Shown here piece after piece: positions 1-64,000 of a DNA stretch of 64,000 nucleotides (positions are counted from its first letter, which is position 1; each line of letters begins with the position of its first letter). The notes beneath the pieces were generated by a model. That model worked only from the letters and a program-made list of their open reading frames with translations. It was not told the DNA's origin and ran no database searches. This DNA is from Verrucomicrobiales bacterium (GTDB taxonomy: Bacteria; Verrucomicrobiota; Verrucomicrobiia; Limisphaerales; UBA11358): NCBI GenBank assembly GCA_028712475.1, contig JAQTQB010000001.1, forward strand, positions 186,001-250,000. The letters run 5' to 3'. Position numbers and translations under genes: made by a program.

Positions 1-587
1 GCGACCGTCTGCCCCAGCTCCACCGCGCGCGAAATCACCACGCCGTCCACGGGCGAAACGATTTTGCAATAGTTCAGATTGACCAGCGCGTTGTTGAGTG
101 AAGCCTGCTTGATCTTCACCGTCGCCTCGGCCTGATGCAACGCCGCCAGCGCGATGTCGTAATCCGAACCGGAGATGAGCTTGTTGGTGATCAGTTCACT
201 GGCGCGCTGAAACTGCACCTGTTGCAATTCCAGGTTCGCCCGCGCATTCGCCAAGTCGGCGGTGACCTGCTCGACCGTGGCCTGGTAAGTGGACGGATCA
301 ATCTCCGCGAGAATCTCGCCCTGCTTCACCGGAGAATTGAAATCCACATACAATTTGCTGATGCGCCCGGAAACCTGGCTGCCGACCGTCACGTTCACCA
401 CCGGGTTCAACGTGCCCGTCGCCGTCACCGTCTGAATCACCTCGCCGCGATCCACCGCCGTGGCCTGATATTGCACCACATCGCTCTTGCCGTGCTTGAA
501 ATACCAGACGCCTGCCACAATGGCCGCACCTGCGATCAATAAAATGACCGCCCATCTCACCCAGCCGCCGCTTTGTTTTGCCGCCAT
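1..587 (-). CDS. HlyD/MacA-type efflux adaptor (5' part only)
   Basis: This gene starts at an ATG read from 587 and runs off the left edge, so only about 195 N-terminal residues are visible. An N-terminal membrane anchor (about residues 11-29) is followed by a barrel-sandwich segment (VTATGTLNPVVNVTVGSQVSG) and an alpha-hairpin rich in Q, A and E, then the returning lipoyl half (VSPVDGVVISRAVELGQTV). Periplasmic adaptors of this family link an inner-membrane ABC or RND pump to a TolC channel. The partner pump should lie beyond position 1. A TolC-like gene exists at 45391-46893 but is not adjacent. The family is clear; the transported substrate is unknown. Confidence 0.88.
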   Translation of the reverse strand, partial: MAAKQSGGWVRWAVILLIAGAAIVAGVWYFKHGKSDVVQYQATAVDRGEVIQTVTATGTLNPVVNVTVGSQVSGRISKLYVDFNSPVKQGEILAEIDPSTYQATVEQVTADLANARANLELQQVQFQRASELITNKLISGSDYDIALAALHQAEATVKIKQASLNNALVNLNYCKIVSPVDGVVISRAVELGQTV

Positions 588-710
588 AAATTTATTTCCG
601 AGGAATTGTCCCCATTGAGACGCGCCCGCGCCTGACAAGTTACGAAAATTTCTCCGCCTGTCCACGCACTTTCAGTTTGAGCCGGGCGTATTTAACCCTA
701 AAATCAGCGC

Positions 711-1781
711 GTGCTCGAAAAGCTCATCCAACATCTCGTCGCCGCGCAACTGCTGGACGACGAACAAGTCCGGCTCGCCGTGGACCGGCTCACCGACGAA
801 GCCATTCTGGCGAACCTCAAGGCCGACTTCCTGACCGCCTTCGCGCAACGCGGCGAGACGCCCGGAGAAATCGCCGCGTTCGCCCGCGCGTTACGCGACA
901 AGTCCATCACGCCGCCTCTCGATGCCGAAACCCGTGCGCGAGAAATCCTCGATGTCGTCGGCACCGGCGGCGACCGCCTCGGCACGATTAACATCTCCAC
1001 CACGGCGGCCATCATCTGCGCCGCCGCTGGCGTGACCGTGGCCAAGCATGGCAACCGGGCGGTCACTTCGCAGGCCGGCAGCGCGGATGTGCTGGAAGCG
1101 CTTGGCATCAAAATTCACCTGTCGCCCGAGGAGGCCGCGCGGTCGTTGCGCGAACACAACTTTGCCTTTTTCTTTGCGCCCAATTATCATCCCGCGTTCA
1201 AGCATATCTCGCCCGCGCGAAAACTGTGCGCCGAGCGCGGCCAGCGGACGATCTTCAACCTGCTCGGCCCGTTGCTGAATCCCGCGCGCCCTTCGGCGAT
1301 GCTCATGGGCGTGCCGCGCCCCGAACTTTGCGAGCCGCTGGCGCACGTGCTCCAGTCGCTCGGCGTCCGCCGCGCGATGGTCGTGTGCGGGAAAATTCCG
1401 AACGGCGGTGAATCCGCAATCCGCAATCCGCAATCCGCACTTTTTCTCGACGAGCTTTCCACGCTGGGCGAAAACACGATCGCGGAATTTTACCAGGCGC
1501 GCGGCTTCACCGTTTCCACCACGTTGCCGGATCAATTTCCCTTGCAGCCCGCGTCGCTCAACGATCTGCTCGGCGGCGATAAAAATGCAAATGCAAAAAT
1601 TGCCCGCAATATTTTGTCCGGCCGGGAACGCGGCCCGAAGCGCGACGCGGTTTTGCTCAATGCGGCGGCTGCGTTGTTCATCGCAGGCAAAACGAAATCA
1701 CTTATGGAGGGCTGGGAACTGGCGGGCGAAACGATTGACAGCGGACGGGCGGACGCAAAGCTCGCGGAACTGGCGCAGTAA
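711..1781 (+). CDS. trpD: Anthranilate phosphoribosyltransferase
   Basis: TrpD transfers the phosphoribosyl group of PRPP to anthranilate in tryptophan synthesis. The PRPP loop is seen as DVVGTGGDRLGTINISTTAA, followed by KHGNRAVTSQAGSADVLEALG and RTIFNLLGPLLNPA, all diagnostic. Translation begins at a GTG; no better upstream start is visible. It stands alone, without other trp genes, divergent from the efflux adaptor. At 356 aa it is slightly long because of an in-frame tandem heptamer (residues about 234-243) between VVCG and LDELS, a position where the family normally has only a short loop. The insertion keeps the frame and all visible active-site motifs, so the enzyme is probably functional. 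Confidence 0.96.
   Translation: MLEKLIQHLVAAQLLDDEQVRLAVDRLTDEAILANLKADFLTAFAQRGETPGEIAAFARALRDKSITPPLDAETRAREILDVVGTGGDRLGTINISTTAAIICAAAGVTVAKHGNRAVTSQAGSADVLEALGIKIHLSPEEAARSLREHNFAFFFAPNYHPAFKHISPARKLCAERGQRTIFNLLGPLLNPARPSAMLMGVPRPELCEPLAHVLQSLGVRRAMVVCGKIPNGGESAIRNPQSALFLDELSTLGENTIAEFYQARGFTVSTTLPDQFPLQPASLNDLLGGDKNANAKIARNILSGRERGPKRDAVLLNAAAALFIAGKTKSLMEGWELAGETIDSGRADAKLAELAQ
1411..1438. repeat. Tandem heptamer (AATCCGC)x4 inside trpD
   Basis: Four perfect head-to-tail copies of the 7-base unit AATCCGC lie in frame within trpD. Because 7 is not a multiple of 3, three units encode a 7-residue period (N-P-Q-S-A-I-R), and no reading frame on either strand contains a stop. Confidence 0.95.
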
Positions 1782-1844
1782 TCAAACCGAGGCAAGGCCA
1801 GTTCCAGAACCGCCTGGACTTCGATTTCGCGGGCTGAATATTCC

Positions 1845-1919
1845 CCGCAGATGGCGCAGATTTACGCGGACAGGCTTATATTTGATTCCAGTCTGCGGCA
1901 TCGGCGCAATCTGCGGGCC
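1845..1919. repeat. Dispersed GCAGATT-type inverted repeat, copy 1
   Basis: Left arm CCGCAGATGGCGCAGATTTA and right arm CTGCGGCATCGGCGCAATCT face each other across a short loop. A related copy follows xerD at 22806-22870. Both lie downstream of a gene, so a role in 3' end formation is possible but not shown. Confidence 0.7.
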
Positions 1920-1936
1920 GCCCTCTTGAAAATTTC

Positions 1937-1968
1937 TTCGTGTTCATTCGTGTCATTCGTGGTTAAAT
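1937..1968 (+). repeat. TTCGTG-type leader repeat before the 1979 gene
   Basis: Three TTCGTG units spaced about 10-11 bases apart end in GTGGTTAAAT, 11 bases before an ATG. Similar ladders occur at 7954-7981 (inverted), 15691-15720, 33970-34021 and 38875-38927, usually just upstream of a gene. Confidence 0.65.
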
Positions 1969-1978
1969 CTTTGCGCCC

Positions 1979-2539
1979 ATGAACGAGTGGAACATCCAGT
2001 CCCGCGCGCACGCCTGCGAGGCGTGCGGCCAGCCTTTTGCCGACAAACAGCCGTATCACACGCTGCTCCTTGATGAGCCGCCGGAGTTGCGCCGGTCGGA
2101 CATCTGCGAACCGTGCTGGCAAAAAACTTTTGCCGCCGACGCGCCCAGCCGCGCCGGGTTCATCTCGCATTGGCAGGGGATTTATGAAGCTCCCGCGCCG
2201 GCGGTGGACGCCATCCAGAAGGAGACCGCCGAGACCGTGCTGCGCAAACTCATCGAGCAAAACGATCCGCGTTACGCGCCCGCCGCGTATATCCTTGCGG
2301 TGATGCTCGAACGCAAACGCATCCTCAAGGTGAAGGAACAAATCATCCGCGACGGCCAGCGCGTGTTCGTCTATGAGCAGCCAAAGACCGGCGACATCTT
2401 CACCATCGCCGACCCGGATTTGCATCTGGATCAACTCGAACAAGTCCAGCGCGATGTGGCGCAACTGCTGGAACATGGCTTGAATCCGTCGGCAGCGGAA
2501 CCATCTGCCATTGCTGAAACTGCCGCAGTTCAAAATTGA
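1979..2539 (+). CDS. Hypothetical protein with N-terminal zinc-ribbon-like cysteines
   Basis: No function can be assigned to this 186-residue soluble protein. The N-terminus has two cysteine pairs, CEACGQPF (near residue 13) and ICEPCWQK (near residue 42), spaced like a small zinc ribbon. A middle segment rich in charged helix (RKLIEQNDPRYAPAAYILAVML, described by positions about 83-104) and a C-terminal acidic tail follow. It sits 110 bases upstream of rnc on the same strand, but an inverted heptamer element lies between them, so co-transcription is uncertain. The start is the first ATG after the TTCGTG leader repeat. Confidence 0.72.
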   Translation: MNEWNIQSRAHACEACGQPFADKQPYHTLLLDEPPELRRSDICEPCWQKTFAADAPSRAGFISHWQGIYEAPAPAVDAIQKETAETVLRKLIEQNDPRYAPAAYILAVMLERKRILKVKEQIIRDGQRVFVYEQPKTGDIFTIADPDLHLDQLEQVQRDVAQLLEHGLNPSAAEPSAIAETAAVQN

Positions 2540-2540
2540 A

Positions 2541-2640
2541 AACATTCAACATTCAACATTCAACGCTCAACACCCAACGCACGGGTGGTCGGCGAAACCT
2601 TGGATGTTCGGCGTTGAATGTTGAATGTTCGATGTTTCCC
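2541..2640. repeat. Inverted heptamer element upstream of rnc
   Basis: The left arm holds three perfect AACATTC units and two variant heptamers (2541-2575). The right arm holds GTTCGGC, GTTGAAT twice, GTTCGAT and GTTTCCC (2606-2640). The arms are complementary in register and could fold into one long hairpin. The same design, ending in the same GTTTCCCC box, recurs at 15285-15382. Confidence 0.88.
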
Positions 2641-2649
2641 CATTGATTC

Positions 2650-3348
2650 ATGTCTGCGCTCGCCGAACTCCAGCAACGTCTCGGCTACCATTTCCGCGAC
2701 GAAAGCCTGCTGCGCCTCGCGCTCACGCATCCGTCCGTCGCGCACGAAAATGGCGTGGCGGGCGAGCACAATCAAAGGCTGGAATTTCTTGGCGACTCGG
2801 TGCTGGGCGTCGTCCTCTCCCAGCAGCTTTACGAAAAATTTACTGACGCAGACGAAGGCTTGCTCACGAAGTCGCGCGCAAAACTGGTGAACGCCAGTTC
2901 GCTGTCTGAACACGGGCGCGCGCTGGGTCTTGGCGCGCACTTGATTTTGAGCCGCGGCGAGGAGAACACCGGCGGGCGCGAACGGCCGTCAGCATTGGCC
3001 GATGCATTCGAGGCATTGCTCGGCGCCATTTTTTTGGACGGCGGTTTTGACGCCGCGCGCGAATTCACTTTGCGTGAATTTAGCGCAAAGTTTGGTGAAC
3101 TGGGCGCGTTGCCGGGCATCGAAAACCCCAAGGGCGAACTGCAGGAGCTGCTGCAATCGCGCTCGCAGAATGCGCCGGAATATCAGCTCGTTTCCGCGAG
3201 CGGCGCGGATCATGACCGCGATTTTGAATGTGCAGTGCTGCACGACGGCGTGGAACTCGCACGCGGACGTGGTAAAAGCAAAAAAGCCGCCGAGAGCGAG
3301 GCGGCGCTGGCGGCGTTGGAAAAATTGCGGGAAAAACCAGCGGCTTAA
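2650..3348 (+). CDS. rnc: Ribonuclease III
   Basis: RNase III cuts double-stranded RNA in rRNA maturation and mRNA decay. The signature NQRLEFLGDSVLG (about residues 41-53) and the second metal-binding segment ALADAFEALLGAIFLDGG (about residues 115-132) supply the acidic catalytic residues. A double-stranded RNA-binding domain fills the C-terminal third (PKGELQELLQ to SKKAAESEAALAALEKL). The 232-residue length is normal. The ATG lies ten bases after the GTTTCCCC box of the heptamer element, so that structure would be part of the transcript leader if transcription starts upstream of it. No era or other usual neighbour is adjacent. Confidence 0.97.
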   Translation: MSALAELQQRLGYHFRDESLLRLALTHPSVAHENGVAGEHNQRLEFLGDSVLGVVLSQQLYEKFTDADEGLLTKSRAKLVNASSLSEHGRALGLGAHLILSRGEENTGGRERPSALADAFEALLGAIFLDGGFDAAREFTLREFSAKFGELGALPGIENPKGELQELLQSRSQNAPEYQLVSASGADHDRDFECAVLHDGVELARGRGKSKKAAESEAALAALEKLREKPAA

Positions 3349-3365
3349 ATTTGCTCCGAAGGAGC

Positions 3366-3524
3366 TTTGGAAATTAGCCAGCTACGAAGTGGCTGGAACA
3401 ATCACCATATTTAATCGCGTCTTGAAAGGACGCTGGAAACATTCAAACAATTCAGCCATCCCTTGCGGGACGGATTTGCTTTTTGCACTAACACCAGCCA
3501 CTTCGTAGCTGGCTAAATTCCAAA
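3366..3524. mobile_element. MITE-like element with 31-bp terminal inverted repeats
   Basis: The ends read TTTGGAAATTAGCCAGCTAC... and its complement, forming 31-base inverted repeats with a single mismatch (3366-3396 and 3494-3524). The 97-base interior holds two further small hairpins (around GTCTTGAAAGGAC and CATCCCTTGCGGGACGG) and no ORF. It fills the gap between the convergent rnc and Fe-S scaffold genes. It could be a non-autonomous transposable element or a REP-type doublet. No target-site duplication is obvious. Confidence 0.75.
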
Positions 3525-3542
3525 GTCGCTCCGCGACTGCGG

Positions 3543-4034
3543 TTAATTTTCCCCTTCGTCCAGGAAAGTCAGCTTCACACCGCCTTCCTTGGGCTTGGAA
3601 AAACTGTCGAGCAAAGTCGGCGCCCCAGCGGAAGCTGATGCTACAGGTTTGGCCTCCACTTTCTCCGGCTCCAGCGCGGAGCGCAGCGCGCCTTCGACAA
3701 GCTGGGCGCAATGGATTTTCATCGGCGGCAACGGGCCAAGTTCGCCGGCGAGTTCCTCGGTCTTGAGCGCCAGCGCCTCCTCGGCGGTTTTGCCACGGAT
3801 CAGTTCCGTCGCGAGGCTGGCCACGGCGATGGCCGTCTCGCAGCCGAAGGATTGGAACGTGGCCCGGTCAATGACCCGCTTGCCATCCTGCTGCTTGAAC
3901 TTCACCCACAGCCGCAGCATCTCGCCGCAATCCGCGTTGCCCACCGTGCCGATGGAATCCGCTCCGGCCATCTCGCCCATGTTTTGCGGATTGGCGAGCG
4001 CGGCTTGAATGCGTTTTTGCAAATCGTCGGTCAT
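3543..4034 (-). CDS. NifU/IscU-like iron-sulfur cluster scaffold
   Basis: Scaffold proteins of this family assemble Fe-S clusters from cysteine-desulfurase sulfur. Three cluster-ligand contexts are present: GNADCGEMLRL (about residues 32-42), FQSFGCETAIA (about 61-71) and KIHCAQLVEGAL (about 105-116). After the U-type domain there is a roughly 45-residue tail rich in A, S, P and K that ends in an acidic stretch and has no match I recognise. The gene is convergent with rnc and just downstream of the toxin-antitoxin pair. There is no iscS or sufS in the window, so the donor desulfurase is unknown. Confidence 0.88.
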   Translation of the reverse strand: MTDDLQKRIQAALANPQNMGEMAGADSIGTVGNADCGEMLRLWVKFKQQDGKRVIDRATFQSFGCETAIAVASLATELIRGKTAEEALALKTEELAGELGPLPPMKIHCAQLVEGALRSALEPEKVEAKPVASASAGAPTLLDSFSKPKEGGVKLTFLDEGEN

Positions 4035-4037
4035 AGA

Positions 4038-4307
4038 TCAATAAACTTCGTCGTGCGTGCCGATGTCCTGAAAGACCGCGCGGTTTTTCGATGCGAATTG
4101 AAAAACAACCCGAACGTCATACTCGATGGTGAAGCTCCAATGCTCGCGCAATTCGCCGGAAAGCTTGTGCGTCCGCAAGCGTGCATCCAACGGATTGTCC
4201 CGGAAGATTTCCAATCGCCTCCAAAACTTATCCTCCAGCGGTTTGCGGCCTTCGATGCGCTTCTTGAAAGCTCGTTTGAAGGAAGAGCTGAAAGTGATTT
4301 CAGTCAT
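4038..4307 (-). CDS. RelE/YafQ-type mRNA interferase toxin
   Basis: This is an 89-residue basic protein with the RelE-superfamily pattern: an N-terminal strand and helix (FSSSFKRAFKKR), the central HKLSGELREHWSFTIEYDVRV strand pair, and a C-terminal DIGTHDEVY ending typical of YafQ/HigB-like members. Such toxins cut mRNA at the ribosome. Its start overlaps the last four bases of the upstream antitoxin gene, the usual antitoxin-first arrangement. It ends three bases before the Fe-S scaffold start, so read-through into that gene is likely. Confidence 0.85.
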   Translation of the reverse strand: MTEITFSSSFKRAFKKRIEGRKPLEDKFWRRLEIFRDNPLDARLRTHKLSGELREHWSFTIEYDVRVVFQFASKNRAVFQDIGTHDEVY

Positions 4308-4510
4308 GAAGCCAGCGATTTTTTTAATTCGCTGATGGAAATGGAGAACTTTAATTTGCCCCGCTTTAACTCTTCCATGCTGCGGCGTCCATTTTCCTTT
4401 ATTTCGTCGCGACGTTCTTCAATGAGCGCCCGTTCAAGAAGAAATTTCAATTCTTCCTTTTCTTCCGTTGAACAGGTTCGGACATTTTCGACTAATGCGT
4501 TAAAACTCAT
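4304..4510 (-). CDS. Antitoxin partner of the RelE/YafQ toxin
   Basis: A 68-residue, highly charged helical protein (CSTEEKEELKFLLERALIEE and a C-terminal SISISELKKSLAS). It overlaps the toxin gene by four bases. No DNA-binding domain is certain from sequence alone, so the assignment rests on size, charge and position upstream of a recognisable RelE-family toxin. Confidence 0.75.
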   Translation of the reverse strand: MSFNALVENVRTCSTEEKEELKFLLERALIEERRDEIKENGRRSMEELKRGKLKFSISISELKKSLAS

Positions 4511-4519
4511 ATCGTCACC

Positions 4520-5665
4520 TTAATACCTCGGCACGTTGCGGTCAATTTCATCCGCCCACGCGGCGATGCCACCTTTGACGCTTTTGACGTATTTGAAACC
4601 TTGCTGGCGCAAGAAATTCAAAGCATTCAACGAACGCAACCCGACTTTGCAGTGCAGATAATATTGCGTGTTCGGATCCAGCTCGGTGAAGCGGCTTTGC
4701 AATTCGCTCAACGGCAGCAACGGCACGCCCTTGACATGGGCGATCTCATATTCGTCCGGCTCGCGGACATCAATGACCTTGATGTGCAGGTTTGGATTAT
4801 CCAGCGCCTTCTTCATGTCCTGCACGGTGACTTCGTCGGGATTCCCCACGTTTTCCGGCTCCGGCACGATGCCGCAGAACATTTCGTAATCAATTAATTC
4901 CTTGATCGTCGGGTGCTCGCCGCAAACGGGACACGCCGGATCGCGGCGCAATTTCAATTCGCGGAACTTCATGTCGAGCGCATTGAAGAGCACGAGCCTG
5001 CCGACCAGCGAAGTTCCCTTGCCAATGGCGAGCTTCAAAATTTCCGTGGCCTGGATGCAGCCGACGATGCCGGGCAAGACGCCGAGCACGCCGCCTTCCG
5101 CGCAGCTCGGCACCATGCCGGGCGGCGGCGGTTCGGGATACAGACAGCGATAACACGGCCCGCCGAGATGCGGTGCGAACACGCTGGCCTGGCCTTCGAA
5201 ACGGAAAATCGAGCCATAGACGTTCGGCTTCTTGAGCAACACGCAGGCGTCATTCGTGAGATAGCGCGTCGGGAAATTATCCGTGCCGTCCACCACGATG
5301 TCGTAGGGGCGGATGAGATCGAGCGCGTTTTCGGACGAGATGCGCGTGTTGTGGATGACGACTTCGCAATGCGGATTGATGCCGCGAATCGTTTCCTTCG
5401 CCGACTCCGCCTTCGAGCGGCCCACGTCCGCGTCGGTGTGGAGAATCTGCCGTTGCAGATTGGAGTAGTCCACCGTATCGAAATCCACGATACCTATTTT
5501 CCCCACGCCGGCGGCGGCGAGATACATGGCGATGGGCGAGCCGAGGCCGCCCGCGCCGATGCACAGCACGCTGGCGGCTTTGATTTTCTTTTGGCCTGCC
5601 AATCCGACTTCAGGCAGAATCAGGTGCCGCGAGTAACGGCGGATTTCGTCATTGTTCAATTCCAT
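4520..5665 (-). CDS. moeB: MoeB/ThiF-type adenylyltransferase fused to a rhodanese domain
   Basis: The N-terminal E1-like domain adenylates the C-terminal glycine of a sulfur-carrier protein (MoaD or ThiS type). It shows ELNNDEIRRYSRHLILPEVG, the nucleotide loop GAGGLGSPIAMYLAAAGVG, DFDTVDYSNLQRQ, and the zinc pairs CYRC and CPVC. The C-terminal rhodanese domain (about residues 275-381) has the active loop CKVGLRS, which supplies persulfide sulfur. The start is placed at the ATG at 5663-5665 because this is where family similarity begins; the 51-codon extension upstream has no family resemblance. The two-domain layout is common for this family. No moa or thi genes are nearby, so the pathway served is not settled. 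Confidence 0.93.
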   Translation of the reverse strand: MELNNDEIRRYSRHLILPEVGLAGQKKIKAASVLCIGAGGLGSPIAMYLAAAGVGKIGIVDFDTVDYSNLQRQILHTDADVGRSKAESAKETIRGINPHCEVVIHNTRISSENALDLIRPYDIVVDGTDNFPTRYLTNDACVLLKKPNVYGSIFRFEGQASVFAPHLGGPCYRCLYPEPPPPGMVPSCAEGGVLGVLPGIVGCIQATEILKLAIGKGTSLVGRLVLFNALDMKFRELKLRRDPACPVCGEHPTIKELIDYEMFCGIVPEPENVGNPDEVTVQDMKKALDNPNLHIKVIDVREPDEYEIAHVKGVPLLPLSELQSRFTELDPNTQYYLHCKVGLRSLNALNFLRQQGFKYVKSVKGGIAAWADEIDRNVPRY

Positions 5666-5784
5666 AATTCGAGTCAGACATAATATGGCACAAAGCGAAT
5701 AAATCAAGCGGCGCAATTTGAACAAATGCTTAAATCGTCTTGAGAAGCGGAACGAGAAAGGCGAGATTGTGACCAGCGTAAAAT

Positions 5785-6564
5785 ATGTCCAACGAACTAA
5801 CAGAGCTTGAGTTTTCACTCGATGACATAGTTGGCGGCCAGCCTCTGACTCTAGAGACTGTTGATTTGCCTACGTTGCGTGGCTTTCTTGAGGAGGTTGA
5901 AACCTTAATCAAGGGCGATGTTCCTGGGGCGAGCCTTGCAGACTCGCGGGTTAAAATTGAAAAAGGATCAGTCAAGGTGGTTGCGCTCGTTGCACATTTG
6001 CTGGCAGCAGATACGCGCGCAGACATTGCGAAGCTAGATCAAACTGGCGACTTGGATGCGATTCAGCCAAAGCGTGCTCAAGTGATTGAGCGCTGGCAGT
6101 CGCGTGTGCGCCGTTCGCCCAGTCGCATTTATTCAATTCCCGACGGAGACAAAAAACGCGAAGTTCGCATTACAAACACCAGCCAGTTTCAACACGCCGG
6201 GGAAAATTCTTGGGTGAGCGTTGAAAAACATCTCACCGGGAAGGTCATTGATCTTGGCGGCAAAGCACCGAATGTGCATCTCATCTTGGCAGATACTGGT
6301 GAAACCGTGCGTGTGGATGCAACCGAACAACAATTAGCGGCTGAAAAAGAAAACCACGCTTACAAGGAAGTAACTCTCCGAGTGCAGGGCGAACAACATT
6401 TACGAACAAAGGCCTTGCGAAACCTTCGGCTGATTCAATTCTCGCCGCAAACAACAGACGTTGATGAGCAAGCCTTGGCATTACTTTGGCAAAAGGGACG
6501 TGAAGCTTGGAAAGAAGTAAAATCCGCCGCGGGTTGGGTGGAGGCATTGAGAGGGAATAAATAA
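5785..6564 (+). CDS. Hypothetical partner of a PIN-domain protein
   Basis: A 259-residue soluble protein of unknown function. It has an acidic N-terminus (ELEFSLDDIVGG), a helical middle with basic clusters (about residues 95-120), and a beta-rich segment (about 140-215) containing KVIDLGGKAPNVHLILADTG, which could be a small barrel. It ends four bases before the PIN gene and is probably co-transcribed with it. It is larger than a usual antitoxin, so calling the pair a toxin-antitoxin system is only a hypothesis. Confidence 0.65.
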   Translation: MSNELTELEFSLDDIVGGQPLTLETVDLPTLRGFLEEVETLIKGDVPGASLADSRVKIEKGSVKVVALVAHLLAADTRADIAKLDQTGDLDAIQPKRAQVIERWQSRVRRSPSRIYSIPDGDKKREVRITNTSQFQHAGENSWVSVEKHLTGKVIDLGGKAPNVHLILADTGETVRVDATEQQLAAEKENHAYKEVTLRVQGEQHLRTKALRNLRLIQFSPQTTDVDEQALALLWQKGREAWKEVKSAAGWVEALRGNK

Positions 6565-6568
6565 GGCC

Positions 6569-7075
6569 ATGATTCAAGTTTCCCTCGACACCAGTTTTTT
6601 GATTTCTTTCGCCGACCCTGATCGGTCAAATCATGCAGTAGCAGTGGAATATTTTCGTCATTGTCTGGCTCAACGATTCCCGATGTGGATTTCCACCGTG
6701 GCGGCAGGCGAGTTTGAGGTAAAACAGCCGATTAGTGATCTGCCACTCCAAAATTTTCGCATCCAACCCTACAACTTACCCCATGCTATTCGAGCAGCAG
6801 CGATGTTCCGTTCATTGAGCGAAGAGAATGCAGCATCTACCGAAGACACACGGCGAATTATCATCAACGACTTAAAAATTATTGCACAGGCTGAGGAGGA
6901 GCAGATTTCAATAATTTTGACTGAAGATACAAACACGCTTGCGCGAATTGCCGCGCGCCTGCGCCAACGTAATACCTGTTCCGTCCATGTGCTTTTACTT
7001 ACTGATGGATTCAGTCCGGGAAAACTGGAAAATCCTGATCAGGGAGAATTCACCATACCGCCTACATCCACATAG
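6569..7075 (+). CDS. PIN-domain-like nuclease
   Basis: This 168-residue protein begins with VSLDTSFLISF, the first acidic strand of PIN ribonucleases, has a mid-protein acidic position (VAAGEFEV), and a late pair DLKIIAQAEEEQ and ILTEDTNTL that fit the remaining metal ligands. PIN proteins are often the toxin half of VapBC pairs. The adjacent upstream gene is not a classical VapB. The C-terminal 35 residues (after LLLTDGF) lie beyond the PIN core. Confidence 0.72.
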   Translation: MIQVSLDTSFLISFADPDRSNHAVAVEYFRHCLAQRFPMWISTVAAGEFEVKQPISDLPLQNFRIQPYNLPHAIRAAAMFRSLSEENAASTEDTRRIIINDLKIIAQAEEEQISIILTEDTNTLARIAARLRQRNTCSVHVLLLTDGFSPGKLENPDQGEFTIPPTST

Positions 7076-7132
7076 CCTGATTTGTTGGGGGGAGGTTAGT
7101 TGTCGGCAAATAAAAATTAGGCCAAAGACAAG

Positions 7133-7954
7133 ATGGTTTTACATAATCCCAAAACCGCCGCCACCCGGCTCAAAAAAGTTTCCCCGCTGCGCCCGACGCT
7201 CGCCATCGTGCTCGGCAGCGGCTTTCATCACGCGCTGACGGAACTGCGCGTGGACAAAAAAATTTCCTACGCCAAAATCCCCGGCTTTCCCAAGCCAACC
7301 GTCAGCGGCCACGCGGGCGAATTGTATTTCGGCCACCTCGGCCAGACCCCGGTGCTGGTCTTGAGCGGCCGCGCGCATTTTTACGAAGGCCACGACATGG
7401 AGCGGGTCACGTTCGCCACGCGCACGCTCGCGGCGTTCGGCATCACGGATCTGCTTTTGACGAACGCGGCGGGTGGTCTGAACAAAAATTTCCGCGCCGG
7501 AGATTTCATGGTGCTGACCGATCACATCAATTTCATGGGCGCAAACCCGCTGCGCGGCGCGGTGATTCCGGGTTTGCCGCGTTTCGTGGATTTGACGGAG
7601 ACTTATGATAAGACGTTGCGAGAGGTTTTGTTTCAGGCCGGAAAGATTTCCAAACTGAAATTGCAGCGCGGTGTTTATCTGGCGGTGAGCGGGCCGAGTT
7701 ATGAAACACCGGCGGAAATCCGGGCGTTCGCCAAACTCGGCGCGGACGCGGTGGGCATGAGCACGGTGCCGGAGGCCATCGTGGCGCGGCAAATCGGCCT
7801 GCGCGTCGCGGCGGTTTCGTGCATCACCAATCTGGCGGCGGGCATCAGCAAAGGAAATTTGTCGCACAGCGAAGTGCTGGAAACGGCGGAGCGCGTGAAA
7901 AAATCCGGAGCGCAACTTATCAAACAATTTGCAGAACTTTATGAAAAACTTTGA
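7133..7954 (+). CDS. punA: Purine nucleoside phosphorylase (trimeric type)
   Basis: Cleaves purine nucleosides with phosphate to base plus (deoxy)ribose-1-phosphate. The phosphate loop GSGFHHAL, the GRAHFYEGHDM segment, TNAAGGLN and the purine-binding MSTVPEAIVARQIG are all present in order. Length (273 aa) fits the trimeric inosine/guanosine class rather than the hexameric DeoD class. It lies 33 bases upstream of cytidine deaminase on the same strand, giving a small nucleoside-salvage operon. A CACGAAT ladder repeat begins directly at its stop codon. A later internal start is possible because the first 15 residues are weakly conserved. Confidence 0.94.
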   Translation: MVLHNPKTAATRLKKVSPLRPTLAIVLGSGFHHALTELRVDKKISYAKIPGFPKPTVSGHAGELYFGHLGQTPVLVLSGRAHFYEGHDMERVTFATRTLAAFGITDLLLTNAAGGLNKNFRAGDFMVLTDHINFMGANPLRGAVIPGLPRFVDLTETYDKTLREVLFQAGKISKLKLQRGVYLAVSGPSYETPAEIRAFAKLGADAVGMSTVPEAIVARQIGLRVAAVSCITNLAAGISKGNLSHSEVLETAERVKKSGAQLIKQFAELYEKL

Positions 7955-7981
7955 CACGAATTTCACGAATTAACACGAATT
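7954..7981. repeat. CACGAAT ladder repeat between punA and cdd
   Basis: Three CACGAAT units at 9-11 base spacing are the reverse complement of the TTCGTG leader family. This copy begins at the last base of the punA stop codon. Confidence 0.6.
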
Positions 7982-7987
7982 CAAATT

Positions 7988-8386
7988 GTGAAAATCAATT
8001 CATTCAAACTTGTTCAGGCGGCGGCGGCCGCGAGTAAAAACTCGGTGTCGCCGTATTCCAAGTTCAAGGTGGGCGCGGCGCTGCTCACGAAGTCGGGCGA
8101 AATCATCGGCGGCGCGAACGTGGAGAGCGCGAGCTACGGCCTGACGTGCTGCGCGGAACGCATCGCGCTGTTCAAGGCGCTGACGGACGGGAAGAAAAAT
8201 TTCGTGGCGGTGGCGGTCGTGGCGCGCTGTGACGGCGGGCCGATGCCGTGCGGTGCGTGCCGTCAATTGTTGGCGGAATATGCGACGGATGCGACGGTGT
8301 TCATCGCAGACAGTGGTGATTTGAAAGCCATCCGGGAGTTCACCGTGAAAGGACTTTTACCTTCGGCGTTTGTTCTCGTTCCTTGA
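7988..8386 (+). CDS. cdd: Cytidine deaminase
   Basis: Deaminates cytidine and deoxycytidine to uridine forms. The zinc site is explicit: TCCAERIALF supplies C and the catalytic E, and PCGACRQLL supplies two cysteines. SPYSKFKVGAAL and GANVESASYG complete the substrate pocket. The 132-residue size fits the tetrameric class. Translation begins at a GTG shortly after the ladder repeat. It follows punA closely. Confidence 0.95.
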   Translation: MKINSFKLVQAAAAASKNSVSPYSKFKVGAALLTKSGEIIGGANVESASYGLTCCAERIALFKALTDGKKNFVAVAVVARCDGGPMPCGACRQLLAEYATDATVFIADSGDLKAIREFTVKGLLPSAFVLVP

Positions 8387-8430
8387 ATTTTCGGGAAAGC
8401 ATTGTAGCCTGCCGTGTTGTCTTGGACTTA

Positions 8431-10002
8431 ATGAAGCCCGATGTTTTTTTTGGTTTGGAAAGTGCGGCGTGGCCGGCGTTGCTGCTGGACACAAGGGGGC
8501 GCGTGCAGCGCGCAAACCCGGCGGCAGCGGGTGTTTTTGGCGCGGCCATCAGTTCGGCAGCGGCGGATCTGTCGGCAATCTGGCCGGCGGAAAACGGCGT
8601 CCCGTCGGATCAATTTTTCACCCGCTGGCAGCAATCCCCTGCGCCGACGGTGGATTTGAAACTCCGCACTGCCGCCGGCGGAACCGTCATGTTCACGGCG
8701 GCCGTCTGCCCGTTCGTCAGCGAGGGGCAAAACTGGTTTGTTCTTCAATTGCTTCCCTTCGTCAAGCCGGCGGCAGCTCCGGCACCTGTGCCAGTTCCGG
8801 TCGCATTGGAAACTGCGCCGGCCGTTCTGCCCGCCGAAACCAGGCCCGCTGTGGATGCGGGCGGAATTTTATTGAAACAAAAACTGGACTGCGCGCTGCA
8901 ACTGGCGCGGACGGTTTCGCTGGATTTCAACAACGCGCTGACGAGCGTGCTCGGCCACGCGTCGCTGTTGCTGGGCAAGGCGGAGGCGGGCCATCCGTGG
9001 CGGCATTCGCTGCTGGAGGTGGAAAAGTCGGCGGCCCGCGCGGCGGAAATCGCCAATGATCTCGCGGTGTTCAGCCGTCAGGAAAAAGAGACGCGCCGCA
9101 CGCCGCCGGGCAATTTGAACCTGGTGATGAACCGGTGCGTGGATTTTTTCCGCAACGCGCAGGGCGAAAAGATCGTCTGGAAGGTGCAGCCGGAGCGGGA
9201 TTTGTTCGGCGCACGGTTTGACGAGGCCAAGGTGCAGCAGGCGTTGACGAAAGTTTTGGAGAACTCGGTCGAGGCCGTCTCCGCCGGCGGCAACGGCCAG
9301 ATCACGGTGCAGTCGCGCAATGTGGAGTTGAGCGAGCCGACGCAGGATCGCAACGTGCGCCTCGCGGCGGGAGCTTACATTTGTGTCGAGATCGGGGACA
9401 ATGGCGCGGGGATTGATCCGGAGATCCTGCCGAGAATCTTCGAGCCGTTTTTTTCGACGAAGGGCGGCAGCCATCGCGGACTGGGGCTGGCGCTGGTTTA
9501 CGGCATCATCTCCAACCATGGCGGCGGCGTGGCGGTTTCGAGCCAGCCGGGCGCGGGGGCGTCGGTGCGGATTTATTTGCCGGCGGAAAAGGGACTGTTC
9601 CGCGACGGCCCGGGCGGCGATGAAGATCTGCACGGCACGGCCTCCATCCTGGTGGTGGACGATGAAAGTTTGATCCTGACGATGGCGGAAGCGATCCTGA
9701 CCGAATACGGTTATCGTGTGCTGACGGCGGGCAGCGGCCAGAAGGCGCTGGCTTTGTTGTCGCGCGAGGACACGAAGGTGGACCTGGTCGTCACCGACAT
9801 GGTGATGCCAGCGATGAGCGGACGCGAACTGGCCGAGCGCATTCGGCAGCTCATGCCGGAGGCAAAGATTTTGTGCACGAGCGGTTATGTGATGCCGTCG
9901 GACCGGCAGGCCGGCACCGCGTATTTGCAGAAGCCGTTCACGAGCCGCGAACTTCTGGCGAAGGTCAAGCAACTGCTCGGCAGCGCACTGGCGGTTGACT
10001 GA
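8431..10002 (+). CDS. Hybrid sensor kinase-like protein lacking the H-box histidine
   Basis: Order of domains: a PAS-like N-terminus (about residues 8-100), a proline/alanine linker, a dimerisation region (TVSLDFNNALTSVLGHASLL), a HATPase_c domain (N box LTKVLENSVEAV; G boxes IGDNGAGIDPEILPRIFEPF and GLGLALVYGI), and a C-terminal receiver (VVDDES, phosphoacceptor in VVTDMVMPAMSG, lysine in QKPFTS). In related kinases the H box reads AHDFNN; here the histidine codon position (8920-8922) is CTG, leucine. The ATPase and receiver motifs look intact. The start could instead be a TTG at 8383 that overlaps cdd by four bases. No membrane segment is present, so it should be cytoplasmic. Confidence 0.88.
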   Translation: MKPDVFFGLESAAWPALLLDTRGRVQRANPAAAGVFGAAISSAAADLSAIWPAENGVPSDQFFTRWQQSPAPTVDLKLRTAAGGTVMFTAAVCPFVSEGQNWFVLQLLPFVKPAAAPAPVPVPVALETAPAVLPAETRPAVDAGGILLKQKLDCALQLARTVSLDFNNALTSVLGHASLLLGKAEAGHPWRHSLLEVEKSAARAAEIANDLAVFSRQEKETRRTPPGNLNLVMNRCVDFFRNAQGEKIVWKVQPERDLFGARFDEAKVQQALTKVLENSVEAVSAGGNGQITVQSRNVELSEPTQDRNVRLAAGAYICVEIGDNGAGIDPEILPRIFEPFFSTKGGSHRGLGLALVYGIISNHGGGVAVSSQPGAGASVRIYLPAEKGLFRDGPGGDEDLHGTASILVVDDESLILTMAEAILTEYGYRVLTAGSGQKALALLSREDTKVDLVVTDMVMPAMSGRELAERIRQLMPEAKILCTSGYVMPSDRQAGTAYLQKPFTSRELLAKVKQLLGSALAVD

Positions 10003-10021
10003 AATGCGAATGTGCGGTTAA

Positions 10022-10912
10022 ATGGAACTTATGCAGATTGAAAGCCTGAAAATGTTTTGTGATTTGGCCGAAACGGAAAGTTTCACCAAGGCCGCCCAGA
10101 TCAACGGTGTCACCCAGTCCGCCGTGAGCCAGCAGATCAGTTCGCTGGAACGCGCCTTCAAGTCGCTGCTCATCGAGCGCAGCAAGAAAAAATTCCGGCT
10201 CACGCGCGAAGGCCAGGTGCTCTACGACTACAGCAAGCAGATCATCCAGACCTACGAATCGCTGCACAGCAAATTGCAGGAGTTGAAGGACATCATTTCC
10301 GGCACCATCCGCATCGCGACGATTTACAGCATCGGCCTGCACGACCTGCCCGCGTATGTCAAAAAATTCATGAAGAGCTACCCGACGGTCAACATCCACG
10401 TCGAATACCGCCGGGCGAACCAGGTTTACGAGGACGTGTTGAGCAACGTCGTTGACCTCGGCCTAATCGCGTATCCGGTCAAGGACCCGAAGATTGAAAT
10501 CGTTGCGCTCCGCAAAGACCCTCTCGTGCTGATCTGCCATCCGCAGCATCCGTTCGCCAAGCTGAAAACCGTGAAGCTCAAATCGCTCGCCACCCAGAAG
10601 GTCATCGGCTTCGAGCCGGACATCCCGACCCGCAAGGCGCTGGATAAAATTTTGAAGGAACACGGCGTCGAAGCCAAGCATGTCATGGAATTCGACAACA
10701 TCGAAACCGTGAAACGCGCCGTGGAGATTGACGCGGGCATCTCCATCGTGCCGCAGGGAACCATCGCCCAGGAAATCTCCAAGCAGACCCTGGTCGCGCT
10801 GCCGATCGAAGACGGGGATTTTTACCGCCCGCTCGCCGCGATCTACAAAAAGAACAAAGTGCTTTCGCCCGCGATGAAACAGTTCCTGACAATTCTCAAG
10901 GAAGCGGCCTGA
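10022..10912 (+). CDS. LysR-family transcriptional regulator
   Basis: The N-terminal winged helix-turn-helix is typical (LAETESFTKAAQINGVTQSAVSQQISSLE, described by residues about 15-43), followed by a periplasmic-binding-like effector domain from about residue 90 (GTIRIATIYSIGLHDLPAYV). The effector half resembles the CysB/CysL group in layout, but the ligand cannot be inferred. It begins 20 bases after the hybrid kinase gene. The second methionine (MQIESLK, at 10031) is an equally plausible start. Confidence 0.92.
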   Translation: MELMQIESLKMFCDLAETESFTKAAQINGVTQSAVSQQISSLERAFKSLLIERSKKKFRLTREGQVLYDYSKQIIQTYESLHSKLQELKDIISGTIRIATIYSIGLHDLPAYVKKFMKSYPTVNIHVEYRRANQVYEDVLSNVVDLGLIAYPVKDPKIEIVALRKDPLVLICHPQHPFAKLKTVKLKSLATQKVIGFEPDIPTRKALDKILKEHGVEAKHVMEFDNIETVKRAVEIDAGISIVPQGTIAQEISKQTLVALPIEDGDFYRPLAAIYKKNKVLSPAMKQFLTILKEAA

Positions 10913-10991
10913 TTCAAATTTGAAACAAAAAAACGGGCGACGCCAAATGTTAACAACCAATCTTTGAGCGGAGAATTCATTAAGCATTGCT

Positions 10992-12791
10992 GTGTTTAAG
11001 CGTCTTGGCTATCAGTGTTTGTGTATTGTTTTCGGCTTGGCCTGTCTTTTCCAGGCGGAAGCCGCGTTGCCCAATTACATCAGGACTATCAATGGCACCA
11101 ACTATACTTTTATTGACTACAGTTACTATGCCCAAGCCGACACCTCCCAGCCCTTCAACAGTCTAGGACGCCTTTACGTTCCTGAAAATTACAATTCCAA
11201 CCAGAGTTATCCGCTGGTCGTTTTCCTGCATGGCTCGGGTGAATACGGCACTGACGACCACAAACAGGTGGATGTTCATATCAATAACCTGATCCTCAAT
11301 GCACGTGCCCGGGGGTTCCTGCTCCTTGCTCCACAGACGCCATACAATTACTACTTCAGCGACGACCAGCAGAATGTGATTATAGACCTCATTGCCCGGG
11401 CGGTTGACCAATATCACGCTGACCCCACCCGCCTGTATGCCACTGGGCTCTCAATGGGTGGGGGAACTCTTAAATCGCTCCTTGGCCAGTATCCACAGAT
11501 TTTCGCCGCCTTTGTTCCGCTTTCCCCTAATGCAATATTCAAAACCTATTACAACGACACGTGGTCGGCTGTTGGCAAGCCGCACTGGTATTTTCATGGC
11601 CGAATGGACGCGACAGTGAATTGCGACTATAGCGATACATCCGTTGCCAGTATCGTCCAAACTTCAGGCGGAACGCCCCCGACCTTTCCTACCGGCACTA
11701 ATGCCGAGGAACTTTATGATTTTGGTCCCGGAATTGTCCGGTATACCCAATACGCCAACTTCGGTCATGACGACAGGGTGTGGGACAATGGAGCCTATAG
11801 CAAAGCTGCGATGTATGATTGGATGCTATCGCAAACCACCGCTCTGCATCCGCTGGAAATCGGCCGGAGCCTCGCAGTAAATTTTACAACGGCACTCGTT
11901 AGCGACCAGCGAATGAATACAGTTCAATCCGATTATTATACTGGAGCGACATGGAATACAATCGGACGCAATGGCACCTTTCACACCCAGGATATTGCTC
12001 TCGGTTTTGCTCAAGATATCGCGGGTGCCGTCACCACCACCCGGTTTTATGTCAGCCAAGCCTTCGGCAACACCGGCACGAACATGCTTCCCGATACATA
12101 CCCCTTTGCCGACTATGTCACCCCCGAGGGATACTGGGTCACCAAGGCGAACCAAAGCGGCAGCATCACAATTGCCGGACTCGATCCACTGGCGACCTAT
12201 GATCTTCAAGTTTTCGCCTCCATCGCCGCCACGAATTACCAAGGCACCTATATCATCGGTTTTCAAACTAACTTCCTTGATGCCTCGAGCAACTTGGACA
12301 ACTTTGTGGAATTTCATTCGCTCGCAACGGACAATTCTGGAAGTTTGACGCTGACCGTCACGCCATCTGGTGGCTCTACTTATGCCGTCATCAATTGTAT
12401 TAACGTCATACCTATTTCCGTGCTCACACCACTTGAAGTCTGGCGCCGGACTTATTTCGGCACGACCCTCAATACTGGAAACGCGGCCGACACTGCCGAC
12501 CCCGACGGAGACGGCTACGACAATGGGCAGGAATTCATTGCCGGCACCAATCCAACCGATTCGGCCTCCCGGTTCCAAGTCAGCGCAGGGCAGCCCGATG
12601 GAAGCACTCCGCCACAGTTTCTCATCAACTGGGTCGCGTTGCCCGGACGTGTATACGATGTTTATTCTGGAATTTCGCTGCCTCCCACTAACCTGACGGC
12701 AACGGTAGCGTATCCAACCAACTCTTGGCCGACAGCGGTTCAAGCGGGACAGTCACAATACTTCTACCGGATTGGTGTTCGAATGGAATAG
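10992..12791 (+). CDS. Secreted alpha/beta-hydrolase esterase with calcium-binding C-terminus
   Basis: A signal peptide (hydrophobic run CLCIVFGLACLFQAEA, cleaved near residue 25) leads to an alpha/beta-hydrolase domain resembling PHB depolymerase/feruloyl-esterase-like proteins. It shows LVVFLHGSGEYG (oxyanion), GLSMGGG (nucleophile serine), HGRMDATV (acid) and FGHDDRVW (histidine). A beta-rich middle region (about 290-475) of unknown fold follows, then a thrombospondin-type-3-like calcium motif, DTADPDGDGYDNGQEFIAGT. It starts at a GTG; codon choice is less G+C-biased than in neighbouring genes. It probably degrades an extracellular ester or polysaccharide ester. Confidence 0.85.
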   Translation: MFKRLGYQCLCIVFGLACLFQAEAALPNYIRTINGTNYTFIDYSYYAQADTSQPFNSLGRLYVPENYNSNQSYPLVVFLHGSGEYGTDDHKQVDVHINNLILNARARGFLLLAPQTPYNYYFSDDQQNVIIDLIARAVDQYHADPTRLYATGLSMGGGTLKSLLGQYPQIFAAFVPLSPNAIFKTYYNDTWSAVGKPHWYFHGRMDATVNCDYSDTSVASIVQTSGGTPPTFPTGTNAEELYDFGPGIVRYTQYANFGHDDRVWDNGAYSKAAMYDWMLSQTTALHPLEIGRSLAVNFTTALVSDQRMNTVQSDYYTGATWNTIGRNGTFHTQDIALGFAQDIAGAVTTTRFYVSQAFGNTGTNMLPDTYPFADYVTPEGYWVTKANQSGSITIAGLDPLATYDLQVFASIAATNYQGTYIIGFQTNFLDASSNLDNFVEFHSLATDNSGSLTLTVTPSGGSTYAVINCINVIPISVLTPLEVWRRTYFGTTLNTGNAADTADPDGDGYDNGQEFIAGTNPTDSASRFQVSAGQPDGSTPPQFLINWVALPGRVYDVYSGISLPPTNLTATVAYPTNSWPTAVQAGQSQYFYRIGVRME

Positions 12792-12800
12792 CGGGCCGCT

Positions 12801-13910
12801 TTATTTTAAATTTGCCGGATTCAGCGGCTTCAAATCCTTGGTCAGAAAGATTCCGTCCTTGCGGATGAGTTCCTCGTCGAACCACACCTCGCCGCCGCCC
12901 CATTCCTTGCGCTGGATCAAGACCATGTCCCAGTGGATCGCGCTTTTGTTGCCGTTGCCGCAATCTTCATAGGCCTGGCCGGGCGTGAAGTGCAGCGAGC
13001 CGGCGATTTTTTCATCGAACAAAATGTCGCACATCGGGCTTAAAATATGCGGATTAAAGCCGAGTGAAAATTCGCCGATGTAGCGCGCGCCGGCGTCCGT
13101 GTCCAAAATTTCGTTCAGCCGTTTCGTGTTGTTCGCTGTCGCCTCGACAATTTTTCCGTCCCTCAACACCAGCCGCACGTTTTCAAACTTCGTTCCCGCA
13201 TACAGCGTTGGCGTGTTGAACTGAATGACGCCGTTCACGGAGGTTTTGGTCGGGCAGGAAAACACCTCGCCATCGGGGATGTTACGGTCGCCCTTGCACA
13301 TCTTCGCGCCGATGCCTTTAATGCTGAAGCTTAAATCCGTGCCGGGCGCGACCAGCCGGACGCGGTCGGTTTTGGCCATGAGCTTTTCCAGCGGCCCCAT
13401 CGCCTTGCCCATCTTCGCGTAATCCATCGTGCAGACGTCGAAGTATAAGTTCTCAAACGCCTCCGTGCTCATGCCCGCCGCCTGCGCCATGCTCGGCGTG
13501 GGCCAGCGCAACACGCACCAGCGCGTCTTGTTCACGCGATAATCCTGCACCGGCCGGATGATGCGCGAATGCAACTTCACGCGGTCGCCCGGCACGTCGG
13601 AATTTTCATTCATGTTGTCCGCGCCACGGATGGCGATGTAAGCCTGCATTTTTTTCATGCGGAACATCTCGATGTCGCGGATGGTGGCGGCCTGCGCCTC
13701 GGTGATGCCGAGCAACTGCTCGCGCCCGACACGCGATTGCCGCGTCTCGACGAACGGCGTCGCGCCCGCCGCGCGAACGGCGCGGATGAGTTCCACGGTG
13801 AACTCGTCCGGCACGTCAATCATGTCGCACAGGATGCGGTCGCCCTTTTTCAGCTCGGTGGAATAGTTCACGAGCAGTTTGGCCAGTTTGGTGTAACGCG
13901 GGTCGGTCAT
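12801..13910 (-). CDS. M29-family metallo-aminopeptidase
   Basis: Thermophilic-aminopeptidase-type (M29) enzymes remove N-terminal amino acids using two metal ions. The expected ligands appear in order: GEVF (glutamate, about residue 225), IGEFSLGFN (glutamate), GSLHFTPGQAYED (histidine) and SAIHWDMVLI (histidine and aspartate). The length of 369 residues is slightly under the usual 400. It is convergent with the esterase gene, nine bases away. No signal peptide, so intracellular. Confidence 0.9.
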   Translation of the reverse strand: MTDPRYTKLAKLLVNYSTELKKGDRILCDMIDVPDEFTVELIRAVRAAGATPFVETRQSRVGREQLLGITEAQAATIRDIEMFRMKKMQAYIAIRGADNMNENSDVPGDRVKLHSRIIRPVQDYRVNKTRWCVLRWPTPSMAQAAGMSTEAFENLYFDVCTMDYAKMGKAMGPLEKLMAKTDRVRLVAPGTDLSFSIKGIGAKMCKGDRNIPDGEVFSCPTKTSVNGVIQFNTPTLYAGTKFENVRLVLRDGKIVEATANNTKRLNEILDTDAGARYIGEFSLGFNPHILSPMCDILFDEKIAGSLHFTPGQAYEDCGNGNKSAIHWDMVLIQRKEWGGGEVWFDEELIRKDGIFLTKDLKPLNPANLK

Positions 13911-13946
13911 AAATTTTGGAAAGGGTAAAACGAATTGTCCGAAGAA

Positions 13947-14468
13947 TCAAACCTGCGGTGGCTCTTCCCCGCGTTCGGCGAACCACTCACGAAGAAACAA
14001 CAAGTCATCGGTGTCTTTTTCGCGATGCGTGACAACTTTCATCCGCCAGAGCAATCGCGGCGAAGCGAAAGGAATCGGCACGCCATCCACCTCCCTCACG
14101 ACAATATCTTTTGCCGCTTCGGCATATTCAATTCCACCGGCTGACCGCAACAAGTCCACCAGAATTTCGTCGCCGATGCGGATGACATTATGTTTTTGGA
14201 GTTCTCCCGGCTGAAGTTCGCGGACGGCATTGTCTGGCAGCGTAGCGAGCGCGGAAAATACTTTCGCCTCGTTTTCCAAGTCCGCCGCCACCATCAAATC
14301 CACGTCCATCGTCGTGCGATTGTAATTGGCCGCGCGCATGGCAAACCCGCCGATGACGATGTATTTCGCGCCGCGCTGGTTGAGTTCGCGGCACAAATCC
14401 CGCAAATCCTCCACCGTCGGCTCACGGGATTCTAATTCTTCCGGCGGGCGATCATCTGCCATAACCAT
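13947..14468 (-). CDS. Nucleotidyltransferase-fold protein of a two-gene unit
   Basis: The core has the minimal nucleotidyltransferase pattern: YIVIGGFAMRA followed by NRTTMDVDLMVAAD, which gives the GG and DxD-like metal site. A third acidic strand candidate is EILVDLLRS. The family resembles AbiEii/MenA-type or DUF6036-like proteins found in toxin-antitoxin and phage-defence pairs. Its start overlaps the end of the upstream 74-codon gene by 31-37 bases depending on which of two methionines is used. Whether it modifies tRNA or another target is unknown. Confidence 0.72.
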   Translation of the reverse strand: MVMADDRPPEELESREPTVEDLRDLCRELNQRGAKYIVIGGFAMRAANYNRTTMDVDLMVAADLENEAKVFSALATLPDNAVRELQPGELQKHNVIRIGDEILVDLLRSAGGIEYAEAAKDIVVREVDGVPIPFASPRLLWRMKVVTHREKDTDDLLFLREWFAERGEEPPQV

Positions 14469-14656
14469 TGATCCGCTTCTTCATGGGTTTTGAACCGATA
14501 CACGCCGTGCGGCACGCGCACGCCGCCGAAAGCTTTGCGCCATGCGATGGAATTGGCCTTGTTGCTCGTCGCGGTCGAAAGCGCGTCCGGCGTCCGGGTG
14601 CGCCGCCCAACGAAGCGGTCAATCTTTTCCTCGACGTTGATGGACGGTTGTTTCAT
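14432..14656 (-). CDS. Small protein upstream of the nucleotidyltransferase
   Basis: A 74-residue basic protein beginning MKQPSINVEEKIDRFVGRRT and ending in FKTHEEADQWLWQMIARRKN. I do not recognise the family. The start at 14654-14656 is preferred over an upstream methionine because the extra 27 residues would be a shadow of non-coding sequence. The overlap with the following gene implies translational coupling, as in toxin-antitoxin pairs. Confidence 0.62.
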   Translation of the reverse strand: MKQPSINVEEKIDRFVGRRTRTPDALSTATSNKANSIAWRKAFGGVRVPHGVYRFKTHEEADQWLWQMIARRKN

Positions 14657-14742
14657 GGCGGTTTCAGGATAAGCTGCCGCGCCAGACAAAGCAAGCGACG
14701 CACAAAAGTCGAGCCGATTAACAATTAATTCCAGCATTTATA

Positions 14743-15273
14743 TTGTTTTATCTGGCCTTCAGATTCATTTCCGGCCCACGCAACAACATTGCCCGCCGCA
14801 TCCGCATCAAAAATGCGAGCCTCATCTTCCAAGCCCTGACTTGGTTGTGTCTCGTATTGGGAATCTACTGGTTTCTGGCTTTCCTGTTCGGCTGGCCGTC
14901 TCCGGTTCACGATAAATTGCGGGTGGTCACTTCACAGCACCACATTTATGAGTCGCCGGGTGAAATGCCGGCGACGATTCTTGCTTTGTGGATTGTCAGG
15001 ACGTGTCTGGCATTCTTGTGCACGGGCGTGCTGCTCCGGCTGTTCCGGCTCTACGGACGCGGGATTCTTTTCACAGCCAAGAACGTCATCGGCATCCGGC
15101 TTCCCGGCTGGTGGCTCATCATTGACTGGTTGATTGATTATCAGTTGCAGGGATTGGCCAAAGACATGGACTTGAGCACCACGCCCGTATTCATCGGCTT
15201 GCTGGTTATTTTCGTGGCTTGGATCATGGACGAAGGCCGGAAGATTCAGGAGGAACAGGAACTGACGGTTTGA
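14743..15273 (+). CDS. DUF2975-type membrane protein
   Basis: A 176-residue protein with four predicted membrane segments (about residues 28-48, 79-99, 115-132 and 145-162), a layout matching DUF2975 (YoaS-like) proteins. These are usually paired with a small YozG-like helix-turn-helix regulator, and one follows at 15395. The only start available is a TTG, with no clear ribosome-binding site, so the 5' end is uncertain. Function of the family is unknown. Confidence 0.72.
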   Translation: MFYLAFRFISGPRNNIARRIRIKNASLIFQALTWLCLVLGIYWFLAFLFGWPSPVHDKLRVVTSQHHIYESPGEMPATILALWIVRTCLAFLCTGVLLRLFRLYGRGILFTAKNVIGIRLPGWWLIIDWLIDYQLQGLAKDMDLSTTPVFIGLLVIFVAWIMDEGRKIQEEQELTV

Positions 15274-15284
15274 ACCGGAGAATG

Positions 15285-15382
15285 AACAACCAACATCGAA
15301 CAACCAACATTCAACATCCAATGCCGCTTGCGCGCGTTACAATGGATGTTGGGTGTTCGATGTTGGTTGTTGGATGTTTCCC
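15285..15382. repeat. Inverted heptamer element, second copy
   Basis: The left arm consists of AACAACC, AACATCG, AACAACC, AACATTC and AACATCC (15285-15319). The right arm is GTTGGGT, GTTCGAT, GTTGGTT, GTTGGAT and GTTTCCC (15348-15382). Unit length is exactly seven throughout, although individual units vary. Architecture and the terminal GTTTCCCC box match the element before rnc. It separates the DUF2975 gene from its regulator. Confidence 0.88.
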
Positions 15383-15394
15383 CCAATTTTAATA

Positions 15395-15622
15395 ATGCCC
15401 ATCATCGTCAATCTCGACGTGGTTCTCGCCCAGCGCAAAATGCGGCTGAACGATCTGTCCGACGGCGTGGACATCACGCCGCAAAACCTGTCCGTCCTCA
15501 AGACTGGCAAGGCCACGGCCATCCGCTTCTCCACGCTCGAAGCCATCTGCGAACATCTGCAATGCCAGCCCGGCGAAATTCTGGAATACCGTCCCGAAGC
15601 CGCCAAAAAGAAAAAGCTTTGA
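15395..15622 (+). CDS. YozG-like Cro/CI-type regulator
   Basis: A 75-residue helix-turn-helix protein: VLAQRKMRLNDLSDGVDITPQNLSVLKTG forms the HTH (described by residues about 10-38), followed by LEAICEHLQCQPGEILEY, the conserved ending of YozG-like repressors. It probably controls itself and the DUF2975 gene upstream. The start is the ATG at 15395; an upstream in-frame start would be encoded by the heptamer repeat and is rejected. Confidence 0.85.
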   Translation: MPIIVNLDVVLAQRKMRLNDLSDGVDITPQNLSVLKTGKATAIRFSTLEAICEHLQCQPGEILEYRPEAAKKKKL

Positions 15623-15690
15623 CTACAGATAAAACAATTCGTCGGAGCACGGCTGCGGCTGGTGCTTCGCACACAACCGCGCTCCGCAAT

Positions 15691-15720
15691 CCGTGTTTAT
15701 CTGTGTCCATCTGTGGTTGA
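15691..15720 (+). repeat. ATCTGTG-type leader repeat
   Basis: CCGTGTTTATCTGTGTCCAT then CTGTGGTTGA forms a ladder of GTG-centred units like the TTCGTG leader family. It ends 54 bases upstream of the O-antigen-ligase-like gene. Confidence 0.5.
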
Positions 15721-15774
15721 CCTTTTGCTTCTTTACTCGCCTGCGTTCCTTGTTCATTTTCTGCGCAAATCAGC

Positions 15775-17679
15775 ATGGACAGAGAATCTTTAGACAACTG
15801 GTGCGAGCGGAGCATTCTGGGCTTGGTGCTGGGCATCCTGGTTTTTGCCCCGTTGTCGCTTGGTGCGGTGGATGCGTGGGCGTTTCTCGTCGTCCTAGAT
15901 TTGACAATGGCCGTGATGCTGGTGTGGGCGTTGCGGCTTTGGATCAGCCGCAAACCTCAACTGCTCTGGCCGCCGGTCTGCTGGGCGGTGCTTGCGTTTG
16001 CCATTTACGCCATCGCGCGTTATCTCACGGCGGACATCGAATATGTCGCGCGGCAGGAAATGATCCAGGTGCTGATGTATGCGTTCCTGTTTTTCGCCAT
16101 CGTCAACAATTTGTATCGGCAGGAATATGCGCAGGTCATCAGCTTCACGCTGGTTTTTCTGGCGATGGGGATTTCCGGCTACGCGGTCTTCCAATACTTC
16201 ACGCACTCGCCGCATGTCTGGAATTACGAAGCGATGTATCCGGGGCGCGGCACGGGAACTTTTATTTCGCCGAACAATCTCGCGGGGTTCCTGGAAATGA
16301 TCCTGCCGCTGGCGGTCGCCTACATTCTGGCCGGGCGCATCAAGCCGGTGATGCGGATTCTGCTCGGCTACTCGGCGCTGGTCATCGCCGCGGGAATCGT
16401 GGTCACCTTTTCGCGCGGCGGCTGGGCGGCGGCCGGGCTGGCGCTGCTCGCGCTGCTGGGAATTTTGATCTGCCACCGGCAACACCAGCTTCCGGCCTTT
16501 CTGCTGCTGGTCTTTTTGATCGGCGGCGGCGCGGTTTTCACCGCGAAATATCTGACAAGAACGGCCACGTTTGTTCAACGGGATAAAAGTTCCGGGATGG
16601 ACATCAAGCATGTTGAACTCGAACTGCGCAGCGATCTCTGGGTGGCGGCGGCGCAGATGTGGCGCGAGAATTTCTGGTGGGGCGCCGGCCCGGCGCATTA
16701 CAACTACCGTTATCCCGCCTACCGCACCGAGCGCATCCAATTGCAGCCCGACCGCGCGCACAACGATTATCTGAACCTGCTCGCCGACTGGGGAACGGCG
16801 GGCGGAATCATCGCGTTTGCGGGCATGGCCCTGTTCGGCGCCAGCTTGTGGCAAACCCGCAAGCATGTCCGGCGCGTGGAAAAGGAATTCAAAAGCGGCA
16901 ACAGCAACCGCTTCGCATTTTTTCTCGGCGCGGCGGCGGGACTGTTCGCGCTGGCTCTTCATTCCGCCGTGGATTTCAACCTGCACATCCCGGCCAACGC
17001 GATTCTCGGCGTCGCGCTGCTCGCGCTCTTGAGCAGCAACCTCCGGTTCGCCACGGAAAGATTCTGGTTCAATCTCCGCCAGCCCGCGAAAATTGTGGCG
17101 ACCCTCACGCTCGCCGCCGGCATCGCGTATTTGAGCTTGCAGGAATATCGGGGCGGCCGCGAAACCTTGTGGCTCGCGCGGGCGGAACAGTTGCCGAACT
17201 TTTCGCCCGAACGCGCCGCCGCTTTGGAAAAGGCTTTTGCCGCCGAGCCGCAAAATTTCACGACCGCCTACGACATCGGCGAATGTTACCGCACGCAAAG
17301 TTTTGACGGCGGTGAAAATTCCGGGGAGCTCGCGAAGACCGCGATGCAATGGTTCGAACGCGGCTGGAAACTTAACCGCTACAACGGCTATAATTATTTG
17401 CGCTACGGCATGTGCCTCGACTGGCTCGAACGCCACGATGAAGCCGGGCCGTTCTTCAACCGCGCCGATGCGTGCGACCCGAACAATTATTTCACCGCCG
17501 CCAACATCGGCTGGCATTATGTGCAGGCTGGCGATTACGCCGCCGCGCGCCCGTGGCTGCAACGCTCAATTCGCCTGCAGCCGCTGGACAATCCCATCGC
17601 CCGGTCGTATCTCAATCTGGCCGAGCAAAAACTCCGCAGCAACGCCTCCGGTCAGAATCCTTTCCCCGCCGGTTTTTGA
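15775..17679 (+). CDS. O-antigen ligase-family membrane protein with C-terminal TPR
   Basis: About ten membrane segments occupy residues 15-445. The characteristic Wzy/WaaL region is present: GTFISPNNLAGFLEM, a run VTFSRGGWAAAGLALLAL, and a large loop with WWGAGPAHYNY and AHNDYLNLLADWGTAGG. These motifs define the O-antigen ligase/polymerase family, which joins undecaprenyl-linked glycans. The last 150 residues are soluble and TPR-like (ERGWKLNRYNGYNYLRYGMC and following). No other polysaccharide genes flank it. It could equally be a glycan polymerase for exopolysaccharide. Confidence 0.86.
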   Translation: MDRESLDNWCERSILGLVLGILVFAPLSLGAVDAWAFLVVLDLTMAVMLVWALRLWISRKPQLLWPPVCWAVLAFAIYAIARYLTADIEYVARQEMIQVLMYAFLFFAIVNNLYRQEYAQVISFTLVFLAMGISGYAVFQYFTHSPHVWNYEAMYPGRGTGTFISPNNLAGFLEMILPLAVAYILAGRIKPVMRILLGYSALVIAAGIVVTFSRGGWAAAGLALLALLGILICHRQHQLPAFLLLVFLIGGGAVFTAKYLTRTATFVQRDKSSGMDIKHVELELRSDLWVAAAQMWRENFWWGAGPAHYNYRYPAYRTERIQLQPDRAHNDYLNLLADWGTAGGIIAFAGMALFGASLWQTRKHVRRVEKEFKSGNSNRFAFFLGAAAGLFALALHSAVDFNLHIPANAILGVALLALLSSNLRFATERFWFNLRQPAKIVATLTLAAGIAYLSLQEYRGGRETLWLARAEQLPNFSPERAAALEKAFAAEPQNFTTAYDIGECYRTQSFDGGENSGELAKTAMQWFERGWKLNRYNGYNYLRYGMCLDWLERHDEAGPFFNRADACDPNNYFTAANIGWHYVQAGDYAAARPWLQRSIRLQPLDNPIARSYLNLAEQKLRSNASGQNPFPAGF

Positions 17680-17727
17680 AATGCGGATTTGCTTGCCAGC
17701 CGGACTGCAAACTCTTAACAACCCCTC

Positions 17728-18258
17728 ATGCAAATTCCCTTGGTGATGACCATCATCGGGCCGGATCGCACCGGCCTCGTAGAATCCGTCGCGCGCACCG
17801 TCGCCGAACACGGCGGCAACTGGCTGGAAAGCCGCATGTGCCGGCTGGGCGGAGAGTTCGCCGGAATTTTGCGGATCGAAATTCCGTCTGAAAAAAAATC
17901 GCCACTGCTCGCCGCGCTGCAAGATTTGCAGGAGAACGGTTTGCAAATCGTCGTTCGCACCGACCAGCCAATTGCAATTTGGGGACAAGGCAAACAGACG
18001 AAACTGGAAATCGTCGGCAGCGACCGGCCCGGCATCGTCCGCGAAATCACCAGCGCGCTCGCCCGGGCGAACGTGAACGTCGAGGAATTTTTCAGCGAAG
18101 TCGTCAGCGCGCCGATGTCCGGCGAAACCTTGTTCAAGGCCACCGCGCGCCTGCAACTGCCTGCAAACTGCGACCTCGCCGCCTTAAAAAGGGATTTGGA
18201 AAAGATCGCCGCCGACCTGCTCGTGGACGTTTCATTTGCGGATTTGAATCCAAGGTAG
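17728..18258 (+). CDS. Two-ACT-domain protein, GcvR-like
   Basis: Two tandem ACT domains: residues about 4-80 (VMTIIGPDRTGLVESVARTV) and about 90-170 (LEIVGSDRPGIVREITSALA). This architecture matches the glycine-cleavage repressor GcvR family, which senses small ligands without binding DNA itself. No gcv genes are near, so the ligand and target are open. It starts 48 bases after the ligase gene. Confidence 0.85.
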   Translation: MQIPLVMTIIGPDRTGLVESVARTVAEHGGNWLESRMCRLGGEFAGILRIEIPSEKKSPLLAALQDLQENGLQIVVRTDQPIAIWGQGKQTKLEIVGSDRPGIVREITSALARANVNVEEFFSEVVSAPMSGETLFKATARLQLPANCDLAALKRDLEKIAADLLVDVSFADLNPR

Positions 18259-18352
18259 GGATGGCGCACTGCGCCGTCCGGCCAGCGCAGCGCGATCACC
18301 CCACCTCAATTTTCATCTTCATTCGCGCCTGTTTTGATTTACCCTTCGCGCG

Positions 18353-19498
18353 ATGTTTGAACTCCTTAAGACCGACACGCACACCAAAGCGCGTCTCGGC
18401 AAATTGACCACCGCGCACGGCGTCATCGAGACGCCCGTATTCATGCCCGTCGGCACGCAGGCCAGCGTCAAGGCGCTCGACCCGCGCGAACTCCACGAGA
18501 TGGGCACGCAAATCATTCTCGGCAATACCTACCATCTCAATCTGCGCCCCGGCCTCGACGTCATCCGCGCGGCGGGCGGTCTGCACAAGTTCATGAACTG
18601 GGACAGGCCGATCCTCACCGACAGCGGCGGCTTTCAGGTTTTCAGCCTCGCAAAAATTCGCAAGGTGAAGGAGCACGGCGTCGAATTCCGGTCGCACCTG
18701 GACGGCTCGCTGCTGTTCATTGGCCCGAAGGAATCCATGGAAATTCAGCGTGTGCTCGGCTCGGACATCGCAATGGTTTTCGACGAATGTCCACCGCACG
18801 ACGCGCCCGCCAAGGAACAACGCCTCGCCGTCGAACGCACCATCCGCTGGGCGCGCGAATGCCGCGAACAGCCGCGCGCCGCCGGCCAGCAAGTTTTCGG
18901 CATCGTGCAGGGCGGCAGCGACGCCGCGTTGCGCGAGCAATGCGCAAAGGCGCTCGTGGAAATGGAATTTGACGGCTACGCCATTGGCGGCGTGAGCGTC
19001 GGCGAACCCGAGCCGGAGATGATGCGCGCCATCGAACTGGCGGAGCAGCATCTGCCCGCGCACAAGGCGCGTTACGCGATGGGCCTCGGCACGCCCGCGC
19101 AGATGATCGAGTTGATCGCGCGCGGCGTGGACATGTTCGACTGCGTGCTGCCCACACGCATCGCCCGCACTGGCACCGCTGTCACGCACACCGGCGCGTT
19201 CGGCCTCAAGGGCGCGTCCTACAAAACGGACTTTGGCCCGATCGAGGAAGGCTGCGAATGTTACGCGTGCCGCACGTTCACCCGCGCGTATCTGCGCCAT
19301 CTGCTGCGCGCGAATGAAATTCTCGGCCTGCGCATGGTGAGCGTCCACAACTCGCACCTGTATCTCAAAGTGATGACCGAAGTGCGCGCGGCGATCGCGG
19401 CGGGAACGTTCGCGGATTACTACCGCAGCTTCATCGCCAACTACAAGCCGTCGCAAAAAATTCTGGCCGCGCGGAAAGCGGCGAGCGACGAGCGGTGA
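18353..19498 (+). CDS. tgt: Queuine tRNA-ribosyltransferase
   Basis: Tgt exchanges guanine-34 for preQ1 in tRNAs with GUN anticodons. Visible motifs: VFMPVGTQASVKAL, ILGNTYHLNLRPG, the catalytic region LTDSGGFQVFSL, MDCVLPTR-like FDCVLPTRIAR (second aspartate), and the zinc site CECYACRTFTRAYLRH. Size (381 aa) is usual for bacteria. No queA or yajC follows, which is the more common arrangement. Confidence 0.96.
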   Translation: MFELLKTDTHTKARLGKLTTAHGVIETPVFMPVGTQASVKALDPRELHEMGTQIILGNTYHLNLRPGLDVIRAAGGLHKFMNWDRPILTDSGGFQVFSLAKIRKVKEHGVEFRSHLDGSLLFIGPKESMEIQRVLGSDIAMVFDECPPHDAPAKEQRLAVERTIRWARECREQPRAAGQQVFGIVQGGSDAALREQCAKALVEMEFDGYAIGGVSVGEPEPEMMRAIELAEQHLPAHKARYAMGLGTPAQMIELIARGVDMFDCVLPTRIARTGTAVTHTGAFGLKGASYKTDFGPIEEGCECYACRTFTRAYLRHLLRANEILGLRMVSVHNSHLYLKVMTEVRAAIAAGTFADYYRSFIANYKPSQKILAARKAASDER

Positions 19499-19619
19499 AA
19501 CTTCGGCGCGAATTACACGAATTTTCTCCAATTCATGATTGAGAGACTCACGAACGACTCCCGGAGTTGTCAGACTTCGGGGGATCCGCCGGCCTTGCCG
19601 GAGAATTTCCTTTGAATTA

Positions 19620-19646
19620 AACAGGCACTGCGTTTTGCAGGCTGTC
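19620..19646 (-). terminator. Possible terminator after speA
   Basis: An interrupted stem (CAG..CTGC / GCAG..CTG around a GTTTT loop) lies 12 bases past the speA stop and is followed on the minus strand by TTTAATT. The stem is imperfect. Confidence 0.35.
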
Positions 19647-19657
19647 TATTTTTCATT

Positions 19658-21598
19658 TCAAAACGAAAGGTAGGTGTAAGCCTTCAGGCCGCGTTCGTAA
19701 TCATCCAGCAGGCGCATGGCTTCGGACGGTTTCATGCGGTCGGATTTGATGGCCTCGTCCATCTGCGCCTTCATCTGGCGCTTGAGTTCGTTCTCGTCGT
19801 ATTGCACGGCGGTGAGCGAATGGATGACGGTGTCGCCTTCGATGATTTCCTCGATGTAATAGCCGGCGGGTTCGTCGGGTTCGAGGAAGACGTGAACTTC
19901 GTTCACGCGGCCAAACAGATTATGCAGGTCGCCCATGATGTCCTGATACGCGCCCATCAGGAAAAAGCCGATGTAATATGGCTCAAGATTCCCGTTGCCG
20001 TTGGTATTGAGCTGGTGCAGCGGCAACGTGTCGCGCACATCACGGAGATCAATGAACTTGTTGATCGCGCCGTCGGAATCGCAGGTGATGTCCACGAGCG
20101 TGGCTTCGCGCGTGGGTTTTTCATTGAGCCGGCCAATCGGCATGATGGGAAATAATTGTCCGAGCGCCCAATGATCCAGCAGCGACTGGAAAACGGAGAA
20201 ATTGCAGAGATACTGGTCGGCGAGCGTGTCATCAAGCTTGCGGATTTCCTCCGGGACATACGCCTGGCCCTTGAAGCTGGTGACGACTTCCTGGCTGATC
20301 TCCCAGTAAAGATTCTCGATCTTCGCCTTGTCCGGCAGATCCATCAGGCCGAGCGCGAACATCTGCTGCGCGTCCTCCTTGCGTTCCTGCGCGTCGTGGC
20401 AAGCCTCGAGCTTGTTGAGCTTCGTCAGGTTTTTCTTGATGTCGAGCAGCTCCTTCACCAGCGGGTGCTCGTTGTCGCCGTATTTCAGGAAATCGCCGGG
20501 CCGGATTTTTTCAATCGCACCAAAAACCTCCACGATCAGGACGCTGTGATGGGCGACGATGGCGCGGCCGCTTTCGCTCACAATGTTCGGGTGCGGCACC
20601 TTCTCGGCGTTGCACACGTCGGCGATGTAATAGACGATGTCGTTCGTATATTCCTGCAACGTGTAATTCGTCGAGGAGTCAAACGCGCTGCGCGAGCCGT
20701 CGTAATCCACGCCCAAGCCGCCGCCCACGTCCATGTATTCGATGGCGAACCCCATCTTGTGAAGCTTGGCGTAAAACCGCGACGCTTCCTGCACCGCTTT
20801 TTTTACCGTCAAAATGTCCGGCACCTGCGAACCGATGTGGAAATGCAGCAGCTTCAGGCAATGGCCGAGCTTTTCCGCCGTCAGCATTTCGGTCGCCGCC
20901 AGCAGTTCCGCCGTGCTCAAGCCGAACTTTGCGTTTTCGCCGCCGCTCTCGGCCCATTTGCCCGCGCCCTTGCTCAACAGCCGCGCGCGAATCCCGATGT
21001 GCGGTTCCACGCCGAGCTGTTTGGAAACGGAAATGATCTGCTTCAGCTCCTCCAGTTTTTCGACGACCATGATGACTCTTTTGCCGAGCTTGATGCCGAG
21101 CAGCGCCATCTTGATAAACTCCGCGTCCTTGTAACCGTTGCAGATGATGAGACAGCCCAGGTGGCTTTGCAGCGCCAGGCCGGCGAACAATTCCGGCTTG
21201 CTGCCGACTTCGAGCCCGAAGTCGTAAGCCTTGCCCGCGTCGAGAATCTCCTCCACCACTTCGCGAAGCTGGTTCACCTTGATCGGGAACACGCCGCGAT
21301 ATTTGCCCTGATAATTGAATTCCGTGATGGAATTTTGGAACGCCTTGTTGATGGCCTCGACGCGATGGCGAAGGATGTCCTGAAACCGGATCAGCATCGG
21401 GCATTTCAAGCCACGGCTCTTCGCCTCCTCGATCACGTCGGTGATGTCCACGGTCGCGCCTGCGTCCTGCAACGGTCTGGCGACGACGTGGCCCGCGTCG
21501 TTGATGTCGAAATATTTCGCTCCCCAGCGCTGGATGTTGTAAAGCGCGCGTGCGGATTCAATGCTCCACGGTGGCGCGGCGGCGTTCGGATTGTTCAT
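19658..21598 (-). CDS. speA: Biosynthetic arginine decarboxylase
   Basis: SpeA converts arginine to agmatine, the first step of putrescine synthesis, using PLP. The PLP lysine is in YRGVFPIKVNQL; other family segments are LEVGSKPELFAGLAL, IGIRARLLSKGAGKW and the glycine-rich MDVGGGLGVDYDGS. At 646 aa it has the normal length of the large alpha-family enzyme. No speB (agmatinase) lies nearby. The C-terminus (MRLLDDYERGLKAYTYLSF) is complete. Confidence 0.96.
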   Translation of the reverse strand: MNNPNAAAPPWSIESARALYNIQRWGAKYFDINDAGHVVARPLQDAGATVDITDVIEEAKSRGLKCPMLIRFQDILRHRVEAINKAFQNSITEFNYQGKYRGVFPIKVNQLREVVEEILDAGKAYDFGLEVGSKPELFAGLALQSHLGCLIICNGYKDAEFIKMALLGIKLGKRVIMVVEKLEELKQIISVSKQLGVEPHIGIRARLLSKGAGKWAESGGENAKFGLSTAELLAATEMLTAEKLGHCLKLLHFHIGSQVPDILTVKKAVQEASRFYAKLHKMGFAIEYMDVGGGLGVDYDGSRSAFDSSTNYTLQEYTNDIVYYIADVCNAEKVPHPNIVSESGRAIVAHHSVLIVEVFGAIEKIRPGDFLKYGDNEHPLVKELLDIKKNLTKLNKLEACHDAQERKEDAQQMFALGLMDLPDKAKIENLYWEISQEVVTSFKGQAYVPEEIRKLDDTLADQYLCNFSVFQSLLDHWALGQLFPIMPIGRLNEKPTREATLVDITCDSDGAINKFIDLRDVRDTLPLHQLNTNGNGNLEPYYIGFFLMGAYQDIMGDLHNLFGRVNEVHVFLEPDEPAGYYIEEIIEGDTVIHSLTAVQYDENELKRQMKAQMDEAIKSDRMKPSEAMRLLDDYERGLKAYTYLSF

Positions 21599-21805
21599 CT
21601 CGGTGAATTCAAGCAGAGCGAACTATAAAAGGCTGCGCGCGGAAATCAATCAGCGGAATGAAAAATTTTTGCGACGGCGTTTCTTCCACTGCGCCCCCAG
21701 GCCATCATTCCCCTGTGGACTTTGAAACCAACCCCAACTAAAAATACCCATGCCTCATGCATTCACTGCCGGTCCACCAAATCGAGGCAAGGCCAACATT
21801 TGAAC

Positions 21806-22798
21806 ATGCAAACGCTTGTCGAAGATTTTCTTCAATACCTGCGCCACGAGCGCGGGCAGTCCGACAACACGGCGAAAACTTACGCCGCACTGCTCGGCAA
21901 ATTCACCGCGTGGGCGGCGAAACAGAAGCTCACGAACTGGCCGGCGGTCGAGCTGAAACATCTCATGGCGTTCCTGCAATACGAACGCTCCCGGAATCTG
22001 ATGCCGGTGGGGCGAACGTCCTCGCGGACCGGACCCGGCACACCAAAGCAGGGCAACGGCGGCCCGTCAGCAGCCTCGCCCCGTAAAAATTCCTCGCGCC
22101 GTTTGAGCGGCGAAAGTGTTTATCTGGAAATCGCGGCGCTTCGGGCGTTTTACAAATTCGCAGAGATTGAGAAGTTTTTGCCGGCGAACATCGCGGAAAA
22201 CCTGTCGCTGCCGCGCCGTTGGAAGAGATTGCCGAAGGCGTTGAGCAACGATGAAATAGCCAAGCTGCTGACGCCGGAAACGCCGGAGACGCCGGAAGGC
22301 TTGTGCGATCAGGCGATCCTTGAACTCGGTTATGCTTCCGGCTTGCGCTTGTCAGAACTGAAAAATCTGCGGCTGGAGCAGCTTCATCTCGACGCCGGCT
22401 TCATCAACGTCATCGGCAAAGGCAACAAGGAGCGCGTCGTGCCGGTCGGGAAAAAAGCGGTGGCAGCATTGAATCGTTTCATCGAAATCGGGCGTCCGAA
22501 GCTGGTCAGGCCAAAATCACCGGCGAATGTTTTCCTGACGAAACGCGGCACGCCGTTCGCGGGGGTCACGCTTTGGCTGCACATCAAGAATCGCGTCCGC
22601 CGCGCCGGCGTAAAGCGCAACGTCACGCCGCACATGCTGCGACACAGCTTCGCGACGCATCTGCTGGAGCATGGTGCGGATTTGCGCGTGATCCAGGAAC
22701 TGCTCGGCCACGCGAACATCAGCACGACGGAAGTTTATACGCACGTCACCGGCAGCAGGCTGCGGGATATCCACCGCAAGTTTCACCCGCGGGCGTAA
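21806..22798 (+). CDS. Xer-type tyrosine recombinase with an unusual interdomain insertion
   Basis: A site-specific recombinase of the XerC/XerD class. The N-terminal core-binding domain begins MQTLVEDFLQYLRHERGQSD. The catalytic residues are visible: R in ASGLRLSELKNL, H-x-x-R in HMLRHSFATHLLEHG, H in LLGHANISTTEVYTHV and the nucleophile tyrosine in the same segment. About 35 residues (67-100), rich in G, S, P and R, are inserted before YLEIAALRAFYKFAE. Part of the insertion matches an intergenic repeat. The start is at 21806, where family similarity begins; an upstream in-frame methionine adds only low-complexity sequence. It is either the chromosome-dimer recombinase or a relative. No attachment sites are seen. 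Confidence 0.9.
   Translation: MQTLVEDFLQYLRHERGQSDNTAKTYAALLGKFTAWAAKQKLTNWPAVELKHLMAFLQYERSRNLMPVGRTSSRTGPGTPKQGNGGPSAASPRKNSSRRLSGESVYLEIAALRAFYKFAEIEKFLPANIAENLSLPRRWKRLPKALSNDEIAKLLTPETPETPEGLCDQAILELGYASGLRLSELKNLRLEQLHLDAGFINVIGKGNKERVVPVGKKAVAALNRFIEIGRPKLVRPKSPANVFLTKRGTPFAGVTLWLHIKNRVRRAGVKRNVTPHMLRHSFATHLLEHGADLRVIQELLGHANISTTEVYTHVTGSRLRDIHRKFHPRA
22006..22034. repeat. Dispersed GGTGGGGCGA repeat inside the Xer gene
   Basis: CCGGTGGGGCGAACGTCCTC and GCGGACCGG match, with a few changes, the reverse complement of the intergenic sequence at 59888-59916. The sequence is read through in frame. Confidence 0.7.
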
Positions 22799-22805
22799 GC
22801 AGCTT

Positions 22806-22870
22806 CCCGCAGATTCCGCAGATTTTCGCCGATAAAATCCAATCTGCGGTCATCGGCGAAATCGGCGGGG
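22806..22870. repeat. Dispersed GCAGATT-type inverted repeat, copy 2
   Basis: CCGCAGATTCCGCAGATTTT followed by CGCCGAT is mirrored by ATCTGCGGTCATCGGCGAAA. It lies between the convergent Xer and Dabb genes and matches the element at 1845-1919. Confidence 0.72.
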
Positions 22871-22878
22871 AAAACGCT

Positions 22879-23178
22879 TCATTCAAAATCGTAAATTACG
22901 ACCTTTTTCATCAGCCGTCGGACGTGCTGCTCCACAAACTCGATGTGCTGCGGGTGCGATTGATATTCGTGTTCCGCGTGCTTGTCGGCAAAAACGAGGT
23001 TCAGCGCGACTTGATACGATTGATCCACGACAGGCCGGTGGCTCGGCACCATTTTGCCGGCGTGAAACTGCAGCACGCCGGGGATGTTTTTCAGCAAGGC
23101 GTTCGCGGCAGCCATCAGCTCATCCGCCGCCTGCGGATTGGCCGGGTCGGTCCAGAAAACAACGATGTGTGAAAGCAT
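22879..23178 (-). CDS. Dabb-family stress-responsive barrel protein
   Basis: A 99-residue dimeric alpha/beta-barrel protein. MLSHIVVFWTDP and the ending FVEQHVRRLMKKVVIYDFE are typical of the Dabb domain, and the HAGKMVPSHRPVVDQSY region lines the expected pocket. The function of bacterial members is usually unknown. It diverges from fabD. Confidence 0.82.
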   Translation of the reverse strand: MLSHIVVFWTDPANPQAADELMAAANALLKNIPGVLQFHAGKMVPSHRPVVDQSYQVALNLVFADKHAEHEYQSHPQHIEFVEQHVRRLMKKVVIYDFE

Positions 23179-23187
23179 GATGCGTTA

Positions 23188-23256
23188 TTGAACAACAAAG
23201 ACGCGAAGACACAAAGTCCAAAAAATTCTGCTTCGTGCCTTTGCGCCTTTGTGGTT
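23188..23256. repeat. CTTTGCG-type inverted leader before fabD
   Basis: Left arm AACAAAGACGCGAAGACACA and right arm CTTCGTGCCTTTGCGCCTTT then GTGGTT are complementary in part. A related copy lies at 59801-59830, upstream of murJ. An in-frame ATG-less extension of fabD runs through it and is rejected as coding. Confidence 0.65.
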
Positions 23257-23268
23257 AAAATTTTCGGC

Positions 23269-24252
23269 ATGAGCAAAACTGCACTCCTGTTTGCCGGTCA
23301 AGGCGCGCAAGTCGTCGGCATGGGCAAAGACCTTGCCGAAAAATTTCCCAGCGCGAAGGCGTGGTTCGACCGCGCAAACGCCGCGCTCGGCTACGACCTT
23401 GCCGGAATCTGTTTCAACGGGCCGGAAGCGGATTTGACGAAAACCGAAAACGCGCAGCCGGGGATTTTTCTCGTGAGCTGGGTCGCGTTTCAATTGCTCA
23501 AGGAACGCGCGCCAAATCTGAAATTCGACGCTACCGCCGGATTGTCGCTCGGTGAATTCACGGCGCTGACGGCGGCGGGCGCGATGAGTTTCGAGGACGG
23601 CCTACGCGTGGTCCGCCAGCGCGGCAAGTTCATGCAGGAGGCGTGCGATGTGACCAAAGGCGGCATGGCCGCGATCATCGGCCTCGACGAAGCGCCGACG
23701 CGCGAAGTCTGCGCGGAAGCTGGCGTCGTGCTGGCAAATCTGAACTGCCCCGGCCAACTCGTCATTTCCGGCGAGGCGGAAAAGATTGCGAAAGCGTGTG
23801 AACTAGCGAAGGCCAAGGGCGCAAAGCGGGCGTTGCCGTTGCCGGTGGCCGGCGCGTATCACTCGCCGCTCATGGCCAGCGCGCAGCCGAAGCTCGGCGC
23901 GGAACTGGCAAAAACAAAAATTTCTGCGCCGACGGTTCCTGTCATTTCAAATGTCACCGCGCAACCGCACGGTTGTAGTGTTGACGCTGTGCGTCAACCA
24001 TCGGCTCACAGAGCCGACGCTACAAATCCAGCAGCGGAAATTTCTGCCAAGCTCGTTGAGCAGGTTTGCGCGTCGGTGCTGTGGGAACAATCCATGCGCC
24101 ATCTGCTGGCGCAAGGATTCACGCGGTTCATCGAACTCGGGCCGGGCACGGCCTTGAGCGGCTTCATGAAGCGAATTGACAAAACGGCAACGATGCTAAA
24201 CGTCGCGGACGCGGCGAGCTTGGAGACAACGGTGAAGGCGTTGGCGATATAG
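23269..24252 (+). CDS. fabD: Malonyl-CoA:ACP transacylase
   Basis: FabD loads malonyl groups on acyl carrier protein for fatty-acid elongation. LLFAGQGAQVVGMGKDL is the N-terminal motif and TAGLSLGEFTALTAAGA contains the catalytic serine; the histidine lies in PVAGAYHSPLM. The start is the ATG at 23269, not upstream codons made of repeat DNA. Residues about 235-252, after PVISNVTAQPHG, are encoded by a palindromic repeat element (23973-24025) and make the protein longer than the usual 310 residues. The catalytic core is intact, so activity is expected. It heads the fabD-fabG-acpP-fabF cluster. Confidence 0.96.
   Translation: MSKTALLFAGQGAQVVGMGKDLAEKFPSAKAWFDRANAALGYDLAGICFNGPEADLTKTENAQPGIFLVSWVAFQLLKERAPNLKFDATAGLSLGEFTALTAAGAMSFEDGLRVVRQRGKFMQEACDVTKGGMAAIIGLDEAPTREVCAEAGVVLANLNCPGQLVISGEAEKIAKACELAKAKGAKRALPLPVAGAYHSPLMASAQPKLGAELAKTKISAPTVPVISNVTAQPHGCSVDAVRQPSAHRADATNPAAEISAKLVEQVCASVLWEQSMRHLLAQGFTRFIELGPGTALSGFMKRIDKTATMLNVADAASLETTVKALAI
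23973..24025. repeat. TTGTAG-bounded double-hairpin element inside fabD
   Basis: The element opens with TTGTAG and closes with CTACAA. Inside are two hairpins: TTGACGC-TGT-GCGTCAA and TCGGCTC-ACA-GAGCCGA. It is translated in frame in fabD. A second copy with the same plan lies inside bioD (48777-48833). Confidence 0.85.
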
Positions 24253-24257
24253 ACAAA

Positions 24258-24731
24258 ATGTCACAGGAAAAAAACACGAGCACATTGAGAATTCCGCCGT
24301 CGTTTACAGGCGTCGCTGGCGAGTATTTTGTTGCCGCCGAACTTTCGCGTCGTGGTTACATCGCTTCCATCTCGTTGAGAAACGCGCGTGGTATTGACAT
24401 TTTGGCCACCAATCAAGCTGGTTCTCGTTCAATCACGATTCAATGTAAAACAAGTCAAGATCGCCTAAACAGTTGGATGCTTACCGAAAAATCTGAGCAG
24501 TTTTTTGCACCAAATCATTTTTATGTATTTGTAGGATTGGGTAAGCCAAACGAGCGTCCCGGCTTTCATATTATTCCCAGCACAACCGTTGCAAAATATA
24601 TTACGAAGTCTCACCGACGATATTTGCAAACATTTCGCAAAGATGGCAAAAGACATGCCGACACTTCCATGCGCAGATTTGAAGACCCTAACAACGAATA
24701 TTTGGAGCGATGGGATTTGCTTGGTCTATAA
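24258..24731 (+). CDS. PD-(D/E)XK-like nuclease-fold protein inserted in the fab cluster
   Basis: A 157-residue protein whose N-terminal half fits the restriction-endonuclease-like fold: GEYFVAAELSRRGY (helix with glutamate), GIDILATNQ (aspartate strand) and ITIQCKTSQDR (Q-x-K strand). Such domains occur in mobile-element and defence nucleases, but also in proteins of unknown role. It sits six bases after fabD and 67 bases before fabG. Its DNA is visibly more A+T-rich than the genes around it, suggesting later acquisition. Nuclease activity is inferred, not shown. Confidence 0.68.
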   Translation: MSQEKNTSTLRIPPSFTGVAGEYFVAAELSRRGYIASISLRNARGIDILATNQAGSRSITIQCKTSQDRLNSWMLTEKSEQFFAPNHFYVFVGLGKPNERPGFHIIPSTTVAKYITKSHRRYLQTFRKDGKRHADTSMRRFEDPNNEYLERWDLLGL

Positions 24732-24798
24732 ATCTGCATCAAGTCGTATTTTTCAAGTGCATACTTCTCACTTCACAGTTTAACATCACAGACACTTT

Positions 24799-25542
24799 AT
24801 GAGCCAACTTGCCAATCAAATTGCCGTTGTCACCGGAGCGGGTCGTGGAATTGGCCGCGCCATCGCGTTGAAATTCGCCAATGAAGGCGCGGATGTCGTC
24901 GTCGTCTCGCGCACGCAGGAAAATTCCGAGAAGGTCGCGGCGGAAATCCGCGCGCTGGGCCGCAAGGCGTGGGCGTTCGCCGTGGACGTGGCGGATTCCG
25001 CCGCCGTCAGCGCCGCCGCCGAAAAAATTCTGGCCGATTGCGGCAAGGTGGACATTCTCGTGAACAACGCTGGCGTGACGCGCGACGGCCTGGTGATGCG
25101 CATGAGCGACGCGGACTGGGACACGGTGCTGGACACGAACCTCAAGGGCGCGTTCCTCGTGACGAAGGCTTTCAGCCGCGCAATGCTCAAGGCGAGGAGC
25201 GGCCGCATCATCAACATTTCTTCGGTCATCGGGCTTATCGGCAACGCGGGGCAGGGCAATTATGCGGCAAGCAAGGCGGGTTTGTTCGGGTTCACGCAGT
25301 CGGTCGCGCGCGAATTCGCCTCGCGCGGCATCACGGCCAATTGCATCGCGCCGGGCTTCATCGAGACGGACATGACGTCCGAATTGAACGAGGAATTGAA
25401 GGCGGCCATTTTGAAGCAGATTCCGCTGGGCAAGTTTGGCGCGGCGGACGACATCGCGAACGCGGCGTTGTTTCTTGCCAGCGCCTCCGCGGGTTATGTC
25501 ACCGGTCAGATTTTGACAGTTGACGGCGGGATGGTGATGTGA
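24799..25542 (+). CDS. fabG: 3-oxoacyl-ACP reductase
   Basis: FabG reduces 3-ketoacyl-ACP with NADPH. The cofactor loop TGAGRGIGRAIALKF, the NNAGVTRDGLVMRM segment and the catalytic set NISSVIG, GQGNYAASKAG (S, Y, K) are all present, and the protein ends in GQILTVDGGMVM, the usual FabG C-terminus. Length 247 aa. Third gene of the fab cluster. Confidence 0.96.
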   Translation: MSQLANQIAVVTGAGRGIGRAIALKFANEGADVVVVSRTQENSEKVAAEIRALGRKAWAFAVDVADSAAVSAAAEKILADCGKVDILVNNAGVTRDGLVMRMSDADWDTVLDTNLKGAFLVTKAFSRAMLKARSGRIINISSVIGLIGNAGQGNYAASKAGLFGFTQSVAREFASRGITANCIAPGFIETDMTSELNEELKAAILKQIPLGKFGAADDIANAALFLASASAGYVTGQILTVDGGMVM

Positions 25543-25656
25543 GATTCACTCTAAATCTTGATCATCCAGGCAAAGTTGATTGGGATTCGTCGCGAAAAAT
25601 TAAGAATTCAGGGCTTGAACGGCCTTTTCATTCATGGCATAACACAGGACAAAATT

Positions 25657-25899
25657 ATGGCTGACAAACCTATTGACCAACGGGTAAAGGACATCATCGT
25701 CGAACAACTGGGCGTGAAAGCGGATCAGGTGACGCCGGAAGCCAAGTTCATCGAAGACCTCGGCGCGGACTCGCTCGACACGGTCGAGCTGATCATGGCG
25801 CTCGAAGAGGAATTCGGCATCGAAGTCCCGGACGAACAGGCTGAAAAGCTCCTGACCGTCAGCGACGTGACCAAATACATCGAAGACAACCAAAAATAA
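25657..25899 (+). CDS. acpP: Acyl carrier protein
   Basis: The phosphopantetheine serine lies in [20 protein letters not shown], with acidic helices and the ending [14 protein letters not shown]. The start is the ATG at 25657, giving the normal 80 residues. A T-tract hairpin follows directly, so much transcription probably stops before fabF. Confidence 0.97.
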
Positions 25900-25918
25900 T
25901 TGCGACTTTCCGCGCTTC

Positions 25919-25957
25919 GGGCAGTTTGGCTGGACTAGCTCAAACTGCCCTTTTTGA
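25919..25957 (+). terminator. Hairpin terminator or attenuator between acpP and fabF
   Basis: Perfect 10-base arms GGGCAGTTTG (25919-25928) and CAAACTGCCC (25941-25950) are followed by TTTTT. The T tract is only a few bases upstream of the fabF ATG, so the structure overlaps the fabF ribosome-binding region. Confidence 0.88.
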
Positions 25958-25960
25958 TTT

Positions 25961-27220
25961 ATGGCAAGCAATCCTACAGACCGCCGCGTGGTCATCACCG
26001 GCCTCGGTGTCGTCACGCCAATCGGACATCAACTGGACGTATTCTGGAACAATCTGGTTGCCGGCCAATGCGGCATTGACCGGATCACGGCCTTTGACGC
26101 GGCGCCGTTCGATACGCAAATCGCCGGCGAGGTGCGGAACTTTGATCCTGCTCCTGCGTTTCCCTCGGCCAAAGAAGCCCGCCGTGCGGATCGTTACTCC
26201 CAATTCGGCATTTACGCCGGGCATCAGGCCTTGCTCGATTCGGGCCTGGAACTCGACAAGGAAAACCGCGACGAAATCGGCGTCATCATCGGCTCCGGCA
26301 TCGGTGGTCTGCAGACGACCATCGAACAGCATAAAATCCTGCTCGAACGCGGGCCGGGACGCCTCTCGCCGTTCATGATTCCCATGCTCATCAGCAACAT
26401 GGCCTCCGGCCTGTTCTCGATGTTCAACAATTTGCGCGGCCCGAATTTCGCCACCTGTTCCGCGTGCGCAACGGCGAATCACGCCATCGGCGAAGCCTGG
26501 CGCGCCATCAAAATGGGCGATGCGCAGGTGATGTTCGCCGGCGGAGCGGAAGCGGCCATCGTGTCCGTCGGCATCGGCGGTTTTTGCGCGATGCGCGCCA
26601 TGAGCACGCGCAACGACGACCCAAAACATGCGTCGCGCCCGTTCGACAAGGATCGCGACGGCTTCGTCATGGGCGAAGGCGCGGGCGTGGTCGTGCTGGA
26701 GGAACTGGAACACGCGAAAAAGCGCGGCGCGAAAATTTATTGTGAAGTCACCGGCTACGGCAACACCGCCGACGCCTACCATCTGACCGCTCCCTCGCCG
26801 GACGGCGAAGGCGCGTCGCGCTGCATGAAGATGGCGCTCCGCAACGGCGGCCTGAACCTCGATGACATTTCCTACATCAACGCCCACGGCACCTCCACGC
26901 CACAGGGTGACGCCTGCGAAACGCAGGCCATCAAGTCCACTTTCGGCGAACACGCGCGGAAGCTCGCCGTCAGCTCCACCAAGGGCGCGACTGGCCACAT
27001 GCTCGGCGCGGCCGGTGCGGTGGAAATGACCGCGTGCGCGCTCGCCATCAAACACGGCATCGTCCCGCCCACCATCAATTTGCAGACGCCCGACCCGGAA
27101 TGTGATTTGGATTACGTTCCCAACACGGCGCGTGAAATGAAGGTCAACGCCATCATCAACAACTCATTCGGCTTCGGCGGACACAATGCGACGATCGCGG
27201 CGAAGAAATTTGTGGGGTAA
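25961..27220 (+). CDS. fabF: 3-oxoacyl-ACP synthase II
   Basis: FabF condenses malonyl-ACP with growing acyl-ACP. The catalytic triad is visible: cysteine in ATCSACATANHAIGEAWR, histidine in INAHGTSTPQGD and histidine in KGATGHMLGAAGAVE. The protein ends with NNSFGFGGHNATIAAKKF, as expected. 419 aa. The terminator hairpin upstream means fabF may need its own promoter or read-through. Confidence 0.97.
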   Translation: MASNPTDRRVVITGLGVVTPIGHQLDVFWNNLVAGQCGIDRITAFDAAPFDTQIAGEVRNFDPAPAFPSAKEARRADRYSQFGIYAGHQALLDSGLELDKENRDEIGVIIGSGIGGLQTTIEQHKILLERGPGRLSPFMIPMLISNMASGLFSMFNNLRGPNFATCSACATANHAIGEAWRAIKMGDAQVMFAGGAEAAIVSVGIGGFCAMRAMSTRNDDPKHASRPFDKDRDGFVMGEGAGVVVLEELEHAKKRGAKIYCEVTGYGNTADAYHLTAPSPDGEGASRCMKMALRNGGLNLDDISYINAHGTSTPQGDACETQAIKSTFGEHARKLAVSSTKGATGHMLGAAGAVEMTACALAIKHGIVPPTINLQTPDPECDLDYVPNTAREMKVNAIINNSFGFGGHNATIAAKKFVG

Positions 27221-27232
27221 TTGAGTCATCTC

Positions 27233-27865
27233 ATGCGTGCAATAATTTTCACACTGCTTGCAACCGTGAGCCTCTTGACCGGATGCTCCACTACCCGCGA
27301 ACCATTCACTTACACCTACCCGCCAAAGTCCGACCATGTAACAAATGTAGTGTCCTTGATCGTCCTTCCAGCCAAAGACCTCCGAGCCAAGACAAATGAA
27401 CTCGATCAGGTCCTATTCATTCCAAGCGGACTGGATGAAATTGTAATCCACGAAATGGAGAGCACAGGAAAGTTTGCTAAAGTTGTGAAGGCAGACCAGC
27501 AAGCACCCGACAACGGCTTTCTCTTAGAAGCAAATCTTTTGGAATTAAATTGGGATATTCCAAACCACGGACAAATGGAAGGCACGGCTTTCGGTCTTAG
27601 TCTTTTGACCGGCGGAGTGGGCGGAATAATTTATGGCAGCACAAAGACCACTGTCTATGGCCACGCTCAAATCGCCTTCAAATTTTCCAATCTCGCCAGT
27701 AATCACATTATCTTGGAAAAGCAATATTCCGGTGAAGCAACAAACGTCGTAGCCAAGTTTAATTGCGACACGCCTGCGACAGGCCGTCGGATTGCCGGCG
27801 AGGCCGTGAAGGTCATCATAGATCAGTTTAAGCATGATTTGAGCAGAGCGCTTCTCGACCAATGA
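27233..27865 (+). CDS. Putative lipoprotein of unknown function
   Basis: A short lipoprotein signal (IIFTLLATVSLLTGCSTT) places the lipid-modified cysteine near residue 18 of the ATG at 27233; a TTG four codons earlier is less likely. The mature protein has a small-surface-antigen-like flavour: HEMESTGKFAKVVKA, a hydrophobic LTGGVGGIIYG segment near residue 125 and a C-terminal amphipathic helix. I cannot name the family. It follows fabF by only a few bases but its A+T-richer DNA suggests a separate origin. Confidence 0.72.
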   Translation: MRAIIFTLLATVSLLTGCSTTREPFTYTYPPKSDHVTNVVSLIVLPAKDLRAKTNELDQVLFIPSGLDEIVIHEMESTGKFAKVVKADQQAPDNGFLLEANLLELNWDIPNHGQMEGTAFGLSLLTGGVGGIIYGSTKTTVYGHAQIAFKFSNLASNHIILEKQYSGEATNVVAKFNCDTPATGRRIAGEAVKVIIDQFKHDLSRALLDQ

Positions 27866-27878
27866 ATTGTAGGGCTTG

Positions 27879-29189
27879 ATGAATTTTCTTTCTCTCATCG
27901 AAGCGAAGCGCGAAGGAAAAATCCTCGCGCCGGAACAAATCCAGGAATTCATCCGCGAATTCACCGCGGGGGAAATTCCCGATTACCAGATGGCCGCGAT
28001 GCTCATGGCCATTTATTTTCGCGGCCTCAACACCGCCGAGACCACCGCGCTCACCCTCGCCATGCGCGATTCCGGCGACGTGCTGACATTTCCCAGGGAC
28101 ACACGCCCGCTCGTGGACAAACATTCCACCGGCGGCATCGGCGACAAAGTTTCGCTCCCGCTCGCGCCGCTGCTGGCCTGTCTCGGCTTCCGCGTGCCGA
28201 TGATTTCCGGTCGCGGCCTCGGCATAACCGGCGGCACGCTCGACAAGCTCGATTCCATTCCAGGTTTCAAAACACTCTTGCCCCCCGCTCAAATCATCAA
28301 GCAAGTCCAGCAAGTCGGCTGCGTCATCTGCGGCCAGACGGACACGATGGTTCCCGCCGATAAAAAAATTTACGCCCTGCGCGACGCCAGTGGAACCGTG
28401 CCAAGCATCCCGCTCATCACGGCGTCCATCCTGTCCAAGAAACTCGCCGAAAGTCTTAATGCTCTCATTCTCGACGTGAAATTCGGCTGCGCCGCATTCA
28501 TGCAAACGAAAGCTGACGCGCGCAAACTGGCGAAAGCGATGGCTGCTCTTGGCAACGAGTGCGGCACCAACACCCGCGCAATGTTGACGGACATGAACAC
28601 GCCGGTCGGCCATGCCGCCGGCAACTGGTTGGAGGTGAAGGAAAGCATCGGATGCCTGGAAGGCAGGGAGCCGGCAGATTTGCTGGAACTGGTTCTTGAT
28701 TCCGCCGCGCATCTGCTGGTGCAAACCAAGAAATCAAAATCTTTCGCCGCTGCGCGCAAGCAGGCGGAAGATTGCTTGAACTCCGGCGAGCCGCGCCAGA
28801 AATGGAATGAGATGATTGTTGCCCAAGGCGCTAACTTGAAAGCTTTCAATCGCAAGCTCGCACTTGATTCAACAGCCAAAACGGTTGTCGAACTGAAGTC
28901 AGAAAAACCCGGCTACGTCTCCAAGTGCGACGCGAGAACCATCGGTGAAGTCATCCGCGACCTCGGCGGCGGACGGCTTACGAAGGATTCCGTCATCGAC
29001 TACGACGTTGGTGTGGATCAAATCGCCAAGCCCGGCGGGCGCGTGGAAAAATCCGGCGTTCTGTGCCGTGTTCACGCGGCGGATTCCATCGCCGCAAAAA
29101 TGGCAGTCACCCGGTTGAAAACGGCGTTTGAAATTACAGCGAAACGCCCGACCAAAACTCCGCCCGTCGTCGAAGTCATTTCGCGTTAG
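27879..29189 (+). CDS. deoA: Thymidine/pyrimidine-nucleoside phosphorylase
   Basis: Cleaves pyrimidine deoxynucleosides with phosphate. Visible motifs: AAMLMAIYFRGLN, KHSTGGIGDKVSLPLAPLL (phosphate loop), ISGRGLGITGGTLDKLDSIPG and the mid-protein KKIYALRDASGTV, with the catalytic lysine context LSKKLAESL. Length 436 aa is typical. Its last four bases overlap the convergent ABM-domain gene. Whether it is the thymidine or the broader pyrimidine enzyme cannot be told from the motifs. Confidence 0.94.
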   Translation: MNFLSLIEAKREGKILAPEQIQEFIREFTAGEIPDYQMAAMLMAIYFRGLNTAETTALTLAMRDSGDVLTFPRDTRPLVDKHSTGGIGDKVSLPLAPLLACLGFRVPMISGRGLGITGGTLDKLDSIPGFKTLLPPAQIIKQVQQVGCVICGQTDTMVPADKKIYALRDASGTVPSIPLITASILSKKLAESLNALILDVKFGCAAFMQTKADARKLAKAMAALGNECGTNTRAMLTDMNTPVGHAAGNWLEVKESIGCLEGREPADLLELVLDSAAHLLVQTKKSKSFAAARKQAEDCLNSGEPRQKWNEMIVAQGANLKAFNRKLALDSTAKTVVELKSEKPGYVSKCDARTIGEVIRDLGGGRLTKDSVIDYDVGVDQIAKPGGRVEKSGVLCRVHAADSIAAKMAVTRLKTAFEITAKRPTKTPPVVEVISR

Positions 29190-29488
29190 GCGATTTGCTC
29201 CCAAATCTTGATTTCGGGAAACGCCACGCACAGTTCATCCACGCGTGGCAGCAGCGCCGCGATGTGTGGCGACTTCAAATGCACATCGAGCGCGGCCTTG
29301 CCCGTCCAGTTTTCGTGGAAGAGAAATTTCGCCGGATCTTCAGGTGAAACGTGCAAATCGTAATTGATGCAGCCTTCCTCCCTGCGTGTGGGCGCGACCA
29401 GTCCAACCAGGACATTTCTTAGTTCGATTTCCTTGCCCGGCCTAGCTTGAAACGTGGCGACAACAGTGACAACGGTGACAATTTTCAT
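29186..29488 (-). CDS. ABM-domain (antibiotic biosynthesis monooxygenase-like) protein
   Basis: A 100-residue dimeric ferredoxin-like barrel. TRREEGCINYDLHVSPEDP, FLFHENWTGKAALDVHLKSP and the C-terminal EIKIWEQ are typical of YgiN/ABM proteins, which act as quinol monooxygenases or unknown small enzymes. It is convergent with deoA. Confidence 0.85.
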   Translation of the reverse strand: MKIVTVVTVVATFQARPGKEIELRNVLVGLVAPTRREEGCINYDLHVSPEDPAKFLFHENWTGKAALDVHLKSPHIAALLPRVDELCVAFPEIKIWEQIA

Positions 29489-29513
29489 TTCATGCGATCC
29501 GTATTTTTCGTGG

Positions 29514-30218
29514 TCAAGCCAGCGATTCTAAAATCTTTTCCGCCGCCATGCGCGGATTTTCCGCCGCGTAAATCGGGCGGCCAATCACCAGCCAGTTTGC
29601 GCCGGCATCCATCGCCTCGCGCGGCGTAAGAGTGCGTTTTTGGTCATCGGCCATTTCCGCGCCGGTGCGGATGCCGGGGGTGACCAGTTGCATGGCGGGT
29701 GGAATGATTTGGCGAAGCTTGACCACTTCCTGTGGCGAACAGACGAGTCCGCGCAAGCCGGCTTTCGTCGCGATCATAGCCAGACGGCGCACCTGGTATT
29801 CAACGTTCACGTCGAAGCCGATTTCGCGCAGCGCGGCGGTGTTCAGGCTGGTCAGCAAAGTCACACCAAGAACGAGCGGCGGGATACGGCCAAGTTTCCA
29901 CGCGACTTCCTCGGCGGCCTGCTCGGCGGCCTTGAGCATCTCAAAGCCGCCGCTGGTGTGGACGGTGAGCATCTGCACATCAAGCTGCACGGCGGAAGTC
30001 ACCGCCTTGGCGACAGTGTTCGGAATGTCGTGAAACTTCAGGTCGAGAAAGACGCTCGCGCCGGTCGCGCGGATTCTTTTCACGATGTCCGGCCCGGCGG
30101 CGGTGAACAGCTCGCTGCCGATCTTGAACGCGCCGACGGCGGGCGCGATTTGTCCGGCAAGCTTCAAGGCTTGTTCCGCTGTTGGCACATCGAGCGCGGC
30201 GATGATGGGGTTTCGCAT
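29514..30218 (-). CDS. pyrF: Orotidine 5'-phosphate decarboxylase
   Basis: Last step of UMP synthesis. The catalytic segment is FLDLKFHDIPNTVAKAV (K and D pairs), with IIAALDVPTAEQALKL at the start and LVTPGIRTGAEMADDQKR near the phosphate site. 234 aa is normal. It lies 26 bases upstream of the ABM gene on the same strand. Confidence 0.96.
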   Translation of the reverse strand: MRNPIIAALDVPTAEQALKLAGQIAPAVGAFKIGSELFTAAGPDIVKRIRATGASVFLDLKFHDIPNTVAKAVTSAVQLDVQMLTVHTSGGFEMLKAAEQAAEEVAWKLGRIPPLVLGVTLLTSLNTAALREIGFDVNVEYQVRRLAMIATKAGLRGLVCSPQEVVKLRQIIPPAMQLVTPGIRTGAEMADDQKRTLTPREAMDAGANWLVIGRPIYAAENPRMAAEKILESLA

Positions 30219-30272
30219 GGGATGAATATCAAATGTCCGGCTTCAGAACGAAAGGCTAAAAATTCCCGGTCG

Positions 30273-31784
30273 TCACGGGGAAGCCGTTGCGCGATAAAAA
30301 CTCCGCGCTGAATTGGTGGACTGGCAGTCGGCAAAATCAAAAACTCCGCTGCTCGAGGTGGTATTGGTGAAAACCGGCATCCAGCTCATGAGGTTGGTCG
30401 AAACCTGAATGACACATACCCGGTTTGGCCCGCCGGACAAGTGCATTTGGAATGGCGCTCCGCTTGCGGTCGGGATCACCGTCAGCTTGATTGGCGGGCT
30501 AAGCGCGTTGTGCAGATTAAGCCGTCCGCCGGTCACGCATTTTCCCGCCAGCGAGGGCAGAGGATCGGTGGCGTTCAGGAGGCGGGCGATGATTTGCTGG
30601 TAATTCTCCGTTGGAAATTTTGCCAGCATCAACGCCAAAGCTCCGGAAACGCAAGGTGCAGAAAAGGAAGTCCCGGCAATTTTGATAAAACTAAAGGGTG
30701 GATAGTAACTGCTGGTCAAACCGCTGCTAGTTGAATACACCTCATCGCCGGGCGCGGCGAGGTCAACGCTGGTCTCGCCGTAATTGGAAAGACCGCCCAA
30801 GCCATCGTTGCGGGTGGTGTAGGCAACTGTGACGATGTTGTCAATTTGGAAGCAGGCTGGATAAGTGGGGCTGACGTCAATATTGACACCCGGATTGCCG
30901 TTGCCGGCAGACGCGACAAAAATGATGCCCGCATCGCGGGTGGCAACAATGGCATTGGACAACGCCTGGGAATAGCCGGGGCTGTCCAGACTGGCGTTGA
31001 TGATCCGCGCTCCGTTGGTCCGGGCGTAATCAATGCACGCGATCAAGTCCGAGTCGCTGCCGGTGTTGGTGCTGGTCAGGCATTTGCAGGCCATGATTTG
31101 CACCGACCACGCCACGCCGACCACGCCCTTGCCGTTATTTCCCACCGCACCCAGCACGCCGGCCACCATGCTTCCGTGATTGTTATCATCGAGCGGAAGA
31201 TTATTGGTGGCGACGGCGTTCCAGCCATGACTGCCATCCACGGGACTCACCCACATGTTCGCCGCCAGATCTTCGTGGGTGTAATTGATGCCCGAATCCA
31301 CCACGGCCACCACGATGTTGCTGGCAGCGGTCAATACGTCCCAACCTTCCGGCGCATCAATATCCGCGTCTGCCGTGCCGCCGTTTTGTCCGGTGTTGTT
31401 TAATCCCCACAACGTGCCGTCAGTGTATTTGGGATCATTGGGGATTGCCGCCGCATGAATCTCGTAGTCCGGTTCGGCGAATTCCACCAGCCCGCTCCTT
31501 TGATATTGAGCGATGAGACTTGTCACCGTCTCTCCTTTGGGCACATGAAGAACTTGCAAGCGCCCAATCCCATAGAATGTCCGCAGCACTTCGCTCTTTC
31601 GCGCCTGATGAAAATTGTTAAGCACCGCCTGATTTATCCCGGCCTTGGGCTGGATCAAAATCCGGTCTGCGCGATACGCCGGTTGTGTGGATTGGGCGCG
31701 GGCAGATGCGGTCAGCCAAATAAAAACTGAAGCCGCGATGACGGCCCATATCCGAAACTCAACACAACGCTGTTTCCAGAACAT
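30273..31784 (-). CDS. Secreted S8 subtilisin-like serine protease
   Basis: The signal peptide (FRIWAVIAASVFIWLTASARA) is followed by a propeptide-like region (to about residue 105) with an inhibitor-I9-like pattern. The catalytic triad is complete: aspartate in VVAVVDSGINYTHEDL, histidine in NHGSMVAGVLGA and serine in IAGTSFSAPCVSGALAL. The asparagine for the oxyanion hole sits in FVASAGNGNPG. A beta-rich C-terminal tail (about 430-503) is unassigned. It is probably an extracellular scavenging protease. It lies upstream of pyrF in the same direction but with a 54-base gap. Confidence 0.94.
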   Translation of the reverse strand: MFWKQRCVEFRIWAVIAASVFIWLTASARAQSTQPAYRADRILIQPKAGINQAVLNNFHQARKSEVLRTFYGIGRLQVLHVPKGETVTSLIAQYQRSGLVEFAEPDYEIHAAAIPNDPKYTDGTLWGLNNTGQNGGTADADIDAPEGWDVLTAASNIVVAVVDSGINYTHEDLAANMWVSPVDGSHGWNAVATNNLPLDDNNHGSMVAGVLGAVGNNGKGVVGVAWSVQIMACKCLTSTNTGSDSDLIACIDYARTNGARIINASLDSPGYSQALSNAIVATRDAGIIFVASAGNGNPGVNIDVSPTYPACFQIDNIVTVAYTTRNDGLGGLSNYGETSVDLAAPGDEVYSTSSGLTSSYYPPFSFIKIAGTSFSAPCVSGALALMLAKFPTENYQQIIARLLNATDPLPSLAGKCVTGGRLNLHNALSPPIKLTVIPTASGAPFQMHLSGGPNRVCVIQVSTNLMSWMPVFTNTTSSSGVFDFADCQSTNSARSFYRATASP

Positions 31785-31881
31785 GATGCTGGTAACATTC
31801 CAGAAATCCCGGCAAATGAAAGAGGTTTTGATAACCGGACGGCTTTTTGACTTCGCTTCACAATTCCTTTAGCCTGAACCC

Positions 31882-33174
31882 ATGAAAATTGTCCGCCACA
31901 CCGACAAAGACTTTTCCGCAAAGATTCGCGAAGCCACGTCCGACTCCAGCCTGTTCGATGCCGAGATTGAGCAGCGCACGCGCAAGATACTCGATGCGGT
32001 CTACACCTGCGGCGATGACGGGCTTTTGGAATGCACCGAACGCTTCGACGGCGCAAAGCTTTCCGCCGAACAACTCGCCGTGACGCAGGCCGAACTGATG
32101 GCCGCGTCGCTCAAGGCGGATGAATCGCTGCGCGCAGCCGTGGCGGAAGCGGAGGCGAACATCGCCGGCTTCGCCAAAAAATCTTTGCGCAAAGGCTGGC
32201 AGGCGAAAAACTCCCATGGCGCGAGCGTCGGCGAAAAGTTTGATCCGTTCACGCGCGTCGGCGTTTACATTCCCGGCGGCACCGCGCCGCTCGTCTCGAC
32301 GGCGCTGATGACCATCACGCTCGCCAGAGTCGCGGGCTGCAAGGAAATCGTCGTGACCACGCCGTGCGGCAGGGACGGCTCCATCAATCCCGCGATTCTC
32401 TTCGCCGCGCGGGCGGCGGGGGCGACGGAGATTTACCGCGTCGGCGGCGCGCAGGCCGTTGCGGCGCTGGCTTACGGCACCAAGACGATTCGCCGCGTGC
32501 AGAAAATTTTCGGCCCCGGCAACGCCTACGTCAGCATGGCCAAACGCCTGCTTGTCGGGCGCGTTGCCATTGACCTGCTCGCCGGACCGAGCGATCTGCT
32601 CGTGCTGGCCGATGACACGGCGAATCCAAAATTTGCCGCCGCCGACATGCTCGCGCAGGCCGAACACGGCTCCGGCCACGAACGCGTCTGGCTTGTGACG
32701 ACCTCGGCGAAAATTCTCAAGGCCGTGGAAAAAGAAATTTCAAAACAGTTGCCCAAGCTGCCGCGCCGTGAATTCATCCAGCGCGTGCTTGACCGCAACA
32801 CCTGGCTGATTCAAGTGGCCGGTGTCGTTGACGCCGTGGCGCTGGCGAACCAGCTTGCGCCGGAGCATTGCGAAGTCATCACGCGAAATGCGCGCAAGGT
32901 CAGCAGCGGCATCGTGACGGCGGGCGCGATTTTTCTGGGCAACTGGTCGCCGACCGTGCTGGGCGATTACGTCGCCGGGCCGAGCCATGTGTTGCCGACC
33001 GACGGCGCGGGCGCGTCGTTCGCCGGCCTGACGGTGGATCAATTCCAGCGCCGCACGAGCGTGGTGGAATACAACCGCGCGTCGCTGAAGAAGGCGCTGA
33101 AGACGGTGAAAAAATTCGCGGAACTCGAAGGCCTCGGCGCGCATGGCAAAAGCGCGCAAGTCAGGCTAGACTAA
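31882..33174 (+). CDS. hisD: Histidinol dehydrogenase
   Basis: Catalyses the last two steps of histidine synthesis. YIPGGTAPLVSTALMT, FGPGNAYVSMAKRLL, the zinc and catalytic segments AQAEHGSGHERVWL and LAPEHCEVITRNA, and GPSHVLPTDGAGASFAGL are all present. 430 aa is normal. Together with hisC at 41989 it shows histidine genes are dispersed. Confidence 0.96.
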   Translation: MKIVRHTDKDFSAKIREATSDSSLFDAEIEQRTRKILDAVYTCGDDGLLECTERFDGAKLSAEQLAVTQAELMAASLKADESLRAAVAEAEANIAGFAKKSLRKGWQAKNSHGASVGEKFDPFTRVGVYIPGGTAPLVSTALMTITLARVAGCKEIVVTTPCGRDGSINPAILFAARAAGATEIYRVGGAQAVAALAYGTKTIRRVQKIFGPGNAYVSMAKRLLVGRVAIDLLAGPSDLLVLADDTANPKFAAADMLAQAEHGSGHERVWLVTTSAKILKAVEKEISKQLPKLPRREFIQRVLDRNTWLIQVAGVVDAVALANQLAPEHCEVITRNARKVSSGIVTAGAIFLGNWSPTVLGDYVAGPSHVLPTDGAGASFAGLTVDQFQRRTSVVEYNRASLKKALKTVKKFAELEGLGAHGKSAQVRLD

Positions 33175-33201
33175 ACCAGCGAACAGGTTTAATTTCAAGC
33201 C

Positions 33202-33447
33202 ATGACGACGACTGCGGAAGTCAATGAATTCACCGGCAGGCTGGCTGAACTGGTCAAACAAGTTCAGGCGGGCAATGAAGTTTTGTTGACGCAAGGCCGC
33301 AAGCCCGTGGCGAAAATCGTTTCAACTTCTGAAAAGGAAATTGTCACCGGCACACCGCTTCAAATTCATTCGCTCAAAGGCCATCGTGTTTTGACGCCCG
33401 TGATTTCCCAGTCGGAACTTGCGGACGAAATGTTTGAACGGCCATGA
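33202..33447 (+). CDS. Phd/YefM-like antitoxin
   Basis: An 81-residue protein with the Phd-type N-terminal fold (LAELVKQVQAGNEVLLTQGRKPVAKIVS) and a C-terminal neutralising tail (SQSELADEMFERP). It overlaps the PIN toxin gene by four bases. The preceding gap to hisD is 27 bases, but regulation is probably autogenous. Confidence 0.83.
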   Translation: MTTTAEVNEFTGRLAELVKQVQAGNEVLLTQGRKPVAKIVSTSEKEIVTGTPLQIHSLKGHRVLTPVISQSELADEMFERP

Positions 33448-33881
33448 CCGGGCTGGACTGCAACATTCTCGTTCAACTCGCGTTGCAGGATCATCCGGCG
33501 AATACGGCAACAGTTGGGGTCGTGCAAGCCGAAGTCCAAGGCGGCAGGCGTCTGGTTTTTCCGCCGCTGGTCATCAATGAATTTCTCCACGTCGTCACGG
33601 ACGCGCGACGTTTCAGTCCGCCTTTGACGATGGTTGAGGCATTGGATTGGGTGGAAAATTTTCTCACCAATCCGGCGGTCGGCTTGCTGGAACCGACACC
33701 CGAAAGCCTGCGCCAGACCTTGCGCTGGATGCGGGAATTTAATTTGGGACGCAAACGGATTCTCGACACGCATCTGGCCGCCGTGCTGCACACCGCCGGC
33801 GTGCGCCGGCTGCTCACGTCCAATCCCGGAGATTTCACCGTGTTTGGAGTTTTTGAAATCGTCACGCCGGAAAAAGTTTAA
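33444..33881 (+). CDS. VapC-like PIN-domain toxin
   Basis: A 145-residue ribonuclease toxin. The acidic residues lie in MTGLDCNILVQLAL (D5), LVINEFLHVV (E near 51), LDTHLAAVLHTAG (D near 108) and LLTSNPGDF (final N/D position). The four-base overlap with the antitoxin is standard VapBC organisation. Confidence 0.86.
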   Translation: MTGLDCNILVQLALQDHPANTATVGVVQAEVQGGRRLVFPPLVINEFLHVVTDARRFSPPLTMVEALDWVENFLTNPAVGLLEPTPESLRQTLRWMREFNLGRKRILDTHLAAVLHTAGVRRLLTSNPGDFTVFGVFEIVTPEKV

Positions 33882-33969
33882 CCGCAAAATACGCCCTTGC
33901 CGCGCCGACTCGTCACGCCGAAATCAGATGCAGGCGGAAGTCTGATGCAGGCGGGAAATATGCGAAATG

Positions 33970-34021
33970 TTTTTGAAAATTCGTTCGTGTATTTCGCGTG
34001 GCTCGCGGTAGATTTTCCTCG
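33970..34021. repeat. TTCGTTCGTG leader, copy 1
   Basis: TTTTTGAAAATTCGTTCGTG then TATTTCGCGTGG and ending TTCCTCGG is a roughly 52-base leader that recurs, with about ten changes, at 38875-38927. This copy ends just before the DUF4926 gene. Confidence 0.75.
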
Positions 34022-34023
34022 GT

Positions 34024-34251
34024 ATGATCAAAGAACTCGACAGCGTGGTGTTGACGACCGACTTGCCGGAGCATGGCCTGGCCAAGGACGACATCGGCAC
34101 GGTCGTGCTTGTCCACGAGGGCGGCAAGGGCTGCACCGTCGAATTCATGACCCTCGCCGGCAAAACGCTCGCCGTCGTCACGCTGCTGGCGGATCAAATC
34201 CGGCAGATTGCCAAGGACGAAATCGCCCACGCCCGCCATGTGGCCGCTTAA
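34024..34251 (+). CDS. DUF4926-family small protein
   Basis: A 75-residue protein with the DUF4926 pattern: LDSVVLTTDLPEHGLAKDDIGTVVLV (described by residues about 4-30), VEFMTLAGKTLAVVTLLADQIRQI. Such genes often lie beside toxin-antitoxin or phage-related genes. Function unknown. No partner on the same strand is clearly linked. Confidence 0.78.
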   Translation: MIKELDSVVLTTDLPEHGLAKDDIGTVVLVHEGGKGCTVEFMTLAGKTLAVVTLLADQIRQIAKDEIAHARHVAA

Positions 34252-34305
34252 TTACCACATCGCTTGGCGCTTGCAAACTACCGCTGCCAAACCTAAATTC
34301 CAGCC

Positions 34306-34536
34306 ATGAGTAAGATGGAAATTCTGGCGGAATTGCCAAAGCTCGAACTGGCGGATCGCCGCGAAATCTTCGACCGCATTTGCGAGATGGAAGAACGCGA
34401 TTTGCTCAACGGCGGCGCGACAGATGCGGAAAAAGCCCTGCTTGACCGCGAGCTGGAGGAATACCGCCGCAATCCCGAAGCCGGTTCGAGTTGGAATGAA
34501 GTCGAAGCCAGGTTGCGCAAACCGTCGCAGTCGTGA
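34306..34536 (+). CDS. Addiction-module antitoxin (TIGR02574-like)
   Basis: A 76-residue helical antitoxin: MEILAELPKLELADRREIFDRI with a C-terminal EEYRRNPEAGSSWNEVEARLR tail, characteristic of the addiction-module component family paired with ParE/RelE toxins. The matching toxin gene downstream is truncated, so this antitoxin appears orphaned. Confidence 0.8.
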   Translation: MSKMEILAELPKLELADRREIFDRICEMEERDLLNGGATDAEKALLDRELEEYRRNPEAGSSWNEVEARLRKPSQS

Positions 34537-34670
34537 ACTGGCGCGTCATCATCCGGCCAAATGCGGAGGCGGATTTGTCGGAGGCGCAGGCTTGGTATGA
34601 ATCCCGGCGCGCAGGTTACCTAGAAGAAACGTTTGATGTGCATGAAGTCCACACGCGCTATGCCAATTAA
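34533..34670 (+). pseudogene. Truncated ParE/RelE-type toxin
   Basis: A GTG overlapping the antitoxin stop opens a 45-codon frame beginning MNWRVIIRPNAEADLSEAQAW, the N-terminus of ParE-like toxins. After YESRRAGYLEETF the similarity ends and the frame stops, well short of the usual 95-100 residues. The 3' half is replaced by the sequence of the next small membrane genes, so the toxin is very probably dead. Confidence 0.78.
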
Positions 34671-34788
34671 AATAATTCGGTGGCTGGCTGTTCCGCCTGC
34701 GGTTGGACTCATTGCCGGCGTATTTCATTTATTTTTTCGACGTAGCGAGAAGCAGGGTTATCAAAATTGCAAAGGCCACCATCTATGA
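34660..34788 (+). CDS. Small single-membrane-segment protein, coupled pair member 1
   Basis: A 42-codon frame reads MPIKIIRWLAVPPAVGLIAG and then VFHLFF, one membrane segment, followed by a basic/polar tail. Its stop overlaps the next start as ATGA, implying translational coupling. An ATG at 34642 gives six further residues. It overlaps the end of the truncated toxin. No family is recognised; real expression is uncertain. Confidence 0.5.
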   Translation: MPIKIIRWLAVPPAVGLIAGVFHLFFRRSEKQGYQNCKGHHL

Positions 34789-35045
34789 GAAGTTTTTTAC
34801 ATGTGCTTGCTGGAGTCACGACCATCGCTAGCATGAATATCGGGTTTTTTAAGATTCTCGTCTTTCTTTATCATCAGTGGGGCTGGATAGGTGTAGCGGG
34901 CGGTCTTACGTTCGTTCCTCCAATCTTTATTTGCCCAATTTGGGAGTGGGTAACGACGGGACATTATGCGACATTCTTGCTTATCTACGTTCTAGGTTTT
35001 GGTGGTGCTATTTCATGCAAATTTATTAATGATTACCGTTTCTAA
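34785..35045 (+). CDS. Small three-segment membrane protein, coupled pair member 2
   Basis: An 86-residue hydrophobic protein (MRSFLHVLAGVTTIASMNIG, then two more membrane segments near residues 32-52 and 60-78, ending CKFINDYRF). It overlaps the upstream small gene by the ATGA start-stop. DNA is A+T-rich. Function unknown. Confidence 0.58.
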   Translation: MRSFLHVLAGVTTIASMNIGFFKILVFLYHQWGWIGVAGGLTFVPPIFICPIWEWVTTGHYATFLLIYVLGFGGAISCKFINDYRF

Positions 35046-35104
35046 CTGCACTTGAATAACAAGTTCCTGCACTCGAAACGGAAACATCAGTGGCAATTGA
35101 AAAA

Positions 35105-35431
35105 TTAAGGCCGCGCGGCGGGGGTGGTGCGATGAAATGCCAGTGAAATCAAAAGGACGATGCCAGCCGCGATGTCCAAGTTGTGCCAAGTCGCGCGTTG
35201 AAAATGAAATGGTAAAAGCGGATTGAAGAGCAGGCCGACCACGACGTAGCCGGGCGCGAACGACGGCCAGATGCGTTCCCGGCAAAGCCAGAGGCCCCAG
35301 CAGCAAGTGAGAAAGACCATCCAGCGCGTGAAGATGTAGAAGTTGTAGGGCTGTCTGGCCGTCGCATAAAAAGCGAGGGCGGCAGCGAGGCAGCGAACGA
35401 CCATGAAGGTGATGCGAACTTGCGGCGACAT
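35105..35431 (-). CDS. Small membrane protein, DUF6804-like
   Basis: A 108-residue protein with four short hydrophobic segments (VRCLAAALAFYATAR, MVFLTCCWGLWLC, FAPGYVVVGLLFNPL and LDIAAGIVLLISLAF). The NPLLPFHFQRATWHNLDIAAG signature fits the DUF6804-type small membrane family. The start is set at MSPQVRITF; upstream methionines at 35494 and 35521 are possible but add polar sequence without similarity. It faces the next gene divergently. Confidence 0.65.
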   Translation of the reverse strand: MSPQVRITFMVVRCLAAALAFYATARQPYNFYIFTRWMVFLTCCWGLWLCRERIWPSFAPGYVVVGLLFNPLLPFHFQRATWHNLDIAAGIVLLISLAFHRTTPAARP

Positions 35432-35520
35432 ATAAAATAGACCGCTCACTGTTGGCCGAAAACCTGATTGCTGGCAACTTCTTTCGCTTTTCATTTCGCC
35501 GCCGTTTCTTAAACTTTGCA

Positions 35521-35553
35521 CATGGGAAAGTGTGGAGATAAGAAAATAAATTT
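35521..35553. repeat. CATGGGAAA leader, copy 1
   Basis: CATGGGAAAGTGTGGAGATA then AGAAAATAAATTT precedes the start of the 35554 gene. The near-identical sequence at 38932-38965 precedes the second module copy, so the flank was duplicated too. Confidence 0.78.
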
Positions 35554-36168
35554 ATGAGTTACGATGTTTCATCTCGTGCTTACCTGACACGCGCGAAATT
35601 AAATTTCGATTCTGGAAATAATGAATCGTTGTTTTACGCTGCATTTGAACTTCGGTGTGGAGTCGAGGCCAGACTTAAAGAATACGTCGTAAAAACAAAA
35701 GATGGGGTTTCACTTCGCAAGATTCCGTGGGAGATAGAAAAGCTCAAAAAAATTTTAGCCAAATCATCCAACATTCACGATAAACGCTTTGTCTTTATTT
35801 TTACCCACCCCAAGACAAAGGAAAAGCATGATGTCATTTATAATCCCGTTTCCAGCAAACTTAGTAAAATTGCCAAAGCACTTGGCGACTACTTGCACAG
35901 TGTGGATCAAAATCGAGTGCTGAAACCATTGTTCTTTTCGGAATTCCGGCAACTGCTCAAACAAGGCATTCAAGAATTAGAGATAGCAACTGCTGGAACA
36001 CTTATTGCACCGCCAATGATTAGTTCTGGAATAATGAAGTTCAAATTTGAAAAGGATCGAATACCAAGCCTGCTTAAAGACCCTGAAATAAATAAATTTA
36101 CGTTTCAATACAAAGTTACAAAAACACCAATGCCGGGTGATCTGTTTGTTGCTGTAAAACCAATCTGA
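35554..36168 (+). CDS. Hypothetical protein upstream of the first receiver gene
   Basis: A 204-residue soluble protein, lysine-rich and encoded by A+T-rich DNA. The N-terminus (SSRAYLTRAKLNFDSGNNES and FYAAFELRCGVEARLKEY) looks like a helical HEPN-like or HI0074-like bundle, but I see no clear catalytic R-x-4-6-H motif. The C-terminal 60 residues are beta-like. It ends eight bases before the multi-receiver gene, so the two are probably one transcript. Function unknown. Confidence 0.66.
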   Translation: MSYDVSSRAYLTRAKLNFDSGNNESLFYAAFELRCGVEARLKEYVVKTKDGVSLRKIPWEIEKLKKILAKSSNIHDKRFVFIFTHPKTKEKHDVIYNPVSSKLSKIAKALGDYLHSVDQNRVLKPLFFSEFRQLLKQGIQELEIATAGTLIAPPMISSGIMKFKFEKDRIPSLLKDPEINKFTFQYKVTKTPMPGDLFVAVKPI

Positions 36169-36176
36169 AACTTCTG

Positions 36177-38279
36177 ATGGAAAAAAAGGGAAATTTTGCA
36201 TTGGTGCGAAAGTCGTCAAGCGCGATTGAAAAAGTTGCGCCCGGCGCGAAGCGCATTTTGTCTGGCATGGTTGCGGACGCGCACGCACTGGCGAAAAATA
36301 AGGAGCGGAAAAAACTACGAATCGTTGTCCTGGATGACGAGGAAGGACCGAGACGAAGCTGCGTGGCAATGTTCAAATCCTGCTGGCCAAATGGGGCGGA
36401 AATACTTGAATTTGAAAACGCTCATGACGCTTGGCAGGAATTGTCACGCGCCGACCCCGATCTTTTTATTACAGATATTACGCACCCCGGAATGACGTGC
36501 CTAGACACGCTCACGGGGTTGGCTGAAAGAAAAGTCAAATACCCCGTGCTGGTTATATCAGCGAGACTTGGATTAGAATTGGAAGCAGAAAAATATCCAG
36601 AAGCGGCAGCTTATATCCACGAGTTAAAACGTGATCGGAGGCCGAATCTTCACGTCTATTTTTTGCCCAAGCCTTACACGCCTAAAGAATTTCAGACAGC
36701 TTTGGAAGCTGCTTTGAAAATCCCGCGCGCTTCTGCGGGGCAGGATGAAATCATGTCCCTCAAGACAAGTCTTGCGGCAGAGATTAAACCCAAATTTTCT
36801 GTTGCAGTTTGTGGAGTCAGTCCTTACACAGAATTTTATAATGAATTATTGAAATCCCTTCTTCAAGAAGTGTTGCCAGATAACTTTGAGGTGGAATTGA
36901 ATAACTTCATATATGTAGACCGATTGCTTGAGGCGGCACAGAAAAGACAATTTAATTTGTATTTCATTTTTCTTAACCCTCGACTTCCCGGCGAATTTGA
37001 CGCTCACGAACTGATTGCACACCTCAAAACACGCTTTCAAAAGCCCATCGTGATTCTAACAAACGAATTCATTTACGGCCTGGACGCCGCTGCCGGATTC
37101 GAACAAGCAGGTGCAGATGCATTCTTTTCATTTTTGCCACCATTTCCACTAGAGGGGTTCAAAGAAGCACTTAAAGAATGCGTGGGTATGAAACAGCTTG
37201 CGGACATGCTCGCACTGGCGAAAAAGCCTTTCCCAAGAATCGTTCTCGCGTTCTCAAATCATATCCTGTTACAAAGCAACATTTCGCTTGTTATCAAAAG
37301 CAAATTTAAGGATTCAATAGTTTTGACTTTCGACGATTCTAAAAAGGCATGGCACAATTTATCACAAACAGACCCCAGCCTGCTCGTTGCGGATTACGAT
37401 ATGTTGAGATTAGGCGGGGAAGAAATGCTTCGTCATTTGCTGGATCGGAAGTCCACTTATCCAATTATTTTGCTCTGTAGAAAGGAGCACTTTAATTTGC
37501 CTGAACAAGATTTGCGTGAACACGAGTGCAAGAGGCGGGGGCTAAATGTGCAGTTCCTATTTGCGGATTACGATTCAGCTGCCGAAATAATCGTGGAAGC
37601 TTTGGAAACAGCATTGGAAAACCAGCGCGCTATCGTTGAATCAGACACGAAAGCTAATTTTCAAAATTTCCTGATGAACGAGGCTCTCGACTATCATGGT
37701 TTTAAGCGCTACTTCTTACGAAAGGCTGCGGAGTTGGGTCATATAGAAGCCATGTATCGCTGGGGTATGGATTTTGTGAGCGGAGACGGCTTCCCACAGG
37801 ACAACAAACAGGCTGCCTATTGGTTTAACAAAGCTGCGGAACGGGGACATGCAGGCGCGCAACTGTTTTTAGGAAAAGATGTGGAATATGCGCCGCTCAA
37901 ACGTCGCGGCAAGCTGTTGGTCGTGGACGATGAGGACGGGCCGCGCCAGTCTATGCGCGTGATTTTCAAGGACGAATACGATTTGTTAATGGCCGAGGAT
38001 GGGCCGACGGCTATCGAACTGGCGAAGCAACACGACGTCGATGTGGTCGTGACGAACATCCGCATGGCCGGGATGTCGGGCATTGAGATGTTGGAGCGGC
38101 TCAAATTGTTAAACCCAAACATCGAGGTAATTATATCAACGGCGTTCAGGACAACCGACACCGTCCGGCGGGCGTTCCGACTGGGTGCGTGTGATTACAT
38201 CAACAAGCCCTTTGACATTGCGACGATGCGCTACGCCGTCAGCAACGCGATGCAGCGTCGCACGCTCGAAATGAAATAG
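36177..38279 (+). CDS. Multi-receiver protein with Sel1 repeats and N-terminal tag
   Basis: A 700-residue cytoplasmic protein. Residues 7-41 form a tag (FALVRKSSSAIEKV and KRILSGMVADAHALAK) shared with the 39280 protein. Receiver 1 (about 47-190) is complete: VLDDEE, D100 in FITDITHPGM, S in VISAR and K in FLPKP. Two degenerate receivers (about 206-345 and 355-480) lack parts of the acidic pocket. Sel1-like repeats (about 510-568: GMDFVSGDGFPQDNKQAAYW and AAERGHAGAQLFLG) precede a last receiver (577-695) in which the phosphoacceptor aspartate is asparagine (N627, codon 38055-38057). No output or kinase domain is present. The next gene begins as a J-domain protein but is truncated. It reads as a protein-protein signalling hub. 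Confidence 0.84.
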   Translation: MEKKGNFALVRKSSSAIEKVAPGAKRILSGMVADAHALAKNKERKKLRIVVLDDEEGPRRSCVAMFKSCWPNGAEILEFENAHDAWQELSRADPDLFITDITHPGMTCLDTLTGLAERKVKYPVLVISARLGLELEAEKYPEAAAYIHELKRDRRPNLHVYFLPKPYTPKEFQTALEAALKIPRASAGQDEIMSLKTSLAAEIKPKFSVAVCGVSPYTEFYNELLKSLLQEVLPDNFEVELNNFIYVDRLLEAAQKRQFNLYFIFLNPRLPGEFDAHELIAHLKTRFQKPIVILTNEFIYGLDAAAGFEQAGADAFFSFLPPFPLEGFKEALKECVGMKQLADMLALAKKPFPRIVLAFSNHILLQSNISLVIKSKFKDSIVLTFDDSKKAWHNLSQTDPSLLVADYDMLRLGGEEMLRHLLDRKSTYPIILLCRKEHFNLPEQDLREHECKRRGLNVQFLFADYDSAAEIIVEALETALENQRAIVESDTKANFQNFLMNEALDYHGFKRYFLRKAAELGHIEAMYRWGMDFVSGDGFPQDNKQAAYWFNKAAERGHAGAQLFLGKDVEYAPLKRRGKLLVVDDEDGPRQSMRVIFKDEYDLLMAEDGPTAIELAKQHDVDVVVTNIRMAGMSGIEMLERLKLLNPNIEVIISTAFRTTDTVRRAFRLGACDYINKPFDIATMRYAVSNAMQRRTLEMK

Positions 38280-38309
38280 CGGCGGTGATCTGAATGGCGA
38301 AATTCTAAA

Positions 38310-38405
38310 ATGGCAACTAAACCGATACTTTACGTCAGTCCCGAACTGGATCAGTTACGCCAGCTTGTGGCGGGCGCGCGGGCGCAACTGGCTGAGTTGG
38401 CATAG
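38310..38405 (+). pseudogene. Truncated copy of the J-domain coiled-coil gene
   Basis: A 31-codon frame, MATKPILYVSPELDQLRQLV then AGARAQLAELA, matches the first 31 residues of the intact 40367 protein (MNANPIIYISPELEQLRQLV) and then stops. It sits 30 bases after the first receiver gene, where the intact copy sits 79 bases after the second. It is best read as the remnant of a duplicated gene. Confidence 0.82.
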
Positions 38406-38407
38406 CT

Positions 38408-38863
38408 ATGATGACCATGAAACAGATTCTGCGATGGCTTGCGGTATTGCCGGGAGCCATATTGGCCGGGTTTATTATTCTGTTCCCCGTCCACTGGGTC
38501 GCCATGTTCATTCACTACTTCGGGAACTCTGGCGATGGATTCATCACCACAAACGACGGCAGGAGCCTGCTGTCGCTATCCGCGATGCCACTCGAATCGC
38601 TGGAGAGGTTCATGGACGCACTATTTGTTCCCGGCACTATTGTAGCCGCAGGTTCTCGCATTGCTCCAAGATTTCATTTCGTTACCGCAGTCGTAATCAC
38701 CTTGCTCCTTGCCGGTTTGCTGGCTTTTCTCTTTGCCCAGCTAAGCTCTAATGACTCCGAGATAGTTGACTCGCCGTTTAGGATTGTCGTCACCATTATT
38801 TTGTGGCTTGTCGGTGTTATCGTCGCACTTTCATTTGCTCGTGAGCTTGACACAGAAACCTAG
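38408..38863 (+). CDS. Hypothetical membrane protein between the two modules
   Basis: A 151-residue protein with three membrane segments (MKQILRWLAVLPGAILAGFI; FVTAVVITLLLAGLLAFLFA; VVTIILWLVGVIVALSFA) and a periplasmic loop carrying a serine/leucine-rich stretch. No family recognised. It begins immediately after the truncated J-domain copy, so it may mark the breakpoint of the duplication. Confidence 0.66.
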   Translation: MMTMKQILRWLAVLPGAILAGFIILFPVHWVAMFIHYFGNSGDGFITTNDGRSLLSLSAMPLESLERFMDALFVPGTIVAAGSRIAPRFHFVTAVVITLLLAGLLAFLFAQLSSNDSEIVDSPFRIVVTIILWLVGVIVALSFARELDTET

Positions 38864-38874
38864 GGCCAGTCCTG

Positions 38875-38927
38875 TTTTTGGAAATTCGTTCGTGTATTTG
38901 GCGTGGTTCACGGTCAATCTGCCTCGG
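38875..38927. repeat. TTCGTTCGTG leader, copy 2
   Basis: TTTTTGGAAATTCGTTCGTG then TATTTGGCGTGG and a final GCCTCGG parallels the leader at 33970-34021. It is followed directly by the second CATGGGAAA leader. Confidence 0.75.
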
Positions 38928-38931
38928 CGCG

Positions 38932-38965
38932 CATGGGAAATGTGCGGCGATAAGAAAATAATTCT
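38932..38965. repeat. CATGGGAAA leader, copy 2
   Basis: CATGGGAAATGTGCGGCGAT then AAGAAAATAATTCT matches the leader at 35521-35553 with a few changes. It lies 20 bases before the DUF2971 fragment. Confidence 0.78.
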
Positions 38966-38985
38966 ACTGCCCGCGCCTAATTTTT

Positions 38986-39234
38986 ATGTTTGAAAGTATT
39001 GAAGCGAATTCAGCAAAGGCGATGACGGGATTGTTTAAGTATTTTCCTCCCGACAAGATGGACTTTTTTGAAAACCGTCTGGTGCTTCTCACTCCGCCAA
39101 AATTTCTAAACGATCCGTGGGATTTTTTTGCTGAGAGGACGAATGCGAATGGAGCCGGAGGTAAAGCAGCGACTCAACAATCTGCTATCTCAAGAGAACT
39201 TCAGGCATGTGCAGAAGCAGACAACAGGCGTTGA
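38986..39234 (+). pseudogene. N-terminal fragment of a DUF2971-like protein
   Basis: The first 50 residues (LFKYFPPDKMDFFENRLVLL and PPKFLNDPWDF) fit the N-terminus of DUF2971 proteins, which normally run beyond 200 residues. After DFFAERTNANG the sequence becomes unrelated and stops at 82 residues. It occupies the position that the 35554 gene has in the first module. Confidence 0.62.
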
Positions 39235-39279
39235 TAACAAAACTGGCGAACATATTTTGAAGCCTTTATCTTAATTGTC

Positions 39280-40287
39280 GTGAACGAAAGGAATGATTTT
39301 GCGCTAGTGCGAAAGCTGCCCAGTGCGGTTGAAAAAGCCGCGTCCGGCAGGAAGCGTGTTTTGTCCAGCATGGTTGCTGATGCGCTCGCACTTACAAAAC
39401 CAGTTTTCACAGTGTTGTTGTGCGATGACCAAATCAGTGATGCCGCTGAATTCGTAATCAAATTTGACTTGGAGAAAAAATACTCGATAAGATTTATCCG
39501 TTTCAGTAGTGCGACTGAACTATTGAAGCTGGCACGAGAGCAGCCTTTTGATCTTATTTTTCTTTATTTGGGCAATCTCTATTGGGACACGACGGCGCAT
39601 AAACCTTCCGTCAAAACAGCAAATACATTTGAGGCGTTTCGGGATCGTCTTGTGGCAAACGCACTAGAGGTTTTGGGAAATTTGAAGGCGCAATATGGAA
39701 AAGCAATTATCGCCACGCAGGGGATGGATTTAACGAAGCAATTTGAAGGCACAGGTGTTGACTTTCTTGTAATGCCCTTTTCTCTTGAAGCATTTCGAGA
39801 AATTCTAATATCAAATCTTCCGGCGCAATACGCCCACCCGCACGCAATGGCAAAAAAAAACACCGTAACTAAAACACGTCCGCTCCGAATCGTAGTGGTG
39901 GATCACGATGTCGTTTGGTTGCAGATGATGCGTGAGGTGATCCCGGTGTGTTTCAACGAAGCTGAAATCATGGCGATCTCTAGCCCGATGAGGGCATTGA
40001 GCAAGTTGGAGCTGCGCGACCCCGACCTATTAATCACGGCTGATAAAATGCCCCGCATGACCGGGGAACAATTGGTTCGCATACTGATAGCCAAGAATGT
40101 CAATTATCCAATTCTCGTGCATTCCGGCAATGATACGGCTCAACAGTGGGTGCGCAAGTATGCCAGCCAAGGTTTTAATGTCGGATTTCTGTCCATAGAA
40201 GACCTTGAGCGTGGGTTGAATGGATTGAAGCGTAGGATCGAAAAAATGCTGAACCGACAGCGTAGTGCAATTAAAAAATTGGTATAA
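39280..40287 (+). CDS. Two-receiver protein with shared N-terminal tag
   Basis: A 335-residue protein starting at a GTG. Residues 6-40 (NDFALVRKLPSAVEKAASGR and KRVLSSMVADALALTK) repeat the tag of the 36177 protein. Receiver-like domain 1 (about 42-190) has LLCDDQ but no phosphoacceptor aspartate at FDLIFLYLGN. Domain 2 (about 205-325) has VVVDHD, but the expected aspartate position in LLITADKMPRM is alanine (A254) with an aspartate one residue later, and the conserved C-terminal lysine is missing. Both are therefore probably pseudo-receivers. The intact J-domain gene follows 79 bases downstream. Confidence 0.82.
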   Translation: MNERNDFALVRKLPSAVEKAASGRKRVLSSMVADALALTKPVFTVLLCDDQISDAAEFVIKFDLEKKYSIRFIRFSSATELLKLAREQPFDLIFLYLGNLYWDTTAHKPSVKTANTFEAFRDRLVANALEVLGNLKAQYGKAIIATQGMDLTKQFEGTGVDFLVMPFSLEAFREILISNLPAQYAHPHAMAKKNTVTKTRPLRIVVVDHDVVWLQMMREVIPVCFNEAEIMAISSPMRALSKLELRDPDLLITADKMPRMTGEQLVRILIAKNVNYPILVHSGNDTAQQWVRKYASQGFNVGFLSIEDLERGLNGLKRRIEKMLNRQRSAIKKLV

Positions 40288-40366
40288 ACCACGCCATATA
40301 ATGAGCGAACGCCAAGACTCTTTTTGGGATTTTGGAAACTAAAATAAAAATCTTGCGAGATTCCAA

Positions 40367-41206
40367 ATGAATGCCAACCCAATCATCTACATAAGTCCAG
40401 AACTGGAACAATTGCGCCAACTCGTGGCGGGTGCGCGGGCGCAACTAGCGGAATTGGAAACGGATTACACCCGGGACAAATCGCGCGTGACTGCCGTGCA
40501 AGCCGCGTTGTTCCGGCTGTTGCGCGAGCATTATCAAAAGCGCGACCGGCTGCGGCTGGCCGTGGATTATCGCCAGAAGTTTTTGGATTCGTTTGTCCGC
40601 GACGACCCCGACGAAGTGGAGCAGGCCGAGAAGGATTTGAACCAGGCCAAGGCGCAACTGGACGAGGATTACGAAAAACTGGCGGCGGCGGCGGACCAGA
40701 AGAAACAACTGACCGCCGGGCAGGAAGCCGAGTTGATGCTGCTCTGGAAAAAACTGGTGAAGCTGTATCATCCCGACCGTTTCGCCAACGAGCCGGACAA
40801 GCTGGAGACGTATCACCAGTTGACCGCCGCCATCAACCAGGCGAAGGACAACGGCGACATCGCCACGCTGCGCGAAATCGCGGAACACCCCGCCGGCTTC
40901 CTGCTGCGACGCGGCTGGGCGACGCTGGATTTCACGGACGTGGAGGAACTGGCGCAACTGAAACGGCTGCACAAGACGTTGCTAAAGGAAATTACGGCGG
41001 TCACGGAATCGCTTAAAAAATTGCGCGCGAGTCCCGATTACGAACTTTGCCAGCTTGCCGATCAAAAACCCGGCGCGCTGGATAAACTGGCGGCGGAACG
41101 GGCAAAGCAGATTGAGCTTGAAATAACGGATCTGGAAAAGCAGGCGGAACGGCTGGCAAACGAAATCAAAAAGTTGTCCGGCAAGGCGGAGGGGGAAATT
41201 GTTTAG
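40367..41206 (+). CDS. J-domain protein embedded in coiled coils
   Basis: A 279-residue protein. The N-terminal motif NPIIYISPELEQLRQLV is also found in the truncated copy at 38310. Long coiled-coil helices (residues about 20-118) lead to a J-domain-like segment, LLWKKLVKLYHPDRFANEPD, with the HPD tripeptide at 135-137, and NQAKDNGDIATLREIAEHP closing it. A second coiled coil runs from about 195 to the end. J domains stimulate Hsp70 ATPase. The companion receivers and tag suggest a dedicated adaptor, which is inference. Confidence 0.84.
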   Translation: MNANPIIYISPELEQLRQLVAGARAQLAELETDYTRDKSRVTAVQAALFRLLREHYQKRDRLRLAVDYRQKFLDSFVRDDPDEVEQAEKDLNQAKAQLDEDYEKLAAAADQKKQLTAGQEAELMLLWKKLVKLYHPDRFANEPDKLETYHQLTAAINQAKDNGDIATLREIAEHPAGFLLRRGWATLDFTDVEELAQLKRLHKTLLKEITAVTESLKKLRASPDYELCQLADQKPGALDKLAAERAKQIELEITDLEKQAERLANEIKKLSGKAEGEIV

Positions 41207-41215
41207 CTGCCCGGC

Positions 41216-41803
41216 TTATCTCGCATAACTTGCGGGGCCGGTGATGATGCTGTCTATTTCTTGCAGCGGGCCCAGCGGTTTGACTTTGTTCTCATCGCGT
41301 GAGATCCGCGGATCGCCCGAGGAAAGTTTATACACCACCAGATCGTCTTTGATCAGGATCAGCCCTTTGAACTCCCAGCCCGATGTATGCGTCTGCCGCT
41401 TGAACCCGAAAATATCGAGAAACAGGCAGCCGTGGCGTTTATCCTTGGTGACATGCAATTCCACGAGGTAGGCCCGGCTTTTTTCCTTCGCCTCAATGCA
41501 TGCGCGCACGGCACCGGGCAGGTCTTCCTTGTGGATGGCGGCGTTGGGCAGGAATGTCTGGATGATGTCCACATAGGTGAGGATTTTCACGTTGGGGGAA
41601 AGCTTGGGATCAAAGTGCAGCAGCTGCAAATCTTCCACGGTGGTGTGGTAGGGTGTGATTTTTCCAAAAGCGATCTCCACGTCCTTGTAGGTTTTCCAGT
41701 GTGACACGGTGGTGGACTCGCTGTGGGGAAACAAACTTTTGCACCCCGCAGTCAGGAACATTCCCGCGAACACCAATATCACCATGAACACCCGCCATTT
41801 CAT
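41216..41803 (-). CDS. Putative lipoprotein of unknown function
   Basis: A lipoprotein signal (MVILVFAGMFLTAGCKSLF) places the lipidated cysteine near residue 21. The mature 170-residue part has a SmpA/BamE-like beginning (YKDVEIAFGKITPYHTTVED) but no certain family. It is convergent with the J-domain gene, nine bases away, and probably not part of that module. Confidence 0.74.
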   Translation of the reverse strand: MKWRVFMVILVFAGMFLTAGCKSLFPHSESTTVSHWKTYKDVEIAFGKITPYHTTVEDLQLLHFDPKLSPNVKILTYVDIIQTFLPNAAIHKEDLPGAVRACIEAKEKSRAYLVELHVTKDKRHGCLFLDIFGFKRQTHTSGWEFKGLILIKDDLVVYKLSSGDPRISRDENKVKPLGPLQEIDSIITGPASYAR

Positions 41804-41988
41804 AACGACGCCTTTCTCTCAAGCAACGACCGGCGGACTGCGAACTGCAATTTTACCGAAAATCGTCATCTGGAATAACTTACTGCACAATCGAAACGTA
41901 TCAAGCGGGGCTGTGAAAGACTTTGCCGATCGGAGCCGTCATCGCGCGGACTCGACTTTCAGAGAAATTTCAATTGAAATGACCGGCG

Positions 41989-43110
41989 ATGTCGAACCTG
42001 CAATTGATCCGTCCGCTCGTCCACAAGCTGCACGCCTATGTCCCCGGCGAACAGCCGAAGATAAAAGGCTTGATCAAGCTCAACACAAACGAGAATCCGT
42101 ATCCGCCGTCGCCACGCGTGCTGGCGGCGGTCAAGGCGGCGGTGGACGGGCGGTTGCGGCTGTATCCGAATCCGACGAGCGAGAAGTTGCGCGAAAAACT
42201 GGCGAAGCTGCACGGCTGCAAGGCGGAGAACATCATCGTCGGCAACGGCTCGGATGAAGTGCTGGCGCTGGCCACGCGGGCGTTCACAGAGCCAGAGCAG
42301 AAAGCAGAAAGCAGAAAGCAGAAAGCGAAGGCAACAGTGCAGTATTTCACGCCGAGCTATTCGCTGTATCCGGTGCTGGCGGACATTCACGGCGCGGCGA
42401 AAAATGCGGTGCCGCTCAAGCCGGATTTCAGTCTGCCCGGCATCTCGGAGTTGAAGCGTGGCAGGCAATGGAACTTCGGCGCGGCTTTGACTTTTATCAC
42501 GACGCCGAATGCGCCGAGCGGGCGCGGTTACAAAACTTCCGAGCTGGAAAAATTGTGTCGCGCGCAGAAGGGCGTGGTCGTGCTGGACGAGGCGTATGTG
42601 GATTTCGCCAGCGAGAACGCGCTGAAGCTGGCGCTGAAATATCCGCACGTCCTCGTCGCACGGACTTTTTCGAAGGCGTATTCGCTGTGCTTCCAGCGCG
42701 TCGGATATTATGTCGGTCACGCGGAACTCATCGCGGCACTGGATAAACTCCGCGACAGCTACAATGTGAACGGCCTCGGCCAGATCGCCGCCGCCGCGAC
42801 GCTGGACGATTTGAAATTCTACCGCGCGAACTTCAAAAAAATCATCGCCACGCGCGAGCGGTTGAGCCGTGAACTTACGAAGCTCGGCTTCCGCGTGCTG
42901 CCGAGCCAGACGAATTTTATCCTGGTGAAACCGCCGTTGTTTCCGGCGAAGGAGTGGCTGCAAAAGTTGCGCGACAAGAAGATTCTCGTTCGCTGGTTCA
43001 GCGCGCCGGAGGTCCGCGATTATCTGCGCATCACCATCGGCACGCCGGCGGAAGCGGCGGCCTTGGTCAAGGTGGTGCGCGGAATTTTGCCGGTTCCATT
43101 TTCAAATTGA
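41989..43110 (+). CDS. hisC: Histidinol-phosphate aminotransferase
   Basis: A fold-type I PLP enzyme acting in histidine synthesis. KLNTNENPYPPSP, VGNGSDEVLALATRAF, TPNAPSG, VVLDEAYVDFA and the PLP lysine in ARTFSKAYSL are present, and the arginine in RITIGTPAE binds substrate. 373 aa. Residues about 103-112 (EQKAESRKQKAKA) are encoded by a four-copy GCAGAAA heptamer inserted between AFTEP and TVQYFTPSYSLYP. In relatives these segments are nearly adjacent. The frame is kept. Confidence 0.95.
   Translation: MSNLQLIRPLVHKLHAYVPGEQPKIKGLIKLNTNENPYPPSPRVLAAVKAAVDGRLRLYPNPTSEKLREKLAKLHGCKAENIIVGNGSDEVLALATRAFTEPEQKAESRKQKAKATVQYFTPSYSLYPVLADIHGAAKNAVPLKPDFSLPGISELKRGRQWNFGAALTFITTPNAPSGRGYKTSELEKLCRAQKGVVVLDEAYVDFASENALKLALKYPHVLVARTFSKAYSLCFQRVGYYVGHAELIAALDKLRDSYNVNGLGQIAAAATLDDLKFYRANFKKIIATRERLSRELTKLGFRVLPSQTNFILVKPPLFPAKEWLQKLRDKKILVRWFSAPEVRDYLRITIGTPAEAAALVKVVRGILPVPFSN
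42297..42324. repeat. Tandem heptamer (GCAGAAA)x4 inside hisC
   Basis: Four perfect GCAGAAA copies (28 bases) are read in frame. As with the trpD array, neither strand carries a stop in any frame. The unit length and copy number equal those in trpD although the sequence differs. Confidence 0.95.
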
Positions 43111-43113
43111 TTT

Positions 43114-43160
43114 CCCCTCACCCCGGCCCTCACCCCGTTTGGGCGGGGCGAGGGAGAGAA
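43114..43160. repeat. CCCTCACCCCGGCC-type hairpin after hisC
   Basis: CCCTCACCCCGGCCCTCACC then CCGTTTGGGCGGGGCGAGGG form a strong C-rich/G-rich hairpin. The same core occurs at 49158-49327, 61338-61380 and 63842-64000. Confidence 0.75.
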
Positions 43161-43247
43161 ACAGTTGGCACGAAACTTTCAGTGAATCAGCCTGATACTG
43201 CAAAACCTTTTCTTTGCAGCGGGCACGATTACTGCTAGTAAAAGCGC

Positions 43248-44057
43248 GTGTATTTGGAGTATTACAGATTAAGCCAGGCACCGTTCGACATTACGCCGAA
43301 CCCGCGCTTCCTTTTTCACAGCACAAAACATCGCGAGGCGTTCAACCACATGCTCTACGGCATCCGTGAGCGGAAGGGGTTCGTGCAGCTCACGGGTGAG
43401 ATCGGCGCGGGCAAGACGACGCTGTGCCGCGCGCTTCTGGAACAGTTGGATTCCAATTTTTCGACAGCGCTGATCTTGAATCCGGTCTTGAACGCGGATG
43501 AATTGATGAAGGCCATCGCGACGGAGTTCGGGCTGAACGTGAAGGGCCGCGACCGGCTGGAGACGGTTTCAGCCATCGGCGAATTTCTGCTCAAGCAGAT
43601 CGAACTGGGCAAGGAAACGGTGCTGATCATTGACGAGGCGCAGGGGCTGACGGAGGAATTGCTCGAACAAGTCCGCCTGCTTTCGAACATCGAGACGGAC
43701 AACCGCAAGCTGCTGCAGATTATTCTGATGGGCCAGCCGGAATTGCGCGAGCGGCTGAACAGCCCGCGTTTGAAGCAATTGCGCCAGCGCATCACGGTGC
43801 GCTTTCATCTCGCGCCGCTCTCGCGCGTCGAGGTCGCCCAATACATCCAGCACCGGCTGCAGGTTTCGGGCGCGAACGGCGTGCCGTTTTTCACGCCGCC
43901 GGCCCACTGGCGGATTTTCAATTACAGCAAGGGCATTCCACGGCTGGTCAACGCGGTTTGCGACAAGGCGCTGCTCGCCAGTTTCGTCGCGCGCAGTGAA
44001 CGCATCACTTTTTCGATGGTGGGCCGCGCCATCCGTGAACTGGAAGGGAATTTTTAA
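43248..44057 (+). CDS. GspA/ExeA-like AAA ATPase
   Basis: Starts at a GTG. The N-terminus (YYRLSQAPFDITPNPRFLF) and the Walker A GEIGAGKTTLCRALL, Walker B TVLIIDEAQGLT and sensor QIILMGQPELRERL define the ExeA/GspA ATPase family. The C-terminal peptidoglycan-binding domain of full-length GspA is absent (269 aa). In Aeromonas, ExeAB places the type II secretin; in other bacteria the same ATPase goes with exopolysaccharide export. It is two bases upstream of the GspB-like gene. Confidence 0.88.
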   Translation: MYLEYYRLSQAPFDITPNPRFLFHSTKHREAFNHMLYGIRERKGFVQLTGEIGAGKTTLCRALLEQLDSNFSTALILNPVLNADELMKAIATEFGLNVKGRDRLETVSAIGEFLLKQIELGKETVLIIDEAQGLTEELLEQVRLLSNIETDNRKLLQIILMGQPELRERLNSPRLKQLRQRITVRFHLAPLSRVEVAQYIQHRLQVSGANGVPFFTPPAHWRIFNYSKGIPRLVNAVCDKALLASFVARSERITFSMVGRAIRELEGNF

Positions 44058-44059
44058 GC

Positions 44060-44671
44060 ATGAGCCTAATCAACGACGCGCTTAAACGCGCCCAAGAAGC
44101 GCAGCGGCCGAACACCTCGTCCAGCGTGTCGTCCCTGCGGACAATCGAGGCGCGGCCTGCGGAGCGCCCCTTCATCAGCCGGATGCTGGCCATCGTGATA
44201 TTTGTGCTGCTCGCCGCCGCGTTTGCTTTTATCGGGCTGGCGATGACCGGGCGCGTGGCGAAAAAAATTGCTGTCGCGCCGCAAAATTCCCCGGCGCATC
44301 CAGTTCAAGCGGTGGCCGCTCCGGTTCCGCCGGTGTCAGCCGCCCCGGTGGTTGTGGTTGCCGCTCCTGTCGCGCCAGTTTCGCCTGCACCTGCACCCGC
44401 TTCTGCCCCGGTTTCGCCTGCACCTGTGCCCGCCGCTGCTCCGGTGGTCGCTGCTCCGGAGGCTGTGCCAGCTCCGCCCCCGCTGGTCTTGCCGGAAACA
44501 TTGCATGTGCAGGGCCTTGCCCACGACGCGGCACGCCCGTGGGCGATTGTCAGCGGCCGGACGGTTTATGTCGGCGATACGGTGAGGGGCGTGCAGGTGC
44601 TGGAAATTACCCGCGACTCGGTCACGTTCGGCAGCCACGGGCAGTCCAACCTCCTTTTTCTCGGCCAGTAA
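44060..44671 (+). CDS. GspB/ExeB-like membrane protein
   Basis: It begins with MSLINDALKRAQEAQRP, the characteristic GspB start, has one membrane segment (MLAIVIFVLLAAAFAFIGLA), then a long P/A/V-rich spacer (about residues 74-145) and a C-terminal globular domain (VSGRTVYVGDTVRGVQVLEI and VTFGSHGQSNLLFL). It partners the upstream ATPase. Confidence 0.82.
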   Translation: MSLINDALKRAQEAQRPNTSSSVSSLRTIEARPAERPFISRMLAIVIFVLLAAAFAFIGLAMTGRVAKKIAVAPQNSPAHPVQAVAAPVPPVSAAPVVVVAAPVAPVSPAPAPASAPVSPAPVPAAAPVVAAPEAVPAPPPLVLPETLHVQGLAHDAARPWAIVSGRTVYVGDTVRGVQVLEITRDSVTFGSHGQSNLLFLGQ

Positions 44672-44690
44672 TTAACGGCTCAAACTTCGC

Positions 44691-45359
44691 GTGCGCTTCC
44701 TCGGAAAAAAACTGGCCAGTTCGCCTGCTGTGACCCGCGTCGCGCCGTTTTTGATTTTTCTCGCGCTGACCGTTTGTCAGGGAGAATTCGGGGCGTCTTC
44801 GGCTTACTGGTTTTATTTCGCCAAAATTTTTGCCGGTGCGTGGCTGGTTTGGGAGATGCGCCCGCTCGTTTCCGAAATGCGCTGGGCGTTCAGTTGGGAG
44901 GCGGTGGTGGTCAGCTTTGTCGTGTTTGCCGTCTGGGTCGGGCTGGATCCGTTTTATCCGCACTTGATGAAAAGCAGCGCGGCGTGGAATCCCCATGAGC
45001 AGTTCGGTGAAAATTCCGCGCTCGCCTGGCTGATGATCGGGACGCGGATTCTGGGTTCAACCTTCATCGTCCCGCCGCTCGAAGAAGTCTTCTACCGCTC
45101 GTTTTTGTATCGCTACATCGCGAACCAGAATTTTCTCTCCACGCCATTGAATAAATTTTTGCCGCTGCCGTTTTTTGCTACGGCGCTCGTCTTTGGCCTT
45201 GCGCACAACGAATGGCTGGCGGGAATTCTTTGCGGCGCGGCATTTCAATGGCTGGTCATCCGCAAAAACCGCCTGGGCGACGCGATGACGGCGCACGCGA
45301 TCACAAATTTTCTGCTGGGCGCGTGGGTCGTGTGGCGCGGCGCGTGGCACTTCTGGTGA
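44691..45359 (+). CDS. CAAX-type membrane protease (exosortase-associated type)
   Basis: A 222-residue polytopic protein with the CPBP signature: PPLEEVFYRSFLYRY (EExxxR), FGLAHNEWLAGILCGA (histidine) and AHAITNFLLG (final histidine/asparagine). The layout resembles the CAAX-prenyl-protease-related family found with exosortase loci. It follows the GspAB-like pair by 19 bases, hinting at a shared envelope-export role. No exosortase gene is in the window. Confidence 0.85.
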   Translation: MRFLGKKLASSPAVTRVAPFLIFLALTVCQGEFGASSAYWFYFAKIFAGAWLVWEMRPLVSEMRWAFSWEAVVVSFVVFAVWVGLDPFYPHLMKSSAAWNPHEQFGENSALAWLMIGTRILGSTFIVPPLEEVFYRSFLYRYIANQNFLSTPLNKFLPLPFFATALVFGLAHNEWLAGILCGAAFQWLVIRKNRLGDAMTAHAITNFLLGAWVVWRGAWHFW

Positions 45360-45390
45360 AGGACTGCGGCTCTGTGAACCGCAGCGCTGA

Positions 45391-46893
45391 TTATTTCATC
45401 TCCAGCTTGATATCGTTGCGTTCGAGCGTGCTGCCTTCTTCGGCGGCAAGATTGGCGAGGGCTTTGTTGTAATCCGCCAACGAGCGGATTTCCTGCGAAC
45501 GCGCAGCCGTGAGGTTGTTCTGTAGTTGCAGCACGGTGAAGGTGGTGCTTTTGCCGACGGCATATTTTTTCTGCTCGGCGTCCAGCGCGGCCTCGGCATA
45601 AATCCGCGCCTGCCGCGTGGCCTCCACGCTTTGGTAGCTCGACTGCGCCTGTTTCACGGCGTTGTCAATCTGAACCATGACGTTCTGCTCAAGCTGTTTC
45701 AACTGCAACAAAAGCTGCTTCAGAGAAACCTTGCCTGCCTTGAGCTGGTTGCGCGGGCCGATGTTGCTCAACGGCATGGAAAGCTGCGCGCCGTAGGTGT
45801 AAAACGGACGGTCGGCCTGGTTGAACTGGTCGAACGTGTCGCCGAACTGCCGGCCCGCGCCGTTGAAACCGTAGGAGCCGATCAGATCCAGCGCCGGGAA
45901 AAGCTGGTTCTTGTAAAATTTCAACTGGATGCCCTGGGCTTCCACGTTCAACCGCGACTGCAACAAATCCGGGCGCTGGGTCATGCCCTTGTTCCAGCTG
46001 TCCTGCAGGTCGAACAACTGCATCGTCGCGGTGAGCGTCGCCGTCGGCTGGATTTCCGTGCCGTGCCACTGGGCATAATCGTCGGTGAGCAGATTCTTCA
46101 GCGCGTTCTCGGCGATGGACAGGGCGTTCTCCGCCGAGATCAGGTTCGCCCGGCTCGTGGCGACCTGGGATTCGTCCTGCTGCACGTCCAGCGGCGACAT
46201 GCTGCCAATCTGCACACGCTGCTTGTCCTGATCGAGCTGCGTCTGCGCGAGGTCGAGCGCCTCCTGCTGCACCTTCACGTTTTCCTGCGCGTAAATCAAC
46301 TCGTAGTAGGCGTTCTCCACGTCGGTGATGCTGGTGATGATCTGTCCGCGCACGCCTTGCTCGGAATATTGCAGCCTGTTTTTGTTGATGCGGATGGTCA
46401 ACCGCGTGCTATCAATCCAAAAATTTTTCAGCAACGGCTGGGTAAGGCTAAGCCCGACCTGGCCCGAAGAGTTTTGAATCGGAAAAAAAATGTTGTTGGT
46501 CACTGGATTTCTGCCGGCGGTGCTCGAAACATTGCCGAACAAATCGTAGGTCATGCCCCACGGCGTCCCGCCGTTGAAGCCGGAACTGTAGGTGTCCGAG
46601 TTGTATTGCGAGCCGGCCACGCGCTGGCCGTTTTGAAACTCCGCGCCGCTGTTGTTGTATTGGTGCTGCCCGGAAAAGTTGAAGGTCGGGTCGTAGCCGC
46701 CGTAGGCGCTGTTCAGGTTGAAGAGCGAAAGCTGGGGGTTGTAGCGCTGGATCTGCACGTCGAGATTGTGCGCCAGCGCCTGCTGGATGCAGTCCGGCAA
46801 CGACATCTCGCGCGCCGCCGGAACCGCGTTCGTCTGGGCAGCGGCAGCCAAGCCCGCCGTGAACAAAAATAAAGCAACGCCGAAATTTTTCAT
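45391..46893 (-). CDS. TolC-family outer-membrane efflux protein
   Basis: A signal peptide (FGVALFLFTAGLAAAAQ) and the duplicated outer-membrane factor fold are present: SLPDCIQQALAHNLDVQIQR in the first repeat and RPDLLQSRLNVEAQGIQLKF in the second, each followed by long helices with alternating A, Q and E. The protein is 500 aa, slightly long for the family. It should serve an efflux or secretion complex. It is convergent with the CAAX protease gene. Confidence 0.9.
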   Translation of the reverse strand: MKNFGVALFLFTAGLAAAAQTNAVPAAREMSLPDCIQQALAHNLDVQIQRYNPQLSLFNLNSAYGGYDPTFNFSGQHQYNNSGAEFQNGQRVAGSQYNSDTYSSGFNGGTPWGMTYDLFGNVSSTAGRNPVTNNIFFPIQNSSGQVGLSLTQPLLKNFWIDSTRLTIRINKNRLQYSEQGVRGQIITSITDVENAYYELIYAQENVKVQQEALDLAQTQLDQDKQRVQIGSMSPLDVQQDESQVATSRANLISAENALSIAENALKNLLTDDYAQWHGTEIQPTATLTATMQLFDLQDSWNKGMTQRPDLLQSRLNVEAQGIQLKFYKNQLFPALDLIGSYGFNGAGRQFGDTFDQFNQADRPFYTYGAQLSMPLSNIGPRNQLKAGKVSLKQLLLQLKQLEQNVMVQIDNAVKQAQSSYQSVEATRQARIYAEAALDAEQKKYAVGKSTTFTVLQLQNNLTAARSQEIRSLADYNKALANLAAEEGSTLERNDIKLEMK

Positions 46894-46994
46894 GATGCAC
46901 CCGTGAAATAAACCCCGCGCTGCGGCTGAACCTGAAGTTCCCGCCGGGCGCGTCCCATTCCAGACGCTCCGGCACGGCCCAAGGTAACCGCCGG

Positions 46995-48317
46995 TCAGGC
47001 CGGCTTCGCTTCCGCCGCCGGCACGTCCGAAATCTTCGCGTTGATTTCAAGGAATGCCAGCACCTTTTCGTGCGCGATCTGGTCGTAAAGTTCATTGATG
47101 CCATTGCGCTTCTGCAAATCCTTGATGAACTTGTCCACCGGAATCTGATACGCCTGCGCCATGGACTGCACGCGCTGCAACACTTCCTCCTGCGAGACCT
47201 TGATGTCTTCCTTCTCCGCGATGCGCTGGATCAGAAACGCCATCTTCACGCGTTCCTTCGCGCTGCTTGCGGCGGCGTTGTAAATCTGATCCTTCTCTTT
47301 TTCGATCAGCTCGCGCCCCACACCGCGCTTGGTGTTTTCCTGAACGATGTTATAGACGACATTCTTCGTCTCGTGTGCGACCGCCGATTCCGGCAGGTCA
47401 AAATTGGACTGCGCCAGCAGCGCGCCGAGAATCTGGCCGCGAATTGCCTTGGTCTGCGAATACTTCAATTCATTTTCCAGATCCACGCGCACGCCCGCGC
47501 GCAGCTTCTCCACATTTTCCGCGCCGAAAGTTTTGGCCAGCGCGTCGTCAATCGCCGGGAGAACCTTTTCCTTCACCTCGACAACCTCGACTTCATAAAC
47601 GGCCTTCTTGCCGGCAAGTTCCTTCGTCACGAAATCAGCGGGGAAATCCACGTTGACCGTGCGCTTGTCGCCCGCCTTCGCGCCCGTGAGCTGCTCGGCG
47701 AAACCGGCGATGAACGTGTTGGGCGCGATGTCCACCCAGAAGTTCTTCTGCTCCGTCAAACCCTTCGCCGTCGGCGCGATCTCGGTGAGCGGCTTGCCGT
47801 CGGAAGTGCCGGTGTAATTCACGACCGCGACATCGCCCATCTTCAATTCGCGTGCGGCGGTCTCAAATTTCGTGTGCTGCTGCGCGAGCAAATTCAGCGC
47901 GCGTTCCACATCCGCGTCAGTGACGGATTTGATCTCGCGTTTGACGGGCAGACCCTTGTATTCGGGCAGTTGAAATTCCGGCGCGGTCTCGATCGTCGCG
48001 GCGAACTGCAGCGACTGGCCGCGGCCGAACTGGATTTCCTCGATGTCAGGATAACCGAGCGCGGCGATTTTTTTCTCCTCGAGCGCCTTGCGATACGCGT
48101 CGCCGATGAGCTTGCGCTTGGCCTCGGCCTGGATGTCGGCGTCGTATTTCTTGGCCACCATGTCGCGCGGCGCCTTGCCGGGCCGGAAGCCGGGCAGCGA
48201 CGCCTGCTTCTGATAGTCCTTCGTGATGGCGTCAAAGGTTTCGTCCACAGCCTTCGCGTCCAATTCCACCCGCAGCAATTTTCTGCACGGCGCCAGATTT
48301 TCGACAGTGATGTTCAC
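46995..48317 (-). CDS. tig: Trigger factor
   Basis: Ribosome-associated chaperone. The ribosome-binding motif is LPGFRPGKAPRDMVAKKYD. A PPIase (FKBP-like) domain lies around residues 150-245 (GDVAVVNYTGTSDGKPLTE) and the long C-terminal helical arms follow. The start is taken as the GTG at 48315-48317, immediately before NITVENLAPCRKLLRV; upstream in-frame codons run into the divergent bioD gene and are rejected. Size 440 aa is normal. Confidence 0.95.
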   Translation of the reverse strand: MNITVENLAPCRKLLRVELDAKAVDETFDAITKDYQKQASLPGFRPGKAPRDMVAKKYDADIQAEAKRKLIGDAYRKALEEKKIAALGYPDIEEIQFGRGQSLQFAATIETAPEFQLPEYKGLPVKREIKSVTDADVERALNLLAQQHTKFETAARELKMGDVAVVNYTGTSDGKPLTEIAPTAKGLTEQKNFWVDIAPNTFIAGFAEQLTGAKAGDKRTVNVDFPADFVTKELAGKKAVYEVEVVEVKEKVLPAIDDALAKTFGAENVEKLRAGVRVDLENELKYSQTKAIRGQILGALLAQSNFDLPESAVAHETKNVVYNIVQENTKRGVGRELIEKEKDQIYNAAASSAKERVKMAFLIQRIAEKEDIKVSQEEVLQRVQSMAQAYQIPVDKFIKDLQKRNGINELYDQIAHEKVLAFLEINAKISDVPAAEAKPA

Positions 48318-48420
48318 AATAAATTCTCGTTTAACGAGCCGTGCAAGGTAGCCGAAGCGCGCCGATTCCGTCAACGGTTTTAGTGGCGGGCCAAAGGTGT
48401 TTCGGCTTTGATGTCGGCGA

Positions 48421-49152
48421 ATGAAGCAAACGCTTTTCATCACCGGCACGGACACCGGCGTCGGCAAAACCGTGCTGACCGCGCTGCTGACGCGCTTCCT
48501 GCGCGAACGCGGCGTCAATGCGGCGGCGCTCAAACCCGTCTGCTCCGGCGGTCGCGCCGACGCCCGCGCGCTGCACGCCGCCATGGACGGCACGCTCACG
48601 CTCGACGAAATCAATCCGTGGCATTTCCGCGCGCCCATCGCGCCCTTGCTCGCCGCGCGCCGGGAAAAGCGGAGCGTGAAACTGTCGCAAGCCCTCGCGC
48701 ACGTCCGCACGATGCAAAGGCGTTTTGACGTTGTGCTGGTGGAAGGCGCGGGCGGCCTGTTGAGTCCATTGGGCGTTTGTAGCGGCGGTCTGCGACCGTC
48801 GCAATCTTCGGCGCTCACAGAGCGCCGCTACAAAGAAAGTTTCGATTCGCGCGATTTGATTACCGCCCTGCGCGCGACGCCCATCATCGTCGCGCCGAAC
48901 AAGCTGGGCGTGGTGAATCAAATCTTGCTGACGCTCGAAGCCCTGCCGCCCGCTGCGGCAAAGCAGGCGCGCGTCGTTTTGATGTCGCCGCCCAAGCCGG
49001 GTGCGGCATCGAAAACCAATCTGAATCTGCTGGCGGAATTTTTGAACGCGAACCGGATTTTTTCATTGCCGTGGCTGGGAAAAAGATTCGACGCGACAGA
49101 GGCTTTGAAAAATCCACGCGTTAAGCGGACGTTGAAAGGCTTGATAGATTAA
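48421..49152 (+). CDS. bioD: Dethiobiotin synthetase
   Basis: Catalyses ATP-dependent ring closure in biotin synthesis. The P-loop is FITGTDTGVGKTVLTALL and KPVCSGG and VLVEGAGGLLSPLG are family motifs. Residues about 119-138 (VCSGGLRPSQSSALTERRYK) come from a TTGTAG-bounded palindromic element. They replace the short loop normally found before SFDSRDLI. The rest aligns well, so the enzyme may still be active. No other bio genes are present. Confidence 0.93.
   Translation: MKQTLFITGTDTGVGKTVLTALLTRFLRERGVNAAALKPVCSGGRADARALHAAMDGTLTLDEINPWHFRAPIAPLLAARREKRSVKLSQALAHVRTMQRRFDVVLVEGAGGLLSPLGVCSGGLRPSQSSALTERRYKESFDSRDLITALRATPIIVAPNKLGVVNQILLTLEALPPAAAKQARVVLMSPPKPGAASKTNLNLLAEFLNANRIFSLPWLGKRFDATEALKNPRVKRTLKGLID
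48777..48833. repeat. TTGTAG-bounded double-hairpin element inside bioD
   Basis: It opens TTGTAGCGGCGGTC, has a GGTC-TGC-GACC hairpin and a GGCGCTC-ACA-GAGCGCC hairpin, and closes CTACAA. The plan is the same as in fabD at 23973-24025. At 57 bases it is a multiple of three. Confidence 0.86.
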
Positions 49153-49157
49153 CGTGT

Positions 49158-49327
49158 CACCTCACCCCGGCCCTCTCCCCCAACTCCGAGTTGGCGGAGA
49201 GGGAGAATCGTTCGCCGTCGCTGGCGAAAACCCGCGACTGGATTTTTCAGACGGTTCTTGAAAACCTGCAAGCGTTCAATCGCTTTTCCCTCTCCCGTCG
49301 GACGGAAGAGGGTCAGGGCGAGGGCGG
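49158..49327. mobile_element. 170-base CTCACCCCGGCC element, copy 1
   Basis: The left end CACCTCACCCCGGCCCTCTC and the right end CAGGGCGAGGGCGG are imperfect inverted repeats. The interior has GGGAGAATCGTTCGCCGTCG and a second CCCTCTCCCG hairpin. It exactly fills the space between the convergent bioD and TPR genes. Copy 2 at 63842-64000 shares ends and the internal GTTCGCCGTC core. Confidence 0.75.
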
Positions 49328-49330
49328 TTT

Positions 49331-51337
49331 CTAATTTTTCGCGGGCGCGTTGGTGGCGCGGAACGATTCGCGCCACGGCTGGTTTTTTTGATAAAGCTCC
49401 AGCCGTTGCTGGATCATCGGCAGGTCTTTTAATTTTACCTGGGTGGCCAGCCTGACCGCCCCCTTCGCGACTTCCTGGGCGTTGGGAAAATCGCCGGTCT
49501 CGGCGCAGGCCATGGCAAGCGCGTCAAGGACGAGCGGTTGCGCGCCGCCGGTCAGGGCGTTGGCCTTGGCGGCAAGCACGAGCGCGGTTTTGCCGTTGCG
49601 AACTTCCGAATCGTCAATGGCCGCAAGCACATGGGCGATGTAGGCGAGGAATTGAAAATTATCCGGCTCAAGCCGTAACGCAGCGCTAAATTGGTCAACC
49701 GCCCCGGCATTGCGGCCTTGTTTGAGCAGCATTTTGCCCAGTTCCAAATGCGGCGATGCATAACTTGGGTCAAGCCGCATGGCTTCAGCGAACTCGCCTG
49801 CGGCCTCGTCAAACCGGTTCAACTTGGCGAGCATCTGCCCGGTGCCGTTGTGCAGAAACGCCATGCCGGGTTTCAGCCGCACGGCTTCGCGATATTCGGC
49901 GAGCGCCTCCTCCGTCCGGCCCAGATGATCCAGAATGTTGCCAAGGTTGTTGTGGATCTGGAAGCGTCCCGGCGCGAGCCGGTCGGCCTCGTGATAATAG
50001 ACGAGCGCCTCCTCAAACCTCCCCTGCGCGTCCAGCGCGACCCCGAGATCAACCAGCGCGACATCATTGTTTTTTGTCACCGCAATCGCGTGGCGGAAAA
50101 GCGTTTCTCCGTCCTGCCAGTAACGCAACTGGTGTTCCGTCACCGCCAGACACGCCGCAAGAACCACGGCGGCGGCGGCGGGCAAAATGATTTTCGGCAA
50201 TTGAAGCCGGCTGGCCAAGGCGCGGCAGCCGAAGGCGGCGGCGAGAAAAATTCCCGTGGCGGAAAAATAAGTGTAGCGGTCGGCCAAAGCTGCGCCGCCG
50301 ACCTGCACCAGGCCGATGACCGGCACGAGCATCCCCAAAAACCACAGCCAGCCGGCTATCAAATAAGAACCGTGCTTGCGCGCAAGCCAGACGCCGGCGG
50401 AAATCATGACCAGGACGGCGACGGCCACAGCGACGGCAAGCGCGGAGATTTTCCCCGGCAGCGGATAGATGATCGCCAGGTCGGCCGGCCAGAATATTTT
50501 TTGCAGATACACCGCGTAAGCCACGGGCAGATTTTCCAAACGATAGGCCAGCGAGACATTTTTGAGCGACACGACGGCTTCGCCGTGGTGTTGCGCGAGG
50601 AAGGTGACGACGCAGGAAGCGGCGGTGAGGAGGAAAAATGGCCACTTTTCCAAAGTCAGAAGGATGAAGGATGAAGGATGAAGTTTTGAATCTGTGCTAC
50701 CTTCAACACGCTTCAGCGGCCAATAATCCAGAAGCAACATGACAAACGGCAGCGTCACGAGCATCGGCTTGGACATCAAGCCCAGCGCGAAAAAAATCAG
50801 GGCGAACCAGAAGCTGCGCCGGCAATTTTCCTTCGCGTATTTTGTGTAAGACAACAGCGTCAGCATTGCGAAGAACGTGCTTAAGACGTCCTTGCGCTCG
50901 GCGACCCACGCGACGGATTCGACATGGAGCGGATGCCACGCGAACAGCGCGGCGATGAACGCGCACGGCCACATCAAATCCGCTTGCCGAGCCGAAGCGT
51001 CTCCGCGAAGGCTGGTCAGCCGCAGCAACAGCACAAACAACAGGGCTGCATTCGCCGCGTGGAACAGCGCGTTGACGTAATGATGCGCCCCGGCGTTGAG
51101 GCCGAACAGCCAGCAATCGGTCATGTGCGAAAGCCAGGTGAGAGGATGCCAGTTGCTCGCATGGCCGGTGACGAAAGCCCATTTGATCCCGGCAAACGTC
51201 AGCCCTTGTTTGACAATGGGATTGTTGGTGATGTAATCGTCGTCGTCGTAATTGACGAAACGGTGCGTCCCCACCGGCAGATAAACCAGCAGCGTGGTGA
51301 GCGCGAGCAACAGGGCGATTAGGCGCGGTCGTGACAT
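49331..51337 (-). CDS. Polytopic membrane protein with C-terminal TPR repeats
   Basis: The N-terminal half (residues about 8-400) holds about ten membrane segments with the O-mannosyltransferase-like pattern HRFVNYDDDDYITNNP, GHASNWHPLTWLSHMTDCWL and FAWHPLHVESVAWVAERKD. The C-terminal half has at least five TPR units (ALVYYHEADRLAPGRFQIHN, ALAEYREAVRLKPGMAFLHN and so on). Such proteins are abundant in this phylum and may glycosylate exported proteins, which is unproven. Residues about 219-226 are encoded by a GGATGAA heptamer read on the minus strand as HPSSFIL. The start is at MSRPRLIALL; upstream codons lack similarity. Confidence 0.84.
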   Translation of the reverse strand: MSRPRLIALLLALTTLLVYLPVGTHRFVNYDDDDYITNNPIVKQGLTFAGIKWAFVTGHASNWHPLTWLSHMTDCWLFGLNAGAHHYVNALFHAANAALLFVLLLRLTSLRGDASARQADLMWPCAFIAALFAWHPLHVESVAWVAERKDVLSTFFAMLTLLSYTKYAKENCRRSFWFALIFFALGLMSKPMLVTLPFVMLLLDYWPLKRVEGSTDSKLHPSSFILLTLEKWPFFLLTAASCVVTFLAQHHGEAVVSLKNVSLAYRLENLPVAYAVYLQKIFWPADLAIIYPLPGKISALAVAVAVAVLVMISAGVWLARKHGSYLIAGWLWFLGMLVPVIGLVQVGGAALADRYTYFSATGIFLAAAFGCRALASRLQLPKIILPAAAAVVLAACLAVTEHQLRYWQDGETLFRHAIAVTKNNDVALVDLGVALDAQGRFEEALVYYHEADRLAPGRFQIHNNLGNILDHLGRTEEALAEYREAVRLKPGMAFLHNGTGQMLAKLNRFDEAAGEFAEAMRLDPSYASPHLELGKMLLKQGRNAGAVDQFSAALRLEPDNFQFLAYIAHVLAAIDDSEVRNGKTALVLAAKANALTGGAQPLVLDALAMACAETGDFPNAQEVAKGAVRLATQVKLKDLPMIQQRLELYQKNQPWRESFRATNAPAKN
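50662..50682. repeat. Tandem heptamer (GGATGAA)x3 inside the TPR gene
   Basis: Three perfect GGATGAA units lie within the membrane-protein gene, antisense to it. On the coding strand the unit is TTCATCC, which is open in every frame; the opposite strand would contain TGA. The array sits in the orientation that can be translated. Confidence 0.9.
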
Positions 51338-51382
51338 CGCGCTCCTTTGTAAGCAATTTTCCCGGCGGGGCAAGCCATGAAG

Positions 51383-51412
51383 CAAAGTTTCTTTTTCGCG
51401 AAAAAGGCTTTG
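51383..51412. promoter_or_regulatory. Palindrome upstream of tolQ
   Basis: CTTTTTCGCGAAAAAG (51391-51406) is a perfect 16-base palindrome, extended by CAAAG/CTTTG arms. It lies between the divergent TPR gene and tolQ. It could be an operator or a structured leader. Confidence 0.45.
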
Positions 51413-51504
51413 CATTTTTCCGCAGGCGGGGTAGAAATTTCCCCGGCAGTTAACGATTCGACCGTCTGCCGCTTGGCCGCTCCTCTCCCTCACGACCAAG
51501 TCAA

Positions 51505-52242
51505 ATGTCGTGCATGATGAACGGACTCTCTTTTATTGTCGTGGGGGCTGCCTCTAATCAGGCGGAACTCGTTTATGTCTGGACGCAGGCGACACCTGAA
51601 GCCAAGGTGATCATCTGCTGTCTCCTCGTGTTTTCCGTCGTCGCCTGGTCGGTCATGATCTCCAAGGCCATCCAGATGCGCCGCGCGAAAAAATTGAACT
51701 ATTATTTTGACCAGGAATTCCATTCGCAGAAAAAAGTGCTCGATATGTTTGACCGCAAGTTGCAGGTCGAAGGCTGCCCGCTCTACATGGTTTATCAGAC
51801 CGGCTGCGTGGAACTGGATGCGCGGCTGCGCGGGCCGGGCGGCGAACGCAGCAAACAGAATGTCTCGCTCAAAAACATGGAGCACGTCAAGCGCGCCATG
51901 GAAAACGTCGTCGCGCAGGAATCATTGAAGCTGGAATCCGGCTTGATTCTGCTGGCGATCGCGGTGAGCGGCGCGCCGTTCATCGGACTGCTCGGCACGG
52001 TCTGGGGCGTGATGAGCACGTTCGCCGGCATCGCCCAGCAGGGCAGCGCGACGATGGCTGCGATGGCGCCTGGCGTTTCAGCGGCGCTCGTCACCACGGT
52101 CGCCGGACTGCTCGTGGCGATTCCCTCGATGTTCGCCTATAATTGGCTCGTGCATAATCTGCGCGTGTTCACGGTCGGCCTGGATAATTTCGCGCAGGAA
52201 CTGGTTTCCAAGATGGAGACGGAATTTCTGGCGGATGAATGA
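51505..52242 (+). CDS. tolQ: TolQ/ExbB-type proton channel subunit
   Basis: Inner-membrane motor subunit. Three membrane segments (about 34-54, 145-170 and 195-218) and the motif FIGLLGTVWGVMSTFAGIAQQG with the threonine-containing pore and VSAALVTTVAGLLVAIPS define the family. First gene of the tolQ-tolR-tolA-tolB-pal cluster, followed by tolR at nine bases. An internal ATG at 51514 is an alternative start. Confidence 0.93.
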   Translation: MSCMMNGLSFIVVGAASNQAELVYVWTQATPEAKVIICCLLVFSVVAWSVMISKAIQMRRAKKLNYYFDQEFHSQKKVLDMFDRKLQVEGCPLYMVYQTGCVELDARLRGPGGERSKQNVSLKNMEHVKRAMENVVAQESLKLESGLILLAIAVSGAPFIGLLGTVWGVMSTFAGIAQQGSATMAAMAPGVSAALVTTVAGLLVAIPSMFAYNWLVHNLRVFTVGLDNFAQELVSKMETEFLADE

Positions 52243-52251
52243 TTTTTCACG

Positions 52252-52671
52252 ATGAGACGATTTTCCCAGCGCAGTCAGATGGTGACGTTGAACGAAATCA
52301 ACATCACGCCGCTGCTGGATCTTGCCTTCGTGCTGCTCATCATCTTCGTCATCACCACGCCGCTGCTGGAACAAAGCATCAATCTCCAGCTGCCGCGCGG
52401 CGGCCAGCCGGAAAAGGCCATTGAGAAGCGCAACATCCGCACCGTCGAAGTCGGGCAGGCCGGCGTTTACGTCCTCGACAAACAGCGCATGAAAAGCCTC
52501 GACGATCTGACGGCGCGGCTGGCGGCGGAATTTCGCGCGAATCCGAACCTGATCGTTTACATTCGCGCTGATGCGGAAGGCCGTTATAAATTTGTGGCCG
52601 ACGTGATTGACCGCTGCCAGAAAAACGGCATCACGCGCTACTCGCTCCGCACCGACCCGTCACCCAAATGA
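52252..52671 (+). CDS. tolR: TolR/ExbD-type subunit
   Basis: A single N-terminal membrane segment with the essential aspartate (ITPLLDLAFVLLIIFVI) and a periplasmic domain ending in DVIDRCQKNGITRYSLRT. 139 aa. It couples proton flow with TolQ. The final four bases overlap tolA. Confidence 0.92.
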   Translation: MRRFSQRSQMVTLNEINITPLLDLAFVLLIIFVITTPLLEQSINLQLPRGGQPEKAIEKRNIRTVEVGQAGVYVLDKQRMKSLDDLTARLAAEFRANPNLIVYIRADAEGRYKFVADVIDRCQKNGITRYSLRTDPSPK

Positions 52672-53471
52672 ACCGCCTGCAAAAAAAATGCGCCATCGCC
52701 ACGGCGGGATTTCACCTGCTGCTGCTGGTGATTTTGTTTGTCGGCCCGGCATTTTTCTGGTCGCGGGAAAAACCGGACGACACGCCGGTGCTGGACATGA
52801 TCCCTGCCAATTTGATTGATGCTGCGTCCACCGGTGTCCGGGGTGCCCAACCGCCGCCGCCCGCGCCCGCTGTTGTTCCGCCAACACCAACGCCCCCGGC
52901 CCCGACTCCTCCCGCGCCCACGCCCACGCCGGAAAAAGTTGAACCGGTCAAGCCGCCCAAAGAAACTGTGAAGCCGGATTTGACGCCCGTTGAGAAGCCG
53001 AGCGTGACGAAGCCGAAAATCAATTTGGTTCCCACGACGCGCACCGTGCCGAAAACCGCTTCGACTTCGGCCAAAGCGACGCCCGACAATTTAAAGGCGA
53101 TCAAGTCCGCGCTCCAAACATTGCGCTCAAGCCTGTCTTCCAGCACGACGATTGACATGCCGGGCAACAGCAGCGCGGCGGCGGCGAATTACGCGCAGGT
53201 CGTCAAAAGCGTTTACGAGCAGGCGTGGACGCCGCCGGACGACACCGCCAGCGACGACGCGAACATCAAGGTCCGCGTCACCATCGCCAGTGATGGCACG
53301 GTGATTTCCGCGCGGGTCATTGCGCCGTCGGGCGACGCCAGCGTTGACAAGTCCGTGCGCAGCACGCTGGAGCGCGTCCAATTTATCGCTCCGTTTCCGT
53401 CCGGCACATCGGACAAGGAGCGGTCTTACATCATCAACTTCAACCTCAAATCCAAACGACTGCTCGGATGA
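52668..53471 (+). CDS. TolA/TonB-like energy transducer
   Basis: One N-terminal membrane segment (TAGFHLLLLVILFVGPAFF) is followed by a long P/T/A-rich periplasmic linker (about residues 60-125) and a C-terminal TonB-like domain (VYEQAWTPPDDTASDDANIK, TIASDGTVISARVIAPSGD). Its place between tolR and tolB makes TolA the likely role. The helical TolA middle domain is replaced by a proline-rich linker, as in TonB. Confidence 0.83.
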   Translation: MNRLQKKCAIATAGFHLLLLVILFVGPAFFWSREKPDDTPVLDMIPANLIDAASTGVRGAQPPPPAPAVVPPTPTPPAPTPPAPTPTPEKVEPVKPPKETVKPDLTPVEKPSVTKPKINLVPTTRTVPKTASTSAKATPDNLKAIKSALQTLRSSLSSSTTIDMPGNSSAAAANYAQVVKSVYEQAWTPPDDTASDDANIKVRVTIASDGTVISARVIAPSGDASVDKSVRSTLERVQFIAPFPSGTSDKERSYIINFNLKSKRLLG

Positions 53472-54658
53472 AAAATAAAATTCTTCACTCAATCAAAATC
53501 GGCCTGCCCGTCTTGCTCGCGGTCGTCGCGCTCAATCTTTCCCGCGCCCAGGAAGAGATCAACATTTCAACAACGATCCAAGTCATGGGCCAGACCAAGC
53601 CCATCCCTGTTTCGCTCGAAGGTTTCACCGGCGAGGCGCTGGACGTTTTGAAATTCGACCTTTACGTCCAGGGCTTCAGCTTCGTCGCGCCCGACGCCGC
53701 GCAATACCGGATCAGCGGCAGCAGCGCGGGCAATGTGCAGGGCCATGTGACGGATGTCATCAGCAAGCAAACGAAATTTTCGCGCAGCTACACCGGGGCA
53801 TCGTTGCGGAAACAGGCGCATGCGTTCGCCGATGACATCGTCGAAACCATCACGGGCAAAAAGGGAATCGGGCAGACCAAGATCGCATTCAAAGCGCAGC
53901 CGGCCGGGGGCAACGGCGAGATTTATGTCGCGGATTTCGACGGTCATAACCCGGTGGAGGTCACGCATGACAACTCGATTGCGGCTGCGCCGACGTGGGC
54001 GCCCAGACGGCTGGCGCTTTATTACACGTCGTATCAGCCCGGCAACCCGGACATTTTTTATCACAATTTGAGCACCGGCGAGCGCCGCATCGTCGCCAAG
54101 TTTTCCGGCTTGAACACGAGCGCGGCAATTTCGCCGGACGGCTCGAAGCTGGCGCTGATTTTGAGCAAAAGCGGCAGCCCGGACGTCTGGGTCTGCAACA
54201 TTGACGGCACGAATTTGAAGCAACTGACCAAAACCCCGGAAGATGAATCATCGCCATGCTGGTCGCCGGACGGGCAATGGATTTGTTTTGCGACGAAAAT
54301 AAAGGAACGCCGGGCGCTGGCCAAAATTCCGGCGGGCGGCGGCGCGGTGCAGCGGATTCCGACCTCCGGCGCTTCGAGCCCGACGGAGCCGGACTGGTCG
54401 CCGGACGGCAAATGGATCGCGTTCACGTCGCAGTATTCGAAGGGGTTTACCATCTGCGTCGTGCCGGCGGGCGGCGGCACGGCCACGGCGCTGGTCGAGG
54501 GCGAGGATCCGTCGTGGTCGCCGAACTCGCGGACGCTGGTTTGCACGCGGCGGGCGGGCGGGCGTTATACGTTGTCTGTGCTTGACGCGATGACGAAACA
54601 AGTCAAGGATATTGCCCGAATTGCGGGGAACGATTCCCAGCCTGCGTGGGCGAAATAA
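53468..54658 (+). CDS. tolB: TolB beta-propeller protein
   Basis: A periplasmic protein with a signal peptide (IGLPVLLAVVALNLSRA), the TolB N-terminal domain (FKAQPAGGNGEIYVADFDGH) and a propeller with repeated DGxxP-W-SPDG units: AISPDGSKLALILSKSGSPD, PCWSPDGQWICFATK, PDWSPDGKWIAFTSQ. It overlaps the transducer gene by four bases. At 396 aa it is slightly shorter than usual. Confidence 0.93.
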   Translation: MKNKILHSIKIGLPVLLAVVALNLSRAQEEINISTTIQVMGQTKPIPVSLEGFTGEALDVLKFDLYVQGFSFVAPDAAQYRISGSSAGNVQGHVTDVISKQTKFSRSYTGASLRKQAHAFADDIVETITGKKGIGQTKIAFKAQPAGGNGEIYVADFDGHNPVEVTHDNSIAAAPTWAPRRLALYYTSYQPGNPDIFYHNLSTGERRIVAKFSGLNTSAAISPDGSKLALILSKSGSPDVWVCNIDGTNLKQLTKTPEDESSPCWSPDGQWICFATKIKERRALAKIPAGGGAVQRIPTSGASSPTEPDWSPDGKWIAFTSQYSKGFTICVVPAGGGTATALVEGEDPSWSPNSRTLVCTRRAGGRYTLSVLDAMTKQVKDIARIAGNDSQPAWAK

Positions 54659-54701
54659 TTTTGACCCTTTGATTTAACAAATTTTTAACCATAGGAAAAA
54701 C

Positions 54702-55307
54702 ATGAAAATGACGAAACTGATTTACACGCTGGTGTTCGCGCTGGCCATCACGCTGGCGTCCACCGGCTGCCACAACCGCCAGGTCAAAGTCACGCCGATT
54801 CCGGGATCGCGTTCCGGTCAGGTTGGCGACAACCCCAGCGGCAGCACTTTGACGCCGGGCGGTGCATTTGATCCCAATGCCGGCGGCGGTGTCGGCACTG
54901 GCGGCGGGCCGACGGCAAATGCGGAAGACTTTGAAAACATGAATATGGATCGCGCCGCGCTGGCCGCTTACACGATTCATTTTGCCTTCGACAGCGCCGC
55001 CATCAAATCGAGCGAGCAAGCGAATCTTGAAGCCGTGGCGGCGGCGTTGAAATCCGACGCGAGCGCGAAGCTGCTCATCGAGGGCTACTGCGACGAACGC
55101 GGCACGGAAGAATACAACCGCTCGCTCGGCGAACGCCGCGCACTGGCCGCCCGCGAAGCGCTGGCCAGGGACGGCGTTGATCCGTCGCGCATCCGCACCA
55201 TCAGCTACGGCAAAGACAAGCCGGCCGACCCCGGCCACGATGATGCGGCGTGGGCGAAAAACCGCCGCGATGAATTCGTCCTGCTCCACCCAAAAGCCGG
55301 CGCCTGA
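54702..55307 (+). CDS. pal: Peptidoglycan-associated lipoprotein
   Basis: A lipoprotein signal (LVFALAITLASTGCHN) precedes a G/S-rich linker (about residues 30-75) and an OmpA-like domain: IHFAFDSAAIKSSEQ, LLIEGYCDERGTEEYNRSLGERRA and DGVDPSRIRTISYGKDKP. The peptidoglycan-binding D and R residues are in place. It ends the tol cluster and is followed by a terminator. Confidence 0.95.
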   Translation: MKMTKLIYTLVFALAITLASTGCHNRQVKVTPIPGSRSGQVGDNPSGSTLTPGGAFDPNAGGGVGTGGGPTANAEDFENMNMDRAALAAYTIHFAFDSAAIKSSEQANLEAVAAALKSDASAKLLIEGYCDERGTEEYNRSLGERRALAAREALARDGVDPSRIRTISYGKDKPADPGHDDAAWAKNRRDEFVLLHPKAGA

Positions 55308-55333
55308 TCGTTCGGCGGAAAATTAGAATCTCG

Positions 55334-55367
55334 CAAGGGTCGCGGTCAAACGCGGCCCTTGTTTTTT
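55334..55367 (+). terminator. Rho-independent terminator after pal
   Basis: CAAGGGTCGCG and CGCGGCCCTTG pair around a short GTCAAA loop and are followed by TTTTTT. It ends the tol-pal transcript before tatA. Confidence 0.9.
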
Positions 55368-55424
55368 ACGGCTTTACTATTCGGCGCGGCGGGCGTAGGG
55401 TTTGAGCAGGTTCAAAAAAATTTT

Positions 55425-55691
55425 ATGAATACAATGTTCGCAGCTTTTCTCGGTGGTTGGGAGTGGATTATCGTTTTGCTGGCGGTGCTGCTGCTGTTCG
55501 GCGCGAAGAAAATTCCCGAACTGGCCAAAGGTCTCGGTCAGGGCATCAAGGAATTCAAGAAGGCGACGAAGGAAGTGACGGACGAAATCCAGAACACGCC
55601 GACGGAAACGCCGACGGTCAAGCCGACGGTTGCCGCCCAGTCGCAGCCTGACTCGACGGTTTCCCAAAATTCCAATCCCCCCAAAGCCTGA
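55425..55691 (+). CDS. tatA: TatA-type twin-arginine translocase subunit
   Basis: An 88-residue protein with an N-terminal membrane helix ([20 protein letters not shown]), the FGxxK-LPEL hinge ([19 protein letters not shown]) and an amphipathic helix followed by a T/P-rich tail. The start at 55425 is preferred; a longer frame from 55359 overlaps the terminator stem region. tatC follows 19 bases later. Confidence 0.93.
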
Positions 55692-55709
55692 CGTCGGGTT
55701 ATTTCTCGC

Positions 55710-56774
55710 ATGGCCGACGAGCATGATTCGGAACGGCCTGACGCGCACGAAGGCGGTCCGGTCAAAACTTTCCTCGAACACCTCGAAGACTTTCGCTGGG
55801 TGATGGTCAAAAGCGTCGTCGCGCTTTTTCTGGCGATGTTGTTGTGCCTTATCGGGGCAAATTTTGTGATCGGCATCGTCAAGTGGCCGCTGAACCATGC
55901 CAGCATGAATTATCCCGTGACGGCCTGGAATTTTTTGATGGGCTGGGCGCTGCCTTTGAAAAACCTTGATTTCAGCTCCCGGGGCACGAACCAGGTCGTC
56001 GTCGTCAGCTTCGGCACCAACCATGTCGGTAATTTCACACTCTCGCCGGAAGAGCGGCAGGCTTTCAACCTCGGCACCAACCGCTATGTCGCCGTCGCCG
56101 TCGAGCCGCTCACGCTCGGCACCAACCGGGTGCTTGGCTGGCACATTGACGACAACCCCGCCGTCGTCTCCGCCGCACGGGGAATGAACATCGAGCTGGT
56201 CAACTTGAGCCCGGCGGGCGGATTTGTCGTGGCGTTTCAAGTCGCGCTTTACGGCGGCATCGTGCTGGCGTCGCCGTTCATCTTTTATTTCATCATGTCG
56301 TTCGTTTTCCCGGCGCTCAAAATGCGGGAGCAAAAATACGTTCGTCAAGGGATGTTCTTCGGGGTCGGACTTTTTCTGTTCGGCGTGTGTTTTTGTTATT
56401 TCATCCTGATGCCGGTGGCGCTGGCGGCGGCACAGGGATATTCCAACTGGCTCGGCATCGGGGCGCTCCAGTGGCGCGCGGAGGATTACATCAGTTTCGT
56501 TTGCAAATTCATGGTCGGCATGGGGCTGGGATTTGAACTGCCGGTGGTGTTGCTGACGCTGGTGAAGATCGGTGTGTTGAATTATTCCACCCTTTCGAAG
56601 GCGCGCCGCTACATGATCGTCATCAATTTGATTCTTGGCGGGGTGTTGACGACACCCGAACCCATCACCCAGCTCGTCATGTTCGTGCCGCTGCAATTGC
56701 TCTACGAGATCACCGTCTGGATCGCCTGGTATTGGGACAGGCAGGAGAAAAAACGCGCCGCGCTCGAAACGTAA
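55710..56774 (+). CDS. tatC: TatC with an enlarged first periplasmic loop
   Basis: TatC is the signal-peptide receptor of the twin-arginine pathway. The N-terminus (TFLEHLEDFRWVMVKSVVAL) and segments PFIFYFIMSFVFPALKMREQ, FKMVGMGLGFELPVVLLTLV-like VGMGLGFELPVVLLTLVKIG and TTPEPITQLVMFVPLQLLYE give six membrane helices. Between helices 1 and 2 there are about 120 extra residues (about 60-165) containing four GTNxxV repeats. Typical TatC is about 250 aa; this one is 354. The conserved glutamate in the first cytoplasmic segment is present. Confidence 0.93.
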   Translation: MADEHDSERPDAHEGGPVKTFLEHLEDFRWVMVKSVVALFLAMLLCLIGANFVIGIVKWPLNHASMNYPVTAWNFLMGWALPLKNLDFSSRGTNQVVVVSFGTNHVGNFTLSPEERQAFNLGTNRYVAVAVEPLTLGTNRVLGWHIDDNPAVVSAARGMNIELVNLSPAGGFVVAFQVALYGGIVLASPFIFYFIMSFVFPALKMREQKYVRQGMFFGVGLFLFGVCFCYFILMPVALAAAQGYSNWLGIGALQWRAEDYISFVCKFMVGMGLGFELPVVLLTLVKIGVLNYSTLSKARRYMIVINLILGGVLTTPEPITQLVMFVPLQLLYEITVWIAWYWDRQEKKRAALET

Positions 56775-56831
56775 AACGCACTTTACAAACCGGCGATTCG
56801 GCGTAGTCTCAAATTAACAACAAAAAAACGT

Positions 56832-57272
56832 ATGCGTAACGTAACACCTTTTCTCGCTGTGGCCGCGCTCGCCGGCTTGTTCACCGCCGGTTGCGCCGGG
56901 CCGGAACAAAAAATGGGTCGCGGCGTTTCCAACACCCTGAACATTGTTAACATGGGCGAAATCAACCGCGGGGTTGAGCAGTCCGCCGTCATGGGAACGC
57001 CCGCTCCCGGTTACGCCACCGGCTTCTTTCACGGTCTCAACCAGACTTTGGCCCGCACCGGCATGGGAGTTTATGAGATCGTCACCTTTCCTTTCCCGCC
57101 GTATCACCCGGTCGCGACCAAATATGTGTCGCCGACACAGGGCTATCCCGACAGCTACAAGCCGGGATTGTTTGACGGGTCCACCTTCCAGACCGACACC
57201 TACTATGGTTTCAGCGGCGGCGACATCGCGCCGTTCGTTCCCGGCAGCCGGTTTGCAGTTTTCCAGAATTGA
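56832..57272 (+). CDS. Exosortase-associated-type lipoprotein (TIGR04073-like)
   Basis: A 146-residue lipoprotein (LAVAALAGLFTAGCAGPEQ) with the pattern KMGRGVSNTLNIVNMGEINR, GYATGFFHGLNQTLARTGMG and YEIVTFPFPPYHPV, resembling the TIGR04073 family that co-occurs with exosortase in Verrucomicrobiota. Its function is unknown. A terminator follows. Confidence 0.8.
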   Translation: MRNVTPFLAVAALAGLFTAGCAGPEQKMGRGVSNTLNIVNMGEINRGVEQSAVMGTPAPGYATGFFHGLNQTLARTGMGVYEIVTFPFPPYHPVATKYVSPTQGYPDSYKPGLFDGSTFQTDTYYGFSGGDIAPFVPGSRFAVFQN

Positions 57273-57294
57273 AATTGGCGGATTCAATCACCGC

Positions 57295-57331
57295 AACGCG
57301 CCAATGATTTTACGTTGGCGCGTTTTGCTTT
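57295..57331 (+). terminator. Rho-independent terminator before ispE
   Basis: AACGCGCCAA (57295-57304) and TTGGCGCGTT (57315-57324) are perfect arms around a TGATTTTACG loop, followed by TTGCTTT. It overlaps any longer upstream start of ispE and supports the start at 57339. Confidence 0.9.
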
Positions 57332-57338
57332 CCCAACC

Positions 57339-58205
57339 ATGCAAAAAAAATCGCCCTGCAAAGTCAACCTGCTGCTGAACATCCTCGGCCGGCGCGCCGA
57401 CGGCTTTCATGAACTCGAAACGGTCATGCAGCCGGTGAATTATTGTGATGATCTGACATTCGAGCGCATCGGCGGCGGCGTCAAGCTTTCGTGCGGCGAT
57501 GCCGCTTTGCCCACGGATTCACGCAACCTGGTTTTTCGCGCGGCGGCAAATTTCCTGTCGGCGGCCAAGATTTCCGACGGCGTAAAAATTCATCTGGAGA
57601 AAAAAATTCCGCTCGCCGCCGGTCTGGGCGGCGGCAGCGGCAACGCCGCCACCACGCTGCTCGCGCTCAACGAACTTTTCGACCGGCCGCTTTCTGCCGC
57701 CAGGCTGGACGAACTTGCCGCCGCGCTTGGTTCAGACATCCCATTTTTTCTCTACGGCAAACCGGCGCTTGCGGTGGGACGCGGTGAAAAAGTTGCGCTG
57801 CTCGAAAATTTTCCGGCGCTGGCCGGCAGGGCGTTTTTTCTGATCCATCCCGGCTTCGGCATTTCCACGCCGTGGGCCTATCAAAATCTCGCGCGCTTTC
57901 CCGCCGCGTTGAACGGCGAAAAAGGCCGCGCGCAAAAATTGATTTCAAAGCTTCAAAACGATGACTGGCCCGCCGCCGCCGGCGGCTTTTACAATTCGCT
58001 CGAGGCGCCCGCGCTGGACAAATTCCCCGTGCTGTCGCTGTATCAGGAATTTCTGCGCGAACAGGGAGCGCTCGCCACGCTCATGTCCGGCAGCGGCTCG
58101 ACCACGTTTGCCATCGTGGAAAATTTGTCAGCCGGCGAATCGCTCGTGGAAAAGTTCAAAGGGACGTTCGGCCAGAATTGCTGGACGGCAGTTGTGCCGG
58201 TTTGA
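57339..58205 (+). CDS. ispE: 4-diphosphocytidyl-2-C-methyl-D-erythritol kinase
   Basis: GHMP-family kinase of the MEP isoprenoid pathway. SPCKVNLLLNILGRRADGFH at the start, the ATP loop IPLAAGLGGGSGNAATTLLAL, LGSDIPFFLYGKPALAVGRG and the ending LMSGSGSTTFAIVE are typical. The start at 57339 is chosen; a longer start lies inside the terminator. 288 aa is normal. It is convergent with murJ. Confidence 0.95.
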   Translation: MQKKSPCKVNLLLNILGRRADGFHELETVMQPVNYCDDLTFERIGGGVKLSCGDAALPTDSRNLVFRAAANFLSAAKISDGVKIHLEKKIPLAAGLGGGSGNAATTLLALNELFDRPLSAARLDELAAALGSDIPFFLYGKPALAVGRGEKVALLENFPALAGRAFFLIHPGFGISTPWAYQNLARFPAALNGEKGRAQKLISKLQNDDWPAAAGGFYNSLEAPALDKFPVLSLYQEFLREQGALATLMSGSGSTTFAIVENLSAGESLVEKFKGTFGQNCWTAVVPV

Positions 58206-58217
58206 CGGAGCGCGGGT

Positions 58218-59783
58218 TCACTTGCGGAATTTTTGCAGCGCAAACGCGGTCATTTCCTGCGCCGCCGGAATCTTGAACGCCAGCGCGAGGATTCCGTAAA
58301 CCAGGCTGGCGGCGATGGCCGGCACAAACACCGCGCCGGCTTTCAACACGATCGTTGCGTGGCCGAACGTATTTTCCCAGAGCTGCCAGCCTTGCCACGC
58401 AATCAATCCAGCCAGCAATCCGGCGACGGCCAGCGGCAGAAATGTTGCGCGCAACGGCGCCATTTCCAGCCGCCCGAGTTTTTTCCGCAGCGCGAAGAGC
58501 AGCAGCCCCGCGTTGCAGACGGAAGTGACCGTGTTGGCGATGCCGATGCCGCCCTGCTTCAGCGGCACGACGAGCGCGGCGGCGAGCAACAGATTCAGCG
58601 TGAGGCACGCGAGGCTGATTTGCATCGGCGTCCTGGTGTCGCCCAGAGCGAAAAATGCGCGGGCCAGAATGTTGACCGTTGAGAATGCAACCAGCCCTGG
58701 CGCGAGACAGATGAGCGCCAGCGACGCGCGTTCAGTCGAGGCGGCGGTGAACGCGCCACGCTCGAATAGCAGCCTCACAATCGGCTCGGCCAGCACGACG
58801 AGCAAAATGGCCGCGATCAAATTTGCGAACAGCAGCGTGCTGATTCCTTGCCGGAGTGTCGTGCGAAACTCTGGATAATTTTTATCCGTCGCCAGCGCTG
58901 AAAGCGTTGGCAAAAGAAAAGTGGCCAGCGAGATGCCGAACATCCCTTGTGGCAGCTCCATCAGCCGCACCGCGTAGTTGAACGAGGCGACGATGTGCGG
59001 GCCGGCCCAGAACGCGATGGTCTGGGTGAGCAGGACGTTGATCTGAAAGGCGGCCACGCCGATGGTGCCGGGAATCATCCGCGTCGCGACGAGGCGGACC
59101 GTTTCATTTTTCCAGGGTGAAACCCAGCGGTAGCGGAAACCTTCGCGCCAAAGCGCCGGCAGTTGAAACGCCGCCTGCGCCACTCCCGCCACCAGCACGC
59201 CGAACGCGAGCGCGAAAATCTGTTTAGGCAATCGCAATTCCTGCGGCAGATCCAAGGCCATGCGCTGCGCGAAAAACAGGACGGACGCAATCATCACCAC
59301 GTTCAGCATCGTCGCGCCCATCGCGGGGATGAAAAAGTGTCCGCGCGCATTGAGCATTCCCATCATCGCCGCCGCGATGCAGACCAGCAGCATGTAGGGA
59401 AACATCACGCGCAGCAGCCGCAGCATGAGTTCCGTTTGCGCGCCGAACTGATGCACGGCCAGCACGAGCGAAATGCCGATCATCGCCACGCCAATGATGA
59501 CGGTCGCCGCAATGATGAGGCCGGAGATGACGGCGTTGGCTGCGCGCCACATTTCGATTTCACCGTGCGTTTTTTCTTTCTCCTTGAAAATGGGGATGAA
59601 CGCCGCCGTCAGCGCGCCTTCGCCGAGCAGGCGGCGGAACAGATTGGGAATGGTGAACGCCAATGCGAACGCGCTGGCCACCCAGCCGTCGCCCATGAAC
59701 CGGGCATAAACCATCTCGCGCACCATGCCGAGCAAACGGCTCAACAAAGTGGCGGCGGCCATCGCGCCGGAAGCTTTCAACAT
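58218..59783 (-). CDS. murJ: MurJ/MviN lipid II flippase
   Basis: Fourteen membrane segments over 521 aa of the MATE-like MOP superfamily. The N-terminus MLKASGAMAAATLLSRLLGM, the loop AFTIPNLFRRLLGEGALTAAFIPIF and charged positions in the central cavity define MurJ, which flips lipid II for peptidoglycan. A longer start at 59810 runs into a CTTTGCG-type repeat and is rejected. It faces tyrS divergently. Confidence 0.94.
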   Translation of the reverse strand: MLKASGAMAAATLLSRLLGMVREMVYARFMGDGWVASAFALAFTIPNLFRRLLGEGALTAAFIPIFKEKEKTHGEIEMWRAANAVISGLIIAATVIIGVAMIGISLVLAVHQFGAQTELMLRLLRVMFPYMLLVCIAAAMMGMLNARGHFFIPAMGATMLNVVMIASVLFFAQRMALDLPQELRLPKQIFALAFGVLVAGVAQAAFQLPALWREGFRYRWVSPWKNETVRLVATRMIPGTIGVAAFQINVLLTQTIAFWAGPHIVASFNYAVRLMELPQGMFGISLATFLLPTLSALATDKNYPEFRTTLRQGISTLLFANLIAAILLVVLAEPIVRLLFERGAFTAASTERASLALICLAPGLVAFSTVNILARAFFALGDTRTPMQISLACLTLNLLLAAALVVPLKQGGIGIANTVTSVCNAGLLLFALRKKLGRLEMAPLRATFLPLAVAGLLAGLIAWQGWQLWENTFGHATIVLKAGAVFVPAIAASLVYGILALAFKIPAAQEMTAFALQKFRK

Positions 59784-59800
59784 TTTTGACACCGGCGGAT

Positions 59801-59830
59801 TCTCACGCAAAGCCGCGAAGTCGCAAAGTT
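59801..59830. repeat. CTTTGCG-type repeat upstream of murJ
   Basis: TCTCACGCAAAGCCGCGAAG then TCGCAAAGTT, read on the minus strand as AACTTTGCGACTTCGCGGCT, belongs to the same family as the fabD leader at 23188-23256. Confidence 0.62.
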
Positions 59831-59887
59831 AAATTGCGAGTCCGGTGGGATAAGACTACTGACGAGCCTCTGCATCAGTGTGCAAAG

Positions 59888-59916
59888 CCAGCTCGCGAGA
59901 ACGCTCGCCCCACCTG
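59888..59916. repeat. GGTGGGGCGA repeat upstream of tyrS
   Basis: CCAGCTCGCGAGAACGCTCG then CCCCACCTG; its reverse complement matches the in-frame insert of the Xer gene at 22006-22034. Confidence 0.7.
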
Positions 59917-59963
59917 TTTAATTGGAAATTGGCATTTGGCCGGCGGCGAATTACTCTGCCCGC

Positions 59964-61241
59964 GTGAGCATTCTCGAAGAATTACAATGGCGTGGCCTCG
60001 TCGCTGACTGCACCGACACGGCGGAACTGACCAAAAAAATTTCCGCGCCCGTCACGCTTTACTGCGGCTTCGATCCGACGGCGGACAGCCTGCATGTCGG
60101 CAATCTCGTGCCGCTGCTTGCGCTGCGCCGCTTTCAATTGCTCGGTCATCATCCCATCGCCGTCGCGGGCGGCGCGACCGGCAGCATCGGCGATCCGAGC
60201 GGCAAGACCGCCGAGCGGCAGCTCCTCACGCCGGAAATCCTCGACCACAACATCGCCAGCGTGAAAGTGCAGCTTGCGAAGCTGCTCGATTTTGAGACGA
60301 AACAAAATCCCGCGCGCCTCGTGGACAACGCCTCGTGGACGAAGGGAATCTCGTTCCTCGATTTTCTCCGCGACATCGGAAAGCATTTTTCCGTCAACCA
60401 GATGGTCGCCAAGGAATCCGTCCGCGCCCGCATGGAAGACCGCGAAGTCGGCATCAGCTACACCGAATTCAGCTACATGCTCCTGCAGGCGTTTGATTTC
60501 ATGGTGCTGTGCCGCGACTCGAACTGCGAACTGCAAATTGGCGGCAGCGACCAGTGGGGCAACATCACCGCCGGGATTGATCTGACGCGCAAGAAACTCG
60601 GCAAACACGTCTTTGGCCTGACGCTCCCGCTCATCACCAACGCCGACGGGACGAAATTTGGAAAGACTGAAGCAGGCGCCATCTGGCTCGATCCGAAGCG
60701 CACGAGCGTCTATAAGTTTTACCAGTTCTGGATCAACACAGACGACCGCGATGTCATCCGTTACCTGAAATATTTCACGTTCCTGTCGAAGGAAGAAATT
60801 GAGTCGCTGGAAAAGCAGCACGCAGAAAATCCCGGCGCACGCATCGCGCACAAGGCGCTGGCGAAAGCGGCAACGGATTTGATCCACGGCCCCGGTGCCA
60901 CTGCGGAAGCAGTCCGCGCCAGCGAAATTCTTTTTGGCGGCGAACTCAAAGGCATTTCCGAAACCACCTTCAACGACATCGTTGGCGAAGTGCCGACGAA
61001 GGAGATTGAACTGGCGAAACTGGACGGTGTCGGTTTTTCGCTGATTGAACTGCTGGTTCAAGCTAGCTTGTGTCCGTCCAAAGGCCAGGCGCGGAAAGAC
61101 CTTGAAGGCGGCGGCGTGAACGTGAACAACGTCCGTGAAGCGAATCTCCAGCGCATGGTCGTCACCAGCGACTTGCTCTTCGGCAAACACCTCCTGCTCC
61201 GCAAAGGCAAAAAGAATTACGTCGTAGTCACGGCGAAGTAG
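59964..61241 (+). CDS. tyrS: Tyrosyl-tRNA synthetase
   Basis: A class I synthetase. The HIGH-like motif is ADSLHVGNLVPLLAL, SDQWGNITAGIDL follows the tyrosine pocket, the KMSKS equivalent is KFGKTEAGA, and a C-terminal S4 domain (CPSKGQARKDLEGGGVNVNN) completes it. It starts at a GTG at 59964; a methionine 14 codons upstream gives no similarity. Its stop codon is the beginning of a GTAGCAGCCGACGTGAG repeat. Confidence 0.96.
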   Translation: MSILEELQWRGLVADCTDTAELTKKISAPVTLYCGFDPTADSLHVGNLVPLLALRRFQLLGHHPIAVAGGATGSIGDPSGKTAERQLLTPEILDHNIASVKVQLAKLLDFETKQNPARLVDNASWTKGISFLDFLRDIGKHFSVNQMVAKESVRARMEDREVGISYTEFSYMLLQAFDFMVLCRDSNCELQIGGSDQWGNITAGIDLTRKKLGKHVFGLTLPLITNADGTKFGKTEAGAIWLDPKRTSVYKFYQFWINTDDRDVIRYLKYFTFLSKEEIESLEKQHAENPGARIAHKALAKAATDLIHGPGATAEAVRASEILFGGELKGISETTFNDIVGEVPTKEIELAKLDGVGFSLIELLVQASLCPSKGQARKDLEGGGVNVNNVREANLQRMVVTSDLLFGKHLLLRKGKKNYVVVTAK

Positions 61242-61261
61242 CAGCCGACGTGAGTTGGCTC
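61238..61261 (+). repeat. GTAGCAGCCGACGTGAG repeat at the tyrS stop
   Basis: GTAGCAGCCGACGTGAGTTG then GCTC begins one base before and includes the TAG stop of tyrS. Related copies lie at 61430-61453 and, reversed, at 61484-61507. Confidence 0.8.
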
Positions 61262-61290
61262 AAACTTCCGCCGCTGACATGATTCAGAAT

Positions 61291-61317
61291 GGCGGCGCTC
61301 TGCCGAGACGCCGCTAC
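61291..61317. repeat. GGCGGCGCTC hairpin, relative of the TTGTAG element
   Basis: GGCGGCGCTCTGCCGAGACG then CCGCTAC resembles the right half of the palindromes inside fabD and bioD. Confidence 0.55.
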
Positions 61318-61337
61318 GCCAGCAGCGCCTCCGCTTG

Positions 61338-61380
61338 CTTCTCCCTCGCCCCTCCGAGGGGAGAGGGCCGGGGTGAGGGG
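61338..61380. repeat. CTCCCTCGCCCCTCC hairpin
   Basis: A TCCCTCGCCCCTC / GAGGGGAGAGGG hairpin ending GGCCGGGGTGAGGGG, of the same family as the 43114 and 49158 elements. Confidence 0.72.
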
Positions 61381-61429
61381 TAAGGCAAGAACTGGATTAA
61401 CCGCGAACCGCGCGAAAAGCAAATCGGAC

Positions 61430-61507
61430 GTAGCAGCCGACGTAAGGAGGCTCCAACTAATTTCCCCACGCCGGATTTAGAATGAGCCTCCTCACGTCGG
61501 CTGCTAC
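61430..61507. repeat. Inverted pair of GTAGCAGCCGACGT repeats
   Basis: A 24-base arm (GTAGCAGCCGACGTAAGGAG then GCTC) at 61430-61453 faces its near-perfect inverse at 61484-61507 across a 30-base spacer. The right arm abuts the stop codon of the decayed protease gene. Confidence 0.82.
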
Positions 61508-61975
61508 TCAGTAAACCAAGACCAGCACCGCCGCCGCTTGCGCCGACTGCACCACGTCCTCAAACTTCCGTTCCGCGCTGACGGGGTCTTTGAGTTTATT
61601 CGCCACGTCGGGGACCGACTCCAGGAAGCTCAATAGAAAACTGCTCTTCACCGCGTAGTTCACATTCTCCGGCAACGCCCCGCTCGCGGCCAGCGCCGCC
61701 ACCGCATGGTGGCCGTGCGCCAGCACCTTGGCCGACACCACGCCCACCACGTTGCCATGCTCATCCACCAGCGGACGATGCTCGTCCTGCCATCTGCCCG
61801 GCTTCATGGTGGCCGTCCGCAAGGACTCATCCGCCGCGCCGGAGAGCGACGCGATTTCGCCCCGCGCAAACTTCGGCGCGAACCCTTGCAGGCCGGTGTT
61901 GGGAAAACCCACCGTCGCCACCGCGCCGCCCAGCTTCAGCGTGCGACTCGCCGCCACCGGCAATGGTGTTGGTGA
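61508..61975 (-). pseudogene. Degenerate C-terminal half of a trypsin-like protease
   Basis: Read on the minus strand, LKLGGAVATVGFPNTGLQGF, VDEHGNVVGVVSAKV and ALPENVNYAVKSSFLLSFLE match the C-terminal part of verrucomicrobial S1-type proteases. Where the active serine segment PGNSGGPLVDE is expected the sequence reads PGRWQDEHRPLVDE, so the serine is lost. The N-terminal half with histidine and aspartate is absent; the frame continues upstream only into unrelated sequence antisense to the kelch gene. It is very probably a pseudogene. Confidence 0.72.
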
Positions 61976-62026
61976 GGGAATTACGTTGTGATTTCGAAAG
62001 CAATCTGCTTCCATGCAAGAGTAGCA

Positions 62027-63748
62027 ATGACTCGCTGGGCAAAACAGAATGTTAACGCATGGTTCGTAGTCGCGAGCCTGCTGGTCGTTGCAAATCAACT
62101 CCACGCCCAAGGCACTGCATTCACTTATCAAGGGCGGCTGCAAAGCGGGACGAATGTCGCGAACGGCAGTTACGACCTCACGTTTAGCGTTTGGAACAAC
62201 TCCGTTGGTCCTTCACAAGTCGGAAATACTTTCACCAACGTAGCCACGAGCGTTGCGAACGGGCTTTTCACCGTCACGCTGGATTGTGGCACCGGCATTT
62301 TCGACGGCAATCCACGCTGGCTGGAAATCGGAGTGCGAACGAATGGCAGTGGTGCGTTCACAACGCTTTCACCGCGCCAGCCGTTGACGGCGTCGCCGTA
62401 TGCGATTTATGCGGGCGGAGTGAGTGCGACGGGCATCAGCGGAACAATTCCGGCAGGCAACATCGCCGCTGGAACAATCACGTCGAACATGCTCGCTGCG
62501 GGCGCAGCGGCTGCGAACTTGGCGGTTAGCGGGCAAGCCGCTGTGCCGTCCGGCGGAGTAGTTCTTTCCAGCAGCGACAGTGATACCAATCTCATCGCCA
62601 CGGGTTACACGAAGATCGGGGGCTACGTCAGCGCACCAAATCTTTGGCAACAACGGGCGACAAGTCCTGCTTTGGCTGGGCGTGGAGGTCATGCCGCCGT
62701 CTGGACTGGCAGCAAGATGATCGTTTGGGGCGGATACTGCGGGAACGAGAGCCCAAGTTCTCAGTTCAGTGATGGCGGTTGTTACGATCCGATCTCTGAC
62801 TCTTGGATCGCAGTGTCAACGAATGGAGCGCCCCTCGGTCGCGTGTCTTTCACCACAGTTTGGACTGGAAGTGAAATGATTATTTGGAGCGGTTACACGT
62901 TTTACACTGTTTACAACTTCTTCAACGACGGGTCGCGGTATAATCCAGTCTCAGTCAATTGGGCTGCGGTGACAACCAACAACGCCCCATCGCCACGTTC
63001 CAAACATACCGCTGTGTGGACTGGCACTGAAATGATCGTCTGGGGAGGTTTCTTTGCGACCGGCGCTGGATTCCAATACTCGGTTCTTGCTGATGGCGCT
63101 CGCTATAATCCGGTTTTGAATACTTGGACTCAAATGACCACCAACGGCGCTCCGACCGCACGGTTTGATCACACGGCGGTGTGGACGGGCAGTGAGATGA
63201 TAGTTTGGGGCGGCCAAAACGGCAATGGATCAGGGCTAAATGATGGCAAGCGCTATAATCCTGTAACTGACACGTGGTCGCCAATGAGTTCCACAAATGT
63301 TTTACCAGGCCGGTCACGTCACACGGCGGTTTGGACAGGCAGCGAAATGATCGTTTGGGGCGGGTTCAGCGGTGGTGGGCCTTATGAGCAATCGGGGGGC
63401 CGCTATAATCCGGCCACAGACAGTTGGTCAGTCACCGATAACACATTTGCTCCTACTGGCCGGGTCAAACATTCTGCACTCTGGACTGGTCGTGAGATGA
63501 TTGTTTGGGGCGGCGAGTGCGCCAATCCAGTCCCTCAATGTAACGACGGTGGAAGCTATGATCCAGTATCCAACACTTGGACGCCGGTCACGACCGCACC
63601 TCGCGCACCGACTTGGCGCGTGGATCACTCTGCGGTCTGGACAGGCAACGATATGATAATCTTTGGCGGATTCGGCGGAGCAGGGTGCTCTAGCGATACT
63701 TGGTCCTGCACTGCGCCGAAGCTGCTGTATCTATATTTGAAACCCTGA
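62027..63748 (+). CDS. Secreted kelch-repeat protein
   Basis: A signal peptide (NAWFVVASLLVVANQLHAQG) leads to a beta-rich N-terminal domain (TAFTYQGRLQSGTNVANGSY and SPRQPLTASPYAIYAGGV) common in Verrucomicrobiota secreted proteins. From about residue 210 there are at least seven kelch units with the consensus HTAVWTGSEMIVWGG and YNPVTDTW, which should form a propeller. Function unknown. The start is set at MTRWAK; an earlier methionine precedes an atypical signal. Its 5' end overlaps the antisense extension of the protease remnant. Confidence 0.86.
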   Translation: MTRWAKQNVNAWFVVASLLVVANQLHAQGTAFTYQGRLQSGTNVANGSYDLTFSVWNNSVGPSQVGNTFTNVATSVANGLFTVTLDCGTGIFDGNPRWLEIGVRTNGSGAFTTLSPRQPLTASPYAIYAGGVSATGISGTIPAGNIAAGTITSNMLAAGAAAANLAVSGQAAVPSGGVVLSSSDSDTNLIATGYTKIGGYVSAPNLWQQRATSPALAGRGGHAAVWTGSKMIVWGGYCGNESPSSQFSDGGCYDPISDSWIAVSTNGAPLGRVSFTTVWTGSEMIIWSGYTFYTVYNFFNDGSRYNPVSVNWAAVTTNNAPSPRSKHTAVWTGTEMIVWGGFFATGAGFQYSVLADGARYNPVLNTWTQMTTNGAPTARFDHTAVWTGSEMIVWGGQNGNGSGLNDGKRYNPVTDTWSPMSSTNVLPGRSRHTAVWTGSEMIVWGGFSGGGPYEQSGGRYNPATDSWSVTDNTFAPTGRVKHSALWTGREMIVWGGECANPVPQCNDGGSYDPVSNTWTPVTTAPRAPTWRVDHSAVWTGNDMIIFGGFGGAGCSSDTWSCTAPKLLYLYLKP

Positions 63749-63841
63749 GTCGTAAAGCGACTGTTAAGGCGCGGCGTTCACGCAGAACGTCCGCAATGAT
63801 TTCCAGCGTCATTCCTCTGCGGTGCAAAATTTGTGGTTTGA

Positions 63842-64000
63842 ACCTCCCGCATCCCGGCCTTCCCCCAAGGAGAAGGAGAATTGTTCGCCGTCTTTTTTGA
63901 AAAATCGAGCGACGGAATTTGCCGGACGGTCAGCCGTAAAACCGGAAATCGTGATTACGCAAATCCTCTCCTGAAAGGGAGAAGATACAGGTGAGGGCGG
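63842..64000. mobile_element. CTCACCCCGGCC-type element, copy 2 (reaches the window edge)
   Basis: ACCTCCCGCATCCCGGCCTT at the left, GGAGAATTGTTCGCCGTC in the interior and GGTGAGGGCGG at the right mirror the element at 49158-49327. It fills the sequence after the kelch gene up to the edge, so its right boundary may lie outside. Confidence 0.7.

Follow-up and report, generated by a model that had tools for sequence, protein, structure and literature searches.

An in-frame inverted GTAG-REP dimer in the fabD gene of a Verrucomicrobiales bacterium and related dimers elsewhere in its genome

How might a palindromic element come to lie, in frame, within a fatty-acid gene that is normally essential? 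The window, a 64-kb stretch of DNA (64,000 nucleotides) from an uncultured Verrucomicrobiales bacterium whose genome is here called G000, carries on its plus strand the fabD gene (23269..24252; 327 codons and a stop), which encodes malonyl-CoA:ACP transacylase and matches the curated model TIGR00128 with 307 bits against a cut-off of 261. A sequence-only reading of the window had placed in this gene, at 23973-24025, a 53-base double hairpin running from TTGTAG to CTACAA that leaves the frame unbroken, and our analysis confirmed both the element and its exact position. The element (TTGTAGTGTTGACGCTGTGCGTCAACCATCGGCTCACAGAGCCGACGCTACAA), which has no strand of its own and touches FabD residues 235-253, can be parsed as TTGTAG T GTTGACGC-TGT-GCGTCAAC CA TCGGCTC-ACA-GAGCCGA CG CTACAA. 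Its left REP (23975..23998, plus strand) consists of a GTAG head, a T and a perfect 8-bp stem, GTTGACGC/GCGTCAAC, with the loop TGT; its right REP (24001..24023, read on the minus strand) consists of a GTAG head, CG and a 7-bp stem, TCGGCTC/GAGCCGA, again with the loop TGT. In both halves a short hairpin stands with the GTAG head at its 5′ foot, and the two opposed hairpins form an inverted pair (a BIME) that can close as one three-way fold. As single-stranded DNA, the element folds at -19.3 kcal/mol, against a mean of -7.9 for shuffled sequences (z = -5.2), and none of 200 shuffles was equally stable. A frame in which the dimer head becomes TTG-TAG is closed on both strands; in the frame used, the translated open reading frame gives CSVDAVRQPSAHRADAT for the insert, and the peptides predicted from the insert-bearing FabD include QPSAHR and ADATNPAAEISAK. 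With 18 occurrences in the window, the motif TTGTAG is more frequent than expected (7.5).

The sequence-only reading had proposed that close relatives be searched for an empty site, and this comparison gave a uniform result. We looked for FabD in 39 relatives and obtained 25 homologues that were readable at the insertion site, with protein identities of up to 92%; in all 25 of these nearest readable genes the site was empty and the gene was a net 54 nt shorter. For example, one relative reads CAC GGA ACG CCG GCG GAA where G000 reads CAC GGT, 18 codons and then CCA GCA GCG GAA. Among 80 named fabD loci, mostly from metagenome-assembled genomes (MAGs) of Verrucomicrobia subdivision 3 / Limisphaerales, 59 could be parsed, and the element was absent from every one. 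Because the site is empty throughout the relatives compared, the fabD insertion is, on these alignments, derived in the source genome. As regards a possible MITE-type duplication of the target site, the net gain slightly exceeds the length of the element both here (+54 nt for 53 nt) and in a second gene of the window, bioD (+60 for 57), an excess of 1-3 nt at junctions that are blurred by the divergence of the relatives. Since neither half of the fabD dimer has an identical copy among the 41 dimers described below, this copy is not a fresh transposition.

Does the gene that carries the insert still serve the cell? Only one fabD match was found in G000, and the insert-bearing gene is therefore presumably the working copy. 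Residues S93, R118, H198 and Q265, which correspond by analogy to the known active-site positions of E. coli FabD, are invariant in an alignment of 36 rows. In an AlphaFold model built with 36 sequences (mean pLDDT 88.1), the only stretch below 50 is residues 237-251, that is, the insert, which forms the loop preceding helix 254-265. The insert is thus predicted by this model to occupy a disordered strand-to-helix loop of an otherwise confident fold, in agreement with the earlier placement of the element in a loop of the enzyme.

The window contains a second such dimer, which the earlier reading had overlooked. The bioD gene (48421..49152, plus strand; dethiobiotin synthetase, TIGR00347, 123.5 bits against a cut-off of 83.3) carries at 48777..48833 an in-frame REP dimer of the GCGGCGGTC subfamily, likewise without a strand of its own, with the same architecture as the fabD element and exactly 60 nt extra in comparison with relatives. 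The tblastn pieces of the relatives' bioD lie directly next to each other in the relative's own DNA, the junction corresponding to query residues 117/138, and the alignment agrees.

Further related dimers are present across the 3.4-Mb source genome. Using a covariance model trained on 11 dimer copies, some of them intragenic, we found at least 41 distinct related dimers, a lower bound from scoring the best 150 candidates at E <= 0.1. A plain inverted-pair pattern matched 22 times, against three for a reversed control pattern, and a strict, narrow pattern for the element gave no matches. Most halves of the 41 dimers have the GTAG head. The stems have changed in a compensatory manner among the copies: 23 cells were altered on both sides, against 7.6 in shuffled and at most three in slid controls, and in the two inner helices five and four of the seven pairs, respectively, show double-sided changes. 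As in the GTAG-REP family, most of the dimers (28 of 41) fall outside the genes that have a family match, and at some of them, such as L052, L057 and L079, the upstream gene takes its stop codon from the TAG of the head.

The other 13 dimers are in frame within an addA-like helicase gene, leuS (two dimers), fabD, ogg, pcrA, a tdh-like dehydrogenase gene, recN, mfd, lpd, bioD, prmA and moeA, the last at the C-terminal end of the gene. A further in-frame element, in proA, has two adjoining heads and brings the total for genes with a family match in the source genome to at least 14 elements, spread over 13 genes; none is read in the frame in which the head gives a TAG stop. The recN and leuS inserts are missing in most relatives; related inserts occur at the same recN site in the relative G013 and at the same leuS site in G023, and these are either older inserts or reused sites. 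Inspection of 53 dimers in relatives gave five in-frame cases, in leuS (two genomes), dus, a citrate-type transporter gene and tilS. The intragenic share is therefore 13 of 41 here and 5 of 53 in relatives (Fisher p ~0.01), a post hoc comparison made with a model trained partly on intragenic copies. Many open reading frames over other dimers (for example, L012 and L069) were discounted for lack of a family match, and two C-terminal fragments of threonyl-tRNA synthetase genes (L067 and L068) were excluded as likely remnants. These fragments, at G000:C9:117729 and C9:120473, lie 2.7 kb apart and carry the same REP dimer, which seems to have been duplicated along with its target. A comparison of leuS of G000 (C27:191562-194468) with that of relatives (L187-L213) marks the stretch between YWM and GVDLYVGG, a loop of leucyl-tRNA synthetase, as a hot spot for insertions in the genus, with REP dimers in two genomes and, in about eight others, peptides that look like products of short tandem repeats.

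What could have moved such dimers? On a contig other than that of fabD, the source genome encodes a RAYT (REP-associated tyrosine transposase; G000:C17:64925-65422; curated model NF047646, 90.8 bits against a cut-off of 80), and dimers of the fabD-element family lie on both sides of this gene. Its orthologue in G011 (80% identical) has the same REP, TGTAGCGTCGAGCCTGTGGCTCGAC, on both sides, whereas in G014 and G024, whose RAYTs are more distant (47 and 43%), the gene is bordered by GTAGCGGCGGTCTGTGACCGCCG, the bioD-type REP. Because the flanking REPs differ in this manner with RAYT relatedness, the REP subfamily, and with it the stem sequence, tracks the RAYT clade, as far as these sequences indicate. 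Across 24 relatives, there was no clean relation between dimer number and the presence of a RAYT: G002 and G016 have dimers and no RAYT of the C17 clade, G011 has the RAYT and no dimer above the threshold, and dimer number is therefore not simply RAYT-dependent. Other candidate partners were rejected, namely a RAYT-like gene at C17:159118, which is flanked by GGTAGGGCGG hairpins of a third family, and the PF01797 matches L001-L004 and L005-L006, which are accompanied by no repeats or by repeats outside the fabD-element family. In G004 (C119:11469-12064; L144, L159), several REPs belonging to the RAYT's own family break the RAYT reading frame.

These features invite comparison with known systems. 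Like the REPINs and BIMEs of Escherichia and Pseudomonas, with their RAYT (TnpA-REP), the present system combines a GTAG-type head and a hairpin, inverted pairs and a single-domain Y1 transposase gene with cognate flanking REPs. To our knowledge, the REPINs and BIMEs of those genera are nearly always extragenic; in contrast, about one-third of the dimers detected here are inside genes with a family match. Opitutus terrae and some other species are already known to have in-frame intragenic GTAG REPs, which are most abundant in O. terrae, itself a verrucomicrobium (Di Nocera et al. 2013, BMC Genomics 14:522, PMC3733652). The element in fabD therefore adds to a kind that was already on record for another verrucomicrobium. 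The resemblance extends to GTAG palindromes, in-frame inverted dimers (encoding 20-30 residues in those species), genes hit twice, DNA-repair and tRNA synthetase genes as targets, REP-end TAGs that are often the stop codon of the neighbouring gene, and RAYTs flanked by REPs (PMC3733652). The present system differs in its stem sequences and in its host, whose relatives are Verrucomicrobia subdivision 3 / Limisphaerales MAGs, and it adds to the O. terrae system by presenting together the empty sites, the flanked RAYT and the predicted loop of a host protein.

We consider it very probable that the fabD element is a non-autonomous GTAG-REP dimer (BIME/REPIN) whose cognate RAYT lies elsewhere in the genome. 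A RAYT-dependent event, which we infer to have involved the C17 RAYT, would have placed a dimer copy in fabD after the split from close relatives. The dimer would then have survived because it is open in frames other than that of the TTG-TAG head, because the net change of 54 nt is a multiple of three, and because the strand-to-helix loop would tolerate about 18 extra residues. The insert peptide would be translated and retained in the enzyme, and the insertion is likely to be neutral or nearly so. At recN (net +14 codons) and at the second leuS site (net +12), some target codons were replaced, and this replacement of a few codons counts against clean transposition.

The sequence-only reading had likened the element to the Rickettsia palindromic elements (RPEs), which would make it a selfish coding repeat, spread without a RAYT by way of a harmless peptide. 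As regards behaviour, the likeness holds: both are palindromic and enter unrelated protein genes in frame, here fabD, bioD and 11 others, normally essential ones included, and the peptide types VASSLRLD.SAHSADT and CSVEPVA recur among the inserts. As regards identity, it fails. As judged from the tag, the sequences differ: both halves of the fabD element carry GTAG and not CGTC, whereas the intragenic RPE-4 and RPE-6 are CGTC repeats without a dedicated transposase (Di Nocera et al., PMC3733652). Moreover, the use of two different frames implies that no single peptide was selected, and the 28 copies outside genes with a family match also speak against this origin, which we regard as improbable. 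Because the element consists of two GTAG-tagged REPs in inverted orientation and the genome contains a RAYT flanked by the same pair, its proper kin, as judged from sequence, is the REP/BIME/REPIN family.

Could the insert instead have been kept for a function, for example as a ribosome-pausing mRNA hairpin in fabD or as a peptide that alters FabD activity? The strong hairpins have remained intact inside genes, the recN site is occupied by a related insert in G013 as well, and the leuS loop contains REP or repeat-like inserts in many relatives; however, the fabD insert is unique to the source genome, the predicted order of its loop is low, and the unrelated sequences in the same leuS loop of relatives suggest tolerance, not function. 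Retention for a function is thus a very improbable account. An error of assembly or binning might be suspected in a draft genome of 29 contigs with an estimated contamination of 1.8%, but the site is internal to a 698-kb contig, this architecture recurs in frame 14 times, in 13 genes, and the bioD insert measures exactly 60 nt against many relatives, which makes an artefact hardly credible.

The fabD locus offers a clean example, with its polarity set by the many relatives that have an empty site, of a REP dimer turned coding in a single-copy, normally essential enzyme, with a probable transposase gene in the same genome. The further in-frame copies, at least 13 in number, offer a useful natural experiment for learning which loops of a protein can take up some 18 additional residues, and they bear on whether REPs, named as extragenic elements, also give rise to new protein sequence. 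DNA-repair genes account for five of the 13 hit genes (mfd, pcrA, recN, the addA-like gene and ogg), with a chance of about 3 in 10,000 if repair genes are assumed to make up 5% of coding targets, gene length and dispensability being uncorrected. A bias of intragenic GTAG REPs towards DNA-repair genes has been reported independently for other species (Di Nocera et al. 2013, PMC3733652). That REP dimers gather in repair genes, by an insertion preference or by selection for a slight in-frame disturbance of repair, is a rather doubtful proposal at present; if the tendency holds under a controlled test, it would call for explanation.

Other repeats were observed in and around these loci. One relative's FabD (L286:1501-2490) has, in another loop, a different in-frame insert of 21 residues, an inverted heptamer-type repeat (AGTCCAAAGTC...GGACTTTGGACT). 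Long inverted repeats of AACATTCAAC-like heptamer units at 2540-2637 and 15285-15383 of the window resemble this hairpin-forming class of insert, and the GTAGCAGCCGACGTGAGGAGGCTC inverted repeats at 61237-61508 of the window represent another GTAG-headed family.
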